This document shows, one piece after another, positions 1 through 64,000 of a stretch of DNA of 64,000 nt. Below the pieces are notes generated by a model, which did not search any database, was not told the DNA's origin, and saw only the letters and a program-made list of their open reading frames with translations. The stretch is from positions 1 to 64,000 of the forward strand of contig NZ_BBWU01000016.1 of the NCBI RefSeq assembly GCF_000974765.1. The letters run 5' to 3'. This stretch comes from Sphingomonas changbaiensis NBRC 104936 (GTDB lineage: Bacteria; Pseudomonadota; Alphaproteobacteria; Sphingomonadales; Sphingomonadaceae). Positions within the stretch are counted from its first letter, which is position 1, and each line of letters begins with the position of its first letter. The position numbers and the translations under genes are program-made.

Positions 1-57
1 AAGCGGGAGAGGGGCTGATGGCAGGAACGGGTCGAAAGCGCCGTCTATATAGGCGGG

Positions 58-3000
58 TTAGTTGGACGGCGCGCTGGCGAGGAAGGCCGGGATTGCCTTT
101 TGCTCGAGCGCGTCGGCCTTCTGCTTGGCGCTGGCGAGCTGCTGCTCGATCTCGGCGCGCATCTGCACGGCCTGGTCGGTCGGCGGCAGGTCCGCGCCGC
201 CCTCGGTCAGCCAGCCGAGATTGGCGAGGTTGCCGTAGATCCGGGTCGGCACGCGGAACGCGTCCTCGATCTTACCGGTGAGCTGCAGCGGGAAGTAGAG
301 CGATTCCACGTCCTTCAGCTGCGCATCCAGCTTGTCGCCGGCAGCGATCTGCTTCGCGTAAGCCCGATCGCTGCCGTGCTGCTCGCGCAGGTCGCTGATC
401 TGCTTGCGGACCTGCTCGATGCGGTTGATCACAGCGGCCGCGCTATCGAGGTCAGCGACGACGCCCAGCAGGAAGTCGGTATTGGCCTTGATCGTCGCAT
501 CGGAGCCGATGCTCTTCGGATCGCGCAGCACGCTGAGCGGCTGCGTCGCGACCTGGCCGTCGGCGTCGATCTTGACCGTATAGTCGCCGGTCGCGACCAC
601 CGGGCCATCGGCATAGCGGCGCCAGTGGACCAGCGGACGCCAGCCGTCCTTGCCGACCGTCACCCACGGCTCGCCCGGAGGGCTGTTGAGCAGCTTGACG
701 GTGGTCGGCGCATCGTGGCGCAGATCCCACCATTGGCGGTTCACGCCGGCCTTCCCCGGACCGGTGAGCTGACGCACGACCTTGCCGTCCTTGTCGAGGA
801 CCGTGATCTTCACGCTCCGCGCGGGCGCCTTCAGGTAATAGTTCAGCGGCACGCCCGGCGGGGGATTGTCACCCACCGCCTTGTTGTACGTGTCCATCGC
901 GTGCGTGTTGTTCATCGCGCGGTAGCGATAGGTGTCGCGCGGCTTGAAGAAAGTGACGGGCGCGCTGCTTGCCTTCGCCTTGTCGAATTCCTGGATCGGC
1001 TTCAGGTCGTCGAGGATCCAGAAACCGCGGCCATAGGTCGCCACCACCAGGTCGTTATAGCGCTTCTGAACAGTCAGCCAGTAGATGGGTGCGGGCGGCA
1101 TATTGTTGCGCAGCAGCGACCAGTGGTCGCCATCGTCCCAGGTCACGTAGATGAAATTGTCGGTGCCCAGATAGAGCAGGCCCGGCCGGGTCGGATCTTC
1201 CGCGAGCGTGTGGGCGCTGCTGTTGACCGACTTCGGAATGCCGCCGGAAATGAGCTTCCAGGTCTTTCCGAAATCGGCGGTCTTGTAGACATAAGCGTTA
1301 TAGTCGCCGGTCGACTGCTGCATGTTGTTGACGATGTAGGCAGTGCCGGCGTCGAATTTCGACGGCTCGATGCTCCAGATGATGCCGAGCGGCGGCATGC
1401 CGGTGATGTTCTTGGTGACGTTTTCCCAGGTCTTGCCGCCGTCGCGCGTGATGCTGACCGTGCCGTCGGTGGCGCCGGTCCAGATCAGGCCTGCCTGCAC
1501 CGGCGATTCCGCGATCGAGTAGAGGGCCGAGCCCTCGAACACCATCAGGTTGTCGGCGTGCATGCCGCCGGAATCGAGCTGGTGCGTCTTGTCGTTGCCG
1601 GTCAGATCCGGGCTGATCACCTGCCAGGACTGACCGCCGTTCTGCGTCATGTGGACATTCTGGCTGCCGACATAGACCTTCTCGTTGTCGTGCGGAGAGA
1701 TCGCGATCGGCATCGACCAGTGGAAGCGCTGCTTCACGTCCTTGGGCGCCCAGCCGTAGGCGGCCGACGGCCAGGGCGACACCCAGCGCATCTGCCCGCT
1801 GCGCAGGTCCATCCGCGTCAGGTCGCCATTATAGCAGCCGGACCAGACGATGTTGTTGTCCTTCCAGTCGGGAATGGAGAAGCCCGGTTCGCAGCCGCCG
1901 ATCTGGGTCCAGTCCGCCGCGGTGATCTTGCCCCCGGACGGGGCGCCGCCTCGGCCGGCATAGATATTGTTGCTGGGCCCGCGGAAGGTGGGCTCGTCCT
2001 GGCGGTTGCCGTAGACGTTGTAGGGGATCTGGTCGTCGGTGAAGGCGTGATACATCTGCGCCACCGGAAGGGCGAAGGTCTCGTAAGACTTCCGGTTGTT
2101 GACGCTGACGGTCAGGCCGTGATCGTGGGCGATCATCACGCGGGCTGGGTTCAGCGGATCGTACCAGACGTCGTGCACGTCGCCGGGCAGATCCTCGGCC
2201 TCTTCGATCGTGGTGCCGCCGTCATGCGAATAGACGACGCGCACCGCCGCGACATAGATGAAATTCTCGTCGTCCGGCGCCACCGCAAAGCGCGTGTAAT
2301 AGGACGAGCGTTCCGACAGCACGTGCTGTTGGTTGACGACGCGCCAGGTCTTGCCGGCATCGTCGGAGCGATAGAAGCGGGGCGTGTCTTCCTGGATCAG
2401 CGCGTAGACGCGGTTCGGATCGGTCGGCGCGACCTGCACCGCCACCTTGCCGATCACCTTGTCCGCGGCGGGCAGGCCGTGGCCGGCCACCTTGCTCCAG
2501 CTCTTGCCGCCATCGTGCGTCACATAGACGCCGCTGCCCTTGCCGCCGCTGTTCAGGTTCCAGGTCTTGATATCGACCTGCCACATGCCGGCGAAGACCG
2601 TGTTCGGATCCTTGGGGTCCATCGACAGCTCGGAGCAGCCGGTATTCTCGTCGACGAACAGCGACCGCGTCCAGGTCTTGCCGCCGTCGGTGGTCTTGTA
2701 GATGCCGCGCTCCTGCTGCGGGCGATAGGCCTGGCCGAGCGCGCAGACATAGACGATGTTGGAGTCCTTGGGATCGATCAGGATGCGGCCGACATGGCCG
2801 GTCAGCTCCAGGCCCATATGGGTCCAGGTCTCGCCGCCGTCGGTCGATTTGTAGACGCCGTTGCCCATCGAATAATCGGGGCGCACGATCCAGGTCTCGC
2901 CGGTTCCGGCCCACACCACCTTGTGATCCGACGGCGCCACCGTGAGCGCGCCGATCGCGGAGACGTCCTTGTCGTCGAACACCGGCTTCCAGTTGATGCC

Positions 3001-3246
3001 GGCATCGCTGGTCTTCCAGATGCCGCCATCGGCGGCGCCGGCGTAGATGACCTGCGAATTGCCGGGCTCGCCGGTGACCGCCGCGATGCGGTTCCCGCCC
3101 GGCCCGATCATCCGGTAGTGAAGCTGCGCGAGCGGATTGGAGGGATCGTCGGGCACATCCGCCTGGGCCGCCGAGGCGCCGACCAGCGCGAAACTTGCGA
3201 ACGCCAGCAGGCTTGCACCGACGCGAACACGGGACCGAAATGTCAT
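58..3246 (-). CDS. Secreted BNR/sortilin-type beta-propeller protein
   Basis: Predicted 1062-residue exported protein. Residues 1-29 form a clear signal peptide (basic MTFRSRVRVG, a hydrophobic core, cleavage near SAAQA). The first ~750 residues carry many BNR/Asp-box-like repeats (S/T-x-D-x-G-x-T-W, for example TSDAGINW, STDGGETW, TTDGGKTW, THDGGKSW), as in sortilin/VPS10 or sialidase-like propellers. The last ~300 residues have a segment near residue 800 resembling a FlgD/Ig-like module and a coiled-coil-like tail. Such proteins are often annotated glycosyl hydrolase, but I see no catalytic signature and would not claim an enzyme. The ATG at 3246 was chosen because the signal peptide begins there, preceded by a G-rich ribosome-binding site; 32 in-frame codons upstream look non-coding. 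It appears monocistronic. Confidence 0.85.
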   Translation of the reverse strand: MTFRSRVRVGASLLAFASFALVGASAAQADVPDDPSNPLAQLHYRMIGPGGNRIAAVTGEPGNSQVIYAGAADGGIWKTSDAGINWKPVFDDKDVSAIGALTVAPSDHKVVWAGTGETWIVRPDYSMGNGVYKSTDGGETWTHMGLELTGHVGRILIDPKDSNIVYVCALGQAYRPQQERGIYKTTDGGKTWTRSLFVDENTGCSELSMDPKDPNTVFAGMWQVDIKTWNLNSGGKGSGVYVTHDGGKSWSKVAGHGLPAADKVIGKVAVQVAPTDPNRVYALIQEDTPRFYRSDDAGKTWRVVNQQHVLSERSSYYTRFAVAPDDENFIYVAAVRVVYSHDGGTTIEEAEDLPGDVHDVWYDPLNPARVMIAHDHGLTVSVNNRKSYETFALPVAQMYHAFTDDQIPYNVYGNRQDEPTFRGPSNNIYAGRGGAPSGGKITAADWTQIGGCEPGFSIPDWKDNNIVWSGCYNGDLTRMDLRSGQMRWVSPWPSAAYGWAPKDVKQRFHWSMPIAISPHDNEKVYVGSQNVHMTQNGGQSWQVISPDLTGNDKTHQLDSGGMHADNLMVFEGSALYSIAESPVQAGLIWTGATDGTVSITRDGGKTWENVTKNITGMPPLGIIWSIEPSKFDAGTAYIVNNMQQSTGDYNAYVYKTADFGKTWKLISGGIPKSVNSSAHTLAEDPTRPGLLYLGTDNFIYVTWDDGDHWSLLRNNMPPAPIYWLTVQKRYNDLVVATYGRGFWILDDLKPIQEFDKAKASSAPVTFFKPRDTYRYRAMNNTHAMDTYNKAVGDNPPPGVPLNYYLKAPARSVKITVLDKDGKVVRQLTGPGKAGVNRQWWDLRHDAPTTVKLLNSPPGEPWVTVGKDGWRPLVHWRRYADGPVVATGDYTVKIDADGQVATQPLSVLRDPKSIGSDATIKANTDFLLGVVADLDSAAAVINRIEQVRKQISDLREQHGSDRAYAKQIAAGDKLDAQLKDVESLYFPLQLTGKIEDAFRVPTRIYGNLANLGWLTEGGADLPPTDQAVQMRAEIEQQLASAKQKADALEQKAIPAFLASAPSN

Positions 3247-3808
3247 GCCTATCCCCCCTCTTGGCCTGCGGCAGCAGGTGCGACCTATATCGCCATGATC
3301 TGGAACGATCTTTGGTTGGGTTATCCGTATCAGGCCGCGCAAAAGAGGTGCGTGGTTTTTTTAGGGAAAATGGAGAAGACTATTCGGTTAGGCGGTCCAT
3401 TTGCGGCGGGTTATTCGGATTCGGCGCAGTGAAGTCGAATCGCGGCCGGTTCGGGTGAAGGGGGCGCCGATGCTCAGGGGAAGCTGCCGGGCTTGGTTCG
3501 AAACCGGCGTCGCAAGGCGGCTTCGGCAGAGCTCTTCGCGACTAGGGATGGTGGGGAATAGTCCCAAATTAGCCACTAACGTCCGCTTCGGGTGGAAAGC
3601 GGATGTTCAGCCCCTCTCCCCTTGCGGGAGAGGGAGGGGCCCGCGCCCGCAGAGCGGGCGTGGGAGGGTGAGGGGGAAACGCCGAAGTCCGAGTTTCCCC
3701 CTCACCCCGCTCGCGCTGCAGCGCGAGTCGCCCTCTCCCGCAAGGGGAGAGGGGCTGAGATCCGCGATAGGTCGAAGCCGCGGTCCCTCCGTCTTTCAAG
3801 AGGAGCGC
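3247..3808. other. 562-bp intergenic region with a palindromic repeat
   Basis: This gap lies upstream of the beta-propeller gene and downstream of the helicase gene, both on the minus strand. It holds the beta-propeller promoter region (no convincing -35/-10 pair found), a short T-rich patch near 3357, and the type B palindromic repeat at 3608-3757. I see no codon-like ORF with a ribosome-binding site. Confidence 0.6.
3608..3757. repeat. Type B palindromic repeat (~150 bp)
   Basis: The outer arms (CAGCCCCTCTCCCCTTGCGG... at 3608 and its inverse ending at 3757) are near-perfect inverted copies, and an inner pair (GTGAGGGGGAAAC 3668-3680 / GTTTCCCCCTCAC 3693-3705) is nested within. The element can fold into a long branched hairpin. 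A related copy lies between tsf and pyrH (20645-20791). No coding capacity. Confidence 0.85.
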
Positions 3809-6085
3809 TCACCCCGCGCTCACGAAGCTGTCCATCACGCGCTTGCGCCCGGCCTGCTCGAAGTCGATCTCCAGCTTGTTGCCTTCGATTTCGGCGATCG
3901 TGCCGTAGCCGAATTTCTGGTGGAAGACGCGCTGGCCGAGGGCCAGGTCCGACCGACCCTTGTTGCCGAGGCTGACGGCGCTGGCGCGGGCTTCGACGAC
4001 GCGGGAGGGGGTGGTCTGGTAGCCGCCGACGGACGCAGCGCGCTGCCAGCCGGGGCCGCGGCCGGTGCCTCTGGCGACGTTGGCGAACGGGTCGGCGCGT
4101 TCGGACCAGTTGGCACGCCAGAGGCTTTCGCCGCCGGTCATGCTGGTTTCCTCCTCGATATGCGCCTTGGGCAATTCGCCTACGAAGCGGGAGGGGATGG
4201 AGCTGGTCCACTGACCGTAGATGCGGCGGTTGGCGGCGTGGAGGATGTATGCCCGTTTCCGCGCGCGGGTGATCGCGACATAGGCGAGGCGGCGTTCCTC
4301 TTCGAGGCTGGCATTGCCGCCTTCGTCCAGGGAGCGCTGCGACGGGAACACGCCTTCTTCCCAGCCGGCGAGGAACACGGTGTCGAACTCCAGGCCCTTG
4401 GCGGCGTGGATCGTCATGATCGTCACCTGCTCGCCGCCGGCGCGCTCGTCATTGTCCATGACGAGGCTGACATGCTCGAGGAACGCGCCGAGGGTTTCAT
4501 ATTCCTCCATCGCGCGGACGAGTTCGTTCAGGTTTTCGAGCCGCCCAGCAGCGTCGGCCGAGCGGTCGGCCTGCCACATCGCCGTGTAGCCGCTTTCGTC
4601 GAGGAGCTGCCGGGCAAGCTCCGGATGCGGAAGCTGGCCGGCCATGTCGCGCCAGCGGGCGATGTCACCGATCAGGTTGCCGAGCGCGCGGCGCGCCTGG
4701 GGCGTCAACTCGTCCGTGTCGAGGATGCGGGCGGCCGCGAGCGTCAGCGGGATGCCCTGCGCGCGGGCGAGAGCGTGGACCTTCGCCAGCGCCTTGTCGC
4801 CCAGGCCGCGCTTCGGCGTGTTGACGATGCGTTCGAAGGCGAGGTCGTCGGCTGGCTGGTTGACCACGCGCAGATAGGCGAGCGCGTCGCGGATTTCCTG
4901 CCGCTCGTAGAAGCGGAAGCCGCCGACGATGCGGTAGTTGAGGCCGATCGCGATGAACCGGTCCTCGAACTCGCGGGTCTGGAACTGGGCGCGGACCAGG
5001 ATCGCGCAATCGTCGAGGCTGCCGCCGCGCCGCTGGTGATCCTCGATCAGCTCGCCGACACGGCGCGCTTCTTCCGGGCCGTCCCAGACGCCGAGCACGC
5101 GGACCTTCTCGCCTTCGCCCTGCTCGGTCCAGAGCGTCTTGCCGAGCCGGCCTGAATTCTCCGCGATCAGGCCGGAGGCGGCGCCGAGAATGTGCGGGGT
5201 GGAGCGGTAATTCTGTTCCAGCCGGATGATAACGGCGCCGGGGAAATCCTTCTCGAACCTAAGAATGTTCGCGACTTCGGCGCCGCGCCAGGAGTAGATC
5301 GACTGGTCGTCGTCGCCGACGCAGCAGATGTTCTTGCGCTGCTGCGCGAGCAGGCGGAGCCAGAGATATTGGCTGGCGTTCGTGTCCTGATATTCGTCGA
5401 CCAGGATGTATTTGAAGCGGCTCTGATACTGCTCCAGCACGTCGCGGCGGGTCTTCAGGATAACCAGCATGTGGAGCAGCAGGTCGCCGAAATCGCAGGC
5501 GTTCACGGCCTTCAGCCGCGCCTGATATTGCGCGTAGAGATCGGCGCCGCGGCCGTTGGCGAACAGCTCGGACTCGCCGGCGTCCACGTCTGACGGTGTC
5601 CAGCCGCGGTTCTTCCATTTGTCGATCAGGCCGGCGAGCTGGCGGGCGGGCCAGCGCTTCTCGTCGAGATCGGAGGCGGCGATGATCTGCTTCAGCAGCC
5701 GGAGCTGGTCGTCGGTGTCGAGGATCGTGAAGTTCGATTGCAGCCCGACCAGCTCGGCATGGCGGCGGAGCATCTTGGCGGCGATCGAGTGGAAGGTGCC
5801 GAGCCACGGCATGCCCTCGACCGCGTCGCCGACCATGCGGCCGATCCGATCCCGCATCTCCCGCGCCGCCTTGTTGGTGAAGGTGACGGCGAGGATTTCC
5901 GACGGCCAGGCGCGGCGGGTGTAGATCAGGTGCGCGAGGCGCGCGGTCAGCGCCGCCGTCTTGCCGGTGCCGGCGCCGGCGAGGACGAGCACAGGGCCCT
6001 CCGCGGTGAGCACGGCTTCGCGCTGCGGCGGGTTCAGGCCGCGCAGATAGGGCGGGTCGTCAGGGGAAGGGGCGGGGAGACTCAC
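3809..6085 (-). CDS. uvrD: ATP-dependent DNA helicase UvrD/PcrA
   Basis: SF1A 3'-5' DNA helicase of 758 residues acting in nucleotide-excision and mismatch repair and in clearing replication blocks. Walker A (GAGTGKT near residue 37), the DEYQD box of motif II, QSIYSWRGA (motif III), and the late motifs TIHAAKGLEFD and AYVAITRA are all present. The C-terminus (HQKFGYGTIAEIEGNKLEIDF) is the Tudor-like RNA-polymerase-binding tail typical of UvrD/PcrA. I chose the GTG at 6085: it gives an N-terminus of family length ahead of YLRGLNPPQREAV, and it leaves the LexA box at 6090-6104 just outside the gene. An upstream in-frame GTG at 6151 would place that box inside the coding region. The LexA box implies SOS induction, as for E. 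coli uvrD. Confidence 0.95.
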   Translation of the reverse strand: MSLPAPSPDDPPYLRGLNPPQREAVLTAEGPVLVLAGAGTGKTAALTARLAHLIYTRRAWPSEILAVTFTNKAAREMRDRIGRMVGDAVEGMPWLGTFHSIAAKMLRRHAELVGLQSNFTILDTDDQLRLLKQIIAASDLDEKRWPARQLAGLIDKWKNRGWTPSDVDAGESELFANGRGADLYAQYQARLKAVNACDFGDLLLHMLVILKTRRDVLEQYQSRFKYILVDEYQDTNASQYLWLRLLAQQRKNICCVGDDDQSIYSWRGAEVANILRFEKDFPGAVIIRLEQNYRSTPHILGAASGLIAENSGRLGKTLWTEQGEGEKVRVLGVWDGPEEARRVGELIEDHQRRGGSLDDCAILVRAQFQTREFEDRFIAIGLNYRIVGGFRFYERQEIRDALAYLRVVNQPADDLAFERIVNTPKRGLGDKALAKVHALARAQGIPLTLAAARILDTDELTPQARRALGNLIGDIARWRDMAGQLPHPELARQLLDESGYTAMWQADRSADAAGRLENLNELVRAMEEYETLGAFLEHVSLVMDNDERAGGEQVTIMTIHAAKGLEFDTVFLAGWEEGVFPSQRSLDEGGNASLEEERRLAYVAITRARKRAYILHAANRRIYGQWTSSIPSRFVGELPKAHIEEETSMTGGESLWRANWSERADPFANVARGTGRGPGWQRAASVGGYQTTPSRVVEARASAVSLGNKGRSDLALGQRVFHQKFGYGTIAEIEGNKLEIDFEQAGRKRVMDSFVSAG

Positions 6086-6089
6086 TTGC

Positions 6090-6104
6090 GAACAGGTAGG
6101 GAAC
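6090..6104 (-). promoter_or_regulatory. LexA (SOS) box upstream of uvrD
   Basis: GAAC-AGGTAGG-GAAC on the plus strand, that is GTTC-N7-GTTC on the uvrD strand. This matches the direct-repeat LexA operator known from Alphaproteobacteria exactly. It ends 4 nt before the GTG start, so LexA bound here would cover the start of a short-leader or leaderless transcript. A second identical-format box occurs at 18569-18583. Confidence 0.75.
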
Positions 6105-6165
6105 GGGGTCGAAAGGGGCAACTGTCGGCGGCGCCCATTCGTTCGGGACACGAAGGAGACTGCCC

Positions 6166-6408
6166 ATGTCCGAACTCGACGCGAAGGAACGCAACGATCT
6201 GTCGAGCAAGCAATTCGCGTTTCCCAAGGAGCGCAAGGAGCCGCTGGAGGACGCGAGCCATGTCCGCAACGCGATCGCGCGCTTCGATCAGGTGAAAGGC
6301 GTCAGCGACGACGAGCGCGACGAGGCCTGGAAGCGGATCAAGGCGGCGGCGAAAAAGTTCGGCGTTGAGGTCAGCGAGAAGAGCTGGCGCGAGCTGGGCA
6401 AGAGCTAG
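6166..6408 (+). CDS. Small charged protein, DUF6582-like
   Basis: 80-residue soluble, highly charged and helical protein (FAFPKERKEPLEDASHVRN... AKKFGVEVSEKSW). The motif 'AFPKERKEPLEDASHVRNA' is typical of a small family found in many bacteria, sometimes attached to phage-like or HK97-related proteins; the family name DUF6582 is from memory. Function unknown. The ATG at 6166 has a strong ribosome-binding site (GAAGGAGA, spacing about 6). It is divergent from uvrD with an 80-nt gap, so the uvrD LexA box sits about 60 nt upstream, though nothing shows that it controls this gene. Its 3' end overlaps the convergent DMT transporter by 4 nt. Confidence 0.8.
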   Translation: MSELDAKERNDLSSKQFAFPKERKEPLEDASHVRNAIARFDQVKGVSDDERDEAWKRIKAAAKKFGVEVSEKSWRELGKS

Positions 6409-7316
6409 GCGGGCTTCGGCGCAAGGCGGCGAAAGGGCCTGCCGTCGATCGCGGCGAGGCCCAACGCGATCAGGGTCATGCCGGCATAATGGCGCGGCTC
6501 CAGCGCTTCGCCGAGCACGAGCGCGCCCAATAGGATCGCAGTAACTGGAATCAGGAACGTGACCAGCAGCGCGTTGGTCGCGCCGGCGCTGGCGAGCAGG
6601 CGGAAATAGAGCCAATAGGCGAAGCTGGTGCAAATGAGGGCGAAGCCGGCGATCGCGGCCCAGGTGACGGGGCTGGGCGGCGCGATCGTCCAGGGGCGTT
6701 CGAGGGCGAGGCTGAACGGCAGCAGCAGCAGGCTGGCGCCAATCAGCTGGCCGGTCGCGACCGTCAGCGGCGGGATGCCGAGCGGACGGAAGCGGCGGGC
6801 ATAGACGGCGGCGAAGGCATAGCTGAGCGTCGCGGCCAGGCACATCAAGATCGCGATTGCTTCGCCGCCCCGATGCGCGCCGGTGCCGATCATCACCGCG
6901 ACGCCGCCGAAGCCGAGCAGCACGCCGGCGATCTTGGCCGGGGTCGCACGCTCGTCGCGGGTGAACAGGTGCGCGACCAGCACGCCCCAGAGCGGCGTCG
7001 TCGCGTTCAGGATCGAGGCGAGGCCGCTCGCGATGCGGAGCTGTGCAAAGGCGTAGAGGACGAAGGGCAGGGCGTTGTTGAGCAGGCCTAGGATCATGAA
7101 CATGCCCCAGATGCGGGCGCTGGTCGGCAGCGGCTCGCGGCGGAGATGGCCGAGGATCACCAGCGGCACCGCGCCCAACGCGACGCGCAGCAGCATGATC
7201 GTGATCGGCGGCAGCTCCTTCAGCGCGACCGCGAGGAAGAAGAAGGATCCGCCCCACAGTACCGAGAGGACCAGCAGGATGGCCCAGTCGCGTCCGTTCA
7301 TGCCGTCATTCTGCAT
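6405..7316 (-). CDS. EamA/DMT-family transporter
   Basis: Inner-membrane permease of about 303 residues with two EamA repeats and about ten hydrophobic segments (LLVLSVLWGGSFFFLAVALK at the start; LLGALVLGEALEPRHYAGM near the end, the conserved second-repeat motif). The family exports amino acids, metabolites or drugs; the substrate cannot be told. The start is either ATG 7316 (MQNDGMNGRDW) or ATG 7301 (MNGRDW); neither has a strong ribosome-binding site. It may be co-transcribed with the RsmD module upstream on the same strand (51-nt gap). Confidence 0.88.
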   Translation of the reverse strand: MQNDGMNGRDWAILLVLSVLWGGSFFFLAVALKELPPITIMLLRVALGAVPLVILGHLRREPLPTSARIWGMFMILGLLNNALPFVLYAFAQLRIASGLASILNATTPLWGVLVAHLFTRDERATPAKIAGVLLGFGGVAVMIGTGAHRGGEAIAILMCLAATLSYAFAAVYARRFRPLGIPPLTVATGQLIGASLLLLPFSLALERPWTIAPPSPVTWAAIAGFALICTSFAYWLYFRLLASAGATNALLVTFLIPVTAILLGALVLGEALEPRHYAGMTLIALGLAAIDGRPFRRLAPKPA

Positions 7317-7366
7317 GGCCGCGCCTTGGCACGCGCGGCGACGCTGCGCCATCCCGCCGCTTGCGG

Positions 7367-7888
7367 TCAAAGCTTGCGGAGCAGCGTCAGCTTGGCCTTG
7401 CCATGGGTGCGCACCGCGTCCGCCTCGAAACCGGGCACGTCCACGTCCTCGTTGAACGCGGTTTCGATGCTGGCCCAGGCGCCGGGTTCGAGAGTCAGGC
7501 GCGGCAGGATTTTCTGGCCGAGGCTCGATCCATAGGGCGGGTCGAGGAACACCACGTCGAACGGGCCCCCGGCGAAGCCTTCGGCGGCCTGTGCGCGGAC
7601 GTCGGCACCCTCGGCGCCGAGCTTGGCAATGTTGGCCTTGAGGACCGTTACCGCCTCACGGTCGCGCTCGACGAAGGTGCAGCTGCGGGCGCCGCGCGAC
7701 AGCGCCTCCAGCCCGAGCGCGCCGGTGCCGGCGAAGATATCGGCGACGCGCAAGTCATCAAAGCTGCCGAGGCGGGATGTGAGCATCGAGAACAGCGCCT
7801 CGCGCGTGCGGTCGGCGGTGGGGCGGGTGCCTGCGCCGGGCGGAGCGGCGAGGGTGCGCCCGCGCCAGCGGCCGGCGATGATTCTCAT
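7367..7888 (-). CDS. rsmD: 16S rRNA (guanine966-N2)-methyltransferase RsmD
   Basis: 173-residue SAM-dependent methyltransferase that modifies G966 of 16S rRNA during 30S assembly. Standard family start (MRIIAGRWRGR), SAM-binding DIFAGTGALGLEALSRGA, and the catalytic DPPYG motif are present. Length is normal for RsmD. The ATG at 7888 has its own ribosome-binding site, GGAGGAG about 10 nt upstream, supplied by the end of the adjacent type A repeat. This frame is continuous with the upstream pseudouridine synthase (see the fusion entry), so RsmD may be made both alone and as a fusion. Confidence 0.9.
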   Translation of the reverse strand: MRIIAGRWRGRTLAAPPGAGTRPTADRTREALFSMLTSRLGSFDDLRVADIFAGTGALGLEALSRGARSCTFVERDREAVTVLKANIAKLGAEGADVRAQAAEGFAGGPFDVVFLDPPYGSSLGQKILPRLTLEPGAWASIETAFNEDVDVPGFEADAVRTHGKAKLTLLRKL

Positions 7889-8776
7889 TTCTTCTTCGCT
7901 CCTCCCCGGAACGGGGAGGGGGACCGCGCGCCTTTGGCGCGCGGTGGTGGGGCCGAAGAAGTTGGACGCGCTCCGGCCCCTCCACCACGCCGCTTCGCGT
8001 CGCGGTCCCCCTCCCCCGTTCCGGGGAGGAGCTGATTTCAGCGTATTCCGGAACACCACCAGGTCGTGCTGCCGCACTTCGTCGACCGCGCCGGCGGGGA
8101 GGTCGCCGAGGGCGAACGGGCCGTAGGCGGTGCGGATCAGGCGGGAGACGCGCAGGCCGAGATGCTCCAGCACGCGGCGGACTTCGCGGTTCTTGCCTTC
8201 GGCGAGGGTCAACTCGATCCAGACATTGGCGCCGGTGCGGCGTTCGAGATTGGCGTCGATCGAGCCGTAGCGGATGCCGTCGATCTCGATGCCGTCGATC
8301 AGGTCCTCCAGCTGCGCCTGCGTGACATTGCCATAGGCACGGGCGCGGTAGGTGCGGGGAACCCCGGTGCTCGGCAATTCGAGAGAGCGCTTCAGCTCGC
8401 CATCGGTCGTGAGCAACAGCAGCCCCTCGGTGTTGAGGTCGAGCCGGCCGACCGGCATCAGGCGCGGCAGGTCTTTCGGCAGGCGGTCGTAGATGGTCGG
8501 GCGCCCTTTCGGGTCGCGTTCGGTGGTCAGCAGGCCGGCGGGCTTGTGGTAGCGGAACAGGCGGGCGGGGGCAGGCGGGCGGACCGGCTTTTCGTCGACG
8601 GTGACGCCGTGGAGCGATTCGACCAGCGTCGCCGGGGTCTCGACAACGGCGCCGTCGATGGCGATTCGCCGATCCGCGATCATCCGTTCGATTTCCCGCC
8701 GCGAAGCGACGCCGGCGCGCGCAAGCAGCTTGGCGATCCGTTGTGCTTCCCGTGACTTAGCGTGCGGCGCGGGCAC
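7367..8776 (-). CDS. In-frame RluB-like pseudouridine synthase-RsmD fusion ORF
   Basis: One uninterrupted reading frame of 469 codons. Residues 1 to about 247 are a RluB/RsuA-type 23S rRNA pseudouridine synthase: an S4 RNA-binding domain (RIAKLLARAGVASRREIERM) and the catalytic GRLDLNTEGLLLLTTDG motif with its Asp. Residues ~249-293 are encoded by a type A repeat. From residue 297 the frame is a complete RsmD. In other bacteria the two are separate adjacent genes; here the synthase has no stop codon of its own. Start chosen: GTG 8776, which has GGGAG about 8 nt upstream; ATG 8842 is possible but has no ribosome-binding site. Either a bifunctional protein is made, or the synthase carries a long junk tail while RsmD is also started internally. 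A base-call error removing a stop cannot be excluded. Confidence 0.8.
   Translation of the reverse strand: MPAPHAKSREAQRIAKLLARAGVASRREIERMIADRRIAIDGAVVETPATLVESLHGVTVDEKPVRPPAPARLFRYHKPAGLLTTERDPKGRPTIYDRLPKDLPRLMPVGRLDLNTEGLLLLTTDGELKRSLELPSTGVPRTYRARAYGNVTQAQLEDLIDGIEIDGIRYGSIDANLERRTGANVWIELTLAEGKNREVRRVLEHLGLRVSRLIRTAYGPFALGDLPAGAVDEVRQHDLVVFRNTLKSAPPRNGGGGPRREAAWWRGRSASNFFGPTTARQRRAVPLPVPGRSEEEMRIIAGRWRGRTLAAPPGAGTRPTADRTREALFSMLTSRLGSFDDLRVADIFAGTGALGLEALSRGARSCTFVERDREAVTVLKANIAKLGAEGADVRAQAAEGFAGGPFDVVFLDPPYGSSLGQKILPRLTLEPGAWASIETAFNEDVDVPGFEADAVRTHGKAKLTLLRKL
7898..8032. repeat. Type A palindromic repeat inside the rluB-rsmD frame
   Basis: 135-bp element (exactly 45 codons) bounded by inverted GCTCCTCCCCGGAACGGGGA / TCCCCCGTTCCGGGGAGGAGC arms, with the family's inner motifs GGTGGTGGGGC and GCCCCTCCACCACGC. 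Related copies are at 9339-9509 and 30137-30274. Its terminal GGAGGAG acts as the probable ribosome-binding site for rsmD, and all 45 codons are open in the rluB-rsmD frame. Confidence 0.85.
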
Positions 8777-8897
8777 TTCATCGCTCCCAAAATCTTTTCG
8801 CTGGCCAGGCGCAAAAACCGTGCGGCATGCGTTATGGTTCATGGGCCGGACGAGCGCGAACAGGGCGCGCTCATGGCGGAGGAAAATCAGGGCGGCA

Positions 8898-9338
8898 ATG
8901 GTGTTCGGGAAAAGGGCCAGAAAGATCCAGCGGATCCTGATCGTCGAGGACGAGCCGCTCATCGCGTTCGACACCGAGCATGTGCTGACCGAAGCCGGTT
9001 ATGACGTGGTCGGCACCGTCGACAGCGTCGAGGCGGCGCTGGAGGTGATCGCGTCCAAGAAGCTGGACCTGGCGCTGGTCGACCTGGGACTGACCGACGG
9101 CGGCAATGGCGTCGAGGTGGCGGCGGCGGCACGCCGCGCTGGGCTGCACGTGCTGTTCGTCACCGGCCGCTGCCCGAAGGGCGCGGAGTCGCTCGGCATC
9201 GGCTGCCTGGAAAAGCCGTTCACGCCAAAGGACCTGCGCGGCGCGATCGAGGCGATCGAAACGCTGCTCTCGCGCGGCAGCGTGAAAAAGGCGCCATCCG
9301 GGCTGCGGCTCTACGCGGACAACGCATCGGCGGCGTAA
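8898..9338 (+). CDS. Single-domain response regulator (receiver only)
   Basis: 146-residue CheY-like receiver with no output domain. The acidic pocket (E17-D18-E19 in VEDEP), phospho-acceptor D62 (LVDLGL), switch T89 and conserved K106 (EKPF) are all present, so it should be phosphorylatable. Its cognate kinase is not adjacent. In alphaproteobacteria such proteins often relay phosphate in general stress or motility pathways, but this role is inference. The ATG at 8898 is the best start in frame; GGAGG lies about 15 nt upstream, which is rather far. It is divergent from the pseudouridine synthase and convergent with the Rieske oxygenase across a repeat. Confidence 0.88.
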   Translation: MVFGKRARKIQRILIVEDEPLIAFDTEHVLTEAGYDVVGTVDSVEAALEVIASKKLDLALVDLGLTDGGNGVEVAAAARRAGLHVLFVTGRCPKGAESLGIGCLEKPFTPKDLRGAIEAIETLLSRGSVKKAPSGLRLYADNASAA

Positions 9339-9509
9339 AGTCCTCCCATCGGCGTAGCCGAGGGGAGGGGGACCGCTCGCGCAAGCGAGTGGTGGAGGGG
9401 CCGCACCGCGGGCCTCGAGCCGGGGGAGGACCGCTGACCCTCCGCTTCGCTCCGGCCCCTCCACCGCGCTTCGCGCGGTCCCCTTCCCCGAGCAAGCTCG
9501 GGGAGGACT
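9339..9509. repeat. Type A palindromic repeat
   Basis: About 170 bp filling the whole gap between two convergent genes. Ends AGTCCTCCC / GGGAGGACT are inverted; inside are GGAGGGGGACCGCTCGCGC with GTGGTGGAGGGGC and their inverse (GCCCCTCCACCGCGC... CGGTCCCCTTCCCC). It could act as a bidirectional transcription barrier because of its hairpins. Confidence 0.8.
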
Positions 9510-9512
9510 TTG

Positions 9513-10640
9513 CTAAAGCCGCATTTCCACCTGGTCGTGGAAGGCGCGGATGCCGGTTTCGAGCGTGCCGAGCGTCAGATGGTCGATCGCGCCGGTCGAA
9601 AGGCCCTGCTGCCCCAGCGCGGCGGCGCGGAAGTCCTCGCCGCCGAACACGCCCTGATCGAGCAGCTGCCAGCTGCGCTGCCAGTGCGACAGCGCCTTGT
9701 CCGTCGTCGGCGCCTCGGGAATGAGCATGAAATCCTCGACCAGCGTGCGGTCGACCGCCTGCGGCATCAGCACCATCAGGTTCACATAATCGGGGCTGAC
9801 GATCAGGATGCCGCCCGGAAAGATCTGATAGGCGTAGGTGACGGCAGAGCGCAGCGCGGCCCAGTCCTTGCGGTCGAGCTCGGCAAGCTGCGCGGCACGC
9901 CCGACGGCGGAGCGCTGGTGCGGACCGACCCGGTCGCCGGCCGTCACGCCGTCCTGGAACATCGGGCCGATCGTCCCGGCATGCAGCCGCTGCACATGAT
10001 AGCTTTCGGAAAAGGCGTCGACGATCAGTTTCCAGTTCGCCTTCACGTCATGGGTGTGACGCGCAAACAGATGCTGACCAACGAGATTGAACGCGTCGAA
10101 GTCATGGCCCAGCGCTTCGGCCGCATCGAAATCCGCCGCCGCGTCGAAGGCAAACCAGATCAGGCCGTCGGCTTCGAGGCTCGGCAGCTCCTTCAGGCCA
10201 TGCGTGCTCTTGTCGAGCCCGGGGAAGGTATCGGGCCGGGGCAGGCCCGACAGCCGGCCGTCGAGCGTGTAGGACCAGGCGTGGTAGGGGCAGATCAGCC
10301 GCGGGGCGCAGACCGGATCGCCGCCTTCCACCAAGCGGGTTCCGCGATGCTGGCAGACGTTCAGGAACACGTGTGCCTTGCCCGCCTTGTCGCGCGTGAC
10401 GAGCAAGGGCTTGCCGAAGCCGTCGTGCGGCACGGCCATGTTCGGCTCCGGCAGCAGCGCAGAGGGGGCGATCACGTTCGGCATGCCCATGAACAGCGCG
10501 GCCCATTCGCGATCGTGGCGTGCGGGATCGGTATAGGCCGACGCGGGCACCGCGGTGATCGTCTCACCGCGCTTGACCGAGCCGTCGGCGAGGCTGTCGG
10601 CGAGCGCGAGCTGGCCGGGCGTGGGCGTGAGCGCGTTCAT
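9513..10640 (-). CDS. Rieske aromatic-ring-hydroxylating oxygenase, alpha subunit
   Basis: 375-residue Rieske non-haem iron oxygenase. The [2Fe-2S] ligands are C96-x-H98 (CQHRG) and C117-x2-H120 (CPYH). The mononuclear iron site is indicated by the D...H...H pattern in [13 protein letters not shown]. Such enzymes hydroxylate or demethylate aromatic, choline-like or steroid substrates with electrons from a reductase; no reductase or ferredoxin gene is nearby, so the substrate is unknown. The start was placed at ATG 10640 ([10 protein letters not shown]); 16 in-frame codons upstream run into the SIR2-like gene. It follows that gene on the same strand with a 31-nt gap and may share its transcript. 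Confidence 0.88.
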
Positions 10641-10671
10641 GGGCGGAGTGTGCGCCGAAGCGGGGCGGCGC

Positions 10672-11499
10672 TCAAGAGGCTCCGACATCCTTCACGAGCT
10701 GGTCCAGGAAGCTGACCAGCGCCTTTTCCGGATCGCGTTCCTGACTGCCCAGCACCGTGATCCCCCATTGGCCGAGCACGGCTTCGCGCACCGGATCGGG
10801 CCGGGCGGCGAAGACGAAGGACGGCGGCCGGTCCTTGATCCGCCCTGTCGTCGCCCAGGTGCGCCAGAGCTTGTGGAGCAGGAGACGGATGTTCAGGTCC
10901 GACATCGAATAGCCGATGAAGAGGATCGTGCGGCCGAGCGCGTCGGCGCGGAACTTCACGTCCAGCGGCGAATCGAAATTGAGGCGGTCGAAATAGTCGG
11001 TTTCGGCCAGCACCAGCGAACTGTCAGCTTCGAAATCCCCATGGAACTTGACGATCTGCGGGCGGCCATCCTCTGCCCGGGCAAGGTCCCGCGCGTTGAC
11101 GATCTTCACGAAGGGGCGGTCGGCAAGCGTGTACGCGACCTCCAGATTGTTGTCGTAATTGGTCGTATAGAGGATCGGGAAGTCGAGGCGGACGATCAGG
11201 TCGTGAAGCCGCGATTTCGCGACCTTTGCTTCGGACACGCTCCAGGTACGGTCCATCCAGCTGCGGAGCGCCCCGATGCTGCCTTGCTGCAGCCGGTAAT
11301 ATTCGGCGAGCATCTGGTAATCGGCATCGCTGTCCTCCTCCGAAAGGTGCAGCTCTGCCCGCATGTGATCGACCAGCTGCGACCAGGAGGGCAGGCCGAC
11401 CGCCATCGAAAGGCCGGCGCCGGCGAACAGCAGGCAGCGGCGCGCGCGGATTGCTTCGACCAACTCGGCATAGCCGCGGCCCAGGCGAGGTTCTTCCAT
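10672..11499 (-). CDS. SIR2-like domain protein
   Basis: 275-residue protein with a SIR2_2-type fold: the NAD-binding loop [13 protein letters not shown] (residues 27-39), TTNYDN with the conserved Asn114, the putative catalytic His153 in KFHGD, and a late GYSMSDLNI. It has the residues needed to bind and possibly hydrolyse NAD. Related stand-alone SIR2 proteins include NADase effectors of anti-phage systems, but also many with no known role. No partner defence gene (nuclease, Argonaute, TIR, HerA) is adjacent. It starts at ATG 11499, divergent from tRNA-Leu 86 nt away. Confidence 0.85.
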
Positions 11500-11542
11500 G
11501 GCCGTAACAAACGGCAGGGCGAGCCGGGCGTTCCGCAGCCGG

Positions 11543-11571
11543 TTGCGGGGCGGCGCGCTCTCCGCTAGGCG
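11543..11571 (+). promoter_or_regulatory. Putative tRNA-Leu promoter
   Basis: -35 TTGCGG (11543-11548), 17-nt spacer, -10 TAGGCG (11566-11571); the mature tRNA starts 14 nt downstream. The arrangement matches the other stable-RNA and ribosomal promoters proposed in this window (before tRNA-Ser, rpsB and rpmE). Confidence 0.5.
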
Positions 11572-11584
11572 ATCGCGACCGCGC

Positions 11585-11669
11585 GCGGGCGTGGCGAAAT
11601 TGGTAGACGCACGGCACTCAAAATGCCGCGGCTTCGGTCATGTCGGTTCGAGTCCGACCGCCCGCACCA
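11585..11669 (+). tRNA. tRNA-Leu (anticodon CAA)
   Basis: 85-nt class II tRNA with encoded CCA. Acceptor stem GCGGGCG/CGCCCGC, anticodon stem CGGCA/TGCCG around loop CTCAAAA (anticodon CAA, reads UUG), long variable arm, and the T-loop GGTTCGAGTCC. The terminal CCA ends directly at the stop codon of the KefB-type gene on the other strand. Confidence 0.95.
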
Positions 11670-13457
11670 TCATCCTCCCTGGGACTTCAGGTCGCTGAGG
11701 CGGGTGCGCAGCAGGCGCGGGTTGCGATCGAGATCGCTGGCTTCCTTGATCTCGCGGCGAAGCTCGTCGCGTTTTTCGTGGATCGAGGCGATCACCGGGC
11801 CCATCGCGACGCCCAGATCGACCAGCACGGCCTCCGACAGCTGGAGCGAGCTTTCGAGCGTTTCGGGGACCGCATCGGTTGCGCCGGCGCGGTAGAGCTC
11901 GGCGGCGTGGTCGATGTCGCGGGCACGGGCGACGATGGTAAGATCAGGCACCCAGCCGCGCACCCGGCGCGTGAGGTTCACGCTCAGCACCGGATCGTCC
12001 ATCGTCAGGATCAGCGCGTCGGCATGGCCGAGCCGCAGCCGGTCGATCACGTCGGCGCGCGAGGCATCGCCGAACAGAATCTTGTAGCCCTCGCCGCGGG
12101 CAGCAGCGACGGCGTCGATATCCGAGTCAATCGCAACGAACGGCTTGTCGTGCGCTGCCAGCATGTCGGCGACCATGCGGCCGACGCGGCCGAAGCCGAT
12201 GATCACGGTGCCGGGCTTGACCGCCTCGACCGGCTCGTCGGGCCCGATCTCCAGCCGCCGGCCAAGGTCGCGGCCGATCCGGGCGAGCAGCGGCGTCAGC
12301 GTCAGGCCGAGCGCCGTCACCATCTGCCAGAAGCCGGCGGTCGAGGCCTGGATCAGCCCCGCCTGGGCGGCCGCGCCGAGAACGATCAGCGTCGTTTCCG
12401 AAGGGGAGGCCATCAGCAGGCCGGTCTGGATCGACGCGCCGCGCGCGGACCCGGCGAGGCGGAGAAGCACGGCGGTCACCGCCGTCTTGACCAGCATCAC
12501 GCCGACGATCGCCATCAGCAGCGACGACCAATTGGCGACGACGGCGCCCAGATCGATGCTCATGCCGACGGTGATCAGGAACACGCCCAGCGCGAGGCCG
12601 CGGAACGGGGCGGTGATCGATTCGACCTCGCCACGATATTCGGTCTCGGCGATGCTGAGGCCCGCGATCAGCGCGCCGACGATCGGCGACAGCCCGACCG
12701 CGCTGGTCGCAAGGCTGGCGGCGATGACGGCGAGCAGGCTGGCGGCCAGGAACAGCTCCGGATTCTTCGCGCGCGCGGCCTGGGCGAAGAGGCGCGGCAG
12801 CAGGAAACGGCCGGCGATCAGCAGCGCAGCGACGACCGCGATGCCGGCGCCCGCCGTCGTGCCGAGATTGGCGAGGGCGGAGTCGCCACCGGCACCGACC
12901 GCGCCGAGCAGGAAAATGATCGGCACCAGCGCAAGGTCTTCGAACAGCAGCATCGCAAAGGCCGGGCGGCCGACCGGGCCTTGCGTGCCCGTCATCGGCA
13001 GCACGAGCGCGGTCGACGACAGGGCGAGCGCCAGACCAAGGCCGAAGGCGCCGGTCCAGGGTTGCCCGAGGGCCAGCAGGGCAAGGCCGATCAGCAGGCC
13101 GGATACGGCCAGCTCCGCCGCGCCCACGCCGAACACCAGCGCGCGCATGTCCCACAATCGTCGGAGCGACAGCTCCAGCCCGATCGCGAACAGCAGCAGG
13201 ATGATGCCGAGCTCCGCGAACGGCTCGATCGCGTGGCTGTCGGTGATCGTCAGGTAATAGAGCCAGCGATGATCGGGCACGAGGCGGCCGAGCCCGAACG
13301 GGCCGACCAGCGCGCCCACCAGGATGAAGCCGATCACCGGGCTGACCCGAAAACGCGCAAAGGCCGGGATGACGATTCCGGCCGCGCCAAGGATCACAAG
13401 CGCGTCCGAGAAGCCGGTTGAGTTGAGTGCGAATGCCACTTTAGGGTGTATACTCAT
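11670..13457 (-). CDS. KefB-type monovalent cation:proton antiporter (CPA2)
   Basis: 595-residue inner-membrane protein. Residues ~10-375 hold about 12 hydrophobic segments of a Na+/H+ exchanger domain (GFILVGALVGPFGLGR, the LELSLRRLW loop, ALALSSTALVLP). Residues ~400-520 are a TrkA-N (RCK) nucleotide-binding domain with GFGRVGR and the acidic VAIDSD. It probably exchanges K+ or Na+ for protons, gated by NAD(H) or thiols; no KefF/G partner is adjacent. The start is unusual: ATG 13457 lies inside the terminal inverted repeat of a MITE-like element, giving MSIHP from transposon DNA. GTG 13439 (VAFALNSTGF) is the alternative; neither has a ribosome-binding site. Confidence 0.88.
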   Translation of the reverse strand: MSIHPKVAFALNSTGFSDALVILGAAGIVIPAFARFRVSPVIGFILVGALVGPFGLGRLVPDHRWLYYLTITDSHAIEPFAELGIILLLFAIGLELSLRRLWDMRALVFGVGAAELAVSGLLIGLALLALGQPWTGAFGLGLALALSSTALVLPMTGTQGPVGRPAFAMLLFEDLALVPIIFLLGAVGAGGDSALANLGTTAGAGIAVVAALLIAGRFLLPRLFAQAARAKNPELFLAASLLAVIAASLATSAVGLSPIVGALIAGLSIAETEYRGEVESITAPFRGLALGVFLITVGMSIDLGAVVANWSSLLMAIVGVMLVKTAVTAVLLRLAGSARGASIQTGLLMASPSETTLIVLGAAAQAGLIQASTAGFWQMVTALGLTLTPLLARIGRDLGRRLEIGPDEPVEAVKPGTVIIGFGRVGRMVADMLAAHDKPFVAIDSDIDAVAAARGEGYKILFGDASRADVIDRLRLGHADALILTMDDPVLSVNLTRRVRGWVPDLTIVARARDIDHAAELYRAGATDAVPETLESSLQLSEAVLVDLGVAMGPVIASIHEKRDELRREIKEASDLDRNPRLLRTRLSDLKSQGG

Positions 13458-13712
13458 ATCTGGCGTCGACGTGACGAGCCGTATTTTGGCCTGTGGGTAG
13501 GAGCGAGGAGGGATCGATGTGCAAACATCGTGACCGACGAGCGACGCCCTCCACAGGCCAAAAGACGCCTCGCCCCGGAGGGGTCGTCTGGAGAGGCGCG
13601 CTGGCCGCGTCGCTTGCTTGCGCGTAGCTTCGGCTACGCGTCCGCGCTGCGCTCCTCGCCAGCGCGCCTCTCCAGGCGATCACGCTCGATGCCAGATATG
13701 AGTATACACCCT
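13443..13712. mobile_element. MITE-like 270-bp element with 22-bp perfect terminal inverted repeats
   Basis: The 22-bp ends at 13443-13464 and 13691-13712 are exact inverse complements. Inside are three further perfect inverted pairs: TTTTGGCCTGTGG (13484-13496 / 13551-13563), TGGAGAGGCGCGCTGG (13589-13604 / 13659-13674), and a TTCG-loop hairpin (13621-13640). There is no transposase, and I see no obvious target-site duplication. Both ends carry an outward-facing ATG (ATGAGTATACACCCT), one of which is the annotated KefB start. It fills the gap between the antiporter and the FAD oxygenase. Confidence 0.75.
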
Positions 13713-13756
13713 GGTCTCTTAAGCGGCAGGCGCGGCGCTTGTCAGCCGAAAGGAGC

Positions 13757-14971
13757 ATGGCCGTGCATGATCTTGTGATCGCGGGCGGCGGGCCGGCGGG
13801 AATGATGGCCGGGCTGCTGTTTGCGCGGGCCGGCGTGAACACGCTAGTGCTGGAGAAGCACGCCGATTTCCTGCGCGATTTCCGCGGCGATACCGTCCAC
13901 CCGTCGACGATGGAGCTGATGGATGAGCTGCGCTTGCTCGACGCGTTCCTTCAGCGGCCGCATGACGAAGTGCAGACGCTGACCGCGCGAGTGGCGAACC
14001 GGCGGATCACCATCGCGGACACGCGGCATCTGCCCGTGAAGTGCCCCTTCATCGCGTTGATGCCGCAATGGGATTTCCTCGACTTTCTGGCGGACGAGGC
14101 GCGCAAATATCCGACCTTTGCGCTGCGGATGGAGGCGGAGGCGACGGACCTGCTGTTCGACGGCGACCGGGTTGCGGGCGTGCGGCTGGCGAGCGGGGAG
14201 GAGGTTCGCGCCAGGTTGACCATCGCCGCGGACGGTCGCCGCTCCGTGCTGCGCGACAAGGCCGGCCTGCCGAAGCGCGATTTGGGCGCGCCGATCGACG
14301 TGCTGTGGTTCCGGCTGCCGAAAGGGCGGAGCAGCCAGAACATGACCGGCGGCACGTTCGGCAAGGGGACGCTGGTCGTGCAGCTCGATCGCGGCGATTA
14401 TTGGCAGTGCGCCTATGTCGTCGCGAAAGGCGGGGCGGAGGCGCTGAAGGCGCGGGGGATCGAGGCGTTCCGGCGCGGGGTCGGCGAGGCGGCGCCGGAA
14501 CTGGCCGACGTCGTCGGCACGCTGACCGACTGGGACCAGGTGAAATTGCTGTCGGTGTCGCTCGACCGGCTGGAGCAATGGAGCCGGCCCGGGCTGCTCG
14601 CGATCGGCGATGCCGCGCACGCGATGTCGCCGGTTGGCGGCGTCGGCATCAATCTCGCGATCCAAGACGCGGTGGCGGCCGCGAACATTCTCGCCGCCCC
14701 GATGGCGCGCGGCGAGCCGGTCGACGCGTTGCTGCCCAAGGTGCAGGAGCGACGGATTATGCCGGTGCGGGTCACGCAAGCGGCGCAGAAGGCCGTGCAC
14801 GAGCGGCTGCTGAAACCGCTGATCGAGAGCAAGGCGATGGTCGACGAAGTGCCGTTCGTGTTGCGGCTGTTCGACTGGTTCCCGCTGCTGCGCCGGATCC
14901 CCGCGCGGCTGGTCGGCCTCGGCATCCGGCGAGAGCATGTGCGCTCGCCGGATGCGTTCAAACCGGAATAG
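13757..14971 (+). CDS. FAD-dependent aromatic monooxygenase (PHBH/UbiH fold)
   Basis: 404-residue flavoprotein. N-terminal dinucleotide fold GGGPAGMMAG, a middle TIAADGRRSVLRDKAGL segment resembling the DG motif of flavin monooxygenases, and GDAAHAMSPVGGVGINLAIQDA (the second FAD motif, around residue 285-305). These enzymes hydroxylate aromatic rings with NAD(P)H; the substrate is unknown and the gene sits alone. Start: ATG 13757 has AGGAG only 1 nt before it, so the in-frame GTG 13763 (spacing 7) may be used instead. The gene lies just downstream of the MITE-like element, which may separate it from its old promoter. Confidence 0.88.
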   Translation: MAVHDLVIAGGGPAGMMAGLLFARAGVNTLVLEKHADFLRDFRGDTVHPSTMELMDELRLLDAFLQRPHDEVQTLTARVANRRITIADTRHLPVKCPFIALMPQWDFLDFLADEARKYPTFALRMEAEATDLLFDGDRVAGVRLASGEEVRARLTIAADGRRSVLRDKAGLPKRDLGAPIDVLWFRLPKGRSSQNMTGGTFGKGTLVVQLDRGDYWQCAYVVAKGGAEALKARGIEAFRRGVGEAAPELADVVGTLTDWDQVKLLSVSLDRLEQWSRPGLLAIGDAAHAMSPVGGVGINLAIQDAVAAANILAAPMARGEPVDALLPKVQERRIMPVRVTQAAQKAVHERLLKPLIESKAMVDEVPFVLRLFDWFPLLRRIPARLVGLGIRREHVRSPDAFKPE

Positions 14972-14976
14972 ATAGT

Positions 14977-15050
14977 CCGTTCGCTTCGAGCGAAGTCGAG
15001 AAGCACCTGGCTCGGCGCTCTCGTTTCTCGACTTCGCTCGAAACGAACGG
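14977..15050. repeat. Type C palindromic repeat
   Basis: 74-bp inverted repeat: CCGTTCGCTTCGAGCGAAGT at the left and its inverse ending in CGAAACGAACGG at the right, each arm itself containing CTTCGAGCGAAG. Lies between the convergent FAD oxygenase and icd. Five copies occur in the window (also 16682, 32449, 45993, 63046). Confidence 0.9.
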
Positions 15051-15061
15051 GAAGGGCTGTC

Positions 15062-16282
15062 TTAGCTCCAGCTCCCCATCGCTTTTTCGAGGTTCGCGCG
15101 GATCGCCTCGAAGAATTGCTCGGTGGTCATCCAGGGCTGGTCGGGGCCGATCAGGATGGCGAGGTCCTTGGTCATCTGGCCGCTTTCGACCGTCTGGATG
15201 CAGACGCGCTCCAGCGTCTCGGCGAAGCGGACCACGTCCGGCGTGTCGTCGAAGCGGCCGCGGTATTTCAGACCGCCGGTCCAGGCGAAGATCGAAGCGA
15301 TCGGGTTGGTCGAGGTCGCCTTGCCCTGCTCGTGCATGCGGAAGTGGCGGGTGACGGTGCCGTGCGCCGCCTCCGCCTCGACCGTCTTGCCGTCGGGCGA
15401 GAGCAGCACCGAGGTCATCAGGCCCAGCGAGCCGAAGCCCTGCGCGACCGAATCCGACTGCACGTCGCCATCGTAATTCTTGCAGGCCCAGACGAACTTG
15501 CCGCTCCATTTGAGCGCGGAGGCCACCATGTCGTCGATCAGGCGATGCTCATAGACGATGCCAAGTTTCTCGAACTGAGGCTTGAATTCATTCTCATAAA
15601 CCTCAGCGAAGATATCCTTGAAGCGGCCGTCATAGGCCTTCAGGATCGTGTTCTTGGTCGAGAGGTACACCGGCCATTCGCGGAGCAAACCGTAGTTCAA
15701 CGAGGCGCGGGCGAAATCGCGGATCGAATCGTCGAGATTGTACATGCCCATCGCGACGCCGGACGACGGGAATTGGAACACTTCCTCGTCGATCAGCGTG
15801 CCGTCGTCGCCTTCGAACACCAGGCGGAGCTTGCCGGGGCCAGGGACGCGGAAATCGGTCGCCTTGTACTGATCGCCGAACGCGTGGCGGCCGACGACGA
15901 TCGGGTCGGTCCAGCCCGGCACCAGCCGCGGGACATTCTTGATGACGATCGGCTCGCGGAAGACGACGCCGCCCAGGATGTTGCGGATCGTGCCGTTCGG
16001 CGATTTCCACATCTTCTTGAGGTCGAATTCCTGCACGCGCGCTTCGTCCGGCGTAATGGTCGCGCACTTCACGCCGACGCCGTATTTCTTGATCGCGCGC
16101 GCGGATTCGACAGTGACGCGATCCTCGGTCTCGTCGCGCTTCTGGATGCCGAGGTCGTAATATTCGAGGTCGATGTCGAGATAGGGCAGGATCAGGCGCT
16201 CACGGATCCACGCCCAGATGATCCGCGTCATCTCATCGCCGTCGAGCTCGACGACGGGGGTTTTCACCTTGATCTTGGCCAT
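15062..16282 (-). CDS. icd: NADP-dependent isocitrate dehydrogenase
   Basis: 406-residue homodimeric-type (eukaryote-like) NADP isocitrate dehydrogenase of the TCA cycle. It converts isocitrate to 2-oxoglutarate plus CO2 with NADPH formation. [20 protein letters not shown] at the start, [12 protein letters not shown] (substrate loop), the metal-binding [10 protein letters not shown] and the cofactor region [12 protein letters not shown] are all present; HGTVTRH is the NADP-selective form. ATG 16282. A -35 TTGACA / -10 TAGGGA pair upstream suggests it is transcribed alone, and a type C repeat follows its stop. Confidence 0.97.
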
Positions 16283-16318
16283 TGCGTGTTCGTCCCAGGA
16301 AGATTTGATTTGGCGCTT

Positions 16319-16346
16319 TCCCTAGGCCAAGCGCCCGGACTGTCAA
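16319..16346 (-). promoter_or_regulatory. Putative icd promoter
   Basis: On the minus strand, TTGACA (16346-16341), 16-nt spacer, TAGGGA (16324-16319), about 37 nt upstream of the icd start codon. The consensus -35 and the TA-G-G form of the -10 box agree with the other promoters proposed here. Confidence 0.55.
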
Positions 16347-16371
16347 CCGGAGCACCGACGGAGCAGCAGCG

Positions 16372-16668
16372 ATGCCCCATTTCATCCTGACCTATGAGCT
16401 TGCGCCCGACTATCTGGAGCGGCGCAGTCAATTCCGCACCGAGCACCTGAAGCTCGCCTGGGAGGCGGCCGACCAAGGCGCGCTGCTGCTGGGCGGCGCT
16501 GTCGGCGATCCGCCCGAGTCGGCGATGCTGCTGTTCACGGACCGGGCGGCGGCGGAGGCGTTTGCGAAGGCCGACCCTTATGTCGCGCAGGGGCTGGTGA
16601 AGGAATGGCGCGTGCGGCCGTGGACCACCGTGGTCGGCAAAGAGGCCGCAACGCCGGTGCGACCCTAG
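16372..16668 (+). CDS. YciI-like protein
   Basis: 98-residue YciI-fold (ferredoxin-like, dimeric alpha/beta barrel) protein: MPHFILTYELAPDYLERR... HLKLAWEAADQGALLLGGAV... FAKADPYVAQGLVKEWRVRPW. It carries the family's conserved His in the first half (H25 in TEHLKLA) and the DPYV segment. YciI proteins are small enzymes or enzyme domains of mostly unknown substrate. It starts at ATG 16372, divergent from icd with an 89-nt shared upstream region; a type C repeat follows. Confidence 0.85.
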   Translation: MPHFILTYELAPDYLERRSQFRTEHLKLAWEAADQGALLLGGAVGDPPESAMLLFTDRAAAEAFAKADPYVAQGLVKEWRVRPWTTVVGKEAATPVRP

Positions 16669-16681
16669 CCTCAGTCCAAAA

Positions 16682-16756
16682 CCGTTTGTTTCGAGCGAAG
16701 TCGAGAAATCGGCGGCCCCGGAGCTGTCGCTTCTCGACTTCGCTCGAAGCGAACGG
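16682..16756. repeat. Type C palindromic repeat
   Basis: 75-bp copy (CCGTTTGTTTCGAGCGAAGT ... GACTTCGCTCGAAGCGAACGG) between the YciI-like gene and psd. The left arm is slightly diverged (TTTG for TCGC). Confidence 0.85.
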
Positions 16757-16827
16757 AGTTGAGGGAGCAGGGAGCCGCCGAGCCTCTCGATCATTGTTTC
16801 GGGATTGGGTGCTGCTAAGGAAGCCGA

Positions 16828-17562
16828 ATGGCATCGCTTGAAAAGCCGCCGGTCGCGACGACGAACGTCAAGTGGCGCTGGCCCTCCGTCCATCCGGATG
16901 GACGCAAATTCGTTCTGATTTCAGCCGTTATCACGCTGATCTTTGCCTGGTTCGCGTGGGAGACGCTGGCCTGGCCGATGGCGGCGGTGACGGTGTGGGT
17001 TGCCGCGTTCTTCCGCGATCCGATCCGCAGCGTTCCGCAAGGGGAGGGGCTGGTGATCGCGCCGGCCGACGGGTTGATCACGCTGATCCAGCAGGTCCTG
17101 CCGCCACCCGAACTGGCGGGCGAAGGGGGGCTGGGCGAGGCGCCGATGACGCGCGTGTCGATCTTCATGAGCGTGTTCGACGTGCACATCAATCGCGCGC
17201 CGATCGCGGGAACGATCCGCAAGATCGCCTATATCTCCGGCAAATTCCTGAACGCCGATCTCGACAAGGCGAGCGAGGATAACGAACGCCAGCATTTCCT
17301 GGTCGAGAGCCCTGAAGGCGTGCGGATCGGCTTCACCCAGATTGCCGGCCTGGTCGCGCGGCGGATCGTGCCGTTCGTGAAAGTGGGGGATATGGTCGGG
17401 CGCGGGCAGCGGATCGGGCTGATCCGCTTCGGCAGCCGCGTCGACGTATACCTGCCGGCTGGCACCAGCCCGCGCGTCGCGCTTGGCCAAAGGACGATGG
17501 CGGGCGAGACGGTGATCGCGAAGCTCGGCGAGCGCGACGCAGGCGTCGGCATCCCGCAATGA
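16828..17562 (+). CDS. psd: Phosphatidylserine decarboxylase proenzyme
   Basis: 244-residue short-form (type II-like) PSD that makes phosphatidylethanolamine from phosphatidylserine at the inner membrane. A hydrophobic segment occupies residues ~28-55, then FFRDP, the DVHINRAP motif, and the self-cleavage site IRFGSRVD, where the Ser becomes the pyruvoyl group. GS in place of the enteric LGST is normal for this subgroup. ATG 16828 follows AAGGAAG. Its stop overlaps the pssA start by 4 nt (ATGA), which fits two consecutive steps of phospholipid synthesis being coupled. Confidence 0.96.
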
Positions 17563-18353
17563 TCCCCGATCGACCCCGGCGCGGCATTTCGCTGCGCGCC
17601 GTCGCTCCCAATGCGGTGACGGCGCTCGCGCTGTGCATGGGATTGTCGGGCATTCGCTTTGCGATCGGCGGGGAATGGGACCGGGCGCTGGCCTCGATCA
17701 TCATCGCCGGCGTGCTGGACGGGCTCGACGGCCGCATCGCGCGGCTGCTGAAGGGCGAAAGCCGGTTCGGCGCGGAGCTCGATTCGCTCTCCGACGTGAT
17801 CGCGTTCGGGGTGTCGCCGGCGATCATCCTCTATCTCTGGTCTCTGCAGGCGCTGCCCCGCTATGGCTGGCTGTTCGCGCTGGCGCAGGCCGTCTGTTGT
17901 GCGCTGAGGCTTGCCCGGTTCAACGCGCAGATCGACGCGACCGAGCAGCCCCATAAGTCCGCCGGCTTCCTGACCGGCGTGCCGGCGCCGGCCGGGGCCG
18001 GGCTGGCGCTGCTGCCGATTTACATATGGCTCTGGTCGGGCAACGACGTGTTGCGCCAAGTCTGGATCGTCGCGCCGTGGATGGCGCTGGTTGCGTTCCT
18101 GATGATTTCCAATGTGGCCACGTTCAGCTGGTCTTCGCTGCGGCTGCGGCGCACGATCCGGCTGGAAGCGATTGCCGGCGTCGCTCTTCTCGGCGGCGCG
18201 CTGATCACCGCGCCGTGGGAAACGCTGACCGTCGTGGCCGTGATCTATATCGCGCTGATCCCGTTCAGCATCCGTTCCTACGCGCGGGTCAAGCGGCGGC
18301 GCGCAACGGCTGCGCACGCCGCTGGGCCGGAGCTCTCCACGCGCGCACCCTGA
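17559..18353 (+). CDS. pssA: CDP-diacylglycerol--serine O-phosphatidyltransferase
   Basis: 264-residue integral membrane enzyme that joins CDP-diacylglycerol and L-serine, supplying the substrate of Psd. The CDP-alcohol phosphotransferase motif is complete: DG-x2-AR-x8-G-x3-D-x3-D in [10 protein letters not shown]...GAELDSLSD, residues ~51-74. About seven hydrophobic segments follow. Downstream its last 65 nt overlap the 3' end of a small gene on the other strand. Confidence 0.95.
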
Positions 18354-18513
18354 CACGGACCCGCGGCGCGGCCAGCGCGCGGGCTCCGGCGAGTTCTTCG
18401 CCGCCGAGAATCGCGATCACGCGATCCCATTCGCCGCGCAGCAGCCCGGCAACCAGAGCGGCTGCACCGATCGCTGCGAACGTGAAGAAAAGCGCGGAGA
18501 AAATCTGGGCCAT
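18289..18513 (-). CDS. Small single-pass membrane protein, candidate SOS-induced
   Basis: 74 residues: one hydrophobic helix (about residues 4-24, FSALFFTFAAIGAAALVAGL) followed by an amphipathic stretch (RGEWDRVIAILGGEEL) and an Arg/Ala-rich tail. No family recognised. The ATG at 18513 has a strong ribosome-binding site (AGGGAGG, spacing 5), which argues that it is real despite the convergent 65-nt overlap with pssA. Upstream, a consensus TTGACA (-35) and a perfect GTTC-N7-GTTC LexA box lie together, so it should be induced by DNA damage. Size, topology and regulation resemble the Caulobacter division inhibitor SidA, but there is no clear sequence match, so the role is speculation. Confidence 0.7.
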   Translation of the reverse strand: MAQIFSALFFTFAAIGAAALVAGLLRGEWDRVIAILGGEELAGARALAAPRVRVRVRAWRAPAQRRAQPLRAAA

Positions 18514-18568
18514 CGAAACCTCCCTGAGGTCATGAACGCCAACCGTCCGTGACTCTGTTGGTTCCTAT

Positions 18569-18595
18569 GTTCACGATATGTTCCGATGCTGTCAA
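18569..18595 (-). promoter_or_regulatory. LexA (SOS) box and -35 element of the small membrane gene
   Basis: GTTC-ACGATAT-GTTC at 18569-18583 matches the alphaproteobacterial LexA operator exactly; another GTTC sits 4 nt to its left (18561-18564). Reading the minus strand, TTGACA (18595-18590) lies 6 nt before the box, so bound LexA would cover the -10 region. The small membrane gene starts 56 nt downstream. The rpsB promoter on the other strand begins about 15 nt away and is probably not controlled by this box. Confidence 0.75.
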
Positions 18596-18597
18596 GC

Positions 18598-18626
18598 TTG
18601 CAAATGACTCGGTTCGCCGCTAAGGG
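18598..18626 (+). promoter_or_regulatory. Putative rpsB promoter
   Basis: -35 TTGCAA (18598-18603), 17-nt spacer, -10 TAAGGG (18621-18626), leaving a leader of roughly 90 nt before rpsB. That leader could hold the S2 autoregulatory structure known in other bacteria, but I did not recognise a defined fold. Confidence 0.45.
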
Positions 18627-18722
18627 CCGCCGCATTCCACATGGAAGGCGCTCATACCGGTGTCCTGGACCCGTCCGGGATCACTGCCTTCCAGAGGTAT
18701 AACCGGGTAAGGAGAACATCCT

Positions 18723-19496
18723 ATGGCGGCTCCCACCGTCTCTCTGAATGCGCTTGTCGAAGCGGGCGCGCATTTCGGCCACCAGACGCATCGCTGGAAT
18801 CCCAAGATGAAGCCGTACATCTACGGCGAGCGGAACGGCGTGCACATTCTCGACCTGTCGCAGACCGTGCCGCTGTTCGCGCGCGCGCTGGACTTCATCA
18901 GCTCGTCGGTCGCGGCCGGGGGCAAGGTGCTGTTCGTCGGCACCAAGCGCCAGGCGCAGGAGCCGATTGCCGAGGCCGCGCGCCGTTCGGGCCAGCATTT
19001 CGTCAACCACCGCTGGCTGGGCGGCATGCTCACCAACTGGAAGACGATCTCGAACTCGATCAAGCGTTTCAAGGCGCTGGAAGAGCAGCTGTCGGGCGAC
19101 ACGCACGGCCTGACCAAGAAGGAAGTGCTGCAGCTGACCCGCGAGCGCGACAAGCTGGAGCTGTCGCTGGGCGGCATCCGCGACATGGGCGGCATTCCGG
19201 ACGTGATGTTCGTGATCGACGCCAACAAGGAAGAGCTGGCGATCAAGGAAGCCAACACGCTGGGCATCCCGGTCGTCGCGATCCTCGATTCGAACGTCTC
19301 GCCGGACGGCATCGCCTTCCCGGTGCCGGGCAATGACGACGCCAGCCGCGCGATCCGCCTGTATGTGGACGCGGTCGCCCAGGCGGCGACGCGCGGCGGC
19401 CAGCAGGGCCAGGCCCAGCGCGGCGTCGACATCGGTGCAATGGCCGAACCGCCGGCCGAGGAAGCGCTGAGCGAAGGCGAGCCCGCGGCGGCTTAA
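18723..19496 (+). CDS. rpsB: 30S ribosomal protein S2
   Basis: 257-residue S2 of the small ribosomal subunit. Typical N-terminus ([24 protein letters not shown]), the [15 protein letters not shown] motif, and [19 protein letters not shown]...[12 protein letters not shown]. The last ~35 residues are an acidic alanine-rich tail. ATG 18723 follows AAGGAG at spacing 8. It heads the conserved rpsB-tsf-pyrH-frr cluster; a type D repeat separates it from tsf. Confidence 0.98.
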
Positions 19497-19506
19497 TAGC
19501 AGAGCC

Positions 19507-19593
19507 GGTTCGGGCTGAGCTTGTCGAAGCCCTCCCTTTCTTTCGTCGTCTCGGCAAGAAGAAGGGAGGCCTTCGACAGGCTCAGGCCAAACC
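19507..19593. repeat. Type D palindromic repeat
   Basis: 87-bp inverted repeat (GGTTCGGGCTGAGCTTGTCG... / ...CTTCGACAGGCTCAGGCCAA). Imperfect arms flank a CTCCCTTTCTTT / AGAAGGGAGG inner pair. The same element is at 41368-41453. Located between rpsB and tsf, where its hairpin might reduce read-through. Confidence 0.85.
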
Positions 19594-19685
19594 CGACTTT
19601 GGGCGCGGCGCGAGCCGACCCAATTTGCAACATCGGCCGGGCAGAGTGCGTTGCGCCGCCTGAGCCGCACCAAAGGAGTAGAAAC

Positions 19686-20636
19686 ATGGCGGAAATCACG
19701 GCCGCGATGGTCAAGGATCTGCGCGAGCGCTCGGGCGCCGGCATGATGGACTGCAAGAAGGCGCTGGCCGAAACCGGCGGCGATATCGAAGCCTCGATCG
19801 ACTGGCTGCGCGCCAAGGGCCTCGCTTCGGCGGGCAAGAAGGCGGGCCGGACCGCGGCCGAGGGCCTGGTCGGCGTCGCGACGGCTGGCACCAAGGGCGT
19901 CGTCGTCGAAGTGAACTCCGAGACCGACTTCGTCGCCAAGAACGAGCAGTTCCAGGCGTTCGTGCGCGACGTGACCCAGCTCGCGCTCGAGACCGGCGAC
20001 AATGTCGAGGCGCTGCTCGCCGCGACCATGCCGTCGGGCAAGAGCGTGCAGGAAGCGCTGACCGAGAACATTGCGACGATCGGCGAGAACCAGAATGTGC
20101 GCCGCGCCAAGTCGCTGAGCGTCAACCAGGGCGCCGTCGTGTCCTATGTCCACAACGCCGCGGCGCCGGGCATGGGCAAGATCGGCGTGCTGGTCGCGCT
20201 GGAAGGCGATGCGCCGGCAGACAAGATCGAAGCGCTCGGCAAGCAGCTGGCGATGCACATCGCCGCGGCGAACCCGCTCGCGCTGACCGGCGATGGCATC
20301 GATCCCGCGATCATCGAGCGCGAAGCCGCGATCGCCAAGGAAAAGGCCGCCGACAAGATCGCCGGCAAGCCGCCCGAAGTGGTCGAGAAGATTGTCAAGG
20401 GTCCGGTCGACAAGTTCCGCAAGGAAAACGCGCTGCTGACCCAGGCGTTCGTGATCGACGGCAAGACCCCGGTCGGCGACGTCGTGGCTTCGGAAGCGAA
20501 GGCCGCCGGCGGCGGAATCGCGATCAAGGACTTCGTCCGCTTCCAGCTGGGCGAAGGCATCGAGAAGCAGCAGAGCGACTTCGCAGCCGAAGTCGCTGCG
20601 ACGGCCGGCGTGAAGAAGTCCGAGCCGGTTGCTTGA
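19686..20636 (+). CDS. tsf: Elongation factor Ts
   Basis: 316-residue nucleotide-exchange factor that recycles EF-Tu. N-terminal UBA-like domain ([32 protein letters not shown]), the core [12 protein letters not shown] motif, and two later dimerisation modules are present; the C-terminus has the usual [17 protein letters not shown] 19686 follows AAAGGAG at good spacing. A hairpin plus T-tract 130 nt after the stop probably ends part of the rpsB-tsf transcript. Confidence 0.98.
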
Positions 20637-20644
20637 CGAGCATT

Positions 20645-20791
20645 CCTCTCCCTTGAGGGGAGAGGAACAGCGTAGCTTGGCAACATGTTGCCTAGCGGAG
20701 CCAGGAGAGGGTGGTTGGCCGCGTACCACAGCACCCTCTCCCCGCTCGCGCCCGCAGGCGCGAGTCGCCCTCTCCCCTGCAGGGAGAGGGG
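20645..20791. repeat. Type B palindromic repeat
   Basis: About 147 bp between tsf and pyrH: outer CCTCTCCCTTGAGGGGAGAGG, inner GAGAGGGTG / CACCCTCTCC, and the right arm GCCCTCTCCCCTGCAGGGAG. Related to 3608-3757, more diverged in the middle. Confidence 0.8.
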
Positions 20792-20798
20792 TTTTCTT
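20768..20798 (+). terminator. Rho-independent terminator-like hairpin after tsf
   Basis: Perfect 9-bp stem CCCTCTCCC / GGGAGAGGG (20768-20776 / 20782-20790) with a 5-nt loop, followed by GTTTTCTT. It is the right arm of the type B repeat, so the repeat itself seems to supply terminator function. Confidence 0.55.
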
Positions 20799-20847
20799 GC
20801 GGCTTTCCGCTGACTAAGACACCCTGCATCGTCCCGATCGGAACATC

Positions 20848-21570
20848 ATGACTCGCCCTCGCTTCAATCGCATCCTCCTGAAGCTGTCCGGCGAGGTTTT
20901 GATGGGCGACGGGCACGCGATCGATCCCGCCGTCACCGCCCGCGTCGCGCGCGAGATCGCCGATGTGAAGGCGCAGGGTTATGAAGTCTGCGTCGTCGTC
21001 GGGGGCGGGAACATCTTCCGCGGGCTTGCGGCGGCCGCCAAGGGCTTCGAGCGCGCGACCGCCGATTATATGGGCATGCTGGCGACGGTGATGAACGCGC
21101 TCGCCGTGCAGAACGCGCTGGAGCAGATCGGCGTCGATACCCGGGTCCAGTCGGCGATCCCGATGTCGTCGGTGTGCGAGCCCTATATCCGCAGGCGCGC
21201 CGAGCGGCACCTGGAGAAGGGCCGGATCGTGATCTTCGCCGCCGGGGTCGGCAGCCCGTATTTCACGACCGATTCGGGCGCCGCGCTCCGCGCCGCCGAG
21301 ATGAAGTGCGATGCGCTGTTCAAGGGCACGTCGGTCGACGGCGTCTATGATGCCGACCCGAAGAAGGTTCCGACCGCCAAGCGTTTCGAGACAATCAGTT
21401 ACGACCGCGTCCTTGCAGACAATCTGAAGGTGATGGACGCATCCGCCGTGGCCCTGTGCCGCGACAACAATATTCCGATCGTGGTGTTCAACATCCGCGA
21501 GCAAGGTAATCTTGCGCGGGTGCTGGCCGGCGAAGGCACCGCCACGATCGTGCAGAGGGAAGGGGACTGA
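20848..21570 (+). CDS. pyrH: UMP kinase
   Basis: 240-residue bacterial UMP kinase (amino-acid-kinase fold) that makes UDP for nucleotide and envelope precursor synthesis. [11 protein letters not shown] (phosphate loop), [11 protein letters not shown], the uridylate-binding [17 protein letters not shown]-like helix ([19 protein letters not shown]), and the [13 protein letters not shown] segment are present. Hexameric and GTP-activated in the family. ATG 20848; one nucleotide separates its stop from the frr start, so pyrH and frr are co-transcribed. Confidence 0.97.
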
Positions 21571-21571
21571 A

Positions 21572-22129
21572 ATGCCCGCATTTAACAAGAGCGATCTGGA
21601 GCGCCGCATGCACGGCGCGGTCGAGGCGCTGAAGCACGATCTCCAGGGCCTGCGCACGGGGCGCGCCTCGACGACCCTGCTCGAGCCGGTGCATGTCGAC
21701 GTCTATGGCGCGAGCATGCCCCTGAACCAGGTGGCGACGGTCTCCGCGCCCGAGCCGCGCATGCTGTCGGTGCAGGTCTGGGACAAATCCAATGTCGGCC
21801 CGGTCGACAAGGCGATCCGTTCGGCCGGTCTGGGCCTCAACCCGATCGTCGACGGCCAGATGCTGCGGCTGCCGATCCCCGACCTGACCGAGGAACGCCG
21901 CAAGGAACTGGCGAAGCTCGCCTCACAATATGCGGAAAAGGCGCGCATCGCTGCGCGCAACGTCCGCCGCGACGGCATGGATGCGCTGAAAACCGACGAG
22001 AAGAAGCACGAGATCAGCGAGGACGAGCGCAAGCGCCACGAAACCGAGGTGCAGAAGATGACCGACTCCACAATCGCGGAGATCGATTCCGCGACCCACG
22101 CCAAAGAGAAAGAAATCCTCGGCAAGTGA
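21572..22129 (+). CDS. frr: Ribosome recycling factor
   Basis: 185-residue two-domain protein that, with EF-G, splits post-termination ribosomes. Family motifs: [36 protein letters not shown], the [37 protein letters not shown] helix. ATG 21572 has AGGGGA upstream within the pyrH 3' end. Its stop overlaps the uppS start by 4 nt (GTGA). Confidence 0.98.
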
Positions 22130-22872
22130 TCCCGCTCAAGGCCAGTCCCGAACTCGTGCCGGTCGGCGGGGCGGATACGCTGCCGCGCCACGTTGCCATC
22201 ATCATGGACGGCAACGGCCGCTGGGCGAAGGCGCGCCGGCTGCCGCGGGTCGCCGGCCATCGCCGCGGCGTCGAGGCCGTGCGCCGGATCGTCCGCAAGG
22301 CGGGCGAAATCGGACTCGAGGTGCTGACGCTCTACGCCTTTTCCTCGGAGAATTGGCGGCGGCCGATGGAGGAAGTCTCCGATTTGATGGGGCTGCTCCG
22401 CCACTTCATCCGCGCCGACCTGAACGAGATCGCCGGGGCGGGCGTGCGCATCCGGGTGATCGGCGATTATCGCGCCTTTCAGGACGATCTCGTCAAGCTG
22501 ATCGACGACGCGATCGCGCGGACCGCGGCCAACACCGGTATGACGCTGGTGATCGCGCTCAATTACGGGTCGCACAACGAGATTGCGCGAGCGACGCGGG
22601 CGCTGGCGGAGCGGGCGCGGGCGGGCGAGATCGATCCGGCATCGATCACGGCTGAGGCCATCACGGGCGAACTCGACACGGCGGATATTCCGCCGGTGGA
22701 TCTGCTGATCCGCACCTCGGGCGAGCGGCGGCTGTCGAACTTCCTGCTGTGGCAAGCGGCGTATGCCGAATTGCTGTTCACCGACACGCTGTGGCCCGAT
22801 TTCGGCGAGGCCGAGCTGGTCGAGGCGCTCGACGACTTCTCGCGACGGGAGCGCCGCTTCGGCGGGTTATGA
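22126..22872 (+). CDS. uppS: Isoprenyl (undecaprenyl) diphosphate synthase
   Basis: 248-residue cis-prenyltransferase that builds undecaprenyl diphosphate, the lipid carrier for peptidoglycan and polysaccharide. [27 protein letters not shown] contains the catalytic Asp; [12 protein letters not shown] and [19 protein letters not shown] (substrate Arg residues) follow. The start is GTG 22126, overlapping the frr stop. Its own stop overlaps the cdsA start by 4 nt. Confidence 0.96.
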
Positions 22873-23654
22873 TCGAACGCAAGCGCGGTGGATCCGATCT
22901 GGCGGTACGCACCTTGAGCGGCATTGTGCTGATCGCTCTGGCGCTTGCGGCCCTGTGGGGCGGGGGTCTGTGGCTGTGGCTGCTGACCTCCGTTGCCGCG
23001 ATGCTGATGCTCGCAGAATGGGGCGATCTGGTGCAGCCGGACGCCCGCCAGAAGAGGCTGGCGCTGTTCGCCGGCTGCGTGCCGCTGGCGATCATGTCGC
23101 CGTTGGCATCGGGGGTCAGCTTCTTCTCGCTGGGGTTGATCGTCGGCACCGCTTTCTTCGTGACGATCATCACGCGCAAGCCACGGCTCGGCTTCGGCAT
23201 CGTCTATGTCGCGCTGCCGGCACTGGCCCTCCTGTTCCTGCGGGGGCGGGAAGACGGCTTGTTGCTCGCGCTATGGACGCTTGCGAGCGTGTGGGTGACG
23301 GACATCGGCGCCTATTTCGCGGGCAGGAGCATCGGCGGGCCGAAGCTGGCGCCCACCGTCAGTCCGAACAAGACCTGGGCGGGGCTGATCGGCGGCGTGG
23401 TTGCCGCGCTGATCCTTGGCCTGCTGCTCTGGCGCTTCGCGGGGCTGCCGCTGCAATTGGTGTTCGCGAGCCCGATCCTGGCCGTGATCGCGCAGATCGG
23501 CGATCTTTATGAAAGCTGGCTGAAGCGGCAGGCGGGGGTCAAGGACAGCGGCACGATCCTGCCCGGGCATGGCGGCGTGCTCGACCGTCTTGACGGGCTG
23601 GTGCCGGTTGCGCCTGCGGCGGCGGCACTGATCCTGCTGGATACTTTGCTGTGA
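22869..23654 (+). CDS. cdsA: Phosphatidate cytidylyltransferase
   Basis: 261-residue inner-membrane enzyme that makes CDP-diacylglycerol, the precursor used by PssA encoded about 4.5 kb upstream. Around eight hydrophobic segments and the complete CDS signature near the C-terminus ([20 protein letters not shown] followed by GVLDRLDG). ATG 22869 overlaps the uppS stop; its stop overlaps the dxr GTG start. Confidence 0.96.
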
Positions 23655-24811
23655 AGCGCACCGTCAGCATCCTTGGCGCGACCGGATCGGTCGGCACGTC
23701 GACGCTCGACCTGGTCGAACGCGCGCCCGACCGTTTCGAGATGCTGGCGGTGACCGCCCGGTCCGATGTGCGCAAGCTCGCGGACATCGCGCGGCGCACG
23801 GGCGCAAAACTGGCCGTGGTGGCGGATGAGAGCCGCTTGCCGGAGCTTCGCGACGCGTTGAGCGGCACCGAAACAAGGGTTGCGGGCGGCGAGCGGGCGG
23901 TCATTGAAGCTGCCGCAACCGGGGCCGACTGGACGATGGCGGCCATCGTCGGTTGCGCGGGGCTGGAGCCGGTCCTCGCGGCGGTCGAGCAGGGCGGGAC
24001 CGTGGTGCTGGCCAACAAGGAGCCGCTGGTCTCGGCGGGCGAGTTGATCCTGGCCGCCGCGGCACGGGCGGGGGCGACGATCCTGCCGGCCGATTCCGAG
24101 CATAACGCGATCTTCCAATGCTTCGACTTCGCGCGGCCCGAGCGCGTGCGGCGCATCATCCTGACCGCCAGCGGCGGGCCGTTCCGCGACTGGAGCAGGG
24201 CGGACATGGCGTCCGCGACCGTCGAGCAGGCCGTCGCCCACCCGGTCTGGTCGATGGGCGCAAAAATCTCGGTCGATTCGGCGACGCTGATGAACAAGGG
24301 CCTGGAGCTGATCGAGGCGGCGCGGCTGTTTCCGGTCGCGCATGACCGGATCGAGATCATCCTGCATCGCCAATCGGTGATTCACTCGCTGGTCGAATAT
24401 GTCGACGGATCGGTGCTGGCGCAGCTTGGCTCGCCGGACATGCGGACGCCGATCGCGCATACGCTTGCCTGGCCCGACCGGATGGAGGCGCCGGTTACGC
24501 CGCTCGACCTCGCCGCGATCGGCCGGCTCGACTTTACTGCGCCCGATCCAGAGCGCTTCCCGGCGCTGCGGCTGGCGCGCGAGGCAGTGAACACGGGCGG
24601 CGCGCGTCCTGCCGTGCTGAACGCTGCGAACGAAGTGGCGGTTGGCGCGTTTCTGGACCGGCGCATCGCCTTCCTCGACATCGCCGCGATTGTCGAGAAG
24701 ACGATGGAACGCTATGACCCGGCGGCGCCCGGCGCGATCGATGACGTGATCGCGATCGACCGCGAGGCCCGGCACAAGGCCGCTGAGGCGATGAAGGTGT
24801 TCGTCGATTGA
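23651..24811 (+). CDS. dxr: 1-deoxy-D-xylulose-5-phosphate reductoisomerase
   Basis: 386-residue NADPH-dependent enzyme producing 2-C-methylerythritol 4-phosphate, the committed step of the MEP isoprenoid pathway (IspDF, next steps, are encoded at 33510-34661). GATGSVGTSTLDLVER binds NADPH; LANKEPLVSAGEL, ILPADSEHNAIFQC (metal and substrate), and SATLMNKGLELIEA are present. GTG 23651 overlaps cdsA; its stop overlaps the rseP TTG start. Confidence 0.97.
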   Translation: MKRTVSILGATGSVGTSTLDLVERAPDRFEMLAVTARSDVRKLADIARRTGAKLAVVADESRLPELRDALSGTETRVAGGERAVIEAAATGADWTMAAIVGCAGLEPVLAAVEQGGTVVLANKEPLVSAGELILAAAARAGATILPADSEHNAIFQCFDFARPERVRRIILTASGGPFRDWSRADMASATVEQAVAHPVWSMGAKISVDSATLMNKGLELIEAARLFPVAHDRIEIILHRQSVIHSLVEYVDGSVLAQLGSPDMRTPIAHTLAWPDRMEAPVTPLDLAAIGRLDFTAPDPERFPALRLAREAVNTGGARPAVLNAANEVAVGAFLDRRIAFLDIAAIVEKTMERYDPAAPGAIDDVIAIDREARHKAAEAMKVFVD

Positions 24812-25932
24812 ACAATGCTCCCGGTCTGCTGCTGACCATCCTCGCTTTCCTGGCCGTGATCGGGCCGCTCGTGTTCGTGCACGAGTTGGGCCATTACCTC
24901 GTCGGCCGGTGGTACGGCGTGAAGGCGGAGACCTTCTCGATCGGCTTCGGGCGGGAGATTTTCGGCGTGACCGACCGGCGCGGCACGCGCTGGAAATTCG
25001 GCTGGCTGCCGCTGGGCGGCTATGTGCGCTTTGCCGGGGATATGAACCCGGCGAGCCAGCCCGATCCCGCCTGGATGATGCTGCCGGCCGAGGAACGCAA
25101 TCGCACTTTCCAGGCCAAGCCGGTCTGGCAGCGCGCGCTTGTGGTGGCGGCCGGGCCGGTCACGAATTTCCTGTTCGCGATCCTGATCATCGCCGGCTTC
25201 AACCTGATCCAGGGCCAGCCGAGCGCGGCGCCGATCGCCGGCAAGATCATGCCCGGATCGGTCGCCGAGCAGGCCGGCTTTGCCTATGGTGACGTGTTCA
25301 GGCGGGTCGACGGCCGCGCGATTGGCAGCTTTCGCGACCTGACCACCTACGTCCGAAGCCATCCGGGAGCCCCGATCGACGTCGCCGTGCAGCGCGGCGA
25401 TCGCGAGATCGCGATCCGGGTGACGCCGCGTCCGGTCCCGGCGCTCGACGAGCAGGGCAAGCCGATCAAGATGGGCGTGCTCGGCATCGAAGGTCAATTG
25501 GAGCCGATCGGGCCGATCACGGCGCTGCGGCTGGGAACCGAGCAGAGCTGGCGCATCGTCACGATGATGGCCGACGGGCTGGGACAGATCCTGACCGGCA
25601 GCCGATCGGCGAAAGAGCTGGGCGGGCCGCTGTCGATCGCGCGCTTTTCGGGCGAGGCGGCGAGCGCCGGTCCGGGCACCTTCGCTTATTTCGTCGCGCT
25701 CATCTCGATTAATCTCGGATTCATCAACCTGTTGCCAGTCCCTATGCTGGATGGCGGACATCTGCTCTTCTATGCGCTGGAGGCGGTGCGGCGTAAGCCG
25801 GTGGCGCCGCAGGTGCAGGAATGGGCGTTCCGTTCCGGCCTGCTGCTCCTTCTGGGGCTGATGCTGTTTGCGACGTTCAACGACTTGTCCGCCTTTGGCC
25901 TGTGGCGCGGCCTAAGCGGGTTGATCGGCTGA
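24808..25932 (+). CDS. rseP: Site-2 membrane metalloprotease RseP
   Basis: 374-residue intramembrane zinc protease. HELGH in the first transmembrane helix (about residues 24-28) binds zinc with the Asp of NLLPVPMLDGGH near residue 315. A periplasmic PDZ domain lies at ~130-200 (KIMPGSVAEQAGFAYGDVFRRVDG). In the family it cleaves anti-sigma factors or signal-peptide remnants as part of envelope stress control. The TTG start at 24808 overlaps dxr (TTGA). It is followed 62 nt later by bamA. Confidence 0.95.
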   Translation: MNNAPGLLLTILAFLAVIGPLVFVHELGHYLVGRWYGVKAETFSIGFGREIFGVTDRRGTRWKFGWLPLGGYVRFAGDMNPASQPDPAWMMLPAEERNRTFQAKPVWQRALVVAAGPVTNFLFAILIIAGFNLIQGQPSAAPIAGKIMPGSVAEQAGFAYGDVFRRVDGRAIGSFRDLTTYVRSHPGAPIDVAVQRGDREIAIRVTPRPVPALDEQGKPIKMGVLGIEGQLEPIGPITALRLGTEQSWRIVTMMADGLGQILTGSRSAKELGGPLSIARFSGEAASAGPGTFAYFVALISINLGFINLLPVPMLDGGHLLFYALEAVRRKPVAPQVQEWAFRSGLLLLLGLMLFATFNDLSAFGLWRGLSGLIG

Positions 25933-25994
25933 ACGGCTTCGGGCAGGGCGCGAGCGACTTTTCCGCAATCCAAGGTTTTCGGGGTGGGTATCTG

Positions 25995-28688
25995 GTGACG
26001 GCCTCTTCTTCGCACATGTTCCGCAACCGGCCGATCCCCGCGCTGCTGGCAGGCACCATGCTCGCCGGCCTGTCGGCGCCGCTGGCTGCGCAGACTCCTG
26101 CCGCTGCCCCGACCGACGCTCAGCCGACCGCCCCCACACCGGCAGCTCCGGCCAGCACACAGCCGCCCGCTGCCGCGACGGCAGCTGCGCCGGCGCCCGC
26201 CGCCCCGATCATCATCAGCCGCATCGACGTGGTGGGGTCGCAGCGCATCGAGCCGGACACGGTTCGCTCCTACGTCAAGCTGCGTCCCGGCGACGTGTAC
26301 ACGGCAGAGGCGGGCGACCAGGCGATCAAGGACCTGTTCGCGACCGAGCTGTTCGCCGACGTGACGATCCGCGAGGCCAATGGCGTCGTGACGATCGAGG
26401 TCAAGGAAAATCCGGTCGTCAACCGCATCATCTTCGAGGGCAACAAGCGGCTGAAAGAGGACAAGATCCTTAAGGAAATCCGGCTCGCCCCGCGCCAGAT
26501 CTTCACCCGCTCCAAGGTCCGCGCCGACGTCGCGCGGATCATCGAGCTGTATCGCCGGCAGGGCCGCTACGGCGCGACCGTCGATCCGCAGATGGTCATG
26601 CTCGACCAGAACCGCGTCGACATCGTTTATTCGATCGTCGAGGGCGGGAAGTCCAAGGTCCAGCAGATCAACATCATCGGCAACGAGAAGTTCAGCGACG
26701 GCCAGCTTCGCCACGAAATGGCGACAAAGCAGGCGCGGCTGACCAGCTTCTTCAGCTCGAACACCAGCTTCGATCCCGACCGGCTGGCCTATGACCAGCA
26801 GAAGCTTCGGCAATTCTACCTGACCCAGGGTTATGCCGATTTCCGGGTGGTCTCCGCCGTGGCCGAGCTGACTCCGGACAAGCGCGATTTCATCATCACC
26901 TATGTCGTCGAGGAAGGCGACCGGTACAAATTCGGCGATGTGAAGGTCGAAAGCGACCTGCGCGACTTCAAGGCCGATTTCGCCAAGTCGCTGATTCCGA
27001 TGAAGAAGGGCGACTGGTACAACGCCAAGCAGGTCGAGGACACGGTCAACAGCCTGAACGAGACTGCGGGCCTGCTCGGCTATGCCTTTGCCGAGGCCGA
27101 TCCGCAGTTCGATCGCGACCCCGAGAAAAAAGTGATGAACCTGACCTTCCGCATTGCGGAAGCGCCTCGGGTTTATGTCGAGCGGATCAACATCAACGGC
27201 AACACCATTACTCAGGACAAGGTGGTGCGCCGCGAGTTCCGGTTGCAGGAAGGCGACGCGTTCAACTCCTTCCAGGTCAAGCGTTCGAAGGAGCGCATCC
27301 AGTCGCTCGGCTATTTCCAGGAGAAATTCGAAATCGACCAGAAGCCGGGCTCCACGCCCGACCGGGTCATCCTCGAAGCCAATCTGGAGGAGAAGCCGAC
27401 CGGGTCGCTGTCGCTGTCAGCCGGCTATTCGAGCCTGGAGCGGTTCCTGGTCAACGCGTCGATCGAGCAGACCAACTTCCGCGGCCTCGGCCAGTCGCTG
27501 TCCGCTTCCGTCAATTATTCGAAATACGCGAAGTCGGTCGAGCTGGGCTTCACCGAGCCCTATTTCCTCGACAAGAACATCGCGCTGGGCGGCAGCCTTT
27601 TCCGGCGCGACTATAACTCGTTCAACTTCATCAACGGCAATCAGCGCAACAACACCTATAGCCAGGTCCAGACCGGGTTCGGGTTGCGGCTGGGTGTGCC
27701 GATCACCGAATATGTCCAGTTCCAGGCCCGCTATGGACTGTCGTTCGACGATGTGAGCCTGTCCAAGGCGCTTTATTTCAGCGGCGGCAAGTGCGATCCG
27801 CTGCTCGCTGGCCGGTTCCTGTGCGATGCGATCGGCAACCGCACGACCTCGTCGGTGGGCTATTCGCTGGTCTATAGCTCGCTCGACAACGGCATCCGCC
27901 CGACGCGGGGCAAGCGGCTGGTCCTGAGCCAGGATTTCGCCGGCCTGGGTGGCAGCGTCAAATATCTGAAGACGGTGCTCAGCGCCGACAAATACGTGAA
28001 TCTGGGCCGCGGCTTTGTGGTCAATTTCAGCCTGCAGGGCGGCTATATCCACTCGTTCGAGGGGACGCGCCTCGATGCGTCGGGCACCGAGGTCGATCCG
28101 GTGCGCCTGATCGACCGCTTCTATCTGGGCCAGCCGCAGATGCGCGGGTTCGACATTCGCGGCATCGGCCCGCGGGTCCAGCGCTATGCGTTCGACCCGA
28201 CGACAAACTCGCTGATCACGACCCGCAAGCAGCTGCTCGCCGACGATTCGATCGGCGGCCGCGCCTATTATCTCGGGCATATCGAGATGCAGATCCCGCT
28301 CGGCTCCGGTGTCCGGGAGCTCGGGATCAGGCCGTCGGTGTTTGTGGACGTCGGTTCCGTGTTCGGCGTAAGGCGGCCGCCGCTGACCTCGCTGGAGGAT
28401 TTCCGCGATCCGGCCGACAAGAAGATCAAGGCCCAGTGCCGCAACCAGAGCACCGGCGGCATCACGTTCCAGGGAGCCGATGGGACCTGTCCGGAGGGGG
28501 CGTTCGCAATCCAGCCGTTCGGGGAAGCATTTTTGGGGGATACGCCAAAGCCGCGCGTTTCGGTCGGTTTCGGCGTCAACTGGAACTCGCCTTTCGGTCC
28601 GTTCCGGATCGACATCGCCAAGGCACTTCTCAAACAACCCGGGGACGATACGCAGCTCGTCACCTTCAACGTAGGAACGCAATTCTGA
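25995..28688 (+). CDS. bamA: Outer membrane protein assembly factor BamA
   Basis: About 897 residues: signal peptide (RNRPIPALLAGTMLAGLSAPLAAQ), an Ala/Pro/Thr-rich linker of ~45 residues, five POTRA domains (~70-420), and a C-terminal 16-stranded barrel with the VRGF-like MRGFDIRGIGP motif, ending in the outer-membrane signature phenylalanine (VTFNVGTQF). It inserts beta-barrel proteins into the outer membrane. GTG 25995 and ATG 26016 are both possible starts; GTG has a G-rich stretch upstream. Its stop overlaps the skp start by 1 nt (TGATG). Confidence 0.95.
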   Translation: MTASSSHMFRNRPIPALLAGTMLAGLSAPLAAQTPAAAPTDAQPTAPTPAAPASTQPPAAATAAAPAPAAPIIISRIDVVGSQRIEPDTVRSYVKLRPGDVYTAEAGDQAIKDLFATELFADVTIREANGVVTIEVKENPVVNRIIFEGNKRLKEDKILKEIRLAPRQIFTRSKVRADVARIIELYRRQGRYGATVDPQMVMLDQNRVDIVYSIVEGGKSKVQQINIIGNEKFSDGQLRHEMATKQARLTSFFSSNTSFDPDRLAYDQQKLRQFYLTQGYADFRVVSAVAELTPDKRDFIITYVVEEGDRYKFGDVKVESDLRDFKADFAKSLIPMKKGDWYNAKQVEDTVNSLNETAGLLGYAFAEADPQFDRDPEKKVMNLTFRIAEAPRVYVERININGNTITQDKVVRREFRLQEGDAFNSFQVKRSKERIQSLGYFQEKFEIDQKPGSTPDRVILEANLEEKPTGSLSLSAGYSSLERFLVNASIEQTNFRGLGQSLSASVNYSKYAKSVELGFTEPYFLDKNIALGGSLFRRDYNSFNFINGNQRNNTYSQVQTGFGLRLGVPITEYVQFQARYGLSFDDVSLSKALYFSGGKCDPLLAGRFLCDAIGNRTTSSVGYSLVYSSLDNGIRPTRGKRLVLSQDFAGLGGSVKYLKTVLSADKYVNLGRGFVVNFSLQGGYIHSFEGTRLDASGTEVDPVRLIDRFYLGQPQMRGFDIRGIGPRVQRYAFDPTTNSLITTRKQLLADDSIGGRAYYLGHIEMQIPLGSGVRELGIRPSVFVDVGSVFGVRRPPLTSLEDFRDPADKKIKAQCRNQSTGGITFQGADGTCPEGAFAIQPFGEAFLGDTPKPRVSVGFGVNWNSPFGPFRIDIAKALLKQPGDDTQLVTFNVGTQF

Positions 28689-29335
28689 TGAAGACCATGA
28701 TCAAGACGCTCGCCGCCGGCCTGGCGCTTTCGACCGCTCTCGTCGCGGTGCCCGCCGCTGCCCAGGTGAACAGCCTGGGCGTCGCCAATCTGGATGCAGC
28801 GGTGCAGCGCTCGACCGCCTGGACGACGGCTCTGTCGCAGATGCAGACCACCTATAAGGCGACCATCGATCAGCTGAACACGCGGGAAGCGGCGATCCGC
28901 ACCCAGCTGCAGCCCCTCGTGACCAAGCTGCAGACGGACGCGAAGGCGCCCAACCCGAACCAGCAGTCGCTGCAGCAGCAATATGCGGCCATTCAGCAGC
29001 GGCAGAACGCAGCGCAGCAGGAGCTTGCCAAGATCGGCGAGCCGGTTGCGCGCGCGCGCGCCTATGTCGAGGAACAGATCACCGCCAAGCTCGATGACGC
29101 CTTGCGTGCCGCGATGACGAAGAAGAACGTCAGCCTGGTCGTGCGTCCGGAAGCCGCGCTGTCGTACCAGCCGGCCGCCGACATCACCGCCGACGTGACC
29201 ACCGAGCTGAACCGGCTGGTGCCGTCGGTGAGCATCACGCCGCCGGCGAACTGGCAGCCGGGTGGCCAGCAGGGGGCCGCCCCGGCTCCCGCGCAGCCCG
29301 CCAACCAGCAGCAGAAGCAGCCGCAGGGCCGCTGA
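28688..29335 (+). CDS. skp: OmpH/Skp-family periplasmic chaperone
   Basis: 215 residues: signal peptide ([26 protein letters not shown]), an OmpH core with long coiled-coil-like helices ([20 protein letters not shown]... [20 protein letters not shown]), and a Pro/Gln-rich C-terminal tail (~30 residues) not found in E. coli Skp. It should hold unfolded outer-membrane proteins on the way to BamA, encoded immediately upstream. Its stop overlaps fabZ by 1 nt. Confidence 0.92.
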
Positions 29336-29814
29336 TGTCGGACGCGGCCGAGGGGAGCGTGGCCATCGGTCCGCTGGACGTCACCAGGGTGCTGGCGGCG
29401 CTTCCCCACCGCTATCCGATGCTGTTGGTCGACCGGGTCGAGGAGATCATCCCCGACCGGTCGATCGCGGCCATCAAGGCGGTGACGTTTAACGAAGGCT
29501 TTTTCCAGGGCCATTTCCCTGGACGGCCGATCATGCCCGGCGTGCTGATCGTCGAAGCGCTGGCGCAGGCCGCCGGCGTACTCGCAGTCGAATCGCTGGG
29601 GCTGAGCGGATCGGGCAAGCTCGTCTATTTCATGGCGATCGAAGAGGCGAAGTTCAGAAAGCCGGTCGAGCCCGGCGTGCTGCTGCGCCTGGAGGTCGAG
29701 TTCGTCCAGAAGCGCGCGCGCGTGTGCAAATTCGCCGGCCGTGCACTGGTCGACGGGCAGGTTGCCGCGGAGGCGAGCTTCACGGCGATGATCGCCGATC
29801 CGCCGTCGGCATGA
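29335..29814 (+). CDS. fabZ: 3-hydroxyacyl-[ACP] dehydratase FabZ
   Basis: 159-residue hotdog-fold dehydratase of fatty-acid elongation. [16 protein letters not shown], then [23 protein letters not shown] with catalytic His and Glu. Placement after bamA-skp is the ancestral envelope cluster order, but lpxD, which usually lies between skp and fabZ, is absent here, as are lpxA and lpxB downstream. Confidence 0.96.
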
Positions 29815-29816
29815 GG

Positions 29817-29845
29817 TTGTCAGGGTCGGGCGCTTCTGCTAGCGG
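29817..29845 (+). promoter_or_regulatory. Putative rpmE promoter
   Basis: -35 TTGTCA (29817-29822), 17-nt spacer, -10 TAGCGG (29840-29845), about 51 nt upstream of rpmE. Same TTG...-17-TAGSG pattern as the tRNA and rpsB promoters. Confidence 0.5.
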
Positions 29846-29896
29846 CCCGCGTTCCTTTTAGGCTGGTCGGAACCAGCCGCTCCGGAGTTTAAGATC

Positions 29897-30127
29897 ATGA
29901 AGAATGACACGCACCCCGATTATCACATGATCAAGGTGCAGATGACCGACGGTACCGTGTACCAGACCCGCTCCACCTGGGGTAAGGAAGGCGACACGCT
30001 GGCGCTCGAGATCGATCCGCTCGCTCATCCGGCCTGGACCGGCGGCCGCGGCCAGATGCTCGACCAGGGCGGCCAGGTCGCGCGCTTCAACAAGCGCTTC
30101 GGCGGCCTCAGCCTGGGCAAGAAGTAA
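29897..30127 (+). CDS. rpmE: 50S ribosomal protein L31
   Basis: 76-residue L31. [29 protein letters not shown] is the family N-terminus and [13 protein letters not shown] the tail. The zinc-binding cysteine pairs of C+ L31 are absent (no Cys at all), so this is a zinc-independent form. The insert [20 protein letters not shown] is typical of alphaproteobacteria. ATG 29897. Confidence 0.96.
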
Positions 30128-30136
30128 GAGTCAAAA

Positions 30137-30274
30137 TCCTCCCCTGCAAAGCAGGGGAGGGGGACCATGCGGAGCATGGTGGAGGGGCGTCGCGTAGCGA
30201 CGGACTTAAACCTCCGCTTCGCTGCGGCCCCTCCACCGCCTTCCGCGGTCCCCCTCCCCGTTCCGGGGAGGAGC
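30137..30274. repeat. Type A palindromic repeat
   Basis: About 138 bp between the convergent rpmE and the secreted-protein gene. TCCTCCCCTGCAAAGCAGGGGAGGGGGACC at the left end (itself a hairpin; 20-nt limit respected by describing only its parts elsewhere), GTGGAGGGGC with GCCCCTCCACC in the middle, and CCCCTCCCCGTTCCGGGGAG at the right. Confidence 0.85.
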
Positions 30275-30280
30275 TTAGGC

Positions 30281-30766
30281 TCACCGCATGAAATCGGCCG
30301 GGTTCGGCGTCGGGCGGTTGCAGGCGAACTGGTAGCCCCGTTCGCAGTCGCGCGCCTGCATGCGCCAGACATACATGGCGTCGGCATAGGCGCGCTGCTG
30401 GCGGTCATATTGGCGCGCATTGGCGGCGATCCGGGAATCGCGCGAGCGCATCGCGTCGACCCATGCGGCCATGTCGGCATCATATTGGGCCTGCAGATCG
30501 GCGCTGATCGCAGCGGTGCTGCCGGTGGAGCTGCCCGACGTCATGCTGTTGGCGGCGGCCACCTCGCCCCGATTGGGCGCATTGATCGCCTCTGTGCGGA
30601 CCTGCGGCTTGTCGTAACCGCGATCGACCGGCAGCGGCGTCCGCGGCGTTCCCGGATCCTCGTGCGATCCCGGTTGGGTCGGCGGGGTGGTTGGCGCGGC
30701 GGTCTGGGCGGCGAGCGGCGCGGCCAGCGCGAGCAGGGCCGCGCCTGCAATCAGGCGCTTCAGCAT
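30281..30766 (-). CDS. Secreted protein of unknown function
   Basis: 161 residues with a signal peptide (MLKRLIAGAALLALAAPLAAQ). A low-complexity Thr/Pro-rich stretch (~22-50) is followed by a helical, Tyr/Asp/Arg-rich second half (DLQAQYDADMAAWVDAMRSR... RQYDRQQRAYADAMYVWRMQ) and a short CERGYQFACNRP tail holding two cysteines that could pair. I do not recognise the family; the helical repeat of Y-D-x2-M-x-A-W-type units is the only internal pattern. ATG 30766 has GAGGAG upstream. Confidence 0.75.
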   Translation of the reverse strand: MLKRLIAGAALLALAAPLAAQTAAPTTPPTQPGSHEDPGTPRTPLPVDRGYDKPQVRTEAINAPNRGEVAAANSMTSGSSTGSTAAISADLQAQYDADMAAWVDAMRSRDSRIAANARQYDRQQRAYADAMYVWRMQARDCERGYQFACNRPTPNPADFMR

Positions 30767-30825
30767 CGTTCTCTCCTCTCAACGAACAGCCGCCTTAACG
30801 GCTTGAGAGGCAAACCCGTTCCGAT

Positions 30826-31461
30826 TCAGGCGGGCGCGAAGCGTCCGGTGCTTTCGTCGAGAAGGTGAAGGACACCGTCGGCAATCGCGAAATAGGCGCC
30901 GCGAAGCCTGAGCTTGCCCGCCGATTCTCGCACCGGGATGCATGGGAAGGTGCGCAGATTGGTGAGGCTGACGCGTACGCTTTCCAGCTCCAGCGCGCGG
31001 ATCGCTTCGGGACCTTCACCCATGTCCGCCACGATCCGGTCGCGTGCTTCGTCGAGCATCGACATCCAGCGGGCGATGAAGCCGCCTTCGCCCGGCGGCG
31101 CGCCGCGGAATCGGCGGGTGAGCGCGGCATTGACGCCGCCGCACGCGCCGTGCGCCATGATCACGACTTCCTCGACCTCAAGCTGCGTGACGGCGAATTC
31201 CAGTGCCGAGGACACGCCGTGACGCAGGCCGCCCAACTCGAACGGCGGCACCAGCGCCGCCACGTTGCGGACGACGAAAATCTCGCCTGGCGAGGTGTCG
31301 AAGATGATGCTCGGGTCGACTCGGCTGTCCGAACAGGCAATGACCATCGCGCGCGGCGACTGGCCTTCCTTCAGCTCGGCCCAGCGCTCGCGCTGCTGGG
31401 ACCATCCGGTGTCCCGGAAACGGCGATAGCCGGCGATCAGGTCTTCAAATCCTTGGCTCAT
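30826..31461 (-). CDS. Beta-class carbonic anhydrase
   Basis: 211-residue zinc enzyme interconverting CO2 and bicarbonate. Zinc ligands are visible in CSDSRVDP (Cys, with the Asp-Arg dyad) and HGACGGV (His and Cys). [10 protein letters not shown] and [10 protein letters not shown] are family motifs. The start is ATG 31461 (MSQGFEDLI), not the longer in-frame extension. It diverges from lipA with a 66-nt gap. Confidence 0.94.
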
Positions 31462-31527
31462 GCAAACTGCGTTAGGAAGCTGACGCGGGGGTGGCAAGCC
31501 GGGTCTTGCCTCGCTATTTGCGCCTGC

Positions 31528-32481
31528 ATGAGCGAAGCCGACCCGATCTTGCGCCCCGCGCGCGTCCGCAAGCCCGACTGGATCCGGGTGAAGGCGCCCA
31601 CCAGCACCGGCTTTGCCGAGACCAAGCAGCTGATGCGCCGGCTCAACCTAGCGACCGTCTGCGAGGAAGCGGCGTGCCCGAACATCGGCGAGTGCTGGAC
31701 CAAGAAGCACGCGACCGTGATGATCCTGGGCGACACCTGCACGCGGGCATGCGCCTTCTGCAACGTGAAGACCGGCATGCCGCGGGCCGTCGACGCCAAG
31801 GAACCTCAGCATGTCGCCGATGCGGCCGCCGAGCTGGGGCTGGAGCATATCGTCGTGACCTCGGTCGATCGCGACGACCTGCCCGACGGCGGCGCGTCGC
31901 AATTCGTGAAGGTGATCGAGGCGCTGCGACGCACGACGCCGAGCACCACGATCGAAATCCTGACGCCCGATTTCCGCAACAAGCATGAAGCCGCGGTCGA
32001 GGCGATCGTCGCCGCGCGGCCCGACGTCTACAATCACAACCTGGAAACGGTGCCCCGGCTGTATCCGACGATCCGGCCCGGCGCGCGCTATTATGCGTCG
32101 CTCAGGCTGCTGGAGAGCGTGAAGAAGCTCGATCCCTCGATCTTCACCAAATCCGGCATCATGCTTGGTCTGGGCGAGCAGCGGCTGGAAGTGCATCAGG
32201 TGATGGACGACATGCGCTCAGCCGACGTCGATTTCCTGACGATGGGCCAGTATCTGCAGCCGACGCCGCGCCACGCGAAGGTAGAGGAGTTCGTGCCGCC
32301 CAAGGCCTTCGACGCCTATGCCGCGATCGCGCGGGCGAAGGGATTCCTGCTGGTCGCATCCTCTCCGCTGACGCGGTCGAGCTATCATGCCGGGGACGAC
32401 TTCGCGCGGATGCGGGCTGCGCGGGAAGCAAAGCTGGCGAACAAATTGCCGTTCGCTTCGAGCGAAGTCGAGAAGCGTTAG
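31528..32481 (+). CDS. lipA: Lipoyl synthase
   Basis: 317-residue radical-SAM enzyme that inserts two sulphurs into protein-bound octanoyl groups. The auxiliary cluster motif [12 protein letters not shown] and radical-SAM CTRACAFC are intact, as is the C-terminal S-S-P-L-x-R-S-S-Y-H-A ([15 protein letters not shown]). The final residues [10 protein letters not shown] come from a type C repeat that supplies the last codons and the stop, replacing the native tail. ATG 31528. Confidence 0.96.
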
Positions 32482-32521
32482 CTCCGTGTCGACGTATCTC
32501 GACTTCGCTCGATACGAACGG
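32449..32521. repeat. Type C palindromic repeat overlapping the lipA 3' end
   Basis: 73-bp copy (CCGTTCGCTTCGAGCGAAGT ... CTCGATACGAACGG). Its first 33 bp are translated as the LipA C-terminus and include the lipA stop codon. Confidence 0.9.
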
Positions 32522-32533
32522 ATGAGCGATTGA

Positions 32534-33025
32534 ATGCCGCGTCACTCTGAAACCCGGCAGCTGCCCTACACCCCGGAGCAGATGTTCGATCTGGTCGCGG
32601 ACGTCGGCCGCTATGCCGAATTCCTGCCTTGGGTCGCGGCCGTCAGGGTGCGATCGAACAGCGCCACGGAAATGGTCGCGGACCTGATCGTCGGCTTCAA
32701 GGCGCTGCGCGAACGCTTCACCAGCCGCGTGCACAAGGAGCGGCCGGACCATATCCGGGTCGATTACCTGGAAGGCCCGCTCAAGCATCTGAGCAACGAC
32801 TGGAAATTCCGGCCGGACGGGAAGGGCGGGGCCCTGGTCGACTTCTGCGTTGACTTCACGTTTCGAAACCGGGTGTTCGAGGCGCTGGCGGGCCAGATGT
32901 TCGACACCGCGCTCCGCAAGATGATCAACGCCTTCGAGGAGCGGGCAGCCGTGCTCTACGGCGCGGGTGGGGCCGCCATCGGCGCGTCGGGCATCAGCAG
33001 CTCGAGCGCGCACAGCGCCGCCTGA
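32534..33025 (+). CDS. Coq10/RatA-type START-domain protein
   Basis: 163-residue polyketide-cyclase/START-like protein: RQLPYTPEQMFDLVADVGRYAEFLPWV at the start, FKALRERFTSRV, DYLEGPLKHLSNDWKF, and the amphipathic C-terminal helix (MFDTALRKMINAFEERAAVLYG). Mitochondrial Coq10 homologues bind ubiquinone; the E. coli homologue is RatA. Either role is possible. ATG 32534; the C-terminal 23 codons overlap cinA on the other strand. Confidence 0.9.
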   Translation: MPRHSETRQLPYTPEQMFDLVADVGRYAEFLPWVAAVRVRSNSATEMVADLIVGFKALRERFTSRVHKERPDHIRVDYLEGPLKHLSNDWKFRPDGKGGALVDFCVDFTFRNRVFEALAGQMFDTALRKMINAFEERAAVLYGAGGAAIGASGISSSSAHSAA

Positions 33026-33513
33026 AGGCGAATCCCGCCGCGGCCGAGATTGCCGAACTCCCGTCGTTCGGCCTTGATCTTGTCCGGCGGCGCATCGCGT
33101 TCGGCCCGGGCGAAGACCACGGTGCCGACCGGCTTCTTCTCCGAGCCGCCGTCCGGCCCCGCAATGCCGGTGATCGCAACCGCCACATCGACGCCGGCGC
33201 GATCCAGCGCACCCTGTGCCATCGCCCAGGCGTTCGCGATCGACACCGAGCCGAACGTCTCCAGCACGTCGAGGCTGACGCCGACCAGCTTCATCTTCGC
33301 GTCGTTGGAATAGGTGACAAGGCTTGCCTCGAACACGTCGGAGGAGCCCGGAATCTCGGTCAGCGCGGCGCCGACCAGGCCGCCGGTGCAGCTTTCGGCG
33401 ACCGCCAGGCGGCGGCCGACAGCGCGGTTGGCTTCGATGACCTGACGCGCTTTGTCGACCAGCTCCTGCGGCAACAGGAGATCGACGCTGGGCTGGTCGG
33501 GGGCGGAACTCAT
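32956..33513 (-). CDS. CinA-type nicotinamide-nucleotide amidohydrolase (PncC)
   Basis: 185-residue stand-alone C-terminal CinA domain that deamidates NMN in pyridine-nucleotide recycling. AESCTGGLVGAALTEIPGSSDVF, TYSNDAKMKLVGV, and AITGIAGPDGGSEKKPVGTV are the family motifs. No N-terminal competence/damage domain. Start ATG 33513 overlaps the ispDF stop by 4 nt (ATGA), so the two are co-transcribed. Its 3' end overlaps the convergent Coq10-like gene by 70 nt. Confidence 0.93.
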   Translation of the reverse strand: MSSAPDQPSVDLLLPQELVDKARQVIEANRAVGRRLAVAESCTGGLVGAALTEIPGSSDVFEASLVTYSNDAKMKLVGVSLDVLETFGSVSIANAWAMAQGALDRAGVDVAVAITGIAGPDGGSEKKPVGTVVFARAERDAPPDKIKAERREFGNLGRGGIRLQAALCALELLMPDAPMAAPPAP

Positions 33514-34661
33514 TCGGAATCCTCGTAAAGGCTGATCGTCGCGACGGCCTGGGCCGCGATCCCTTCGCCGCGGCCGGTGAAGCCCAGCCGCTCGGTCGTG
33601 GTCGCTTTCACGCTAATCCTGCCGGGCGCAAGCCGCAACAGGTCGGCGATGCGCGCGCGGATGGCGTCCCGATACGGGCCGATCTTCGGCGCCTCGCAGA
33701 TGAGGGTGAGATCGACATGCTCGATGCGTCCGTCGCGCTGCGCGACAAGATGCGCGGCATGCTCGAGGAACCGGGAGGAGGGGGCGCCGCGCCATTGCGG
33801 ATCGCTGGGCGGGAAGTGCGTGCCGATGTCGCCTTCGGCGATTGCGCCCAGGATCGCGTCTGTGAGCGCGTGGAGGCCAACGTCGGCATCCGAATGGCCG
33901 AGCAGGCCCTTGTCGTGCTGCACGCGAATGCCGCCGAGCCAGAGCTCTTCGCCTTCGGCCAGCCGATGCACGTCGAAGCCCATGCCGGTGCGGAACGAGC
34001 GGGCGCCGAGGCGCGCTTCGGCAGCGGCGAAGTCCTCGGCGCGGGTGATTTTCTCCAGCATCGGATCTCCTGCGACCAGCGCCACGTCGAAGCCAGCGGC
34101 GCGCGCCATCTGTGCGTCGTCGGTCGGCTCTTGCTCAGCCCGCCAGGCGCGATGTGACGTCATGATGTCGTCGAAACGGAACGCCTGGGGCGTCTGAACG
34201 CGCACCAGCGCGTCGCGATCGACGACCTCGCCCAAAGCGGCGCCGTGCTTCGCGAGCGTGTCGGCGACGGGCAGGGTGGGAACGGCGCCGGGGCTGGTTT
34301 CGAGCGGCGCCAGCAGCCGGTCGATGACGGCAGTGGGGGTGAAGGGACGGGCGGCGTCGTGGATCAGCACGATATCCGCGCCGCCCAGCGCTTCGATTGC
34401 TTCCAGGCCCGCGCGGACCGACAGGCGACGGGTCGCACCGCCCGGCGCAATCCCGAGCAGCGGGCGGTCGCCGAGCGCGTCGCGCAGCGGTTCTTCCTCG
34501 CCGACGACCAGCACCGCATCCACGCCCGGGTGCGCCGCAAGCCGGTCAAAGGCATGGGCGACGAGAGGCCTGCCGGCGAGCATGCGGAATTGCTTGGGCA
34601 CGTCGCCGCCAGCGCGTTCGCCTTTGCCGGCGGCGACGATCAGTGCGACGACCCTGTTCAC
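33510..34661 (-). CDS. ispDF: Bifunctional IspD/IspF (MEP pathway)
   Basis: 383-residue fusion. Residues 1 to ~222 are IspD, 2-C-methylerythritol 4-phosphate cytidylyltransferase ([42 protein letters not shown]). Residues ~224-383 are IspF, the zinc-dependent cyclodiphosphate synthase ([49 protein letters not shown]). The fusion is common in alphaproteobacteria. ATG 34661; transcribed with cinA. Dxr at 23651 supplies the pathway upstream. Confidence 0.97.
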
Positions 34662-34727
34662 GCGAGCCCCGTTAGCGGGCCCTTGCCTTGCCGAAAAGGG
34701 GCGGACTCGCTATGTGCCCACCTTCCC

Positions 34728-35726
34728 ATGACGAAGCTCAAGCCCATCCAGGTCGGCCCGGTCAGGATCGACAGCCCGGTGCTGCTGGCGCCGATGACCG
34801 GGGTCACCGACCTGCCGTTCCGGCGGCTCGTGCGGCGCTACGGTTCCGGCCTCAACATTACCGAGATGATCGCCAGCCAGGCGATGATCCGCGAGACGCG
34901 CCAATCGCTGCAGAAAGCGGCCTGGGACCCGGTCGAGGAACCGGTGTCGATGCAGCTCGCCGGCTGCGCGCCGCGCGAAATGGCCGAGGCTGCGAAGCTG
35001 AACGAGGATCGCGGCGCCGCGATCATCGACATCAACATGGGTTGCCCCGTCAAGAAGGTCGTGAACGGCGACGCCGGCTCGGCGCTGATGCGCGATATCC
35101 CGCTCGCCGCGGCGATCATCGAGGCGACGGTCAAGGCGGTGAAGGTGCCGGTCACGCTGAAGACGCGGATGGGCTGGGACCATGCGAGCCTGAACGCGCC
35201 GGAACTTGCGCGGATCGCCGAGGATCTGGGCGTGCAGATGATCACCATCCACGGCCGCACCCGCTGCCAGATGTACAAGGGCGAAGCGGACTGGGCGTTT
35301 GTCCGGAGCGTTAAGGACGCGGTCTCGGTCCCGGTGATCGTCAACGGCGATATCTGCTCGATCGCCGACGCGGAGCGGGCGCTGGAGCAATCCGGCGCGG
35401 ACGGGGTGATGATCGGGCGCGGCGCCTATGGCAAACCGTGGCTGCTGAAGCAGATGATGCATTGGTTCGCGCACGGCGTCGAGCTGCCCGAACCGACGAT
35501 CGAGGAACAATATCATTTGATCGTCGAGCATTATGAGGCGATGCTCGCACATTATGGCGAGATGACCGGCGTCAACATGGCGCGCAAGCATATCGGCTGG
35601 TACACCAAGGGCCTGCCTGGCTCGGCCGAGTTCCGCAACCGCGTGAACCAGGAGCCGAGCAGCGCCGTGGTTCTGGGCATGTTGCGCGAATTCTACAGTC
35701 CGTGGCTGTCACGCGCCGCGGCCTGA
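34728..35726 (+). CDS. dusB: tRNA dihydrouridine synthase B
   Basis: 332-residue FMN enzyme reducing uridines in t[18 protein letters not shown] near the start, the catalytic Cys in [26 protein letters not shown] and VNGDICS are conserved. In many alphaproteobacteria dusB precedes ntrB-ntrC-ntrY-ntrX; here ntrY follows directly. ATG 34728, divergent from ispDF with a 66-nt gap. Confidence 0.95.
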
Positions 35727-35737
35727 CAGAAGCACGC

Positions 35738-35775
35738 GCCAAAAACCTGTTGCGGACGCGCAACATAGGTTTGGC
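35738..35775 (+). terminator. Long inverted repeat between dusB and ntrY
   Basis: GCCAAAAACCTGTTGC (35738-35753), a 6-nt loop GGACGC, then GCAACATAGGTTTGGC (35760-35775). The arms pair along almost their full length with small bulges. It may end dusB transcription or be an operator, because it overlaps the candidate ntrY -35 box. No long T-tract follows, so the terminator call is weak. Confidence 0.45.
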
Positions 35776-35798
35776 AATCGCCCAAACTGTTGTATCCG
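35771..35798 (+). promoter_or_regulatory. Candidate ntrY promoter
   Basis: TTGGCA (35771-35776), 16-nt spacer, TATCCG (35793-35798). The ntrY ATG begins 8 nt after the -10 box, which would give a leaderless or nearly leaderless mRNA. The spacing does not fit a sigma-54 (-24/-12) promoter. Confidence 0.35.
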
Positions 35799-35805
35799 TG
35801 CAACG

Positions 35806-38058
35806 ATGAACGCCGGCCTGGCCGACACCCCGAACCGAACACCGCGATGGCGGCGGACCCTGTCCGTGATCCGCCGCCGGTCGCGCTATATGCCCGCGGT
35901 CGAGCTGCTGACGCTGCTGCTGGCGATCGGCATCGGCGTCGGCAGCTATTTCCTGCTCGAGGCGCAGCCCGGCAGCCGCCCGCTGACGCCGCCGCTCGTC
36001 GCGCTGCTGCTGATCGCCAACCTGGTGCCCGCGATCGCGCTGCTGGTGCTGTGGGGCCGCCGTGTCGCAAAGCGTCGCGCCGCCAAATCGCCGATCGGCG
36101 GGGGAGGGCGGCTGCACGTCCGCCTCGTCGCGCTGTTCTCGGTGATCGCCGCCGTGCCGACGATCCTGGTCGTGATCTTCGCGTCGCTGCTGTTCCAGTA
36201 CGGCGTCGAGTTCTGGTTCTCGGATCGGGCGCGCGGCATGCTGGAAAACGCCGGTGAGCTGGCCCAGGGCTATTACCAGGAAAAACGCCAGGAGGTCGCC
36301 GCCGAGACGGTCACGATGGCGGGCGACCTGCGCGACTATCTGGCGCAGGCGCGGTCCGACAGTCCCGAATTCGCCGAAGGCTATGGCTGGCAGGTGCTGT
36401 CGCGCAAGTTCAGCGAGTCGGCGATCGTCACGATCAGCCCGGACGGCAGCGCGCATACGCTGGCGATGGTCAATCCGGACGCGCGTCCGGTGGAAAAGCG
36501 CGTTTCTCCCGCCGTCGTTCTGCGCCTGACCCGCGGCGAGCCGGTGGTGGTGACCGACAGCCCCGATCGGATCGAGGCGGTCACCAAGCTGATGCCGTCG
36601 GGGAACACCTATCTCTACGCCTCGCGCATTTCCGACCCGCAGGCGCTGACCCAGAGCGCGCGCGCCAAGGCGGTGCTGCGCGACTATAACGCGCTGCTCG
36701 ACCGCACACGCTCGCTGCAGCTGCGTTTCAACGCGGCGCTGCTGCTGATTTCGCTGCTGATTGCCGCGGCGGCGGTGTGGATTGCGCTCCGCGTCGCCGA
36801 CCGGCTGGTTCGCCCGGTCGGCGAGCTGGTGGACGCGGCGCGCAAGGTTACGGCCGGCGACCTTTCCGCTCGCGTCGAGATACCGCGCGAACGGGACGAG
36901 ATCGGCACGCTCGCGAACGCGTTCAACCGGATGACCCGGCGGCTCGAGGAACAGACGCTCCAGCTGGTCAGCGCCAACGACCAGCTCGACCGGCGCCGCG
37001 CCTTCACCGAAGCGGTGTTGTCCGGCGTCACCGCGGGCGTGATCTCGGTCGATCCCGATTGCAGCATCCGGCTGATCAACAGCTCGGCAGCCGAACTCCT
37101 GAAGAGCGGCGAAGACGCGGTCGGACGCCAGCTCAAGGACGTCGCGCCGGAATTGGCGGTCCTGCTCGATGGCCAGGACCGCGAGGAAGTCGTCCAGCTG
37201 ACCAGCGGCGGAGAGCCGCGGACGCTCGCGGTCAAGATCGTGGCCGGCCGCGGCGGATCGGTGCTGACGTTCGACGACATCACCCAGCAATTGCTCGACC
37301 AGCGGCGCGCCGCATGGTCGGACGTCGCGCGCCGCATCGCGCACGAAATCAAGAACCCGCTGACCCCGATCCAGCTCGCGGCCGAGCGGCTGCAACGGCG
37401 GTACGGGAAGGATATCGCCAACGACCGCTCGACCTTCGACCGGCTGACGGAGACGATCGTGCGGCAGGTCGGCGACCTCAGGCGGATGGTCGACGAATTC
37501 TCGTCCTTCGCGCGTATGCCCAAGCCGCTGTTCCGCGCCGAAGCGATCGTGGACATCGCGCGCCAGGCCCTGTTCCTGCACGAAGTCGCGCATCCCGGCA
37601 TCCGTTTCACGCTGGACGCGCCGGAGCCGTCGCCGACCCTGGTCTGCGATCGTCGCCAGCTTGGCCAGGCGCTGACCAACATCGTCAAGAATGGCGTCGA
37701 AGCGATTGAACGGAAATGCGAATCCGGCCCCGTCGAGGGGATGATCGCAATGCGGATCACGGAACCGGACGAGCATCGGCTGGTGATCGAGGTCGAGGAT
37801 AACGGCGCCGGGCTTCCGGCCGAGCGCGGGCAGCTGTTCGAGCCCTATATCACGATGCGCGCACGGGGCACCGGCCTTGGCCTCGCCATCGTCAAGAAGA
37901 TCGTCGAGGAACATTTCGGCACCATCGAGCTGAGAGACAGGGAAGGGGGTGGAACGATCGCCGTGATCACGCTGGATCCGCAGGCACTCGCGCCATTGAT
38001 CAATCGCGAGGCCGATATCGAGGAAGAGCGCGCGCCGATCGCGCTGACACGGAGCTGA
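35806..38058 (+). CDS. ntrY: Two-component sensor histidine kinase NtrY
   Basis: 750-residue membrane kinase. Hydrophobic segments at ~29-50, 64-82 and 107-130, a periplasmic sensor region (~131-300), another membrane segment (~305-327), HAMP (~330-380), PAS (~395-500), HisKA with the phospho-acceptor in IAHEIKNPL (~510), and HATPase (NIVKNGVEAIE, VEDNGAGLP, GTGLGLAIVKKIVEEH). Family members respond to redox or nitrogen state. The ATG lies only 8 nt after a promoter-like -10. It pairs with NtrX, encoded 5 nt downstream. Confidence 0.95.
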   Translation: MNAGLADTPNRTPRWRRTLSVIRRRSRYMPAVELLTLLLAIGIGVGSYFLLEAQPGSRPLTPPLVALLLIANLVPAIALLVLWGRRVAKRRAAKSPIGGGGRLHVRLVALFSVIAAVPTILVVIFASLLFQYGVEFWFSDRARGMLENAGELAQGYYQEKRQEVAAETVTMAGDLRDYLAQARSDSPEFAEGYGWQVLSRKFSESAIVTISPDGSAHTLAMVNPDARPVEKRVSPAVVLRLTRGEPVVVTDSPDRIEAVTKLMPSGNTYLYASRISDPQALTQSARAKAVLRDYNALLDRTRSLQLRFNAALLLISLLIAAAAVWIALRVADRLVRPVGELVDAARKVTAGDLSARVEIPRERDEIGTLANAFNRMTRRLEEQTLQLVSANDQLDRRRAFTEAVLSGVTAGVISVDPDCSIRLINSSAAELLKSGEDAVGRQLKDVAPELAVLLDGQDREEVVQLTSGGEPRTLAVKIVAGRGGSVLTFDDITQQLLDQRRAAWSDVARRIAHEIKNPLTPIQLAAERLQRRYGKDIANDRSTFDRLTETIVRQVGDLRRMVDEFSSFARMPKPLFRAEAIVDIARQALFLHEVAHPGIRFTLDAPEPSPTLVCDRRQLGQALTNIVKNGVEAIERKCESGPVEGMIAMRITEPDEHRLVIEVEDNGAGLPAERGQLFEPYITMRARGTGLGLAIVKKIVEEHFGTIELRDREGGGTIAVITLDPQALAPLINREADIEEERAPIALTRS

Positions 38059-38063
38059 CAGGC

Positions 38064-39446
38064 GTGGCGCTGGACGTACTCATCGTCGATGACGAACAGG
38101 ATATTCGCGATCTCGTTTCGGGCGTGCTGGAAGACGAAGGCTATACGGCCCGCAGCGCTGCGGACAGTGATGCCGCATTGGACGCGATCCGCGACCGCCG
38201 GCCGTCGCTGGTGCTGCTCGACGTGTGGCTGCAGGGCTCGAAGCTCGACGGGCTGGAACTGCTGGACGAGATCAAGCGGCGCGATCCGTCGCTGCCGGTG
38301 TTGGTGATTTCCGGCCACGGCAATCTCGACACGGCCGTCGCGGCGGTGCGGCGCGGAGCGGCCGACTTTATCGAAAAGCCGTTCGAGGCGGAGCGACTGC
38401 TGCTGCTCGTCAGCCGTGCGACCGAGACCGAGCGGCTGCGGCGCGAGAACGCGAACCTGAAGGCGCAGGTCGGTGGCGGCGACGAGCTGACCGGAAGCTC
38501 TTCGGCGATCAACCAGGTGCGGGCGACGCTCAAGCGTGTGGCCGCAACCGGCAGCCGGGTGCTGATCACCGGGCCGGCCGGCGTCGGCAAGGAAGTGGCG
38601 GCGCGGCTGCTGCACCTGTGGAGCCCGCGTACCGAAGCGCCATTCGTCGTCGTCAGCGCGGCGCGGATGACGCCCGAACGCGTCGAAGAGGAATTGTTCG
38701 GCGTGGAAGAGGGAGGCGAACTCGCCCGTCCCGGCCTGCTCGAACAGGCGCATGGTGGAACCCTGTTCCTCGACGAAATCGCCGACATGCCGATCACGAC
38801 CCAGGCGAAGATCCTGCGCGTGCTGACCGACCAGAGCTTTGCGCGGGTGGGTGGGCAGCGGACGGTGAAGGTCGATGTCCGCGTCGTGTCGGCAACCGCA
38901 CGGCCTCTGCCCGACGAGATCGCGGCAGGCCGGTTCCGCGAGGATCTTTACTACCGTCTGAATGTGGTGCCGGTGCACCTGCCGCCGCTGACGGAGCGGC
39001 GCGAGGATATCCCGGCGCTCGTCGATCATTTCGTCGCGCGCTACGCGGCCGAGCGGCGGGTGCCGACGCCCGAGGTTGCCGGCGATGCGATGGCTGCGCT
39101 GCAGGCCTATGACTGGCCGGGAAATGTCCGCCAGCTCCGCAACATCGTCGAGCGGACGATCATCATGGCGCCGGGCGATCGGATCGGCCGGATCGACATC
39201 GACATGCTGCCGCCCGAGGTATTGAGCGACCAGCCGCAGCTGGCGTCGAACGCGACTCAGACGGCGATGATGGGCGCGCCGCTTCGGGAAGCGCGCGAGA
39301 CGTTCGAGCGCGAATATCTCCGCGTCCAGATCCGCCGATTTTCCGGGAACATTTCGCGCACCGCGAGCTTCATCGGCATGGAACGCTCGGCCTTGCACCG
39401 GAAGCTCAAATTGCTCGGCCTTGCCGATTCCAGGGACGAAGAATAG
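38064..39446 (+). CDS. ntrX: Response regulator NtrX
   Basis: 460 residues: receiver (~1-120; DDEQD pocket, Asp in LLDVWL, FIEKPF Lys), AAA+ domain (~145-375; Walker [14 protein letters not shown], Walker [13 protein letters not shown], arginine finger region [14 protein letters not shown]), and a Fis-type helix-turn-helix at the C-terminus ([19 protein letters not shown]). The sigma-54-contact GAFTGA loop is missing: where it should follow EEELFG the sequence is [11 protein letters not shown]. It therefore probably regulates sigma-70-type promoters. GTG 38064. Confidence 0.95.
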
Positions 39447-39452
39447 CGCGAC

Positions 39453-39481
39453 TCGACCGTCCGGGGCTTTCGGGCTATGGA
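39453..39481 (+). promoter_or_regulatory. Putative hfq promoter
   Basis: TCGACC (39453-39458), 17-nt spacer, TATGGA (39476-39481), about 54 nt upstream of hfq in the 89-nt gap after ntrX. Moderate match only. Confidence 0.3.
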
Positions 39482-39535
39482 TTGGGCGCTTCCACAGGGG
39501 GAGCCGAGAAGCCGCCAAAAGAGCGGAGGCAATGC

Positions 39536-40021
39536 ATGGCCGACAAGGTCAATAATCTTCAGGACATTTTCCTGAATTCGCTGCGCAAGTCCAAGACGCC
39601 GGTGACGATGTTCCTGGTGAAGGGCGTGAAGCTGCAGGGAATCATCACCTGGTTCGACAATTTCTCGGTGCTGCTGCGCCGGGACGGCAGTTCGCAGCTG
39701 GTCTACAAACATGCGATCTCGACCGTGATGCCGGCCGCGCCGGTCGATCTCGCGCCGATCGAAAAGGCGTTCGCCGACAGCCAGAAAAAGCCGACCCTGC
39801 TGCAGGAGGTGTTCCTGAGTGCAGTGCGGCGAAGCGAAGAGCCGGTGACGATGTTCCTGGTGAACGGCGTCATGCTGCAAGGCGAAGTCGCCGCGTTCGA
39901 CCTGTTCTGCCTGCTGCTGCGCCGCGAGAACCAGACGCAATTGGTCTATAAGCACGCGATCTCCACCGTGCAGCCTGCTCACCCGCTGAACCTGGCGGAA
40001 GAGCAGGCCCAAGGGGATTGA
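39536..40021 (+). CDS. hfq: Tandem (double Sm-domain) RNA chaperone Hfq
   Basis: 161 residues with two complete Hfq cores: ~7-66 and ~87-147, joined by a ~20-residue linker ([20 protein letters not shown]). Both have NLQD/LLQE at the start, V-T-M-F-L-V-x-G-V-x-L-Q-G (Sm1) and [10 protein letters not shown] (Sm2). Three chains would form the six-subunit ring. The repeats differ: domain 1 keeps K32 and N42; domain 2 has M113 and L123 at the equivalent RNA-contact positions, and its rim is R98-R99-x-E101. ATG 39536 follows GGAGG. Double Hfq has been reported before in sphingomonad-type bacteria (recalled, not checked). Adjacent hflX is the usual partner. Confidence 0.96.
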
Positions 40022-40062
40022 GAGCCGTTGCCTGAGCGCGCGGAGTGCTTATCTGCGCTGCG

Positions 40063-41349
40063 ATGACCGGTTTCGAACGCGATTATGACGAATTCGCCCG
40101 CGGCGCGCGGGCGGTGATTGCCTATCCCGATCTGCGGAACGCGGACGGGCGCGATGTCGAGGCGCGCCTGGACGAGGCCGCCGGCCTGGCAGAGGCGATC
40201 GGGATCGAGGTCGCGGAGCGGCAGGCGTTCCGAATTCGCGCGCCCAAGCCGGCCACGCTGTTCGGCAGCGGCCAGGTCGAGGAGATCGCGACGGCGGTGC
40301 GTGCCCAGGACGCGCAGCTCGTCATCGTCGACGGCGCGATCACGCCGGTGCAGCAGCGCAACCTGGAGGAGGGGACCAAGGCCAAGGTGATCGACCGCAC
40401 CGGCCTGATCCTCGAAATCTTCGGCGAGCGCGCGGCGACCGCCGAGGGGCGGCTGCAGGTCGAGCTTGCCCATCTCGATTACCAGGCAGGCCGGCTGGTG
40501 CGGAGTTGGACGCACCTGGAACGCCAGCGCGGCGGCTTCGGCTTCCTGGGCGGCCCCGGCGAAACGCAGATCGAGGCCGACCGGCGCCTGATCCGCGACC
40601 GGATGGCAAAGCTAAGGCGAGAGCTGGAGACCGTCAGCCGCACGCGCACGCTGCACCGCGACCGGCGCCGGCGTGCGCCCTGGCCGGTGATCGCGCTGGT
40701 CGGCTATACCAACGCCGGCAAGTCGACGCTGTTCAACCGGCTGACCGGCGCCGACGTCATGGCCGAAAACCTGCTGTTCGCGACGCTGGACCCGACGATG
40801 CGGCAGATCGCGCTGCCCGGGCTCGACAAGGCAATCCTGTCGGACACGGTCGGCTTCGTGTCCGACCTGCCGACGCAGCTGGTCGCGGCCTTTCGGGCGA
40901 CGCTGGAGGAAGTGATCTCGGCCGACCTGATCGTCCATGTCCGCGACATCGCGCATCCGGATTCGGACGCACAGCGCGCCGATGTGGAGCGGGTGCTGAC
41001 CGAAATCGGCGCGGAGGCGCCGCGGATCGAAGCCTGGAACAAGCTCGACAGCCTCGACCCGGAGCGACGGACAGCGATCGCGGCCGAGGCGGCGAAGCGC
41101 GATGACGTGGTGCTGATCTCGGCCTTGACCGGGGAGGGGGTCGATGCCCTGAAACGGCTGGTGTCGGACCGGCTGACGGGTTCCAACCGGGTGCGGCATA
41201 TCGAGGTGCCGATGACCGACGGCGCGGCTGCGGCTTGGCTGCACGAGCATGGCGAGGTGGTCGGGGAAGAAACGATCGACGGCGACCGGATCGCCTATGA
41301 TGTGCGCTTGTCGGACCGCGATTGGGACCGGTTTCAGGCGCGGGTCTAG
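40063..41349 (+). CDS. hflX: GTPase HflX
   Basis: 428-residue ribosome-associated GTPase that splits stalled 70S particles under stress. N-terminal HflX domain (LFGSGQVEEIA, DGAITPVQQRNLE, GETQIEADRRLIRDR), then the G domain: G1 GYTNAGKSTLFN, G3 DTVGFVSDLP, G4 NKLD. ATG 40063 preferred; the in-frame GTG at 40045 adds six residues. Starts 41 nt after hfq, likely one transcript. Confidence 0.95.
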   Translation: MTGFERDYDEFARGARAVIAYPDLRNADGRDVEARLDEAAGLAEAIGIEVAERQAFRIRAPKPATLFGSGQVEEIATAVRAQDAQLVIVDGAITPVQQRNLEEGTKAKVIDRTGLILEIFGERAATAEGRLQVELAHLDYQAGRLVRSWTHLERQRGGFGFLGGPGETQIEADRRLIRDRMAKLRRELETVSRTRTLHRDRRRRAPWPVIALVGYTNAGKSTLFNRLTGADVMAENLLFATLDPTMRQIALPGLDKAILSDTVGFVSDLPTQLVAAFRATLEEVISADLIVHVRDIAHPDSDAQRADVERVLTEIGAEAPRIEAWNKLDSLDPERRTAIAAEAAKRDDVVLISALTGEGVDALKRLVSDRLTGSNRVRHIEVPMTDGAAAAWLHEHGEVVGEETIDGDRIAYDVRLSDRDWDRFQARV

Positions 41350-41367
41350 CGGAGAGACCTAAAGGCT

Positions 41368-41453
41368 GGTTCGGGCTGAGCTTGTCGAAGCCCTTCCTTT
41401 CCTATTTCGGGTCCAGAAAAGAAGGGAGGCCTTCGACAGGCTCAGGCCAAACC
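41368..41453. repeat. Type D palindromic repeat
   Basis: 86-bp copy nearly identical to 19507-19593 (GGTTCGGGCTGAGCTTGTCG ... CTTCGACAGGCTCAGGCCAA), filling the gap between convergent hflX and mazG. May work as a bidirectional terminator. Confidence 0.88.
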
Positions 41454-41464
41454 GGGCAGAGAGT

Positions 41465-42217
41465 TCAGGTGAGAGCTTTCGCCCGCTGCCAGAGCGCTTC
41501 CTTTTCGTCGAGACTCAGATGGACGAATCCATCATCCATCGCTTCCATTGCGCGGAAGCGGCATTCGAACTTGTCGTTCGCTTTGCGAAGCGCGGCTTCC
41601 GGATCGATCTTCAGATGCCGTGCGAAGTTGACGGCTGCGAAGAGCAGGTCGCCGACTTCTTCCTCGATCATATCCGCCGGCGCCGCCGCGATCTCGTCCA
41701 GCTCCTCGAGGATCTTGGCACGCGGGCCGTCGGCATCGGGCCAGTCGAAGCCGGTGCGGGCGGCGCGCTTCTGCAGCTTTTCGGCACGGAGCAGTGCAGG
41801 CAAAGCGCGGGCGACGTGGGCGAGCGCGCTCGGATCGTCCTTGTCCGCGCGCTCGGCGGCTTTGACGGTTTCCCAGCCAGGCGCGTGCTCGTGATCGCCG
41901 AACACGTGCGGATGCCGGCGTTCCATCTTGTCGGCGATCGCGGTCAGCACGTCGGCCAGGTCGAACGCGCCAAGTTCCTCGGCCATGCGCGCGTGGAACA
42001 CGACCTGGAGCGCGAGATCGCCGAGTTCGTCCTTCAGTCCGTCGAGATCGTCGCGCTCGATCGCGTCGGCAACCTCATAGGCTTCCTCGATCGTGTATGG
42101 CGCGATCGTGGCGAAGGTCTGGGCCACATCCCATTCGCAGCCGCGCGCCGGATCGCGCAACCGGGCCATGATCCGGGCAAGCCGATCGAGCGCGAGAGGG
42201 GCCGCCTTTCCGTCCAT
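41465..42217 (-). CDS. mazG: Nucleoside triphosphate pyrophosphohydrolase MazG
   Basis: 250-residue all-helical NTP pyrophosphatase with two MazG domains. The first holds TIEEAYEVADAIERDDLDGLKDELGDLALQ split as EEAYE plus ELGDL (the ExxE...ExxD metal site); the second has EELDEI and EEEVGDLLFAAVN. It removes aberrant or damaged nucleotides. ATG 42217. An AT-rich promoter-like sequence lies directly before it. Confidence 0.95.
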   Translation of the reverse strand: MDGKAAPLALDRLARIMARLRDPARGCEWDVAQTFATIAPYTIEEAYEVADAIERDDLDGLKDELGDLALQVVFHARMAEELGAFDLADVLTAIADKMERRHPHVFGDHEHAPGWETVKAAERADKDDPSALAHVARALPALLRAEKLQKRAARTGFDWPDADGPRAKILEELDEIAAAPADMIEEEVGDLLFAAVNFARHLKIDPEAALRKANDKFECRFRAMEAMDDGFVHLSLDEKEALWQRAKALT

Positions 42218-42249
42218 TTCAAATCCCGATAATATACATTATGTAAAAT
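42218..42249 (-). promoter_or_regulatory. AT-rich promoter-like gap before mazG
   Basis: This 32-nt gap is the most AT-rich stretch nearby. On the mazG strand it reads ...TTTTACATAATGTATATTAT...; TATTAT (42234-42229) lies 11 nt from the mazG ATG, and TACATAATGTA is a near-perfect palindrome. GGTTAG is a poor -35. Suggests a separate, short-leader mazG transcript. Confidence 0.35.
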
Positions 42250-42879
42250 CTAACCGGAGCCACGAGGCTTCTCGCCTAGCTTGTGCGGCTCCAGGATCAG
42301 CGTCCGCCCTTCCACCCGCCAGCTTTCCAGCGACGACAGGAAGTTCATGCCGAGCACGTTCATGTCGCCGAACGCCGGCGAGACGACCGCGGCCATATCC
42401 TCGGCGACGATCGGGCCCATTTTCAGCCGATGAATGCGCGTGCTCTGGGCCTCGACCGAGCCGTTCGCGGTGTTGATGATGACCGGAAAGCCGCCGCGCT
42501 CGACCGTCAGGCCCGCGGCATCGGCAGCGTCGGCCGACAGCGCCGTCGTGGTCGCGCCGCTATCGATCAGGAAACGCTGTTCGTGACCATTGACGCGGGC
42601 GCGCACCCAGAAATGTCCGTCGGACGCCATTGGAATCCTGAGCGTGTCGCCGACCGTCTGGCCGCGCTCGCCGAGCAGATCACCGGCGACGCGCTGGATG
42701 ACGGCGTGCAGCTCGAACCGGTAGCTGTAGCCGACCAGCACGGCCGCGAAGATCAGCAGCCAGCCGGCAACCATGCGCGCAGCCTCGCCGATCGCGAGAC
42801 GTCGCGACAACAGGCTCGATCCGACCAAAGTCAGCATCATGACCGCGCCCAACACCTGCACGGTCTGATCGCCGGTCAC
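42250..42879 (-). CDS. Membrane-anchored retropepsin-like aspartic protease (TIGR02281-type)
   Basis: 209 residues. Two N-terminal hydrophobic segments (QVLGAVMMLTLVG, and MVAGWLLIFAAVLVGYSY at ~30-50), then a single retroviral-type aspartyl protease domain with LIDSGATTTALS (catalytic DSG) at ~115 and NVLGMNFLSSLESWRVEGRTL at the end. One domain means it must dimerise. The family occurs widely in alphaproteobacteria without a defined role. GTG 42879 overlaps the stop of the upstream MBL hydrolase by 4 nt. Confidence 0.88.
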   Translation of the reverse strand: MTGDQTVQVLGAVMMLTLVGSSLLSRRLAIGEAARMVAGWLLIFAAVLVGYSYRFELHAVIQRVAGDLLGERGQTVGDTLRIPMASDGHFWVRARVNGHEQRFLIDSGATTTALSADAADAAGLTVERGGFPVIINTANGSVEAQSTRIHRLKMGPIVAEDMAAVVSPAFGDMNVLGMNFLSSLESWRVEGRTLILEPHKLGEKPRGSG

Positions 42880-43640
42880 AGTGCGATCTCCTGATTGTCG
42901 TAAGCCGGCTCGACACCGTTCGGCAGTTCGGTCAGCAAGCGCCTGTAATCCATCGAATTGTCCATATGCGTCAGCAGCGTCCGCTTCGGCGCCAGCTCCG
43001 CCACCCAACCAAGCGCTTCGTCCAGATGCGGATGGGTGGGGTGCGGACGCCTGCGGAGCGCATCGACGATCCAGAGGTCGAGCCCTGAATATAGGTCGCG
43101 CATCGCGTTCGTCATCTGGTGGAAATCGGTGGCGTAAGCGGCTGATTTGCCGTCCGCTTCGAAACGCAGGCCGGCCGAGGTGATGCTGCCATGGGGCTGG
43201 TCGACGACGCTCACACGGATGTCGCCGATCTGGAGCGTGTCGGGCAGGTCCGACAGCGTCGCGGTCGCCGGATATCCGTCCGCACCCTCGAAGACATAGC
43301 CGAAACGCGCGCGCAGCACGTCAATCGTTGCCGGGCGTGCATAGCCGGCGATGGGCGCGCGTTGCAGGTGAAAGAGCTGGCGCAGATCGTCGAGGCCGTG
43401 GACATGATCGGCATGGTCGTGCGTCCAGATCACCGCATTGACGCGGTCGACATGCGCGTCGAGCAGCTGACAGCGCAGGTCCGGCGACGTGTCGACCAGG
43501 ATCGTGGTTGATGCGGTGTTAACCAGGATCGAGACGCGCCGGCGCGCATTGCGCGGTTCGGCGGGATCGCAGGCGCCCCAGTCGTTCCCGATCCGCGGGA
43601 CGCCCGACGACGTGCCGCAGCCGAGAATTGTGACCTTCAC
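42876..43640 (-). CDS. MBL-fold metallohydrolase, PhnP-like
   Basis: 254-residue metallo-beta-lactamase-fold hydrolase. VTILGCGTSSGVPRIG at the start, THDHADHVHGLDDLR (metal ligands), the CDPAEPRNARRR region with a conserved Cys, VVDQPHGS, and AYATDFHQM are characteristic of PhnP-type phosphodiesterases. Its position after metG-tatD is conserved in alphaproteobacteria. GTG 43640 overlaps the tatD stop. Confidence 0.92.
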   Translation of the reverse strand: MKVTILGCGTSSGVPRIGNDWGACDPAEPRNARRRVSILVNTASTTILVDTSPDLRCQLLDAHVDRVNAVIWTHDHADHVHGLDDLRQLFHLQRAPIAGYARPATIDVLRARFGYVFEGADGYPATATLSDLPDTLQIGDIRVSVVDQPHGSITSAGLRFEADGKSAAYATDFHQMTNAMRDLYSGLDLWIVDALRRRPHPTHPHLDEALGWVAELAPKRTLLTHMDNSMDYRRLLTELPNGVEPAYDNQEIAL

Positions 43641-44413
43641 GCACTCACTTTCGTGAACAAGGCGCGGAAATTGCGCGTGGTCGCGTCGCCCAGCGCCTCG
43701 ATGCTGGTGCCGCGCAGCTCTGCCAGAAACCGGGCCGTGTCGGCGACGAAGGCCGGCTCGCAGGGCTTTCCCCGGTGCGGCACCGGGGCCAGGAACGGGG
43801 AGTCCGTCTCGATCAGCAGCCGGTCTTCGGGGATGCGAGCGGCGGTTTCCTGCAGATCCCTGGCGTTCTTGAACGTCACGATGCCGGAAATCGAGATGTA
43901 GAGACCGAGGTCCAGCGCAATATCGGCAAAGGCGCCGCTGGCAGTGAAGCAGTGGATCACGCCGGAATAGGCGCCCTTCTCCATTTCGTCGGCGAGGATC
44001 TCGGCCGTGTCCGCCTCGGCATCGCGGGTGTGGACGATCAGCGGCAGGCCGGTTTCGCGCGCGGCGGCGATGTGGGCCCGAAAGCTGGCGCGCTGCCGAT
44101 CGCGGTCCGAATGGTCGTAATAATAATCGAGGCCGGTCTCGCCGATGCCGATGACCTTCGGATGCGCGGCCTTGGCCACGAGCTTTGCCGTGTCGACATC
44201 CGGATGGGCATCGGCCTCGTGGGGATGGATGCCGATCGAGGCCCAGATATCCGGATCGTTTTCGGCGGTTGCGACGATCGCGTCCCATTCGCGCTCACGC
44301 GTCGAGATGTTGAGCATCGTCCCCACCCCCGCCGCCCGCGCCCGTGCGATCACGCCGGCTTGGTCTTCGATCAGGCCCTTATAGTTCAGGTGGCAGTGAC
44401 TGTCGGTGAGCAT
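43637..44413 (-). CDS. tatD: TatD-family 3'-5' exonuclease/hydrolase
   Basis: 258-residue TIM-barrel metal hydrolase. DSHCHLNY, the bridging Glu in GIGETGLDYYYD, LIVHTRDAEADT, GVIHCFTASG and LIETDSPFLAPVPHRGKP are all conserved. TatD proteins are DNases or RNases with a quality-control role, despite the name. ATG 44413; metG ends 5 nt upstream. Confidence 0.94.
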   Translation of the reverse strand: MLTDSHCHLNYKGLIEDQAGVIARARAAGVGTMLNISTREREWDAIVATAENDPDIWASIGIHPHEADAHPDVDTAKLVAKAAHPKVIGIGETGLDYYYDHSDRDRQRASFRAHIAAARETGLPLIVHTRDAEADTAEILADEMEKGAYSGVIHCFTASGAFADIALDLGLYISISGIVTFKNARDLQETAARIPEDRLLIETDSPFLAPVPHRGKPCEPAFVADTARFLAELRGTSIEALGDATTRNFRALFTKVSA

Positions 44414-44418
44414 GGGAT

Positions 44419-45954
44419 TCAGCTGGCCTCCGCCATCGGGAGTTCAAGGCGGGGAAAGATCGGGCTGGGCGGCTGAAGATCGGCGCTATCGATCCAGCTG
44501 CGGTCCGCGAGATCGGCATAGGTGCGCGCCTTTGCGCCGAGCAGATCGAGCAATTTGTCCGCGGAGGCGGGGATCACCGGGCGGATCGCGATCGCGAGGT
44601 CGCGGATAGCGAGCAGCAAGGTGCGGAGCACGGCTTCCATCCGCTCGGGATCGGTCTTCCGGAGTGCCCAGGGGGCTTGAGCATCGACATATTGGTTGCA
44701 GGCGAAGACGGCGCGCATCCACGCTTCGCAGCCTTCGGAGAGCGCCAGCCGTTCGAACGCGGCGGGCACCTCGTCGCGCGTGGCGGCGGCGACCGCGTCG
44801 AGCAGGTCCGCGTCGGCCGGCTCGGCCCTTCCCTCGCCCGGCACGCGGCCCAGATTCTTCGCGATGAAGCTCAGCACGCGCTGGGCGAGATTGCCGAAGC
44901 TGTTGGACAGGTCGGCATTGGCGCGGGTGACGATCGCCTCGTCCGAATAGCTGCCGTCCTGCCCGAACACGACTTCGCGGAGCAGGAAATAGCGCAGCGC
45001 ATCGACCCCATAGCGGCTCGCCAGCTCCATCGGATCGACCACATTGCCCGTCGACTTCGACATCTTCTCGCCGCGGTGGAGGACAAAGCCATGCGCGAAC
45101 ACGGTCTTTGGAAGGGCGATGCCCGCGGACAGCAGAAAGGCCGGCCAATAAACCGCGTGGAAGCGTGCGATGTCCTTGCCGATGACGTGCAGGTCGGCGG
45201 GCCAGCGGCTGGTGTAGCCCGATTCAGGATAGCCTGCACCCGTCAGGTAATTGGTAAGCGCATCGACCCACACATACATGACGTGGCCTTCAGAGCCCGG
45301 AACCTTCACGCCCCAATCGAAGCTGGTGCGGGAAACCGAGAGGTCGGCGAGCCCGCCTTCGACAAAGCGGACAATCTCGTTCCGGCTTCGCTCCGGCCGG
45401 ATGAAATCGGGATTCGCCGCATAATGATCGAGCAGGGGCTGCTGATATTTGGAGAGCCGGAAGAACCAGGTTTCCTCGACGGTCCATTCGACAGGCGTGC
45501 CCTGAGGGGAGAGGCTGGCGCCCCCTTCCCCCTCGACCAGCTCCTTTTCGTCGTAGAACGCCTCGTCGCGAACCGAATACCAGCCTTCGTAGCGGCCGAG
45601 GTAGAGGTCGCCCTTCGCCTCCATTGCCTTCCAGATCGCCTGGCTGGCGGCGTGATGTTCGGGCTCCGTAGTGCGGATGAACCGATCGAAGCTGATATTA
45701 AGGGCTCGATCCATCTCCTGGAAATATCCGGACATTTCGTCCGCCAGTGTGCGCGTCTCGACGCCGCGGTCACGCGCGGTCTGGGCCATTTTCAGACCAT
45801 GCTCGTCGGTGCCGGTCAGGAAGAAGGTGTCGCGTCCCATCATCCGCTGGAAGCGCGCGATCGCGTCGGTCGCGATCGCTTCATAGGCGTGGCCGATATG
45901 CGGACGGCCGTTCGGATAGGCGATGGCGGTGGTGATGTAGAAGGGTTCGGCCAT
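44419..45954 (-). CDS. metG: Methionyl-tRNA synthetase
   Basis: 511-residue class I synthetase. PHIGHAYEAIATDAIARF is the HIGH motif; EKMSKSTGN the KMSKS loop. This is the short form: no zinc knuckle cysteines in the connective peptide and no C-terminal tRNA-binding/dimer domain. The true start is ATG 45954 (MAEPFYITTAIAY); 30 upstream in-frame codons come from the type C repeat and are not native. Confidence 0.96.
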   Translation of the reverse strand: MAEPFYITTAIAYPNGRPHIGHAYEAIATDAIARFQRMMGRDTFFLTGTDEHGLKMAQTARDRGVETRTLADEMSGYFQEMDRALNISFDRFIRTTEPEHHAASQAIWKAMEAKGDLYLGRYEGWYSVRDEAFYDEKELVEGEGGASLSPQGTPVEWTVEETWFFRLSKYQQPLLDHYAANPDFIRPERSRNEIVRFVEGGLADLSVSRTSFDWGVKVPGSEGHVMYVWVDALTNYLTGAGYPESGYTSRWPADLHVIGKDIARFHAVYWPAFLLSAGIALPKTVFAHGFVLHRGEKMSKSTGNVVDPMELASRYGVDALRYFLLREVVFGQDGSYSDEAIVTRANADLSNSFGNLAQRVLSFIAKNLGRVPGEGRAEPADADLLDAVAAATRDEVPAAFERLALSEGCEAWMRAVFACNQYVDAQAPWALRKTDPERMEAVLRTLLLAIRDLAIAIRPVIPASADKLLDLLGAKARTYADLADRSWIDSADLQPPSPIFPRLELPMAEAS

Positions 45955-45992
45955 GCAGGGGCTCTTAGGGCCGCTTCGGCTCAATTCAAACT

Positions 45993-46050
45993 CCGTTCGC
46001 TTCGAGTGAAGTCGAGAAGCGGGTGTCTCGACTTCGCTCGACACGAACGG
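45993..46050. repeat. Type C palindromic repeat (short copy)
   Basis: 58-bp copy with a very short centre: CCGTTCGCTTCGAGTGAAGT ... CTCGACACGAACGG. It lies between holB and metG, ending 1 nt from the holB stop codon. Confidence 0.88.
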
Positions 46051-46051
46051 A

Positions 46052-47056
46052 CTATTTTTCAGCCAACTGAGCCACGTAGCTGCCGAGCTGGAACGCGGTC
46101 GCCTGCGGATCGAGCGACAGACCGATTGCGCTGGCGGCGAGGTCGCGGGACTTGGCCCAGAGGTCGAGCGCCCGGTCGAGTTCGGGACCGCGACGGATGC
46201 GGGCTTGGGCCGCGATGAAGGCGGGCGCGCGTTCCAGGAATGCTTCGTAACGTGGCTGGGCGGCCTTGAGGGCCAGCGACTTGGCGACCGACGCGCGGGT
46301 CGCGTTCGACGGATCGCCGGTGCGGGCCATCTGCTCCAGCGCGGCGTCCAGCGCGCCGATCTCCAGGCCGGCGAAGCGCAGCGCCTGGCCGGGCGCGCCC
46401 TCCCCCGCTTTCACCAGAGCGTCTATCTCATCCGGCGCCGCTTCGGGCAACTCCCGGCGCAGCACGACGCGCATCTGTTCGTCGCTGAGCGGGCCGAAGC
46501 GGAGCAGGCGGCAGCGGGACCGGATCGTCGGCAGCAGCCGGCCGGGCATGTGGCTGACGAGGAAGAAAACAGTGCCGGCGGGCGGTTCCTCCAGGCTCTT
46601 CAGCAGCGCGTTGGCGGCGCCGCGTTCCATATCGTCGGCAGAATCGATGACGATCGCGCGGCGGCTGGACAGCGCCGGCGAGACCGACAGCACCCGCTCC
46701 AGCATCCGGACCTGCTTGACGCGGATGTTGCGCGCGAGCGGCTCGTCGCCCTTGCGGTCGATCTCGGGGATGATCTCGTCCTGCTTCCAGGGCTCGCGCT
46801 CGACGAGGCGGAAATCGGGGTGGCTCTTCGCGGCGAACAGCCTTGCGATCCGGTGCTCGGGATCGACATCCAGCCCTTGCCCGCCCGTTTCCGGGTCCGC
46901 CGCTTCGGCCAGCAACCGCAGCGCTGCTGCCCGGGCGAAGCTCGCCTTGCCGGTGCCGCGCGGGCCGGTCAGCAGCCATGCATGGTGCAGCCTTGTCGAT
47001 CGCATTGCGCTCAGGAACGCGGCCGCCTGCGCATCATGGCCCAGAAGTGACGTCAT
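46052..47056 (-). CDS. holB: DNA polymerase III delta-prime subunit
   Basis: 334-residue clamp-loader subunit. LLTGPRGTGKASFARA is the P-loop; SADDMERGAANALLKSLEEPPAGTVFFLVSH is the family's central motif, followed by TIRSRCRLLRF (sensor/SRC motif). No Cys4 zinc module. It loads the beta clamp with delta and tau. ATG 47056 overlaps the tmk stop by 4 nt. Confidence 0.93.
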   Translation of the reverse strand: MTSLLGHDAQAAAFLSAMRSTRLHHAWLLTGPRGTGKASFARAAALRLLAEAADPETGGQGLDVDPEHRIARLFAAKSHPDFRLVEREPWKQDEIIPEIDRKGDEPLARNIRVKQVRMLERVLSVSPALSSRRAIVIDSADDMERGAANALLKSLEEPPAGTVFFLVSHMPGRLLPTIRSRCRLLRFGPLSDEQMRVVLRRELPEAAPDEIDALVKAGEGAPGQALRFAGLEIGALDAALEQMARTGDPSNATRASVAKSLALKAAQPRYEAFLERAPAFIAAQARIRRGPELDRALDLWAKSRDLAASAIGLSLDPQATAFQLGSYVAQLAEK

Positions 47057-47679
47057 GGCAGCAGATCGGCGAGCGCGGCGAGCAGCCGCTCGGTCACCTC
47101 TCCCTCGCTGCCGCTGGCGTCGACCAGGCGGATGCGCTCCGGATCGTCTCGCGCGAAATCGCGAAACGCCTGCGCAACCTCCGCATGGAAGTCCGATGCA
47201 CGCCCGCCAATGCGGTCAGGGCAGCCCGCATCGCGCGCATCGGCGCGAGCGGCGGCATCCGTGTCCGTCAGCGCAAGGACGAGCGTCCGATCGGGCAGCC
47301 GACCGTCGCTGCCGATCTGATGCAGATTCTGGATCGCCGCGTCGCCGACCCCGCCCGCCATGCCCTGATAGGCGCGCGAACTGTCCAGAAAGCGATCGCA
47401 GATCACCCATTGCCCTTCGCTGAGCGCAGGGTCGATCGTCCTGGTCACGTGATCGGCGCGCGCGGCGGCGAACAACAGCGCCTCGGCTCCCGGCGACCAG
47501 CGATTGGCGTCGCCTTCGAGCAGCAGCGACCGGATCGCCTCCGCGCCCGGGCTGCCGCCCGGCTCGCGCGTCAGCAGGACGTCCAAGCCTCTGGTGCGCA
47601 GCGCGTCGGCCAGGCGCCGCGCCTGGGTGGATTTGCCGACGCCCTCCCCACCTTCGAGGCTGATGAAACGGGCACTCAA
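47053..47679 (-). CDS. tmk: Thymidylate kinase
   Basis: 208-residue dTMP kinase. FISLEGGEGVGKSTQARRLA (P-loop), LLTREPGGSPGAEAIR (DR/E-like TREPGG), VICDRFLDSSRAYQG. The start is TTG 47679, overlapping the stop of the carboxypeptidase gene by 4 nt (TTGA). tmk-holB-metG-tatD is a conserved order. Confidence 0.95.
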   Translation of the reverse strand: MSARFISLEGGEGVGKSTQARRLADALRTRGLDVLLTREPGGSPGAEAIRSLLLEGDANRWSPGAEALLFAAARADHVTRTIDPALSEGQWVICDRFLDSSRAYQGMAGGVGDAAIQNLHQIGSDGRLPDRTLVLALTDTDAAARADARDAGCPDRIGGRASDFHAEVAQAFRDFARDDPERIRLVDASGSEGEVTERLLAALADLLP

Positions 47680-48839
47680 GCGAAGAAGGACATGATCGCG
47701 GCCCAGACGCGGCCGAAGAAGCCGGCCGGGCCGACATCGTTCGCGGCGACCAGCGGCATTATCTGCGGCGGCGTGTCGGGCGCCGAGACGACCAGGTCCG
47801 CGATGTGATCGCCCTTCTTGATCGGCGCCTTGATCGGCCCGTCATAGACGACCTTGACCTTGAAGTTCGATGCCGCCCCGCCCGGCAGCGTCACAGCAAG
47901 ATCGCGAGGCGCGACAAGGCCGACCTGATTGTCGCTGCCGAGCTGGACTTCCGCAGTTTCAACCTTGGCGCCCTGCTTGAACAACGGCTTCGATTTCCAG
48001 GCGCGGAAGCCCCATTCCATAAAGCGCACGGACTCGCTGATCCGCTGGTTGAAGCTGTTGAGGCCCGCAATCACCATCACCAGCCGGCGGCCATTCTGTT
48101 CGGCCGAGCCGGTGAAGCCATAGCCCGCTTCCTCGGTATGGCCGGTCTTCAGGCCGTCGGCGCCCTGAACGCGGCCGAGCAGAGGATCGCGGTTCGCCTG
48201 GGTGATGGCATCGCCGCCCATCGTCTTGCCCCAGGTGAAATCGGGCTTGCTGTAATATTGCTTATAAAGCTGCGGGAAATTCTGGATGGTCGCGCTGGCA
48301 AGCTTCGCCAGGTCGCGGGCGGTCACGTAGGTGACGCCTTCGTCCGGCCAGCCGTTCGAGGTGCCGAAATGGCTGTTGGTCATGCCCAGCCGCTTTGCCG
48401 CGTCGTTCATCCGCTGGACGAAGGCTTCCTCGGTGCCGGCAATGCCTTCGGCCAGCACGACGCAAGCGTCGTTCCCGGAAAGCGTCACGATGCCATAGAG
48501 CAGGTTTTCGACGCTCACCTGCTCGTTCGGGCTCAGGAACATGGTCGAGCCGGCGGCCGGGCCGTGCCATTTCTGCCAGGTCTCCGGCCGGACGGTGAAC
48601 ATGGTAGAAGGCTTCAGCTCGCCCTTCTTCATCATGTCGAACGCGACATAGACCGTCATCATCTTCGCGAGCGATGCCGGCGGCATGCGGCGATCGGCAT
48701 CCTTTGCATAGAGCTGCGCGCCCGAGGACAGGTCGACCATGTAAGCGACCGGCGCCGGGGTATCGAACGGCGGCGCGGCGGCGATCGTCGGGGTCGACAG
48801 CGCGACGAGGAACAGCGAACCGAGCAGATAGGCTTTCAT
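47676..48839 (-). CDS. D-alanyl-D-alanine carboxypeptidase (PBP5/6 type)
   Basis: 387 residues: signal peptide (MKAYLLGSLFLVALSTPTIAA), transpeptidase-fold domain with SLAK (active-site Ser), SGN (SGNDA), and KTG (LKTGHTEEAG), then the C-terminal PBP5 beta domain (~280-370) and an amphipathic membrane anchor (FFGRVWAAIMSFFA). It trims peptidoglycan stem peptides. ATG 48839, 8 nt after mltB. Confidence 0.95.
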   Translation of the reverse strand: MKAYLLGSLFLVALSTPTIAAAPPFDTPAPVAYMVDLSSGAQLYAKDADRRMPPASLAKMMTVYVAFDMMKKGELKPSTMFTVRPETWQKWHGPAAGSTMFLSPNEQVSVENLLYGIVTLSGNDACVVLAEGIAGTEEAFVQRMNDAAKRLGMTNSHFGTSNGWPDEGVTYVTARDLAKLASATIQNFPQLYKQYYSKPDFTWGKTMGGDAITQANRDPLLGRVQGADGLKTGHTEEAGYGFTGSAEQNGRRLVMVIAGLNSFNQRISESVRFMEWGFRAWKSKPLFKQGAKVETAEVQLGSDNQVGLVAPRDLAVTLPGGAASNFKVKVVYDGPIKAPIKKGDHIADLVVSAPDTPPQIMPLVAANDVGPAGFFGRVWAAIMSFFA

Positions 48840-48847
48840 TCTTTAAC

Positions 48848-49879
48848 TCACGAAGTTTGCGCGACGGCGTCGGCCAGCAGCCCTACCGAAAGCGCGTAGA
48901 AATTGGAGCAGTTATAATCGAGGATGACGCGATAATTGCCGGTCAATAGGTACGCGGTCTCGCCCGGGCCGTCGGGTTCCAGCAGCGTGACCAGCTCGGT
49001 ATCGCGAAGCGGCTGGCCGCCAGTCTGGACGACGCCGCGGCTGCGCCATTCGGCGACCGTCATCCAGCGGCTGTGCCGATCGTGCACGCGGGGGCAGCGA
49101 GGCGACGTGATCTTTCCCTCGATCGCAGTGCGGTCGAGATAGGGCGGAACACTGACCGGCACGCCCCAGGGCCGTCCCGGACGCCAGCCGGCATTGACGA
49201 AGTAATTGGCGATCGAGGCGAGCGCGTCGGCGTCGGACGTCCAGATGTCCGCCTTGCCGTCACCGTCGCCGTCGCGGGCAAGGCGGAGATAGACGCTGGG
49301 CAGGAACTGAGGATAGCCGGTGGCGCCGGCCCAGCTGCCCTTCAATTTGTCGCGCGGGATGCCGCGATCGATCATCTTGAAGGTGTCGATCAGCTCCTGC
49401 GTGAACAGATCGCGCCGTCGCCCGTCATAGGCGAGGCTGGCAAGCGAGCGCGGCAGGTCGAAGTCACCGGTGTAGGACCCATAATTGGTCTCGTGACCCC
49501 AGATTGCGACCATGATCGATTCGGGCACGCCGGTCTGCGCCTCGACCCGCGAGAGCATCGGCCGCAGCGCCTGGTATTTAGCGCGCCCGCGCGAAATGCG
49601 GGCATTGTCGACATGCTTGATCCGATACGGCGCGAAGGCCGGGATCGCACTCGGCGGCGCGGCCGGATTGCCGCCCGGCTGCGACCGGTCCAGTTCGACA
49701 ACGCGCGAGTTGAACGTCAGCGTCGGCAGCACGCTATCAAGCGTCCGGGCGCTTACCCCCTGTGCGAGCGCCTCGGCACGCACCTGGGTCAGGAAGTTCT
49801 GGAATCCCGCCTCGTCCTGGGCCGCTACCGGCGCGCCGATACTGAACGCCAGAGCGGCCGCGACAAACATGCTACGCAT
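48848..49879 (-). CDS. mltB: Lytic murein transglycosylase (MltB family)
   Basis: 343 residues with a signal peptide (MRSMFVAAALAFSIGAPVAAQ). SLT2 fold: VPESIMVAIWGHETNYGSYTGD contains the catalytic Glu, ATGYPQFLPSVYLRLARDGDGDGKADIW the substrate-groove motif, and LTGNYRVILDYNCSNFYALSVG closes the domain. It cuts glycan strands to anhydro-muropeptides, which the AmpG-like permease at 60044 could import. No peptidoglycan-binding PF01471 tail. ATG 49879. Confidence 0.93.
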   Translation of the reverse strand: MRSMFVAAALAFSIGAPVAAQDEAGFQNFLTQVRAEALAQGVSARTLDSVLPTLTFNSRVVELDRSQPGGNPAAPPSAIPAFAPYRIKHVDNARISRGRAKYQALRPMLSRVEAQTGVPESIMVAIWGHETNYGSYTGDFDLPRSLASLAYDGRRRDLFTQELIDTFKMIDRGIPRDKLKGSWAGATGYPQFLPSVYLRLARDGDGDGKADIWTSDADALASIANYFVNAGWRPGRPWGVPVSVPPYLDRTAIEGKITSPRCPRVHDRHSRWMTVAEWRSRGVVQTGGQPLRDTELVTLLEPDGPGETAYLLTGNYRVILDYNCSNFYALSVGLLADAVAQTS

Positions 49880-49938
49880 CGCCGTCCCCTCTGCCCCCTC
49901 TAATCGCCATAGCTGGCCGGGCATGCAACAGGCTTTTC

Positions 49939-49968
49939 TTGCGCGCCGCCTCGATCCGGCGATAAGCG
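49939..49968 (+). promoter_or_regulatory. Putative tRNA-Ser promoter
   Basis: -35 TTGCGC (49939-49944), 18-nt spacer, -10 TAAGCG (49963-49968), 9 nt before the tRNA 5' end. Confidence 0.5.
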
Positions 49969-49977
49969 GCCCCGGTT

Positions 49978-50067
49978 GGACAGGTGGCCGAGTGGTTTAA
50001 GGCAGCGGTCTTGAAAACCGCCGTGGGTTCACGCTCACCGTGGGTTCGAATCCCACCCTGTCCGCCA
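49978..50067 (+). tRNA. tRNA-Ser (anticodon UGA)
   Basis: 90-nt class II tRNA with encoded CCA. Acceptor GGACAGG/CCTGTCC, anticodon stem GCGGT/ACCGC around CTTGAAA (anticodon TGA, reads UCA and related codons), a long variable arm and T-loop GGTTCGAATCC. Discriminator G, as expected for serine. Confidence 0.96.
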
Positions 50068-50164
50068 CCCGCCGCCCGGACCGCGGCTGACGCCTGAAGG
50101 GGTTCGATGAGCTTTCTTCGCCGGGTGTTGCGACCGGATCGGCCGCTGCCTAGTTCAGACCGGC

Positions 50165-50854
50165 ATGATCCGCGTCGCTAGTTATAATATGCGTAAAGCC
50201 ATCGGCACCGATCGCAGGCGAAGTCCGGAACGGGTGATCGAGGTGCTTTGCGAGATCGGCGCGCACGTCGTCGCCTTGCAGGAAGCCGACCGGCGATTCG
50301 GCGAGCGCGTGAGTGCGCTGCCGGCCCATCTGCTTGAAGAGCACAGCCCGTACCGGCCGGTCCCGCTGCCCCACCGCACCGGCGGGATCGGCTGGCATGG
50401 CAATGCGATCCTTGTTCACAAGGACGTCGAGATCACTGGGTGCGAGGCGCTGCACATTCCTGCGCTCGAGCCACGCGGTGCGGTGCTGGGCGAAATCCGG
50501 ATCGCGGGCGAGGGCCTGCGGATCGTCGGCATGCACCTTGACCTGTCCGGCCTGTGGCGGCGGCGGCAGAGCCGTGCGATTCTGCACCGCGTCGATCAGG
50601 GCGAGCCGCTGCCCACCGTGATGATGGGCGACCTGAACGAGTGGACGAATGGCGGCTGTCTTCGCGATTTCGGCCATGGCTTCGCCTTTGCGCCGACGGG
50701 GCGCAGTTTCCACGCGCGGCGGCCGGTTGCCGCGCTGGACCGCATCATGTTCCGGGGGCTCCAACTCGCAAATTGCGGCGTCCATTGCTCGCCCACTGCA
50801 CGCAAGGCATCGGATCATCTGCCGATCTGGGCGGAGTTTGCCTCGACAGGCTGA
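50165..50854 (+). CDS. Endonuclease/exonuclease/phosphatase-family protein
   Basis: 229-residue metal-dependent phosphodiesterase fold: RVASYNMRKAIG (Asn), VVALQEAD (metal Glu), GMHLDL (His), MMGDLNEW (GDxN), and SDHLPIWAEF (C-terminal DH). All catalytic residues are present. The family includes sphingomyelinases, nucleases and inositol phosphatases; the substrate is not evident. ATG 50165. It ends 24 nt before the patatin gene, so a shared transcript and related roles in lipid or phosphoester turnover are plausible. Confidence 0.88.
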   Translation: MIRVASYNMRKAIGTDRRRSPERVIEVLCEIGAHVVALQEADRRFGERVSALPAHLLEEHSPYRPVPLPHRTGGIGWHGNAILVHKDVEITGCEALHIPALEPRGAVLGEIRIAGEGLRIVGMHLDLSGLWRRRQSRAILHRVDQGEPLPTVMMGDLNEWTNGGCLRDFGHGFAFAPTGRSFHARRPVAALDRIMFRGLQLANCGVHCSPTARKASDHLPIWAEFASTG

Positions 50855-50878
50855 TCGTTCTCGTCCACGCTGGCCCGG

Positions 50879-53173
50879 ATGCGCGAAAAGGAACTGCGGC
50901 TGGCGCTGGTCTGCTATGGGGGGATCAGTCTCGCCGTCTACATGCACGGCATCACCAAGGAAGTGTGGCGCCTCGCCCGCGCCAGCCGCGCCTTTCATGA
51001 CGGCCGCTTCTGCACCGGCAGCCAGAATGTCTATCGGCGGCTGCTCGAGCGCATCGAGGCACATGCCGGGCTGAAGCTCACCGTCTTTTCGGACATCGTC
51101 GCCGGGGCGAGTGCGGGCGGGATCAACGGTATTTTCCTGGCGCAGGCGGTCGCGACCGGCCAGTCGCTCGACCCGCTGACGGATCTCTGGCTCGATGCCG
51201 CAGACGTGGAGCAGCTGATCGATCCGGAAGCGCGCGCCACGCGACTGTCGAAGCTCTGGGCAATTCCGCTGGCGATGCTGGCGGACCGCGGCGGCGAGGC
51301 GATCGAGAGCGTCGATCCGGATACGCGCGCGGAAGTGCGGCGGAAGCTGTCGAGTTTCGTCCGGTCGCGCTGGTTCGAACCGCCGTTCGGCGGCGAAGTG
51401 TTCACCAACCTGCTGCTCGACGCGCTGGATGCGATGGCGGCAAGCGAGGCGGGACCGCCGCTGCTGCCCGACGAACAGCCGCTCGATCTGTTCGTGACGG
51501 TGACCGACTTTCGCGGGCATCCGGAGAGACTTCGCCTTAACAGTCCGTCGGAAGTCGTTGAAACCGAACACAGGCTGACCATCAGCTTTACCGACAGAGG
51601 CGGCGCGGAACGCACGCTCGGCGCCTCGGCCGAACTCGCCTTCGCTGCGCGGGCGACCGCAAGCTTTCCGGGGGCCTTTCCTCCGTTCACGGTAGCAGAA
51701 TTGGATACGGTGCTGGCAGCCCGCGATGTCCAATGGCGGGGACGGAGCCGCTTCCTGGAACGGACCCTGCCCCGCCACAGCGCAGCCGGAATGGCGGACA
51801 CGGCCGCGCTGATCGACGGATCGGTGCTGTCGAACGCGCCATTCCGCCCGGCGATGGATGCCCTGAAGAACCGCTCTTCCCGGCGCGAGATCGACCGGCG
51901 CTTCGTGTTCATCGATCCCAAGCCCGGACTGCGCAGCATCCGCATCGGGGGCGCCAGCGGCAGCGAGGCGCCGGGATTCTTCTCGACGATCCTCGGTGCG
52001 TTGACCGAAATCCCCCGCGAACAGCCGATCCGCGACAATCTGGAGGCGCTCCAGGGCCGTTCGGAGCGCATCGCCCGCATGCGGCGCGTCATCGAGGCGC
52101 TGCGGGACGAGGTCGAGGAAGCCATCGTGCAGCTGTTCGGCGGCACGTTCTTCCTCGACAGCCCGACGCCGGCGCGGATCGCCAGCTGGCGCTCGCGCGC
52201 CCAGACCGAGGCGGCCAAGCGCTCCGGTCCCGCTTATGCCGCCTATGGGCATTTGAAGCTTTCCGGGGTGGTCGAGGAACTGGCGGGGCTGATCCGTCGG
52301 GTTACGCCGCGCGGGATCGGACCGACCCGCACGCAAGCCCGCGAGGCGATCTGGGCGGAATTGCAGCGCCGGGGCCTTGAGCGGGTCAGCGCGCCCGGCG
52401 GCGGGGCCACGGCCGCCGCGATCTCGTTCTTTCGCGAGCATGACCTCGGCTTCCGCATCCGCCGCCTGCGCTTCCTCGCCCAGCGCCTGTCGGCGATCCA
52501 GGAAGCGAATGAAGATCTCGCGGTTGCCTGCGAAGGGTTCGAGCGGTGCATTTACGCAATCCTGGCGCTTTATCTCGAGCGCGAGATGGCGAGTTTCTTC
52601 AGCGACGAAGTCGCGGCGCTGGCCTGCATTGTGACCGAGGAGGCGGGCGCCGCGATCGACGCAATCGGCGCGGCGCGCGACCTGCGCCGAATCGACGACG
52701 ACGCCGACCGGCTGCTGTCGGACGCGCTGGCGGCACTGCCCCGGGCCGAGCGCCGCGACATGCTGTTCGCCTATCTGGGATTCGCTTTTTACGACCTGAC
52801 CACCCTGTCCCTGACAGGCCCGGAAGCCGATGGCGAATTCGATGCGGTGAAGGTCGACCGCATCTCGCCCGATGACGCGACCGCGATCCGCGCAGGGGGC
52901 GCGGAGGCGACGCTGAAGGGAATTCGATTCAACAGCTTTGGAGCCTTCTTTAGCAGAGCATATCGGGAAAATGATTATCTTTGGGGCCGGCTGCACGGCG
53001 CCGATCGTCTGATCGACATCGTGCTTTCGACGCTGCCGGTGCACCGAACCCTGCCGCCGGGCGTGGCCGCCGAGCTGAAGCGCGACCTGTTCCGCGCGAT
53101 CCTGGAGGAGGAAGAGCCGAGGCTGAGAGCCGTGCCGGCATTGTTCGAAAAGCTGCGGGCCGAGATCGGCTAG
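50879..53173 (+). CDS. Large patatin-like phospholipase (patatin-related, TIGR03607-type)
   Basis: 764 residues. N-terminal patatin domain: LVCYGGISLAVYMHG (oxyanion-hole GG), nucleophile Ser in VAGASAGGING (G-x-S-x-G), and the catalytic Asp in LIDGSVLSNAPF (~residue 316). A helical ~400-residue C-terminal part is of unknown function, typical of this long bacterial class. Probably hydrolyses membrane or storage lipids. No signal peptide, so it acts in the cytoplasm or on the inner leaflet. ATG 50879. Confidence 0.88.
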   Translation: MREKELRLALVCYGGISLAVYMHGITKEVWRLARASRAFHDGRFCTGSQNVYRRLLERIEAHAGLKLTVFSDIVAGASAGGINGIFLAQAVATGQSLDPLTDLWLDAADVEQLIDPEARATRLSKLWAIPLAMLADRGGEAIESVDPDTRAEVRRKLSSFVRSRWFEPPFGGEVFTNLLLDALDAMAASEAGPPLLPDEQPLDLFVTVTDFRGHPERLRLNSPSEVVETEHRLTISFTDRGGAERTLGASAELAFAARATASFPGAFPPFTVAELDTVLAARDVQWRGRSRFLERTLPRHSAAGMADTAALIDGSVLSNAPFRPAMDALKNRSSRREIDRRFVFIDPKPGLRSIRIGGASGSEAPGFFSTILGALTEIPREQPIRDNLEALQGRSERIARMRRVIEALRDEVEEAIVQLFGGTFFLDSPTPARIASWRSRAQTEAAKRSGPAYAAYGHLKLSGVVEELAGLIRRVTPRGIGPTRTQAREAIWAELQRRGLERVSAPGGGATAAAISFFREHDLGFRIRRLRFLAQRLSAIQEANEDLAVACEGFERCIYAILALYLEREMASFFSDEVAALACIVTEEAGAAIDAIGAARDLRRIDDDADRLLSDALAALPRAERRDMLFAYLGFAFYDLTTLSLTGPEADGEFDAVKVDRISPDDATAIRAGGAEATLKGIRFNSFGAFFSRAYRENDYLWGRLHGADRLIDIVLSTLPVHRTLPPGVAAELKRDLFRAILEEEEPRLRAVPALFEKLRAEIG

Positions 53174-53205
53174 CCTTGCGCAACTTCACACCTTAAGGTC
53201 AGGGC

Positions 53206-53520
53206 ATGTCGTTCCTGAAGACCCTGTTCTGGATCGTCGTGGCGGTGATCGTCGCGCTGTTCTGCTTCAACAACTGGACGGTCGTGGACGTGAACCTGTG
53301 GAACGGCCTGATCCTGGAAACCAAGCTGCCGTTGCTGCTCGCCGTCTTCTTCCTGCTGGGCCTGATCCCGCCCCTGCTGCTGTGGCAGGCGACCCGCTAC
53401 CGGTTGCGGCGGCGGATGATGAGCGAGAGCGGAGTTGTTGCGGTGCCGACGACAGTCGTCGCCGCTGAGCCGATGGGACCAGCCGGTCCGATCACCACAA
53501 TGCCGCCGGGCGGCGCATGA
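53206..53520 (+). CDS. LapA-domain (DUF1049) membrane protein
   Basis: 104 residues with two hydrophobic segments (FWIVVAVIVALFCFNNW, LLLAVFFLLGLIPPLLLW) and the family N-W-T-V-x-V-N-L-W pattern. LapA-type proteins assist lipopolysaccharide assembly or its regulation in E. coli. The last ~30 residues are Ala/Val/Pro-rich. ATG 53206; its stop overlaps pyrF by 4 nt (ATGA), an association seen in other alphaproteobacteria. Confidence 0.87.
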   Translation: MSFLKTLFWIVVAVIVALFCFNNWTVVDVNLWNGLILETKLPLLLAVFFLLGLIPPLLLWQATRYRLRRRMMSESGVVAVPTTVVAAEPMGPAGPITTMPPGGA

Positions 53521-54191
53521 CGAGTCCGGTTTACGTCGCGCTCGATACGCCCGACCTCGAACGCGCAAAGGCCATTGCCACCAAGGTTCGCCATCACGTC
53601 GGCGGGATCAAGCTCGGGCTGGAGTTTTTCACCGCCAATGGACGCTCCGGGGTCAAGGAGATGGCGCAGCTGGGACTGCCCATCTTCCTCGACCTGAAGC
53701 TGCACGACATCCCGAATACCGTCGCCAAGGCTGTTCAGGCGCTGCGGGACCTGGAGCCGGCGGTGCTCACCATTCACGCGGCGGGCGGTCGCGCGATGAT
53801 GGAAGACGCCAAGGCGGCCGCTCCTGCCGGCACCAAAGTCGTCGGGGTGACGGTGCTGACCAGTCTCGACGACGACGATCTCCGCTCGATCGGCGTGGAA
53901 AGCGATTCCCATGCACAGGTCGAACGGCTGACGAAGCTCGCGCGCGAAGCGGGGCTGGACGGCGTCGTCTGCTCCGGCGCGGAAGTGAAGGCCGCGAAGC
54001 GGCTGTGGCCGGACGGGTTTTTCGTGGTTCCGGGCGTGCGGCCCGCGAATGGCGAGGCCGGCGACCAGAAACGCGTCGTGACCCCGCGCCAGGCGCTCAA
54101 CGACGGCGCATCGATGCTCGTCATCGGCCGCCCGATCACCGCCGCGGCCGATCCCGACGAAGCCGCGCGCGCGATCGAAGCGACGCTTTAG
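53517..54191 (+). CDS. pyrF: Orotidine 5'-phosphate decarboxylase
   Basis: 224-residue TIM-barrel enzyme giving UMP from OMP; PyrH at 20848 acts next. VALDTPDLERAKAIA, the catalytic DLKLHDIPNTVAKA (D-x-K-x2-D), VTVLTSL, and VVPGVRPANGEAGDQKR with VIGRPIT are present. ATG 53517. Confidence 0.97.
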   Translation: MTSPVYVALDTPDLERAKAIATKVRHHVGGIKLGLEFFTANGRSGVKEMAQLGLPIFLDLKLHDIPNTVAKAVQALRDLEPAVLTIHAAGGRAMMEDAKAAAPAGTKVVGVTVLTSLDDDDLRSIGVESDSHAQVERLTKLAREAGLDGVVCSGAEVKAAKRLWPDGFFVVPGVRPANGEAGDQKRVVTPRQALNDGASMLVIGRPITAAADPDEAARAIEATL

Positions 54192-54270
54192 GGCCCGAAA
54201 GAGACCGGGACTTCGACAAGTTCGGCCCGCAGGCATAGAGCGCGCCGGAGTATCGGTCGAAGGTTCGAAA

Positions 54271-54909
54271 TTGCCCCGAGTCGCTTCCAAGATCTGCGGC
54301 CTGTCCACGGCCGACACGCTCGACGCCGCAATTGCGGGAGGGGCGAGCCATGTCGGGTTCGTGTTCTTTCCGCAAAGCCCGCGCCACCTGACGTTCGAGA
54401 AGGCAGCCGGACTGGCCGCGCGCGTGCCCGAGCGCGTGGGGCGAGTCGGGGTCCTGGTCGATCCCGATGACGCCCTGATCGACGCCGCGATCGCCGCCGG
54501 CCGCCTCGACGCAGTTCAACTTCACAAGACCGGCCGCGAGCGAGCGGCGGCCATCGCCGGCCGCTCCAAGCTGCCGATCTGGATCGCCGTCGCGGTGCGG
54601 ACCCGCGCCGATCTCGACCAGGCGCAGGCCTGGCGCGGGATCGCCGAGCGCATCGTCTACGACGCCAAGACGCCAGAGGACGCGCTCCCCGGAGGCATGG
54701 GCCTGCGGTTCGACTGGAAGCTTCTCGACGGTTTTGCGCATCCGCTGCCCTGGGCGTTGTCGGGCGGCCTTTCCCCCGACAATGTCGGCGAGGCGATCGG
54801 GGTGACCGGAGCACGAATGGTCGACGTCTCTTCGGGCGTGGAGAGCGCGCCGGGCGTGAAGGATGTGGACAAGATCGCCCGCTTCCTCCAAGCGGTCGCG
54901 CGGTCATGA
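54271..54909 (+). CDS. trpF: Phosphoribosylanthranilate isomerase
   Basis: 212-residue TIM barrel in tryptophan synthesis. [27 protein letters not shown] (catalytic Cys), [17 protein letters not shown], and [14 protein letters not shown] (phosphate site) are the family motifs; the usual VQLHGxE is VQLHKTG here. Start TTG 54271. The 79-nt gap before it holds a decayed type D-like half repeat. Its stop overlaps trpB by 4 nt. Confidence 0.95.
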
Positions 54910-56138
54910 CCCTCCCCAACTCGCTTCGCACCCAGCCCGACGAGCGCGGGCATTTCGGGCAATTCGGCGGCCGTTATGTCGCCGAGACGCTGATGCCGAT
55001 GATCCTGGAGCTGGAGCGCGCCTATCGCGCGGCGAAGGCCGATCCGGCGTTCCAGGCTGAGTTCGACGACCTGCTGGCGCACTATGTCGGCCGGCCGAGC
55101 CCGCTTTATTATGCCGAGCGGCTGACCGAGGCGCTGCGCGAAAGCGCGCCCGCGGGCATGGGGCCGAAAGTCTATTTCAAGCGCGACGAACTCAATCACA
55201 CCGGCGCGCACAAGATCAACAATTGCATCGGCCAGATCCTACTGGCCCGGCGCATGGGCAAGACGCGCATTATTGCGGAGACGGGCGCGGGCCAGCACGG
55301 CGTCGCGACGGCGACGGTGGCGGCGCGCTTCGGCCTGCCCTGCACCATCTATATGGGCGCGCGCGACGTGGAGCGGCAGAGCCCGAACGTGTTCCGGATG
55401 AAGCTGCTGGGCGCGGAAGTGCGGGCGGTCGAAAGCGGCGCACGGACGCTCAAGGACGCTATGAACGAGGCGCTGCGCGACTGGGTCGCGAACGTCGAGA
55501 ACACGTTCTACATCATCGGCACGGCCGCCGGTCCTCACCCCTATCCGGAGCTGGTGCGCGACTTCCAATCGGTGATCGGTCGCGAGGCGCGGGAGCAGAT
55601 GCTGGAGCGCGAAGGCCGTCTGCCCGACCTGTTGGTGGCGGCGATCGGGGGCGGCTCCAATGCGATCGGGCTGTTTCACCCGTTCCTGGACGATGCGGAC
55701 GTGGCGATGCTGGGCGTGGAAGCCGCCGGGCACGGGCTCGAGACCGACCAGCACGCGGCGAGCCTCGCCGGCGGCCGACCGGGCGTGCTGCATGGCAACA
55801 AGACGTTCCTGCTGCAGGACGAAGACGGCCAGATCACGGAGGCGCATTCGATCTCGGCCGGGCTCGACTATCCGGGCATCGGACCTGAGCATAGCTGGCT
55901 GCATGAGATCGGCCGGGTGCAGTATGAGAGCGCAACCGATCGCGAAGCGCTGGATGCCTTCCAGCTGCTGTGCCGGACGGAGGGCATCATCCCCGCGCTC
56001 GAACCTTCGCACGCGATTGCAGCCGTCGTCCGCAAATCAAAGGAAATGAAGCAGGATCGGATCATCCTTGCCAATCTCTGCGGGCGCGGTGACAAGGACA
56101 TCTTCACTGTCGCGGACGCGCTGGGAGTGGCGCTTTGA
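54906..56138 (+). CDS. trpB: Tryptophan synthase beta chain
   Basis: 410-residue PLP enzyme joining indole and serine. [17 protein letters not shown] at the start; the PLP lysine in [25 protein letters not shown]; the phosphate loop [11 protein letters not shown] 54906 overlaps trpF and the stop overlaps trpA, giving the translational coupling expected for the alpha2beta2 complex. Confidence 0.98.
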
Positions 56139-56947
56139 GCGACCGGCTGTCCGCGATCTTTGCCCGCTGCCGCGCGCAGGGCCGCGCCGCCCTTGTCACG
56201 TTCGTGACCGGCGGCGATCCCACGCCCGCAGCGACCTCGGCGATCCTGGACGCGCTCGTTGAAGGTGGCGCCGATATCATCGAGCTCGGCATGCCGTTCA
56301 CCGATCCGATGGCCGACGGGCCGGCGATCCAGCGGGCGAACCTGCGGTCGCTTGGCGCAGGGACGACCACGCATGACCTGCTTGAGATTGCCCGCGCCTT
56401 TCGGGCGAGACACCCGGACACGCCGCTGATCCTGATGGGCTATGCCAATCCGATGCTCGCGCGCGGGGCCGATTGGTTCGCTCGGGAAGCCGCAGCGGCG
56501 GGCGTGGACGGGGTGATCTGCGTCGACGTGCCGCCCGAGGAGGACGACGCACTCGGGCCCGCGCTCCGTGCCGCCGGGCTGCATCCGATCCGGCTCGCCA
56601 CGCCGACGACTGATGCGGCACGATTGCCGGCGGTCCTCGATGGCGCATCGGGATTTGTCTATTATGTATCCGTCGCCGGCATCACCGGGCTGCAGCAGGC
56701 GGCGCAGCACTCGATCGATGCGGCCGTCGCCCGGCTGCGCGCCGCGACCGACCTGCCGATCGCTGTCGGGTTCGGAATCCGCAGCCCCGAACAGGCCGCC
56801 GCGATCGGACGCATCGCCGACGCGGTCGTTGTCGGCTCTGCGATCGTCGATCTGGTCGGCAGCGAGGGAGCAAACGCGCCCCATGCCGTCCGTCAGTTCG
56901 TTTCCGCGCTGGCCGAAGCCTGCGCCCGTCAGGAGCATGCCGCATGA
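56135..56947 (+). CDS. trpA: Tryptophan synthase alpha chain
   Basis: 270-residue TIM barrel that releases indole from indole-3-glycerol phosphate. [26 protein letters not shown] (catalytic Glu and Asp), VCVDVPPEE (as [12 protein letters not shown]), [23 protein letters not shown] start at 56135 overlaps trpB (TTGA); stop overlaps accD (ATGA). Confidence 0.97.
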
Positions 56948-57798
56948 GTTGGCTCACCCGCGTCCGCAACGCGATCGCGTCCGTCACCCAGAAGGAGACG
57001 GCGGAGAATCTCTGGCACAAATGCCCGAGCTGCGGGCAGATGATCTTCACCAAGGAATTCGACGAGAATCTGTCGGTCTGCCCCAGCTGCGAGCATCATG
57101 GCCGCATCGGCGCTCGCAAGCGCTTTTCGCAAATCTTTGATGGCGGGCAGTACACGCTGCTCCCGCCGCCACGGGTGCCGGAAGACCCGCTGAAGTTCCG
57201 CGACACGAAAAAGTACGTCGATCGAATCAAAGCCGCCCGAACGTCGACGAACGAGCCGGACGCTCTGCTGAACGCGCGCGGCAGCATCGTGGGGCACCCG
57301 GCGATCGTCGGCGTTCAGGATTTCGCATTCATGGGCGGGTCGATGGGCGTCGGTGTCGGCGAGGCGCTGGTCGCGGGCATGCGCGCTGCGATCGACGAGC
57401 ACCTTCCCTACATCATCTTCACCGCCGCGGGCGGGGCACGGATGCAGGAAGGCATATTGTCGCTGATGCAGATGCCGCGCAGCACGGCCGCGATTGCCGA
57501 GCTGAAAGAGGCCGGCCTCCCCTACATCGTGGTCCTCACCGATCCGACCACCGGCGGCGTGACGGCGAGCTATGCGATGCTGGGGGATATCCAGATCGCC
57601 GAGCCGGGAGCATTGATCGGTTTTGCCGGCCAACGGGTAATCGAGCAGACGATCCGCGAAAAGCTGCCCGAAGGGTTTCAGCGCGCCGAATATCTGCTGG
57701 AGCACGGCATGATCGATATGGTCGTCCATCGCCGCGAGCTGCGCGAAACGCTTGGGCGCGTGGTCGATTTCGTGATGCCGGAACAAATGGCGGCCTAG
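56944..57798 (+). CDS. accD: Acetyl-CoA carboxylase carboxyltransferase, beta subunit
   Basis: 284-residue AccD. N-terminal zinc ribbon C-x2-C...C-x2-C ([13 protein letters not shown]...CPSC), then the crotonase fold with [34 protein letters not shown] and [13 protein letters not shown]. With AccA it transfers carboxyl to acetyl-CoA, opening fatty-acid synthesis. ATG 56944 overlaps trpA; folC follows after 7 nt. trpF-trpB-trpA-accD-folC is a widespread proteobacterial order. Confidence 0.97.
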
Positions 57799-57805
57799 GC
57801 CTGCG

Positions 57806-59071
57806 GTGGATTTCGCCCGCTCGTCCGACCCCGCCGTACAACGCCAGCTCGACCGGCTGGCTGCGCTTTCGCCCGGGCGCGACATATTGGGGCTGGAGCG
57901 GATCACCGCGCTGCTCGACAGGCTCGGAAACCCGGAGCGGCGGCTGCCGCCGGTGCTCCATGTCGCCGGAACCAACGGCAAAGGCTCGACGTGCGCCTTC
58001 CTGCGCGCCGCGATCGAGGCTGCAGGGCTCAGCGCCCATGTCTACACCAGCCCCCACCTGGTGCGCTTCAACGAGCGCATCCGGGTCGCTGGCAGGCTGA
58101 TCGATGACGACAAGTTGGCGCGCCTGCTGAAGGAAGCGCTGGACTCGGCCCAAGGTCTCGGCGCCAGCTTTTTCGAAGTGACCACGGCGGCGGCATTCCT
58201 CGCCTTCTCCCGTACGCCAGCCGATGCCTGCATCGTGGAAGTAGGGCTTGGCGGGCGGCTGGATGCGACCAATGTCATTCCGTGGCCGGTGGTCTGCGGG
58301 ATCGCCGCGCTCGGGATCGATCACCAGGCGTTCCTTGGCGACGAACTCGGGCAGATCGCTGCCGAGAAGGCCGGCATTGCGCGGAACGGTGTGCCGATGG
58401 TGACGCTCGCTTATCCTGACGCGGCCGAAGCGAGCATAGACGCCGTGCTCGCCGCCAGCGGAGCATTGCGGCTGAAGCAGGGCGTTGCCTGGTCTGTCGA
58501 GCAACGAGCTTATCGCGACCGGTTCGGCAGGATCGACCTGCCTGCCCCTGCCCTGCCCGGCGCGCACCAGATGCGGAATGCCGGGTTGGCGACCGCAATG
58601 TTGCGCCACCAGGATGCGGTCGAGGTGCCTGAGGCCGCGCTTGTTGAGGGCATTCGCGCCGCACATTGGCCGGCGCGATTGCAACGGCTCGCGCCTGGAC
58701 CGCTGATCGGCAGGCGGGAGGTGTGGCTCGACGGGGGACACAATGAATCCGCAGCGGACGCGCTTGTGCAGGCCCTTGATGGCCAGCCGAGGACCGAGCT
58801 GATCCTTGGCATGTTGGCCAACAAGGACGCTGCCGCCTTCCTGCGCGTGCTGGCTCCGGCAGTACGGTCGGTCAGTGCGGTGCCCGTCGCGGATCACGAA
58901 CACCATGCGCCAGAGGAACTGGTCCGGATCGCGCACGGCCTAGGCCTTCCGGCACGGGCCTTTGCCGACGTTCCTTCGGCCCTTGCGGAGCTAAGCGGGC
59001 CGGTGCTGATCGCCGGTTCGCTCTATCTTGCCGGCACGGTGCTCGCTTTGAACGACCAGGCTCCTCAGTAA
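57806..59071 (+). CDS. folC: Folylpolyglutamate/dihydrofolate synthase
   Basis: 421-residue Mur-ligase-like enzyme adding glutamate to folates. LHVAGTNGKGSTCAF (P-loop), YTSPHLVRFNERIRV, EVGLGGRLDATNVI, IDHQAFLGDELGQIAAEKAGI and DGGHNESAA are diagnostic. GTG 57806. Its last 7 nt overlap the convergent diiron-protein gene. Confidence 0.95.
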   Translation: MDFARSSDPAVQRQLDRLAALSPGRDILGLERITALLDRLGNPERRLPPVLHVAGTNGKGSTCAFLRAAIEAAGLSAHVYTSPHLVRFNERIRVAGRLIDDDKLARLLKEALDSAQGLGASFFEVTTAAAFLAFSRTPADACIVEVGLGGRLDATNVIPWPVVCGIAALGIDHQAFLGDELGQIAAEKAGIARNGVPMVTLAYPDAAEASIDAVLAASGALRLKQGVAWSVEQRAYRDRFGRIDLPAPALPGAHQMRNAGLATAMLRHQDAVEVPEAALVEGIRAAHWPARLQRLAPGPLIGRREVWLDGGHNESAADALVQALDGQPRTELILGMLANKDAAAFLRVLAPAVRSVSAVPVADHEHHAPEELVRIAHGLGLPARAFADVPSALAELSGPVLIAGSLYLAGTVLALNDQAPQ

Positions 59072-59967
59072 ATCTCGGCCCCGTCTTCAAGCAGCTCCGC
59101 GTAGCGATCGAAACAGCGTTCGGCGCAGCGCATCCGGATCAGGGCGCCTTCGGCAATCGCCTTTGCGCGGCGCGGGTCCTCCTCGACCAGCGGCTTCAGC
59201 GCATTCTCGTTCCAGGTCTGGCTGTGCTTCACGTCGATATGGCTGTGAAGGTCGTAATAGAGCCGCTCGCGCTGACCATAGCCGAGACGTTTCAGGCCCG
59301 CCGAGACATGGACGCAGCGCCACGGCGCCGTCAGCTCAACCACGCCGAGCGCGCCGACCGACAGCCAGGCGTAGCGGCGCGTCGTCGCCATCGCGGTCAT
59401 CGCGTTGGCAAGCGCGAGGCTTTCCCACACGGTGGTGTCGATCTCGGGTGCGATCCGCATCGTCTCGACGAGCTCGTGCAGCAGCAGCGTGTGGATGCCG
59501 CGATGCTGGCCGCGGCCCATTTCGTCCCAATAGTTGCCGGCAAGTTCGAGCTTCGGACCCAGCGGCAGCTTGACCTGGCTATAGGCGACCAAATCGTCGA
59601 ACCCGGCCTCGCCGGCCGCTTCCTGGGTCAGAAACCAGCGCATCTGTCCTTCGGTCGCGGTCTCCGCCAGCCAGGCGAAGAGCGGATGGTTCTGGCCGGG
59701 CCCATTGTCCTGCAATGCCTCGAACCAGGAGACGAACGCATCCGGTTCCTCCGGCACGTCCGCCAAGTCATCGGCGACTTCGGCACGGAGTTCGTCAAGA
59801 AACGCGCCCTCGAGCCGGAGCATCTGCATGTTCCGATCGAAGTCGCGACGCCAATCTACGTCAGGAAATTCGGGCGCAAGCCGCTCGCGGTTCCATTTGG
59901 CGAGCGTCCTCTGGAAAGCGTTATTGAGGAACTGCGGCGACGATACCGCAACAAGTTTTGTTGCCAC
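59065..59967 (-). CDS. Iron-containing redox enzyme, haem-oxygenase-like diiron fold
   Basis: 300-residue protein of the haem-oxygenase-like (HDO) superfamily. Candidate iron ligands are E in FLTQEAAGE, E and H in NYWDEMGRGQHRGIH, and the H-D-H set in HSHIDVKHSQTW. That pattern resembles UndA, BesC and CADD-type oxidases, which perform unusual C-C or C-N chemistry; the substrate here is unknown. Start GTG 59967 with GGAG about 10 nt upstream. It follows the AmpG-like gene on the same strand after 76 nt. Confidence 0.85.
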   Translation of the reverse strand: MATKLVAVSSPQFLNNAFQRTLAKWNRERLAPEFPDVDWRRDFDRNMQMLRLEGAFLDELRAEVADDLADVPEEPDAFVSWFEALQDNGPGQNHPLFAWLAETATEGQMRWFLTQEAAGEAGFDDLVAYSQVKLPLGPKLELAGNYWDEMGRGQHRGIHTLLLHELVETMRIAPEIDTTVWESLALANAMTAMATTRRYAWLSVGALGVVELTAPWRCVHVSAGLKRLGYGQRERLYYDLHSHIDVKHSQTWNENALKPLVEEDPRRAKAIAEGALIRMRCAERCFDRYAELLEDGAEIY

Positions 59968-60043
59968 TTGGGAAATGCTCCGGAAAATGGGGCGATTGTT
60001 CCCAAAGAACGGACAGGCAACGATTCGGGTTCCTCAGAGCAAC

Positions 60044-61759
60044 TCAGGTTAGTGCTTTGGCCCGCCGTTCTGAAGTTGCTACCCTGAGCCATTCCAGCAG
60101 CACGAATACGACCGCGACCAGCCCGACCGCAGCGGTGTAGCGGAACACCGTCGCATAGCCGAGCGTGTCGAACGCTTCACCGGCAATGCCGCGGCCGAGC
60201 GAGCCGATCAGGAACGTCAGCGAAGATAGCAGCGCGTATTGGACGGCCGTGAAGTCCTTGCTGACGATGCCGGATAGATAGGCAACGAATGCAGCGCCCG
60301 CGATCCCGGTCGAGATGTTTTCACCCGAAATGGCAAGGAGGAGCCGGACCATGCGGGCATCGGACCCGAGCGCTCCCGCAAGCGCATTGAGCCCGAACAG
60401 ATTTGCGAACGCATCGATGTGTGCACCACCTTCGGCAAGGTCAGCATAGAGGAAGTTGCCGAGAATCGGCAGAATGGCCCCGATCAGCACGGTCGGAAAA
60501 CGGCCTATCCTGGCGAACAGATAGCCGCCGAGCCCAATCCCCAGGATCGTCATGAAGATGCCGAACACCTTCGACGCGAACGCCACCTCGTCCTTCGAGT
60601 AGTGCAGGAAATCGAGGTAGAAGGGAAAGGCGAATGCGGCCCAGATATTGTAGCAGAGCGTATAGGTCAGGATCATGCCGATCACGATCAGCACGCCCCA
60701 GCCCAGCCGTCCGGCCAGCTCCGCCAACGGAGCGACCAGCGCAAGATAAAGATGGTTCAGCACGGTACGCGCGCCGGAACGGCGGGTGTCCGCCTGGTCC
60801 AGGACATGGTGTCCGCGTTTCTGCAGGGCATTGAGCGTCGCCGCCACCACGAGCGGCACGAGCACCGTCGCGATCACGATCCACGGCCCGTAGAGCTTCA
60901 TGAAATCTGCCGTCGATGGACGCGGTGCGCCCGCCGGCGCGTCGCCCAACACGCTCACCATGAACGAGCCGATCTCGTAAAGCGCCCAAGCCCAGCTGAT
61001 TCCGACGATCATCAGAGCGATGGCGCGTGTTCGAGGCGTCAGCTGCCCGGGCTGGGTCAGCAGCGCGTGCAACGCCGAAACCGGCGGCCGCGACGTATCG
61101 GGAGCGCGGGCAGCAACCAGGATCATCAGCGCCATCAGACCGCCCATGACGAGATAGACCATCGGCCACGACATCCGCGCGGCAAGGACCAGCGCCAGTG
61201 CGCCGCCGACGATGCTCGCGATACGATAGCCCAGCTGATAAATCGCCGAGAGCAGCTCCACCGGCGTGTCTTCGTCGGCGACGTCAATGCGCCATGCGTC
61301 GACTGCCACGTCCTGTGTCGCCGATGCGAGCGCGGCGATGACAGCGAAGATCGCGAAGGTGCCGATCTGAGACGCCGGATGCGTGGACGCGAGGCCGGCA
61401 AAGGCCGCGACCATCACGGCCTGGCAGAGGATGATCCAGCTCTTGCGTCGGCCCATGCGGCCGAGCAGCGGCAACTCGAAGCGGTCGACCAGCGGCGACC
61501 ACAGGAATTTGAACGAATAGGCAAGCCCGATCCAGGACAATACGCCGATCGTCGCCAAGGCCACGCCGACCTCGCCCAGCCAAGCGTTGAGCGTGCCAAT
61601 CAGAAGCGCGTAAGGAAGGCCGGAAGAAAAGCCGAAGGCGAGCATCGTCGCGGCCTTGCGCGTCCTGAGCGCGATCTTCAGTAGGCGCCAGCCTTTGGGG
61701 CGGGGATTGACGGGCGCGACCTTCGGCGCTTCGTCAGATGCAGCCGTGGCGCCAGTCAT
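60044..61759 (-). CDS. AmpG-like MFS muropeptide permease
   Basis: 571-residue inner-membrane transporter with about 14 hydrophobic segments. MLAFGFSSGLPYALLIGTLNAWL and LSWIGLAYSFKFLWSPLVDRFELPLLGRMGRRKSWI are typical of AmpG, which imports GlcNAc-anhydroMurNAc peptides for recycling; ATQDVAVDAWRID is another conserved motif. The substrate assignment is by similarity. Lytic enzymes MltB and MltA encoded in the window would release such substrates. ATG 61759. Confidence 0.92.
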   Translation of the reverse strand: MTGATAASDEAPKVAPVNPRPKGWRLLKIALRTRKAATMLAFGFSSGLPYALLIGTLNAWLGEVGVALATIGVLSWIGLAYSFKFLWSPLVDRFELPLLGRMGRRKSWIILCQAVMVAAFAGLASTHPASQIGTFAIFAVIAALASATQDVAVDAWRIDVADEDTPVELLSAIYQLGYRIASIVGGALALVLAARMSWPMVYLVMGGLMALMILVAARAPDTSRPPVSALHALLTQPGQLTPRTRAIALMIVGISWAWALYEIGSFMVSVLGDAPAGAPRPSTADFMKLYGPWIVIATVLVPLVVAATLNALQKRGHHVLDQADTRRSGARTVLNHLYLALVAPLAELAGRLGWGVLIVIGMILTYTLCYNIWAAFAFPFYLDFLHYSKDEVAFASKVFGIFMTILGIGLGGYLFARIGRFPTVLIGAILPILGNFLYADLAEGGAHIDAFANLFGLNALAGALGSDARMVRLLLAISGENISTGIAGAAFVAYLSGIVSKDFTAVQYALLSSLTFLIGSLGRGIAGEAFDTLGYATVFRYTAAVGLVAVVFVLLEWLRVATSERRAKALT

Positions 61760-61947
61760 CGTGCGACTGCCATCGGGAAAGCAACGAAAGTGCCGGGACG
61801 GGTAGGCCGGGAACTCGGCCTCTTAGCGAGCAAGTCGGGCCCTCGAGCGTCTCGATATAGGAACGTCATCCGTCCATGCTGGCACAGCTTTGCCGCAATA
61901 GAACAGCAAAAAGAGCGGCGGCGCGAGCACGCCGCCGCTCCTCCCCC
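61760..61947. other. Intergenic region between ampG-like and PEPxxWA-CTERM genes
   Basis: 188 nt on the upstream side of the AmpG-like gene. It contains the strong terminator of the PEPxxWA-CTERM gene (61908-61940). I found no clear -35/-10 pair and no ORF with a ribosome-binding site. Confidence 0.5.
61908..61940 (-). terminator. Rho-independent terminator of the PEPxxWA-CTERM gene
   Basis: On the minus strand: perfect 11-bp stem GAGCGGCGGCG / CGCCGCCGCTC, 6-nt loop, then TTTTT. It starts 7 nt after the stop codon. The clearest intrinsic terminator in the window. Confidence 0.88.
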
Positions 61948-62607
61948 TCAGGCTGTCGCCCGAACAGGCTTGCGGACCCGAAGCGCGGTGCCGGCGAAAC
62001 CGAAGCCCGCGAGCATTAGAGCCCAGGTCATCGGCTCCGGCACGGGCGCCGCCACGGTATCGGATGGCAGTTCGGGCCGGGATGAGGCGGTCGGGAACAC
62101 GATCTGGCTTCCGTTCACCCACACGGCGAGCGTCTTGGCGTCGAAATTGCCTTTGAAACCCGGGCCGAAATAAGGATCGTAGCCGAAATCGGCGATCTCG
62201 AAGCTATAGCCATCGACGTGCAGGTCTCCGGCGCCCCGCGCATTGTCCATTGTCGAGTAGTAGCTCGCGACCGGATCACGCCCGGCCTGAAACCTGACCG
62301 GCTCGATACTGGCGTCGAAGTCGCCTGCCGACGTCCAGGTATAGCCACCCAGCTGATACACAACCTTTTGCGGACCCATCATCCCGAACCGGGCAGTCAG
62401 CGCCTCGGCAACGGTTTCGACCTGCATGGAGGTGAAGGTGGCGGTGATGGTGTCGCCGACTTTGATCGGAGAGGTGACACCGGGGGTCGTCAGGGCCGTG
62501 TTGAACTGCGAGGTGACCGTCCCCTTGACCTTGGCGACATAGGTCATCGCGCTCGCCGGGACCGAAATCCCCGCCAGCAGCACGGTTACGAATACGCCCC
62601 TCAACAT
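61948..62607 (-). CDS. PEPxxWA-CTERM sorting-domain protein
   Basis: 219-residue exported protein: signal peptide (MLRGVFVTVLLAGISVPASA), a beta-rich middle of unknown function, and a C-terminal sorting signal, PVPEPMTWALMLAGFGFAG plus a basic tail (LRVRKPVRATA). PEPxxWA is the alphaproteobacterial PEP-CTERM form processed by exosortase, often tied to exopolysaccharide. No exosortase lies in the window. ATG 62607 has TAGGAG upstream. A near-consensus CtrA site (TTAA-N7-TTAG, 62665-62679) lies about 60 nt before it. Confidence 0.9.
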   Translation of the reverse strand: MLRGVFVTVLLAGISVPASAMTYVAKVKGTVTSQFNTALTTPGVTSPIKVGDTITATFTSMQVETVAEALTARFGMMGPQKVVYQLGGYTWTSAGDFDASIEPVRFQAGRDPVASYYSTMDNARGAGDLHVDGYSFEIADFGYDPYFGPGFKGNFDAKTLAVWVNGSQIVFPTASSRPELPSDTVAAPVPEPMTWALMLAGFGFAGTALRVRKPVRATA

Positions 62608-62664
62608 CACGCTACTCCTACAGAACGATGCAGAGTCTGACGCAGCCGGGCCGATCAAACAAGG

Positions 62665-62679
62665 CTAATAAAGAGTTAA
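62665..62679 (-). promoter_or_regulatory. Candidate CtrA site upstream of the PEPxxWA-CTERM gene
   Basis: On the minus strand TTAA-CTCTTTA-TTAG, one mismatch to the CtrA half-site pair TTAA-N7-TTAA. It overlaps the smr stop codon. Short motif in an AT-rich patch, so only suggestive. Confidence 0.25.
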
Positions 62680-63233
62680 CGGCGCGCGGTTCGGTGCCGC
62701 TTCAGGACAATATAGAGCGCTCCCGTGCCGCCGTGACGCGGATGCGCGCCGCGCACGGCAGCGATATCGGCCGAGTGGCGGGAGGCGGCGATCCAGTCGC
62801 CGACCGCGGCCCGGATTGCGCCTCTCCCCGATCCGGGATCGCGCGGCTTTCCGGTCACCAGCAGCAGCACGCGGATGCCGCGCGCGATCGCTTCATCGAG
62901 GCCGGCGTCGAGCGTGCGATACGCCGTGTCGAGCGTGTGGCCGTGAAGGTCGACGGCAAGCTCTGGGGCGACCAGGCCGCGGGAGAGGCGGCGGTCCCAG
63001 CTGCCGTCGAGAGTGTTGGAGGAAGCGGGCTTCGCCGATTTGAGTCCGTTCGCTTCGAGCGAAGTCGAGAAGCGCTTTTGCTCCGAGCGGGTGGACGCGC
63101 GTTTCTCGACTTCGCTCGAAACGAACGGTTGTGGAGTGGCTGGCTCGTGAGCCCTCCCCTCCAACGGCTCGACGCTCGCGATCACGCGCGCCCAGAGGCG
63201 GGCCTCCTCAGTGCTGAGCGGACGCTCCTTCAC
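62676..63233 (-). CDS. Smr (MutS2-type) domain protein with an internal repeat-derived segment
   Basis: 185 residues. Residues 1-35 are the native N-terminus (VKERPLSTEEARLWARVIAS). About residues 36-65 (from PFVSSEVEKR to SLEANGLK) are encoded by a type C repeat inserted in frame. Residues ~90-185 form the Smr domain: LAVDLHGHTLDTAYRTLD (DLHG motif), LLVTGKPRDPGSGRGAIR (TGxG-like) and HGGTGALYIVLKR. Smr domains are endonucleases or nucleic-acid binders. GTG 63233 has GGGAGGGG upstream and overlaps mltA by 26 nt; mltA-smr order is common in alphaproteobacteria. Confidence 0.88.
   Translation of the reverse strand: MKERPLSTEEARLWARVIASVEPLEGRAHEPATPQPFVSSEVEKRASTRSEQKRFSTSLEANGLKSAKPASSNTLDGSWDRRLSRGLVAPELAVDLHGHTLDTAYRTLDAGLDEAIARGIRVLLLVTGKPRDPGSGRGAIRAAVGDWIAASRHSADIAAVRGAHPRHGGTGALYIVLKRHRTARR
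63046..63128. repeat. Type C palindromic repeat inside the smr coding region
   Basis: 83-bp copy, the longest of the five (CCGTTCGCTTCGAGCGAAGT ... GACTTCGCTCGAAACGAACGG). It lies in the linker ahead of the Smr fold and keeps the frame open. Confidence 0.92.
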
Positions 63234-64000
63234 GAACCCCTCCCTGGGCGAGCCGGTCCAGCGTGCCGAGGGGCAACAGCAGCCAGGCGCGGCCGCGCGC
63301 GAGCAGGCCGCCGGCGATCCGCGCCGCCTCGTCCCCTGGTCCCCAGAAAGTGTCGAACCGGTTCGGGCCCTTGATCGCGCCCCCGGTATCCTGGGCGACC
63401 CACAAGCCGTCCGCTTCGGGATTGTCGACGTCGAGGAACACCGGCGCGCCGAGCGGCGTGAAATTCGGATCGGCAGCGACACTGCCCTGCGGCGTGACCG
63501 GAACGCCGAGCGCGCCCAGCGGCCCGGGCCCCGTCAGCTCGCGGAAGAAGACGTAGCTGCGGTTTTCCTGCATGATCGCCTTGCCTTCGTCCGGATGCTC
63601 ATGGAGCCAGGCGACGATCCCCTGCATGCTCGTCTGGCCCGGACCGAGCAGGCCGCGCTGCTTCATCAGGGCGCCGATGCCGGTATATGGAAAGCCATTC
63701 TGCCCGGCATAGCCGACGCGCATCACGCTGCCGTCCGGGAAACGAAGGCGGCCGGAGCCCTGGATCTCAAGGAAGAACAGCGCGACCGGGTCGGCGGCCC
63801 AGGCGATCTCCAGGCCGCGCCCGGCAAGCGCACCATTGTCGATCTCCGTGCGGTCGAAATAGGGCATGAATTGCCCGTCGACGACACGGCCGCGCTGCTT
63901 TTTCAGTGGGCAGGTCGCGGGATCGATCGGCGGTGCGAGCGGGTCGAGCTGGGACGGGCAAACCGGGACCTGCTGCTCGACCAGATCATCCGGCATCCGA
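63208..64000 (-). CDS. mltA: Membrane-bound lytic murein transglycosylase A (5' end outside window)
   Basis: C-terminal ~263 residues of MltA. RVVDGQFMPYFDRTEIDNGAL and LEIAWAADPVALFFLEIQGSG are MltA-domain motifs; the 3D domain near the end has VAQDTGGAIKGPNRFDTFWGPGDEA with the catalytic Asp. The frame is open to the window edge, so the N-terminus and signal peptide are missing. It cleaves glycan strands without a Glu nucleophile, unlike MltB at 48848. Confidence 0.93.
   Translation of the reverse strand, partial: RMPDDLVEQQVPVCPSQLDPLAPPIDPATCPLKKQRGRVVDGQFMPYFDRTEIDNGALAGRGLEIAWAADPVALFFLEIQGSGRLRFPDGSVMRVGYAGQNGFPYTGIGALMKQRGLLGPGQTSMQGIVAWLHEHPDEGKAIMQENRSYVFFRELTGPGPLGALGVPVTPQGSVAADPNFTPLGAPVFLDVDNPEADGLWVAQDTGGAIKGPNRFDTFWGPGDEAARIAGGLLARGRAWLLLPLGTLDRLAQGGVREGASAQH

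Follow-up and report, generated by a model that had tools for sequence, protein, structure and literature searches.

A small membrane-protein gene behind a conserved LexA box in the Sphingomonadaceae, a possible SOS inhibitor of cell division

A small gene between pssA and rpsB of Sphingomonas changbaiensis NBRC 104936 almost certainly belongs to the LexA (SOS) regulon, and its product, a protein with one predicted membrane helix, has a somewhat better than even chance of inhibiting cell division, judging by analogy with SidA, SosA, and YneA. The gene lies in the window analyzed here, a 64,000-nucleotide stretch of contig NZ_BBWU01000016.1, and its features are collected in Table 1. A preliminary description of this DNA had proposed a 74-residue single-pass protein with a ribosome-binding site, and we found the open reading frame (ORF) as described, with AGGGAGGT 4 nt from the ATG. 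The last 65 nt of the ORF (18289-18353) are antisense to the end of pssA, and the LexA box sits in the promoter, between TTGACA and the start codon.

Table 1. Features of the small gene, its neighbors, and other copies of the LexA motif in the window
Feature	Position	Strand	Basis
Small ORF, ATG, 74 aa + stop	18289..18513	minus	Sequence and ORF list; dN/dS 0.07-0.46, 14/14 pairs
N-terminal hydrophobic membrane helix, codons 4-25	18439..18504	minus	Hydrophobicity and AlphaFold2
C-terminal AAA, codons 72-74, candidate ClpXP-type degron	18292..18300	minus	Conserved -AA in relatives
Ribosome-binding site, Shine-Dalgarno-like AGGGAGGT	18518..18525	minus	4 nt before ATG; sequence
Third GTTC (plus-strand letters; GAAC on gene strand)	18561..18564	.	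4 nt beyond box; sequence
Candidate -10, GAACAT	18567..18572	minus	17 nt after TTGACA, overlapping second half-site; inference
LexA box GTTCACGATATGTTC (= GAACATATCGTGAAC on gene strand; GTTC-ACGATAT-GTTC)	18569..18583	.	Exact motif; kept at 63/70 orthologues
-35 of small gene, TTGACA	18590..18595	minus	6 nt before box; sequence
pssA (CDP-alcohol phosphatidyltransferase), convergent neighbor of small ORF	17559..18353	plus	Pfam PF01066
rpsB (ribosomal protein S2), divergent neighbor of small ORF	18723..19496	plus	Pfam PF00318
Other exact GTTCN7GTTC copy, at uvrD-type helicase	6090-6104		Motif scan of window
Other exact GTTCN7GTTC copy, inside pssA	18263-18277		Motif scan of window

The exact operator, its distance from TTGACA, and the nearby third GTTC all agree with the preliminary description. 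A generic sigma70 scan of positions 18250 to 18750 found no promoter. Because 17 nt separate TTGACA from GAACAT, the second half-site appears to double as a poor -10 element, and LexA at the box would cover both the spacer and the -10. This operator position suggests simple repression, in which LexA bound between the -35 and -10 elements would shut the promoter. In the window, exact GTTCN7GTTC occurs 3 times against 1.52 expected, and 20 of 100 shuffles reached 3 copies; thus, taken by itself, the box does not exceed chance expectation there. This near-chance frequency, along with the divergent orientation of rpsB from the box, would fit a reading in which the box serves rpsB or nothing and the ORF is spurious, held in place by its overlap with pssA. 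We consider that reading exceedingly improbable on the comparative evidence that follows.

We assessed conservation at loci chosen by the protein alone. At a threshold of E ≤ 0.01, a search with the single protein gave matches in 9 of 59 genomes, with 5 (own genome included) matched at full length at E ≤ 4.6e-6; among named organisms, Sphingomonas horti and Sphingomonas sp. ID1715 came nearest. A five-row profile found the gene in 52 of 397 family genomes and a 29-row profile in 133 of 397, spread over 36 of 96 genera. Seventy of the 133 loci were read, comprising 30 from the five-row search (29 of which went into the 29-row profile) and 40 that stood high in the match list. In 63 of these 70 protein-selected loci, the 200 nt upstream of the start contain an exact GAACN7GAAC. 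Among the seven others, one (L054) is cut by a contig end and six (L064, L066, L153, L157, L162, L170) carry the one-mismatch form GAACN7GATC. Other half-site spacings were seen in 0 to 15 of the 70 loci (15 at spacing 5 and 10 at spacing 10, which third half-sites and tandem boxes account for). A letter control, CAAG..CAAG, was seen in 0 to 2. Because the box is conserved at orthologous loci picked by protein only, it stands above chance. The preliminary description had taken joint conservation of box and helix among relatives as support for its idea of an SOS-induced small membrane protein, and absence of the box from relatives that keep the gene as a sign against it; the helix is kept together with the box at these loci, and LexA control of the small gene is strongly supported across the family.

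Two variants of this arrangement were seen, each in one genus. All six GAACN7GATC loci belong to genus g72, in which the preference of LexA may be shifted; in those read (L064 and L066) the gene adjoins pssA, not rpsB. In genus g96 (L045, L049, L057, L059, L146), two full boxes 25 nt apart precede the gene.

Since its sequence drifts fast while the operator and the ends are kept, profile searches, with their 133 of 397 genomes, miss the gene. We searched two sets of profile-missed family genomes beginning at a box, so that box and ORF are not independent in these sets. Set B held 40 of at least 57 profile-missed genomes among the rpsB matches listed, of which one locus (L136) was too short, leaving 39; set C held 30, a single genome being taken from each genus by handle number. 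ORFs had to reach 40 aa in the first set B scan and 25 aa in the set C, outgroup, and pssA-side scans. At rpsB, an exact box followed by a transmembrane ORF of 40 to 140 aa was found in 32 of 39 set B loci. L114 has a box with a 28-aa ORF, three loci (L109, L118, L119) have a transmembrane ORF behind a one-mismatch box, and three (L107, L115, L142) have neither box nor ORF at rpsB and no pssA there. In set C, 21 of 30 loci have an exact box and transmembrane ORF at rpsB, two (L242, L247) have a one-mismatch box with ORFs ending in -AAA, and seven have neither box nor ORF at rpsB, one of these (L245) lying at a contig end. Searching beside pssA instead recovered an exact box and transmembrane ORF in G111 of set B and in G025, G008, G010, G027, and G059 of set C; there, G012 has a full promoter with no ORF found, G165 is without such a gene, the contig of G069 stops short, and in G030 pssA was not found. 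The ORF is therefore present in 37 of 40 set B and 28 of 30 set C genomes (65 of 70), behind an exact box in 60 and a one-mismatch box in 5, and in 135 of 140 genomes overall, a nonrandom sample whose first 70 are there by selection. As background, the transmembrane-ORF rule was satisfied at 175 of 3000 random positions in the window, 269 of 2940 in outgroup loci, and 317 of 1145 in set B loci away from the box, the last figure probably being raised by the multi-pass pssA.

The promoters share more than the box. Of 95 promoters with an exact box (63 profile-matched and 32 from set B), a script found TTGA 1 to 6 nt ahead of the box in 80, the distance being counted from the end of the hexamer to GAAC. 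Among the other 15, L052 has TTGAC in place (lost to the 200-nt slice) and L048 has TTGACA 14 nt away. The consensus of the 80 is RGAACAWAnnGnGAACATA, with a third GAAC within 9 nt after the box in 19 of them.

Where rpsB is elsewhere, the gene stays beside pssA (L064, L066, G111, G025, G008, G010, G059), and because gene and box stay together there, we rejected the possibility that the box serves rpsB. This persistence could also mean that the fixed neighborhood is functional, with the protein acting on PssA or nearby enzymes, under SOS control, to modulate phospholipid synthesis or envelope maintenance. However, the gene is convergent with pssA and shares no operon with it, and a short overlapping gene may stay put because moving would break pssA; we regard such a role as quite unlikely. 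On the other side of the box, a putative rpsB promoter read by eye (TTGCAA at 18598-18603 and TAAGGG at 18621-18626) points away from the small gene. Farther on, blocks resembling CATGTGGAATG and CACCGGTATG are strongly conserved upstream of rpsB, in the window (18630-18722) and in the family loci. They are possibly an S2 autoregulatory leader, for which Rfam gave no match.

Outside the family, the region upstream of rpsB has box plus transmembrane ORF in 0 of 49 loci (22 order-level and 27 class-level), with a bare box twice in the gene orientation and once in the opposite one; because pssA does not adjoin rpsB in any of the 22 order-level loci, this comparison covers the place rather than the gene. 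A class-wide profile search of 385 genomes gave no convincing relative, and it is an insensitive search, because family members included in it (G019, G070, G119, G131) also gave no match. Besides the genome's own, it returned 14 weak matches (best E 5.7e-4), which we took as noise, several lying inside long frames or containing stops. Beside pssA, a small transmembrane ORF accompanies an exact box in 2 of 22 order-level outgroup loci (L277 and L294, family f2). Their boxes lie 872 and 1099 nt from pssA, neither with TTGA just before it; these are possible distant relatives or chance occurrences, and we treat them as leads only.

Across the genome, the exact motif occurs 90 times, compared to 39 for a reversed control pattern. 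Twenty of the 90 sites were inspected by reading the adjoining ORFs; they were picked by eye for operator-like spacers, with the window's uvrD site added. The same motif precedes lexA, recA, imuA-, dnaE2-, and dinB-type genes, rmuC, and uvrD of this genome. Products from 10 of the 20 sites were run against NCBIfam and Pfam: LexA, RecA, two radical-SAM proteins, RmuC, a UvrD-type helicase, and an MmcB-like protein passed a curated cut-off in one or the other. ImuA, a DnaE2-type error-prone polymerase (truncated at the end of the locus), and a DNA polymerase IV type gave matches below their cut-offs. Several of the other ten sites fall within ORFs with no evident repair gene (e.g., L076, L078, L084, L085), so some occurrences of the bare motif are false sites.

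Three of the inspected sites adjoin other genes of possible interest. At L077 (G000:C22:9800-13800), an exact box at 2016 lies 224 nt before a MraZ-like ORF, named by eye, at the head of a division and cell-wall cluster; it could link the SOS response to division genes, or be chance. Candidate SOS genes follow exact boxes at L074 (G000:C6:143400-147600), a 172-aa ORF resembling 2'-5' RNA ligase by eye, and at L088 (G000:C40:13200-17200), a 58-aa ORF.

The ORF itself is under purifying selection. Its dN/dS is 0.07 to 0.46 in 14 of 14 pairs, and for codons 1 to 48, which do not overlap pssA in the window's own genome, it is 0.08 to 0.41, again in all 14. The preliminary description had left room for an ORF conserved no further than the pssA overlap constrains it; selection on codons 1 to 48 led us to reject such an artefact. 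We likewise rejected a chance box, given the spacing and letter controls, the genome-wide reversed pattern, the 0 of 49 outgroup loci, and a search of set B in the opposite orientation (0 of 39 loci). With gene and box persisting beside pssA in the absence of rpsB, these results leave the reading of a spurious ORF behind an accidental box with almost no weight.

We compared 62 members of the protein with Pfam and NCBIfam. No family in either matched more than one of them, and no member matched a SulA family, so the earlier claim of no recognizable homology stands as regards these two collections. Matches to DUF2269 (E 0.0037) and NF051484 (E 0.001), each to 1 of 62 members, and one solved-structure match at E 0.41 were taken as noise. 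Median length is 74 aa among the 70 profile-matched members and 77 aa among the 32 of set B, and the strongest 19-residue hydrophobic stretch begins at residue 3 to 4 (medians), forming one N-terminal helix. AlphaFold2 (sequence A3) predicts a long helix at residues 2 to 36, a short helix at 39 to 47, and then a tail of low confidence; the mean pLDDT is 74.4 and the pTM 0.38 (block pLDDT 95, 98, 87, and 74). Net charge is about 0 before the helix and about +6.5 after it, the tail being Arg-rich, and the C-terminal flank is the more positive one in 70 of 70 profile-matched and 31 of 32 set B members. By the positive-inside rule, the N-terminus is probably outside and the Arg-rich tail cytoplasmic.

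With a basic tail of this cytoplasmic type, the protein could attach to DNA or to a soluble partner, which raises the possibility of another membrane-linked SOS task, such as anchoring a repair or cell-cycle factor, or of an SOS-linked envelope regulator; HigX of Caulobacter, an SOS-controlled membrane transcription factor (PMC13384398), provides a precedent. However, the tail is of low complexity, aligns poorly except at its end, and is nearly absent in genus g52. We consider a task of this kind unlikely, although not negligibly so.

After the helix, the most constant feature of the protein is its C-terminus, which the preliminary description had not mentioned. It ends in -AA in 63 of 70 profile-matched, 25 of 32 set B, and 17 of 21 set C members, and in -AAA in 41 of 70 and 18 of 32 of the first two groups. 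Among 122 mechanically called window ORFs of at least 150 aa, 6 end in -AA and 2 in -AAA; among random transmembrane ORFs, -AA ends 17 of 175 in the window, 0 of 269 in the outgroup, and 40 of 317 in set B loci away from the box. The tmRNA tag of this genome is ANDNEALAIAA, ending in IAA, and ClpXP C-motif-1 substrates end in LAA, NAA, PAA, or EAA (PMC9775585). The conserved -AA thus resembles an SsrA-type ClpXP degron and is a candidate for one, and we think removal of the protein by a protease, ClpXP, fairly likely. This degron would not be universal, because the g52 ORFs (35 to 38 aa; L305, L306) are without tail or -AA; 7 of the 70 profile-matched members are without -AA. Very short versions keep box and helix (38 and 35 aa in L305 and L306 of genus g52; 28 aa in L114), and they are near the reported size of SidA.

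We propose the following sequence of events. DNA damage would activate RecA, LexA would be cleaved, and the small inner-membrane protein would be made. Its helix would most likely bind a late divisome component (FtsW/FtsI/FtsN type) and delay septation. ClpXP or a similar protease would then clear the protein by its exposed C-terminal Ala-Ala, and division would resume once LexA returns. A protein made only after damage and carrying its own degradation signal would suit a reversible checkpoint. We place the whole reading, a LexA-repressed, damage-induced inner-membrane inhibitor of the late divisome that is removed by proteolysis, at about even chances, and it rests mainly on the LexA and division steps.

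TisB and DinQ are SOS-controlled small membrane peptides. The small gene could encode one of their type, a LexA-repressed peptide that, instead of targeting the divisome, reduces the membrane potential and slows growth; the small size, one helix, and SOS control would suit this. However, a long tail, of some 40 residues, that is under purifying selection and has a conserved C-terminus is unexpected of a pore peptide, and no antisense RNA is seen here: Rfam finds no RNA of any kind at 18200-18800, a search that would miss an undescribed antisense RNA. A peptide of this type therefore seems improbable to us. DinQ, a toxic single-pass SOS peptide (PMC3567139), also bears on the division reading, since not every SOS-induced membrane protein inhibits division; HigX is another case.

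Returning to the division-inhibitor reading, we tentatively extend it to an SOS checkpoint of the whole family, at somewhat less than even likelihood: the gene would be fixed beside pssA, with the LexA promoter, helix, and protease tag held while the rest drifts beyond recognition. In that event, the members of 28 to 38 aa (L114, L305, L306) would mark a size route from DidA to SidA, suggesting a minimal helix around which such inhibitors are built again and again. In the open-licence literature, we found no account of sphingomonad division arrest after DNA damage and nothing recognized as this gene, a report elsewhere being possible. Division control after damage can be tested directly on this one gene, with its operator and predicted degron, and the gene's fast drift suggests that similar small SOS proteins have been overlooked elsewhere.

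SOS-induced small membrane proteins are a known kind, to which this gene adds a family new to Pfam and NCBIfam. The comparisons below are with published descriptions. SidA of Caulobacter crescentus, an SOS inhibitor of 29 aa that acts on FtsW, is likewise a LexA-controlled, small single-pass inner-membrane protein of an alphaproteobacterium (PMC4211646); compared by description, a typical member here has about 74 aa, an Arg-rich tail, and an -AA end, whereas the g52 members have 35 to 38 aa. DidA of the same species (71 aa) resembles the protein in having one helix, in being made after DNA damage, and in an ORF that overlaps its neighbor, but it is SOS independent, being induced by DriD and acting through FtsN (PMC4211646), whereas the small gene here has a LexA box. 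SulA of Escherichia coli is SOS controlled and removed by the AAA+ protease Lon depending on its last residue (PMC9775585), a C-terminus-dependent AAA+ removal that is predicted here; in contrast to SulA, which is cytosolic and acts on FtsZ, the protein here has a membrane helix and no Pfam match. SosA of Staphylococcus (77 aa) blocks division, its activity and turnover depend on its C-terminus, and its turnover depends on CtpA (PMC6851548). Like YneA of Bacillus, it is SOS induced with a single helix. The C-terminal parts of SosA and YneA are extracellular (PMC6851548, PMC13396833), whereas here the positive-inside charge points the tail to the cytoplasm; because of this predicted location, a protease of another class would be needed. 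YneA binds FtsW TM7, and low-confidence models suggest FtsW for SidA, SosA, and ChiZ (PMC13396833). The protein here shares the build common to the SidA, SosA, YneA, and ChiZ kind, small with one predicted transmembrane helix. Late division is the step blocked by SOS inhibitors known to be similarly small and similarly built, SidA, SosA (PMC6851548), and YneA (PMC13396833), and also by DidA (PMC4211646).
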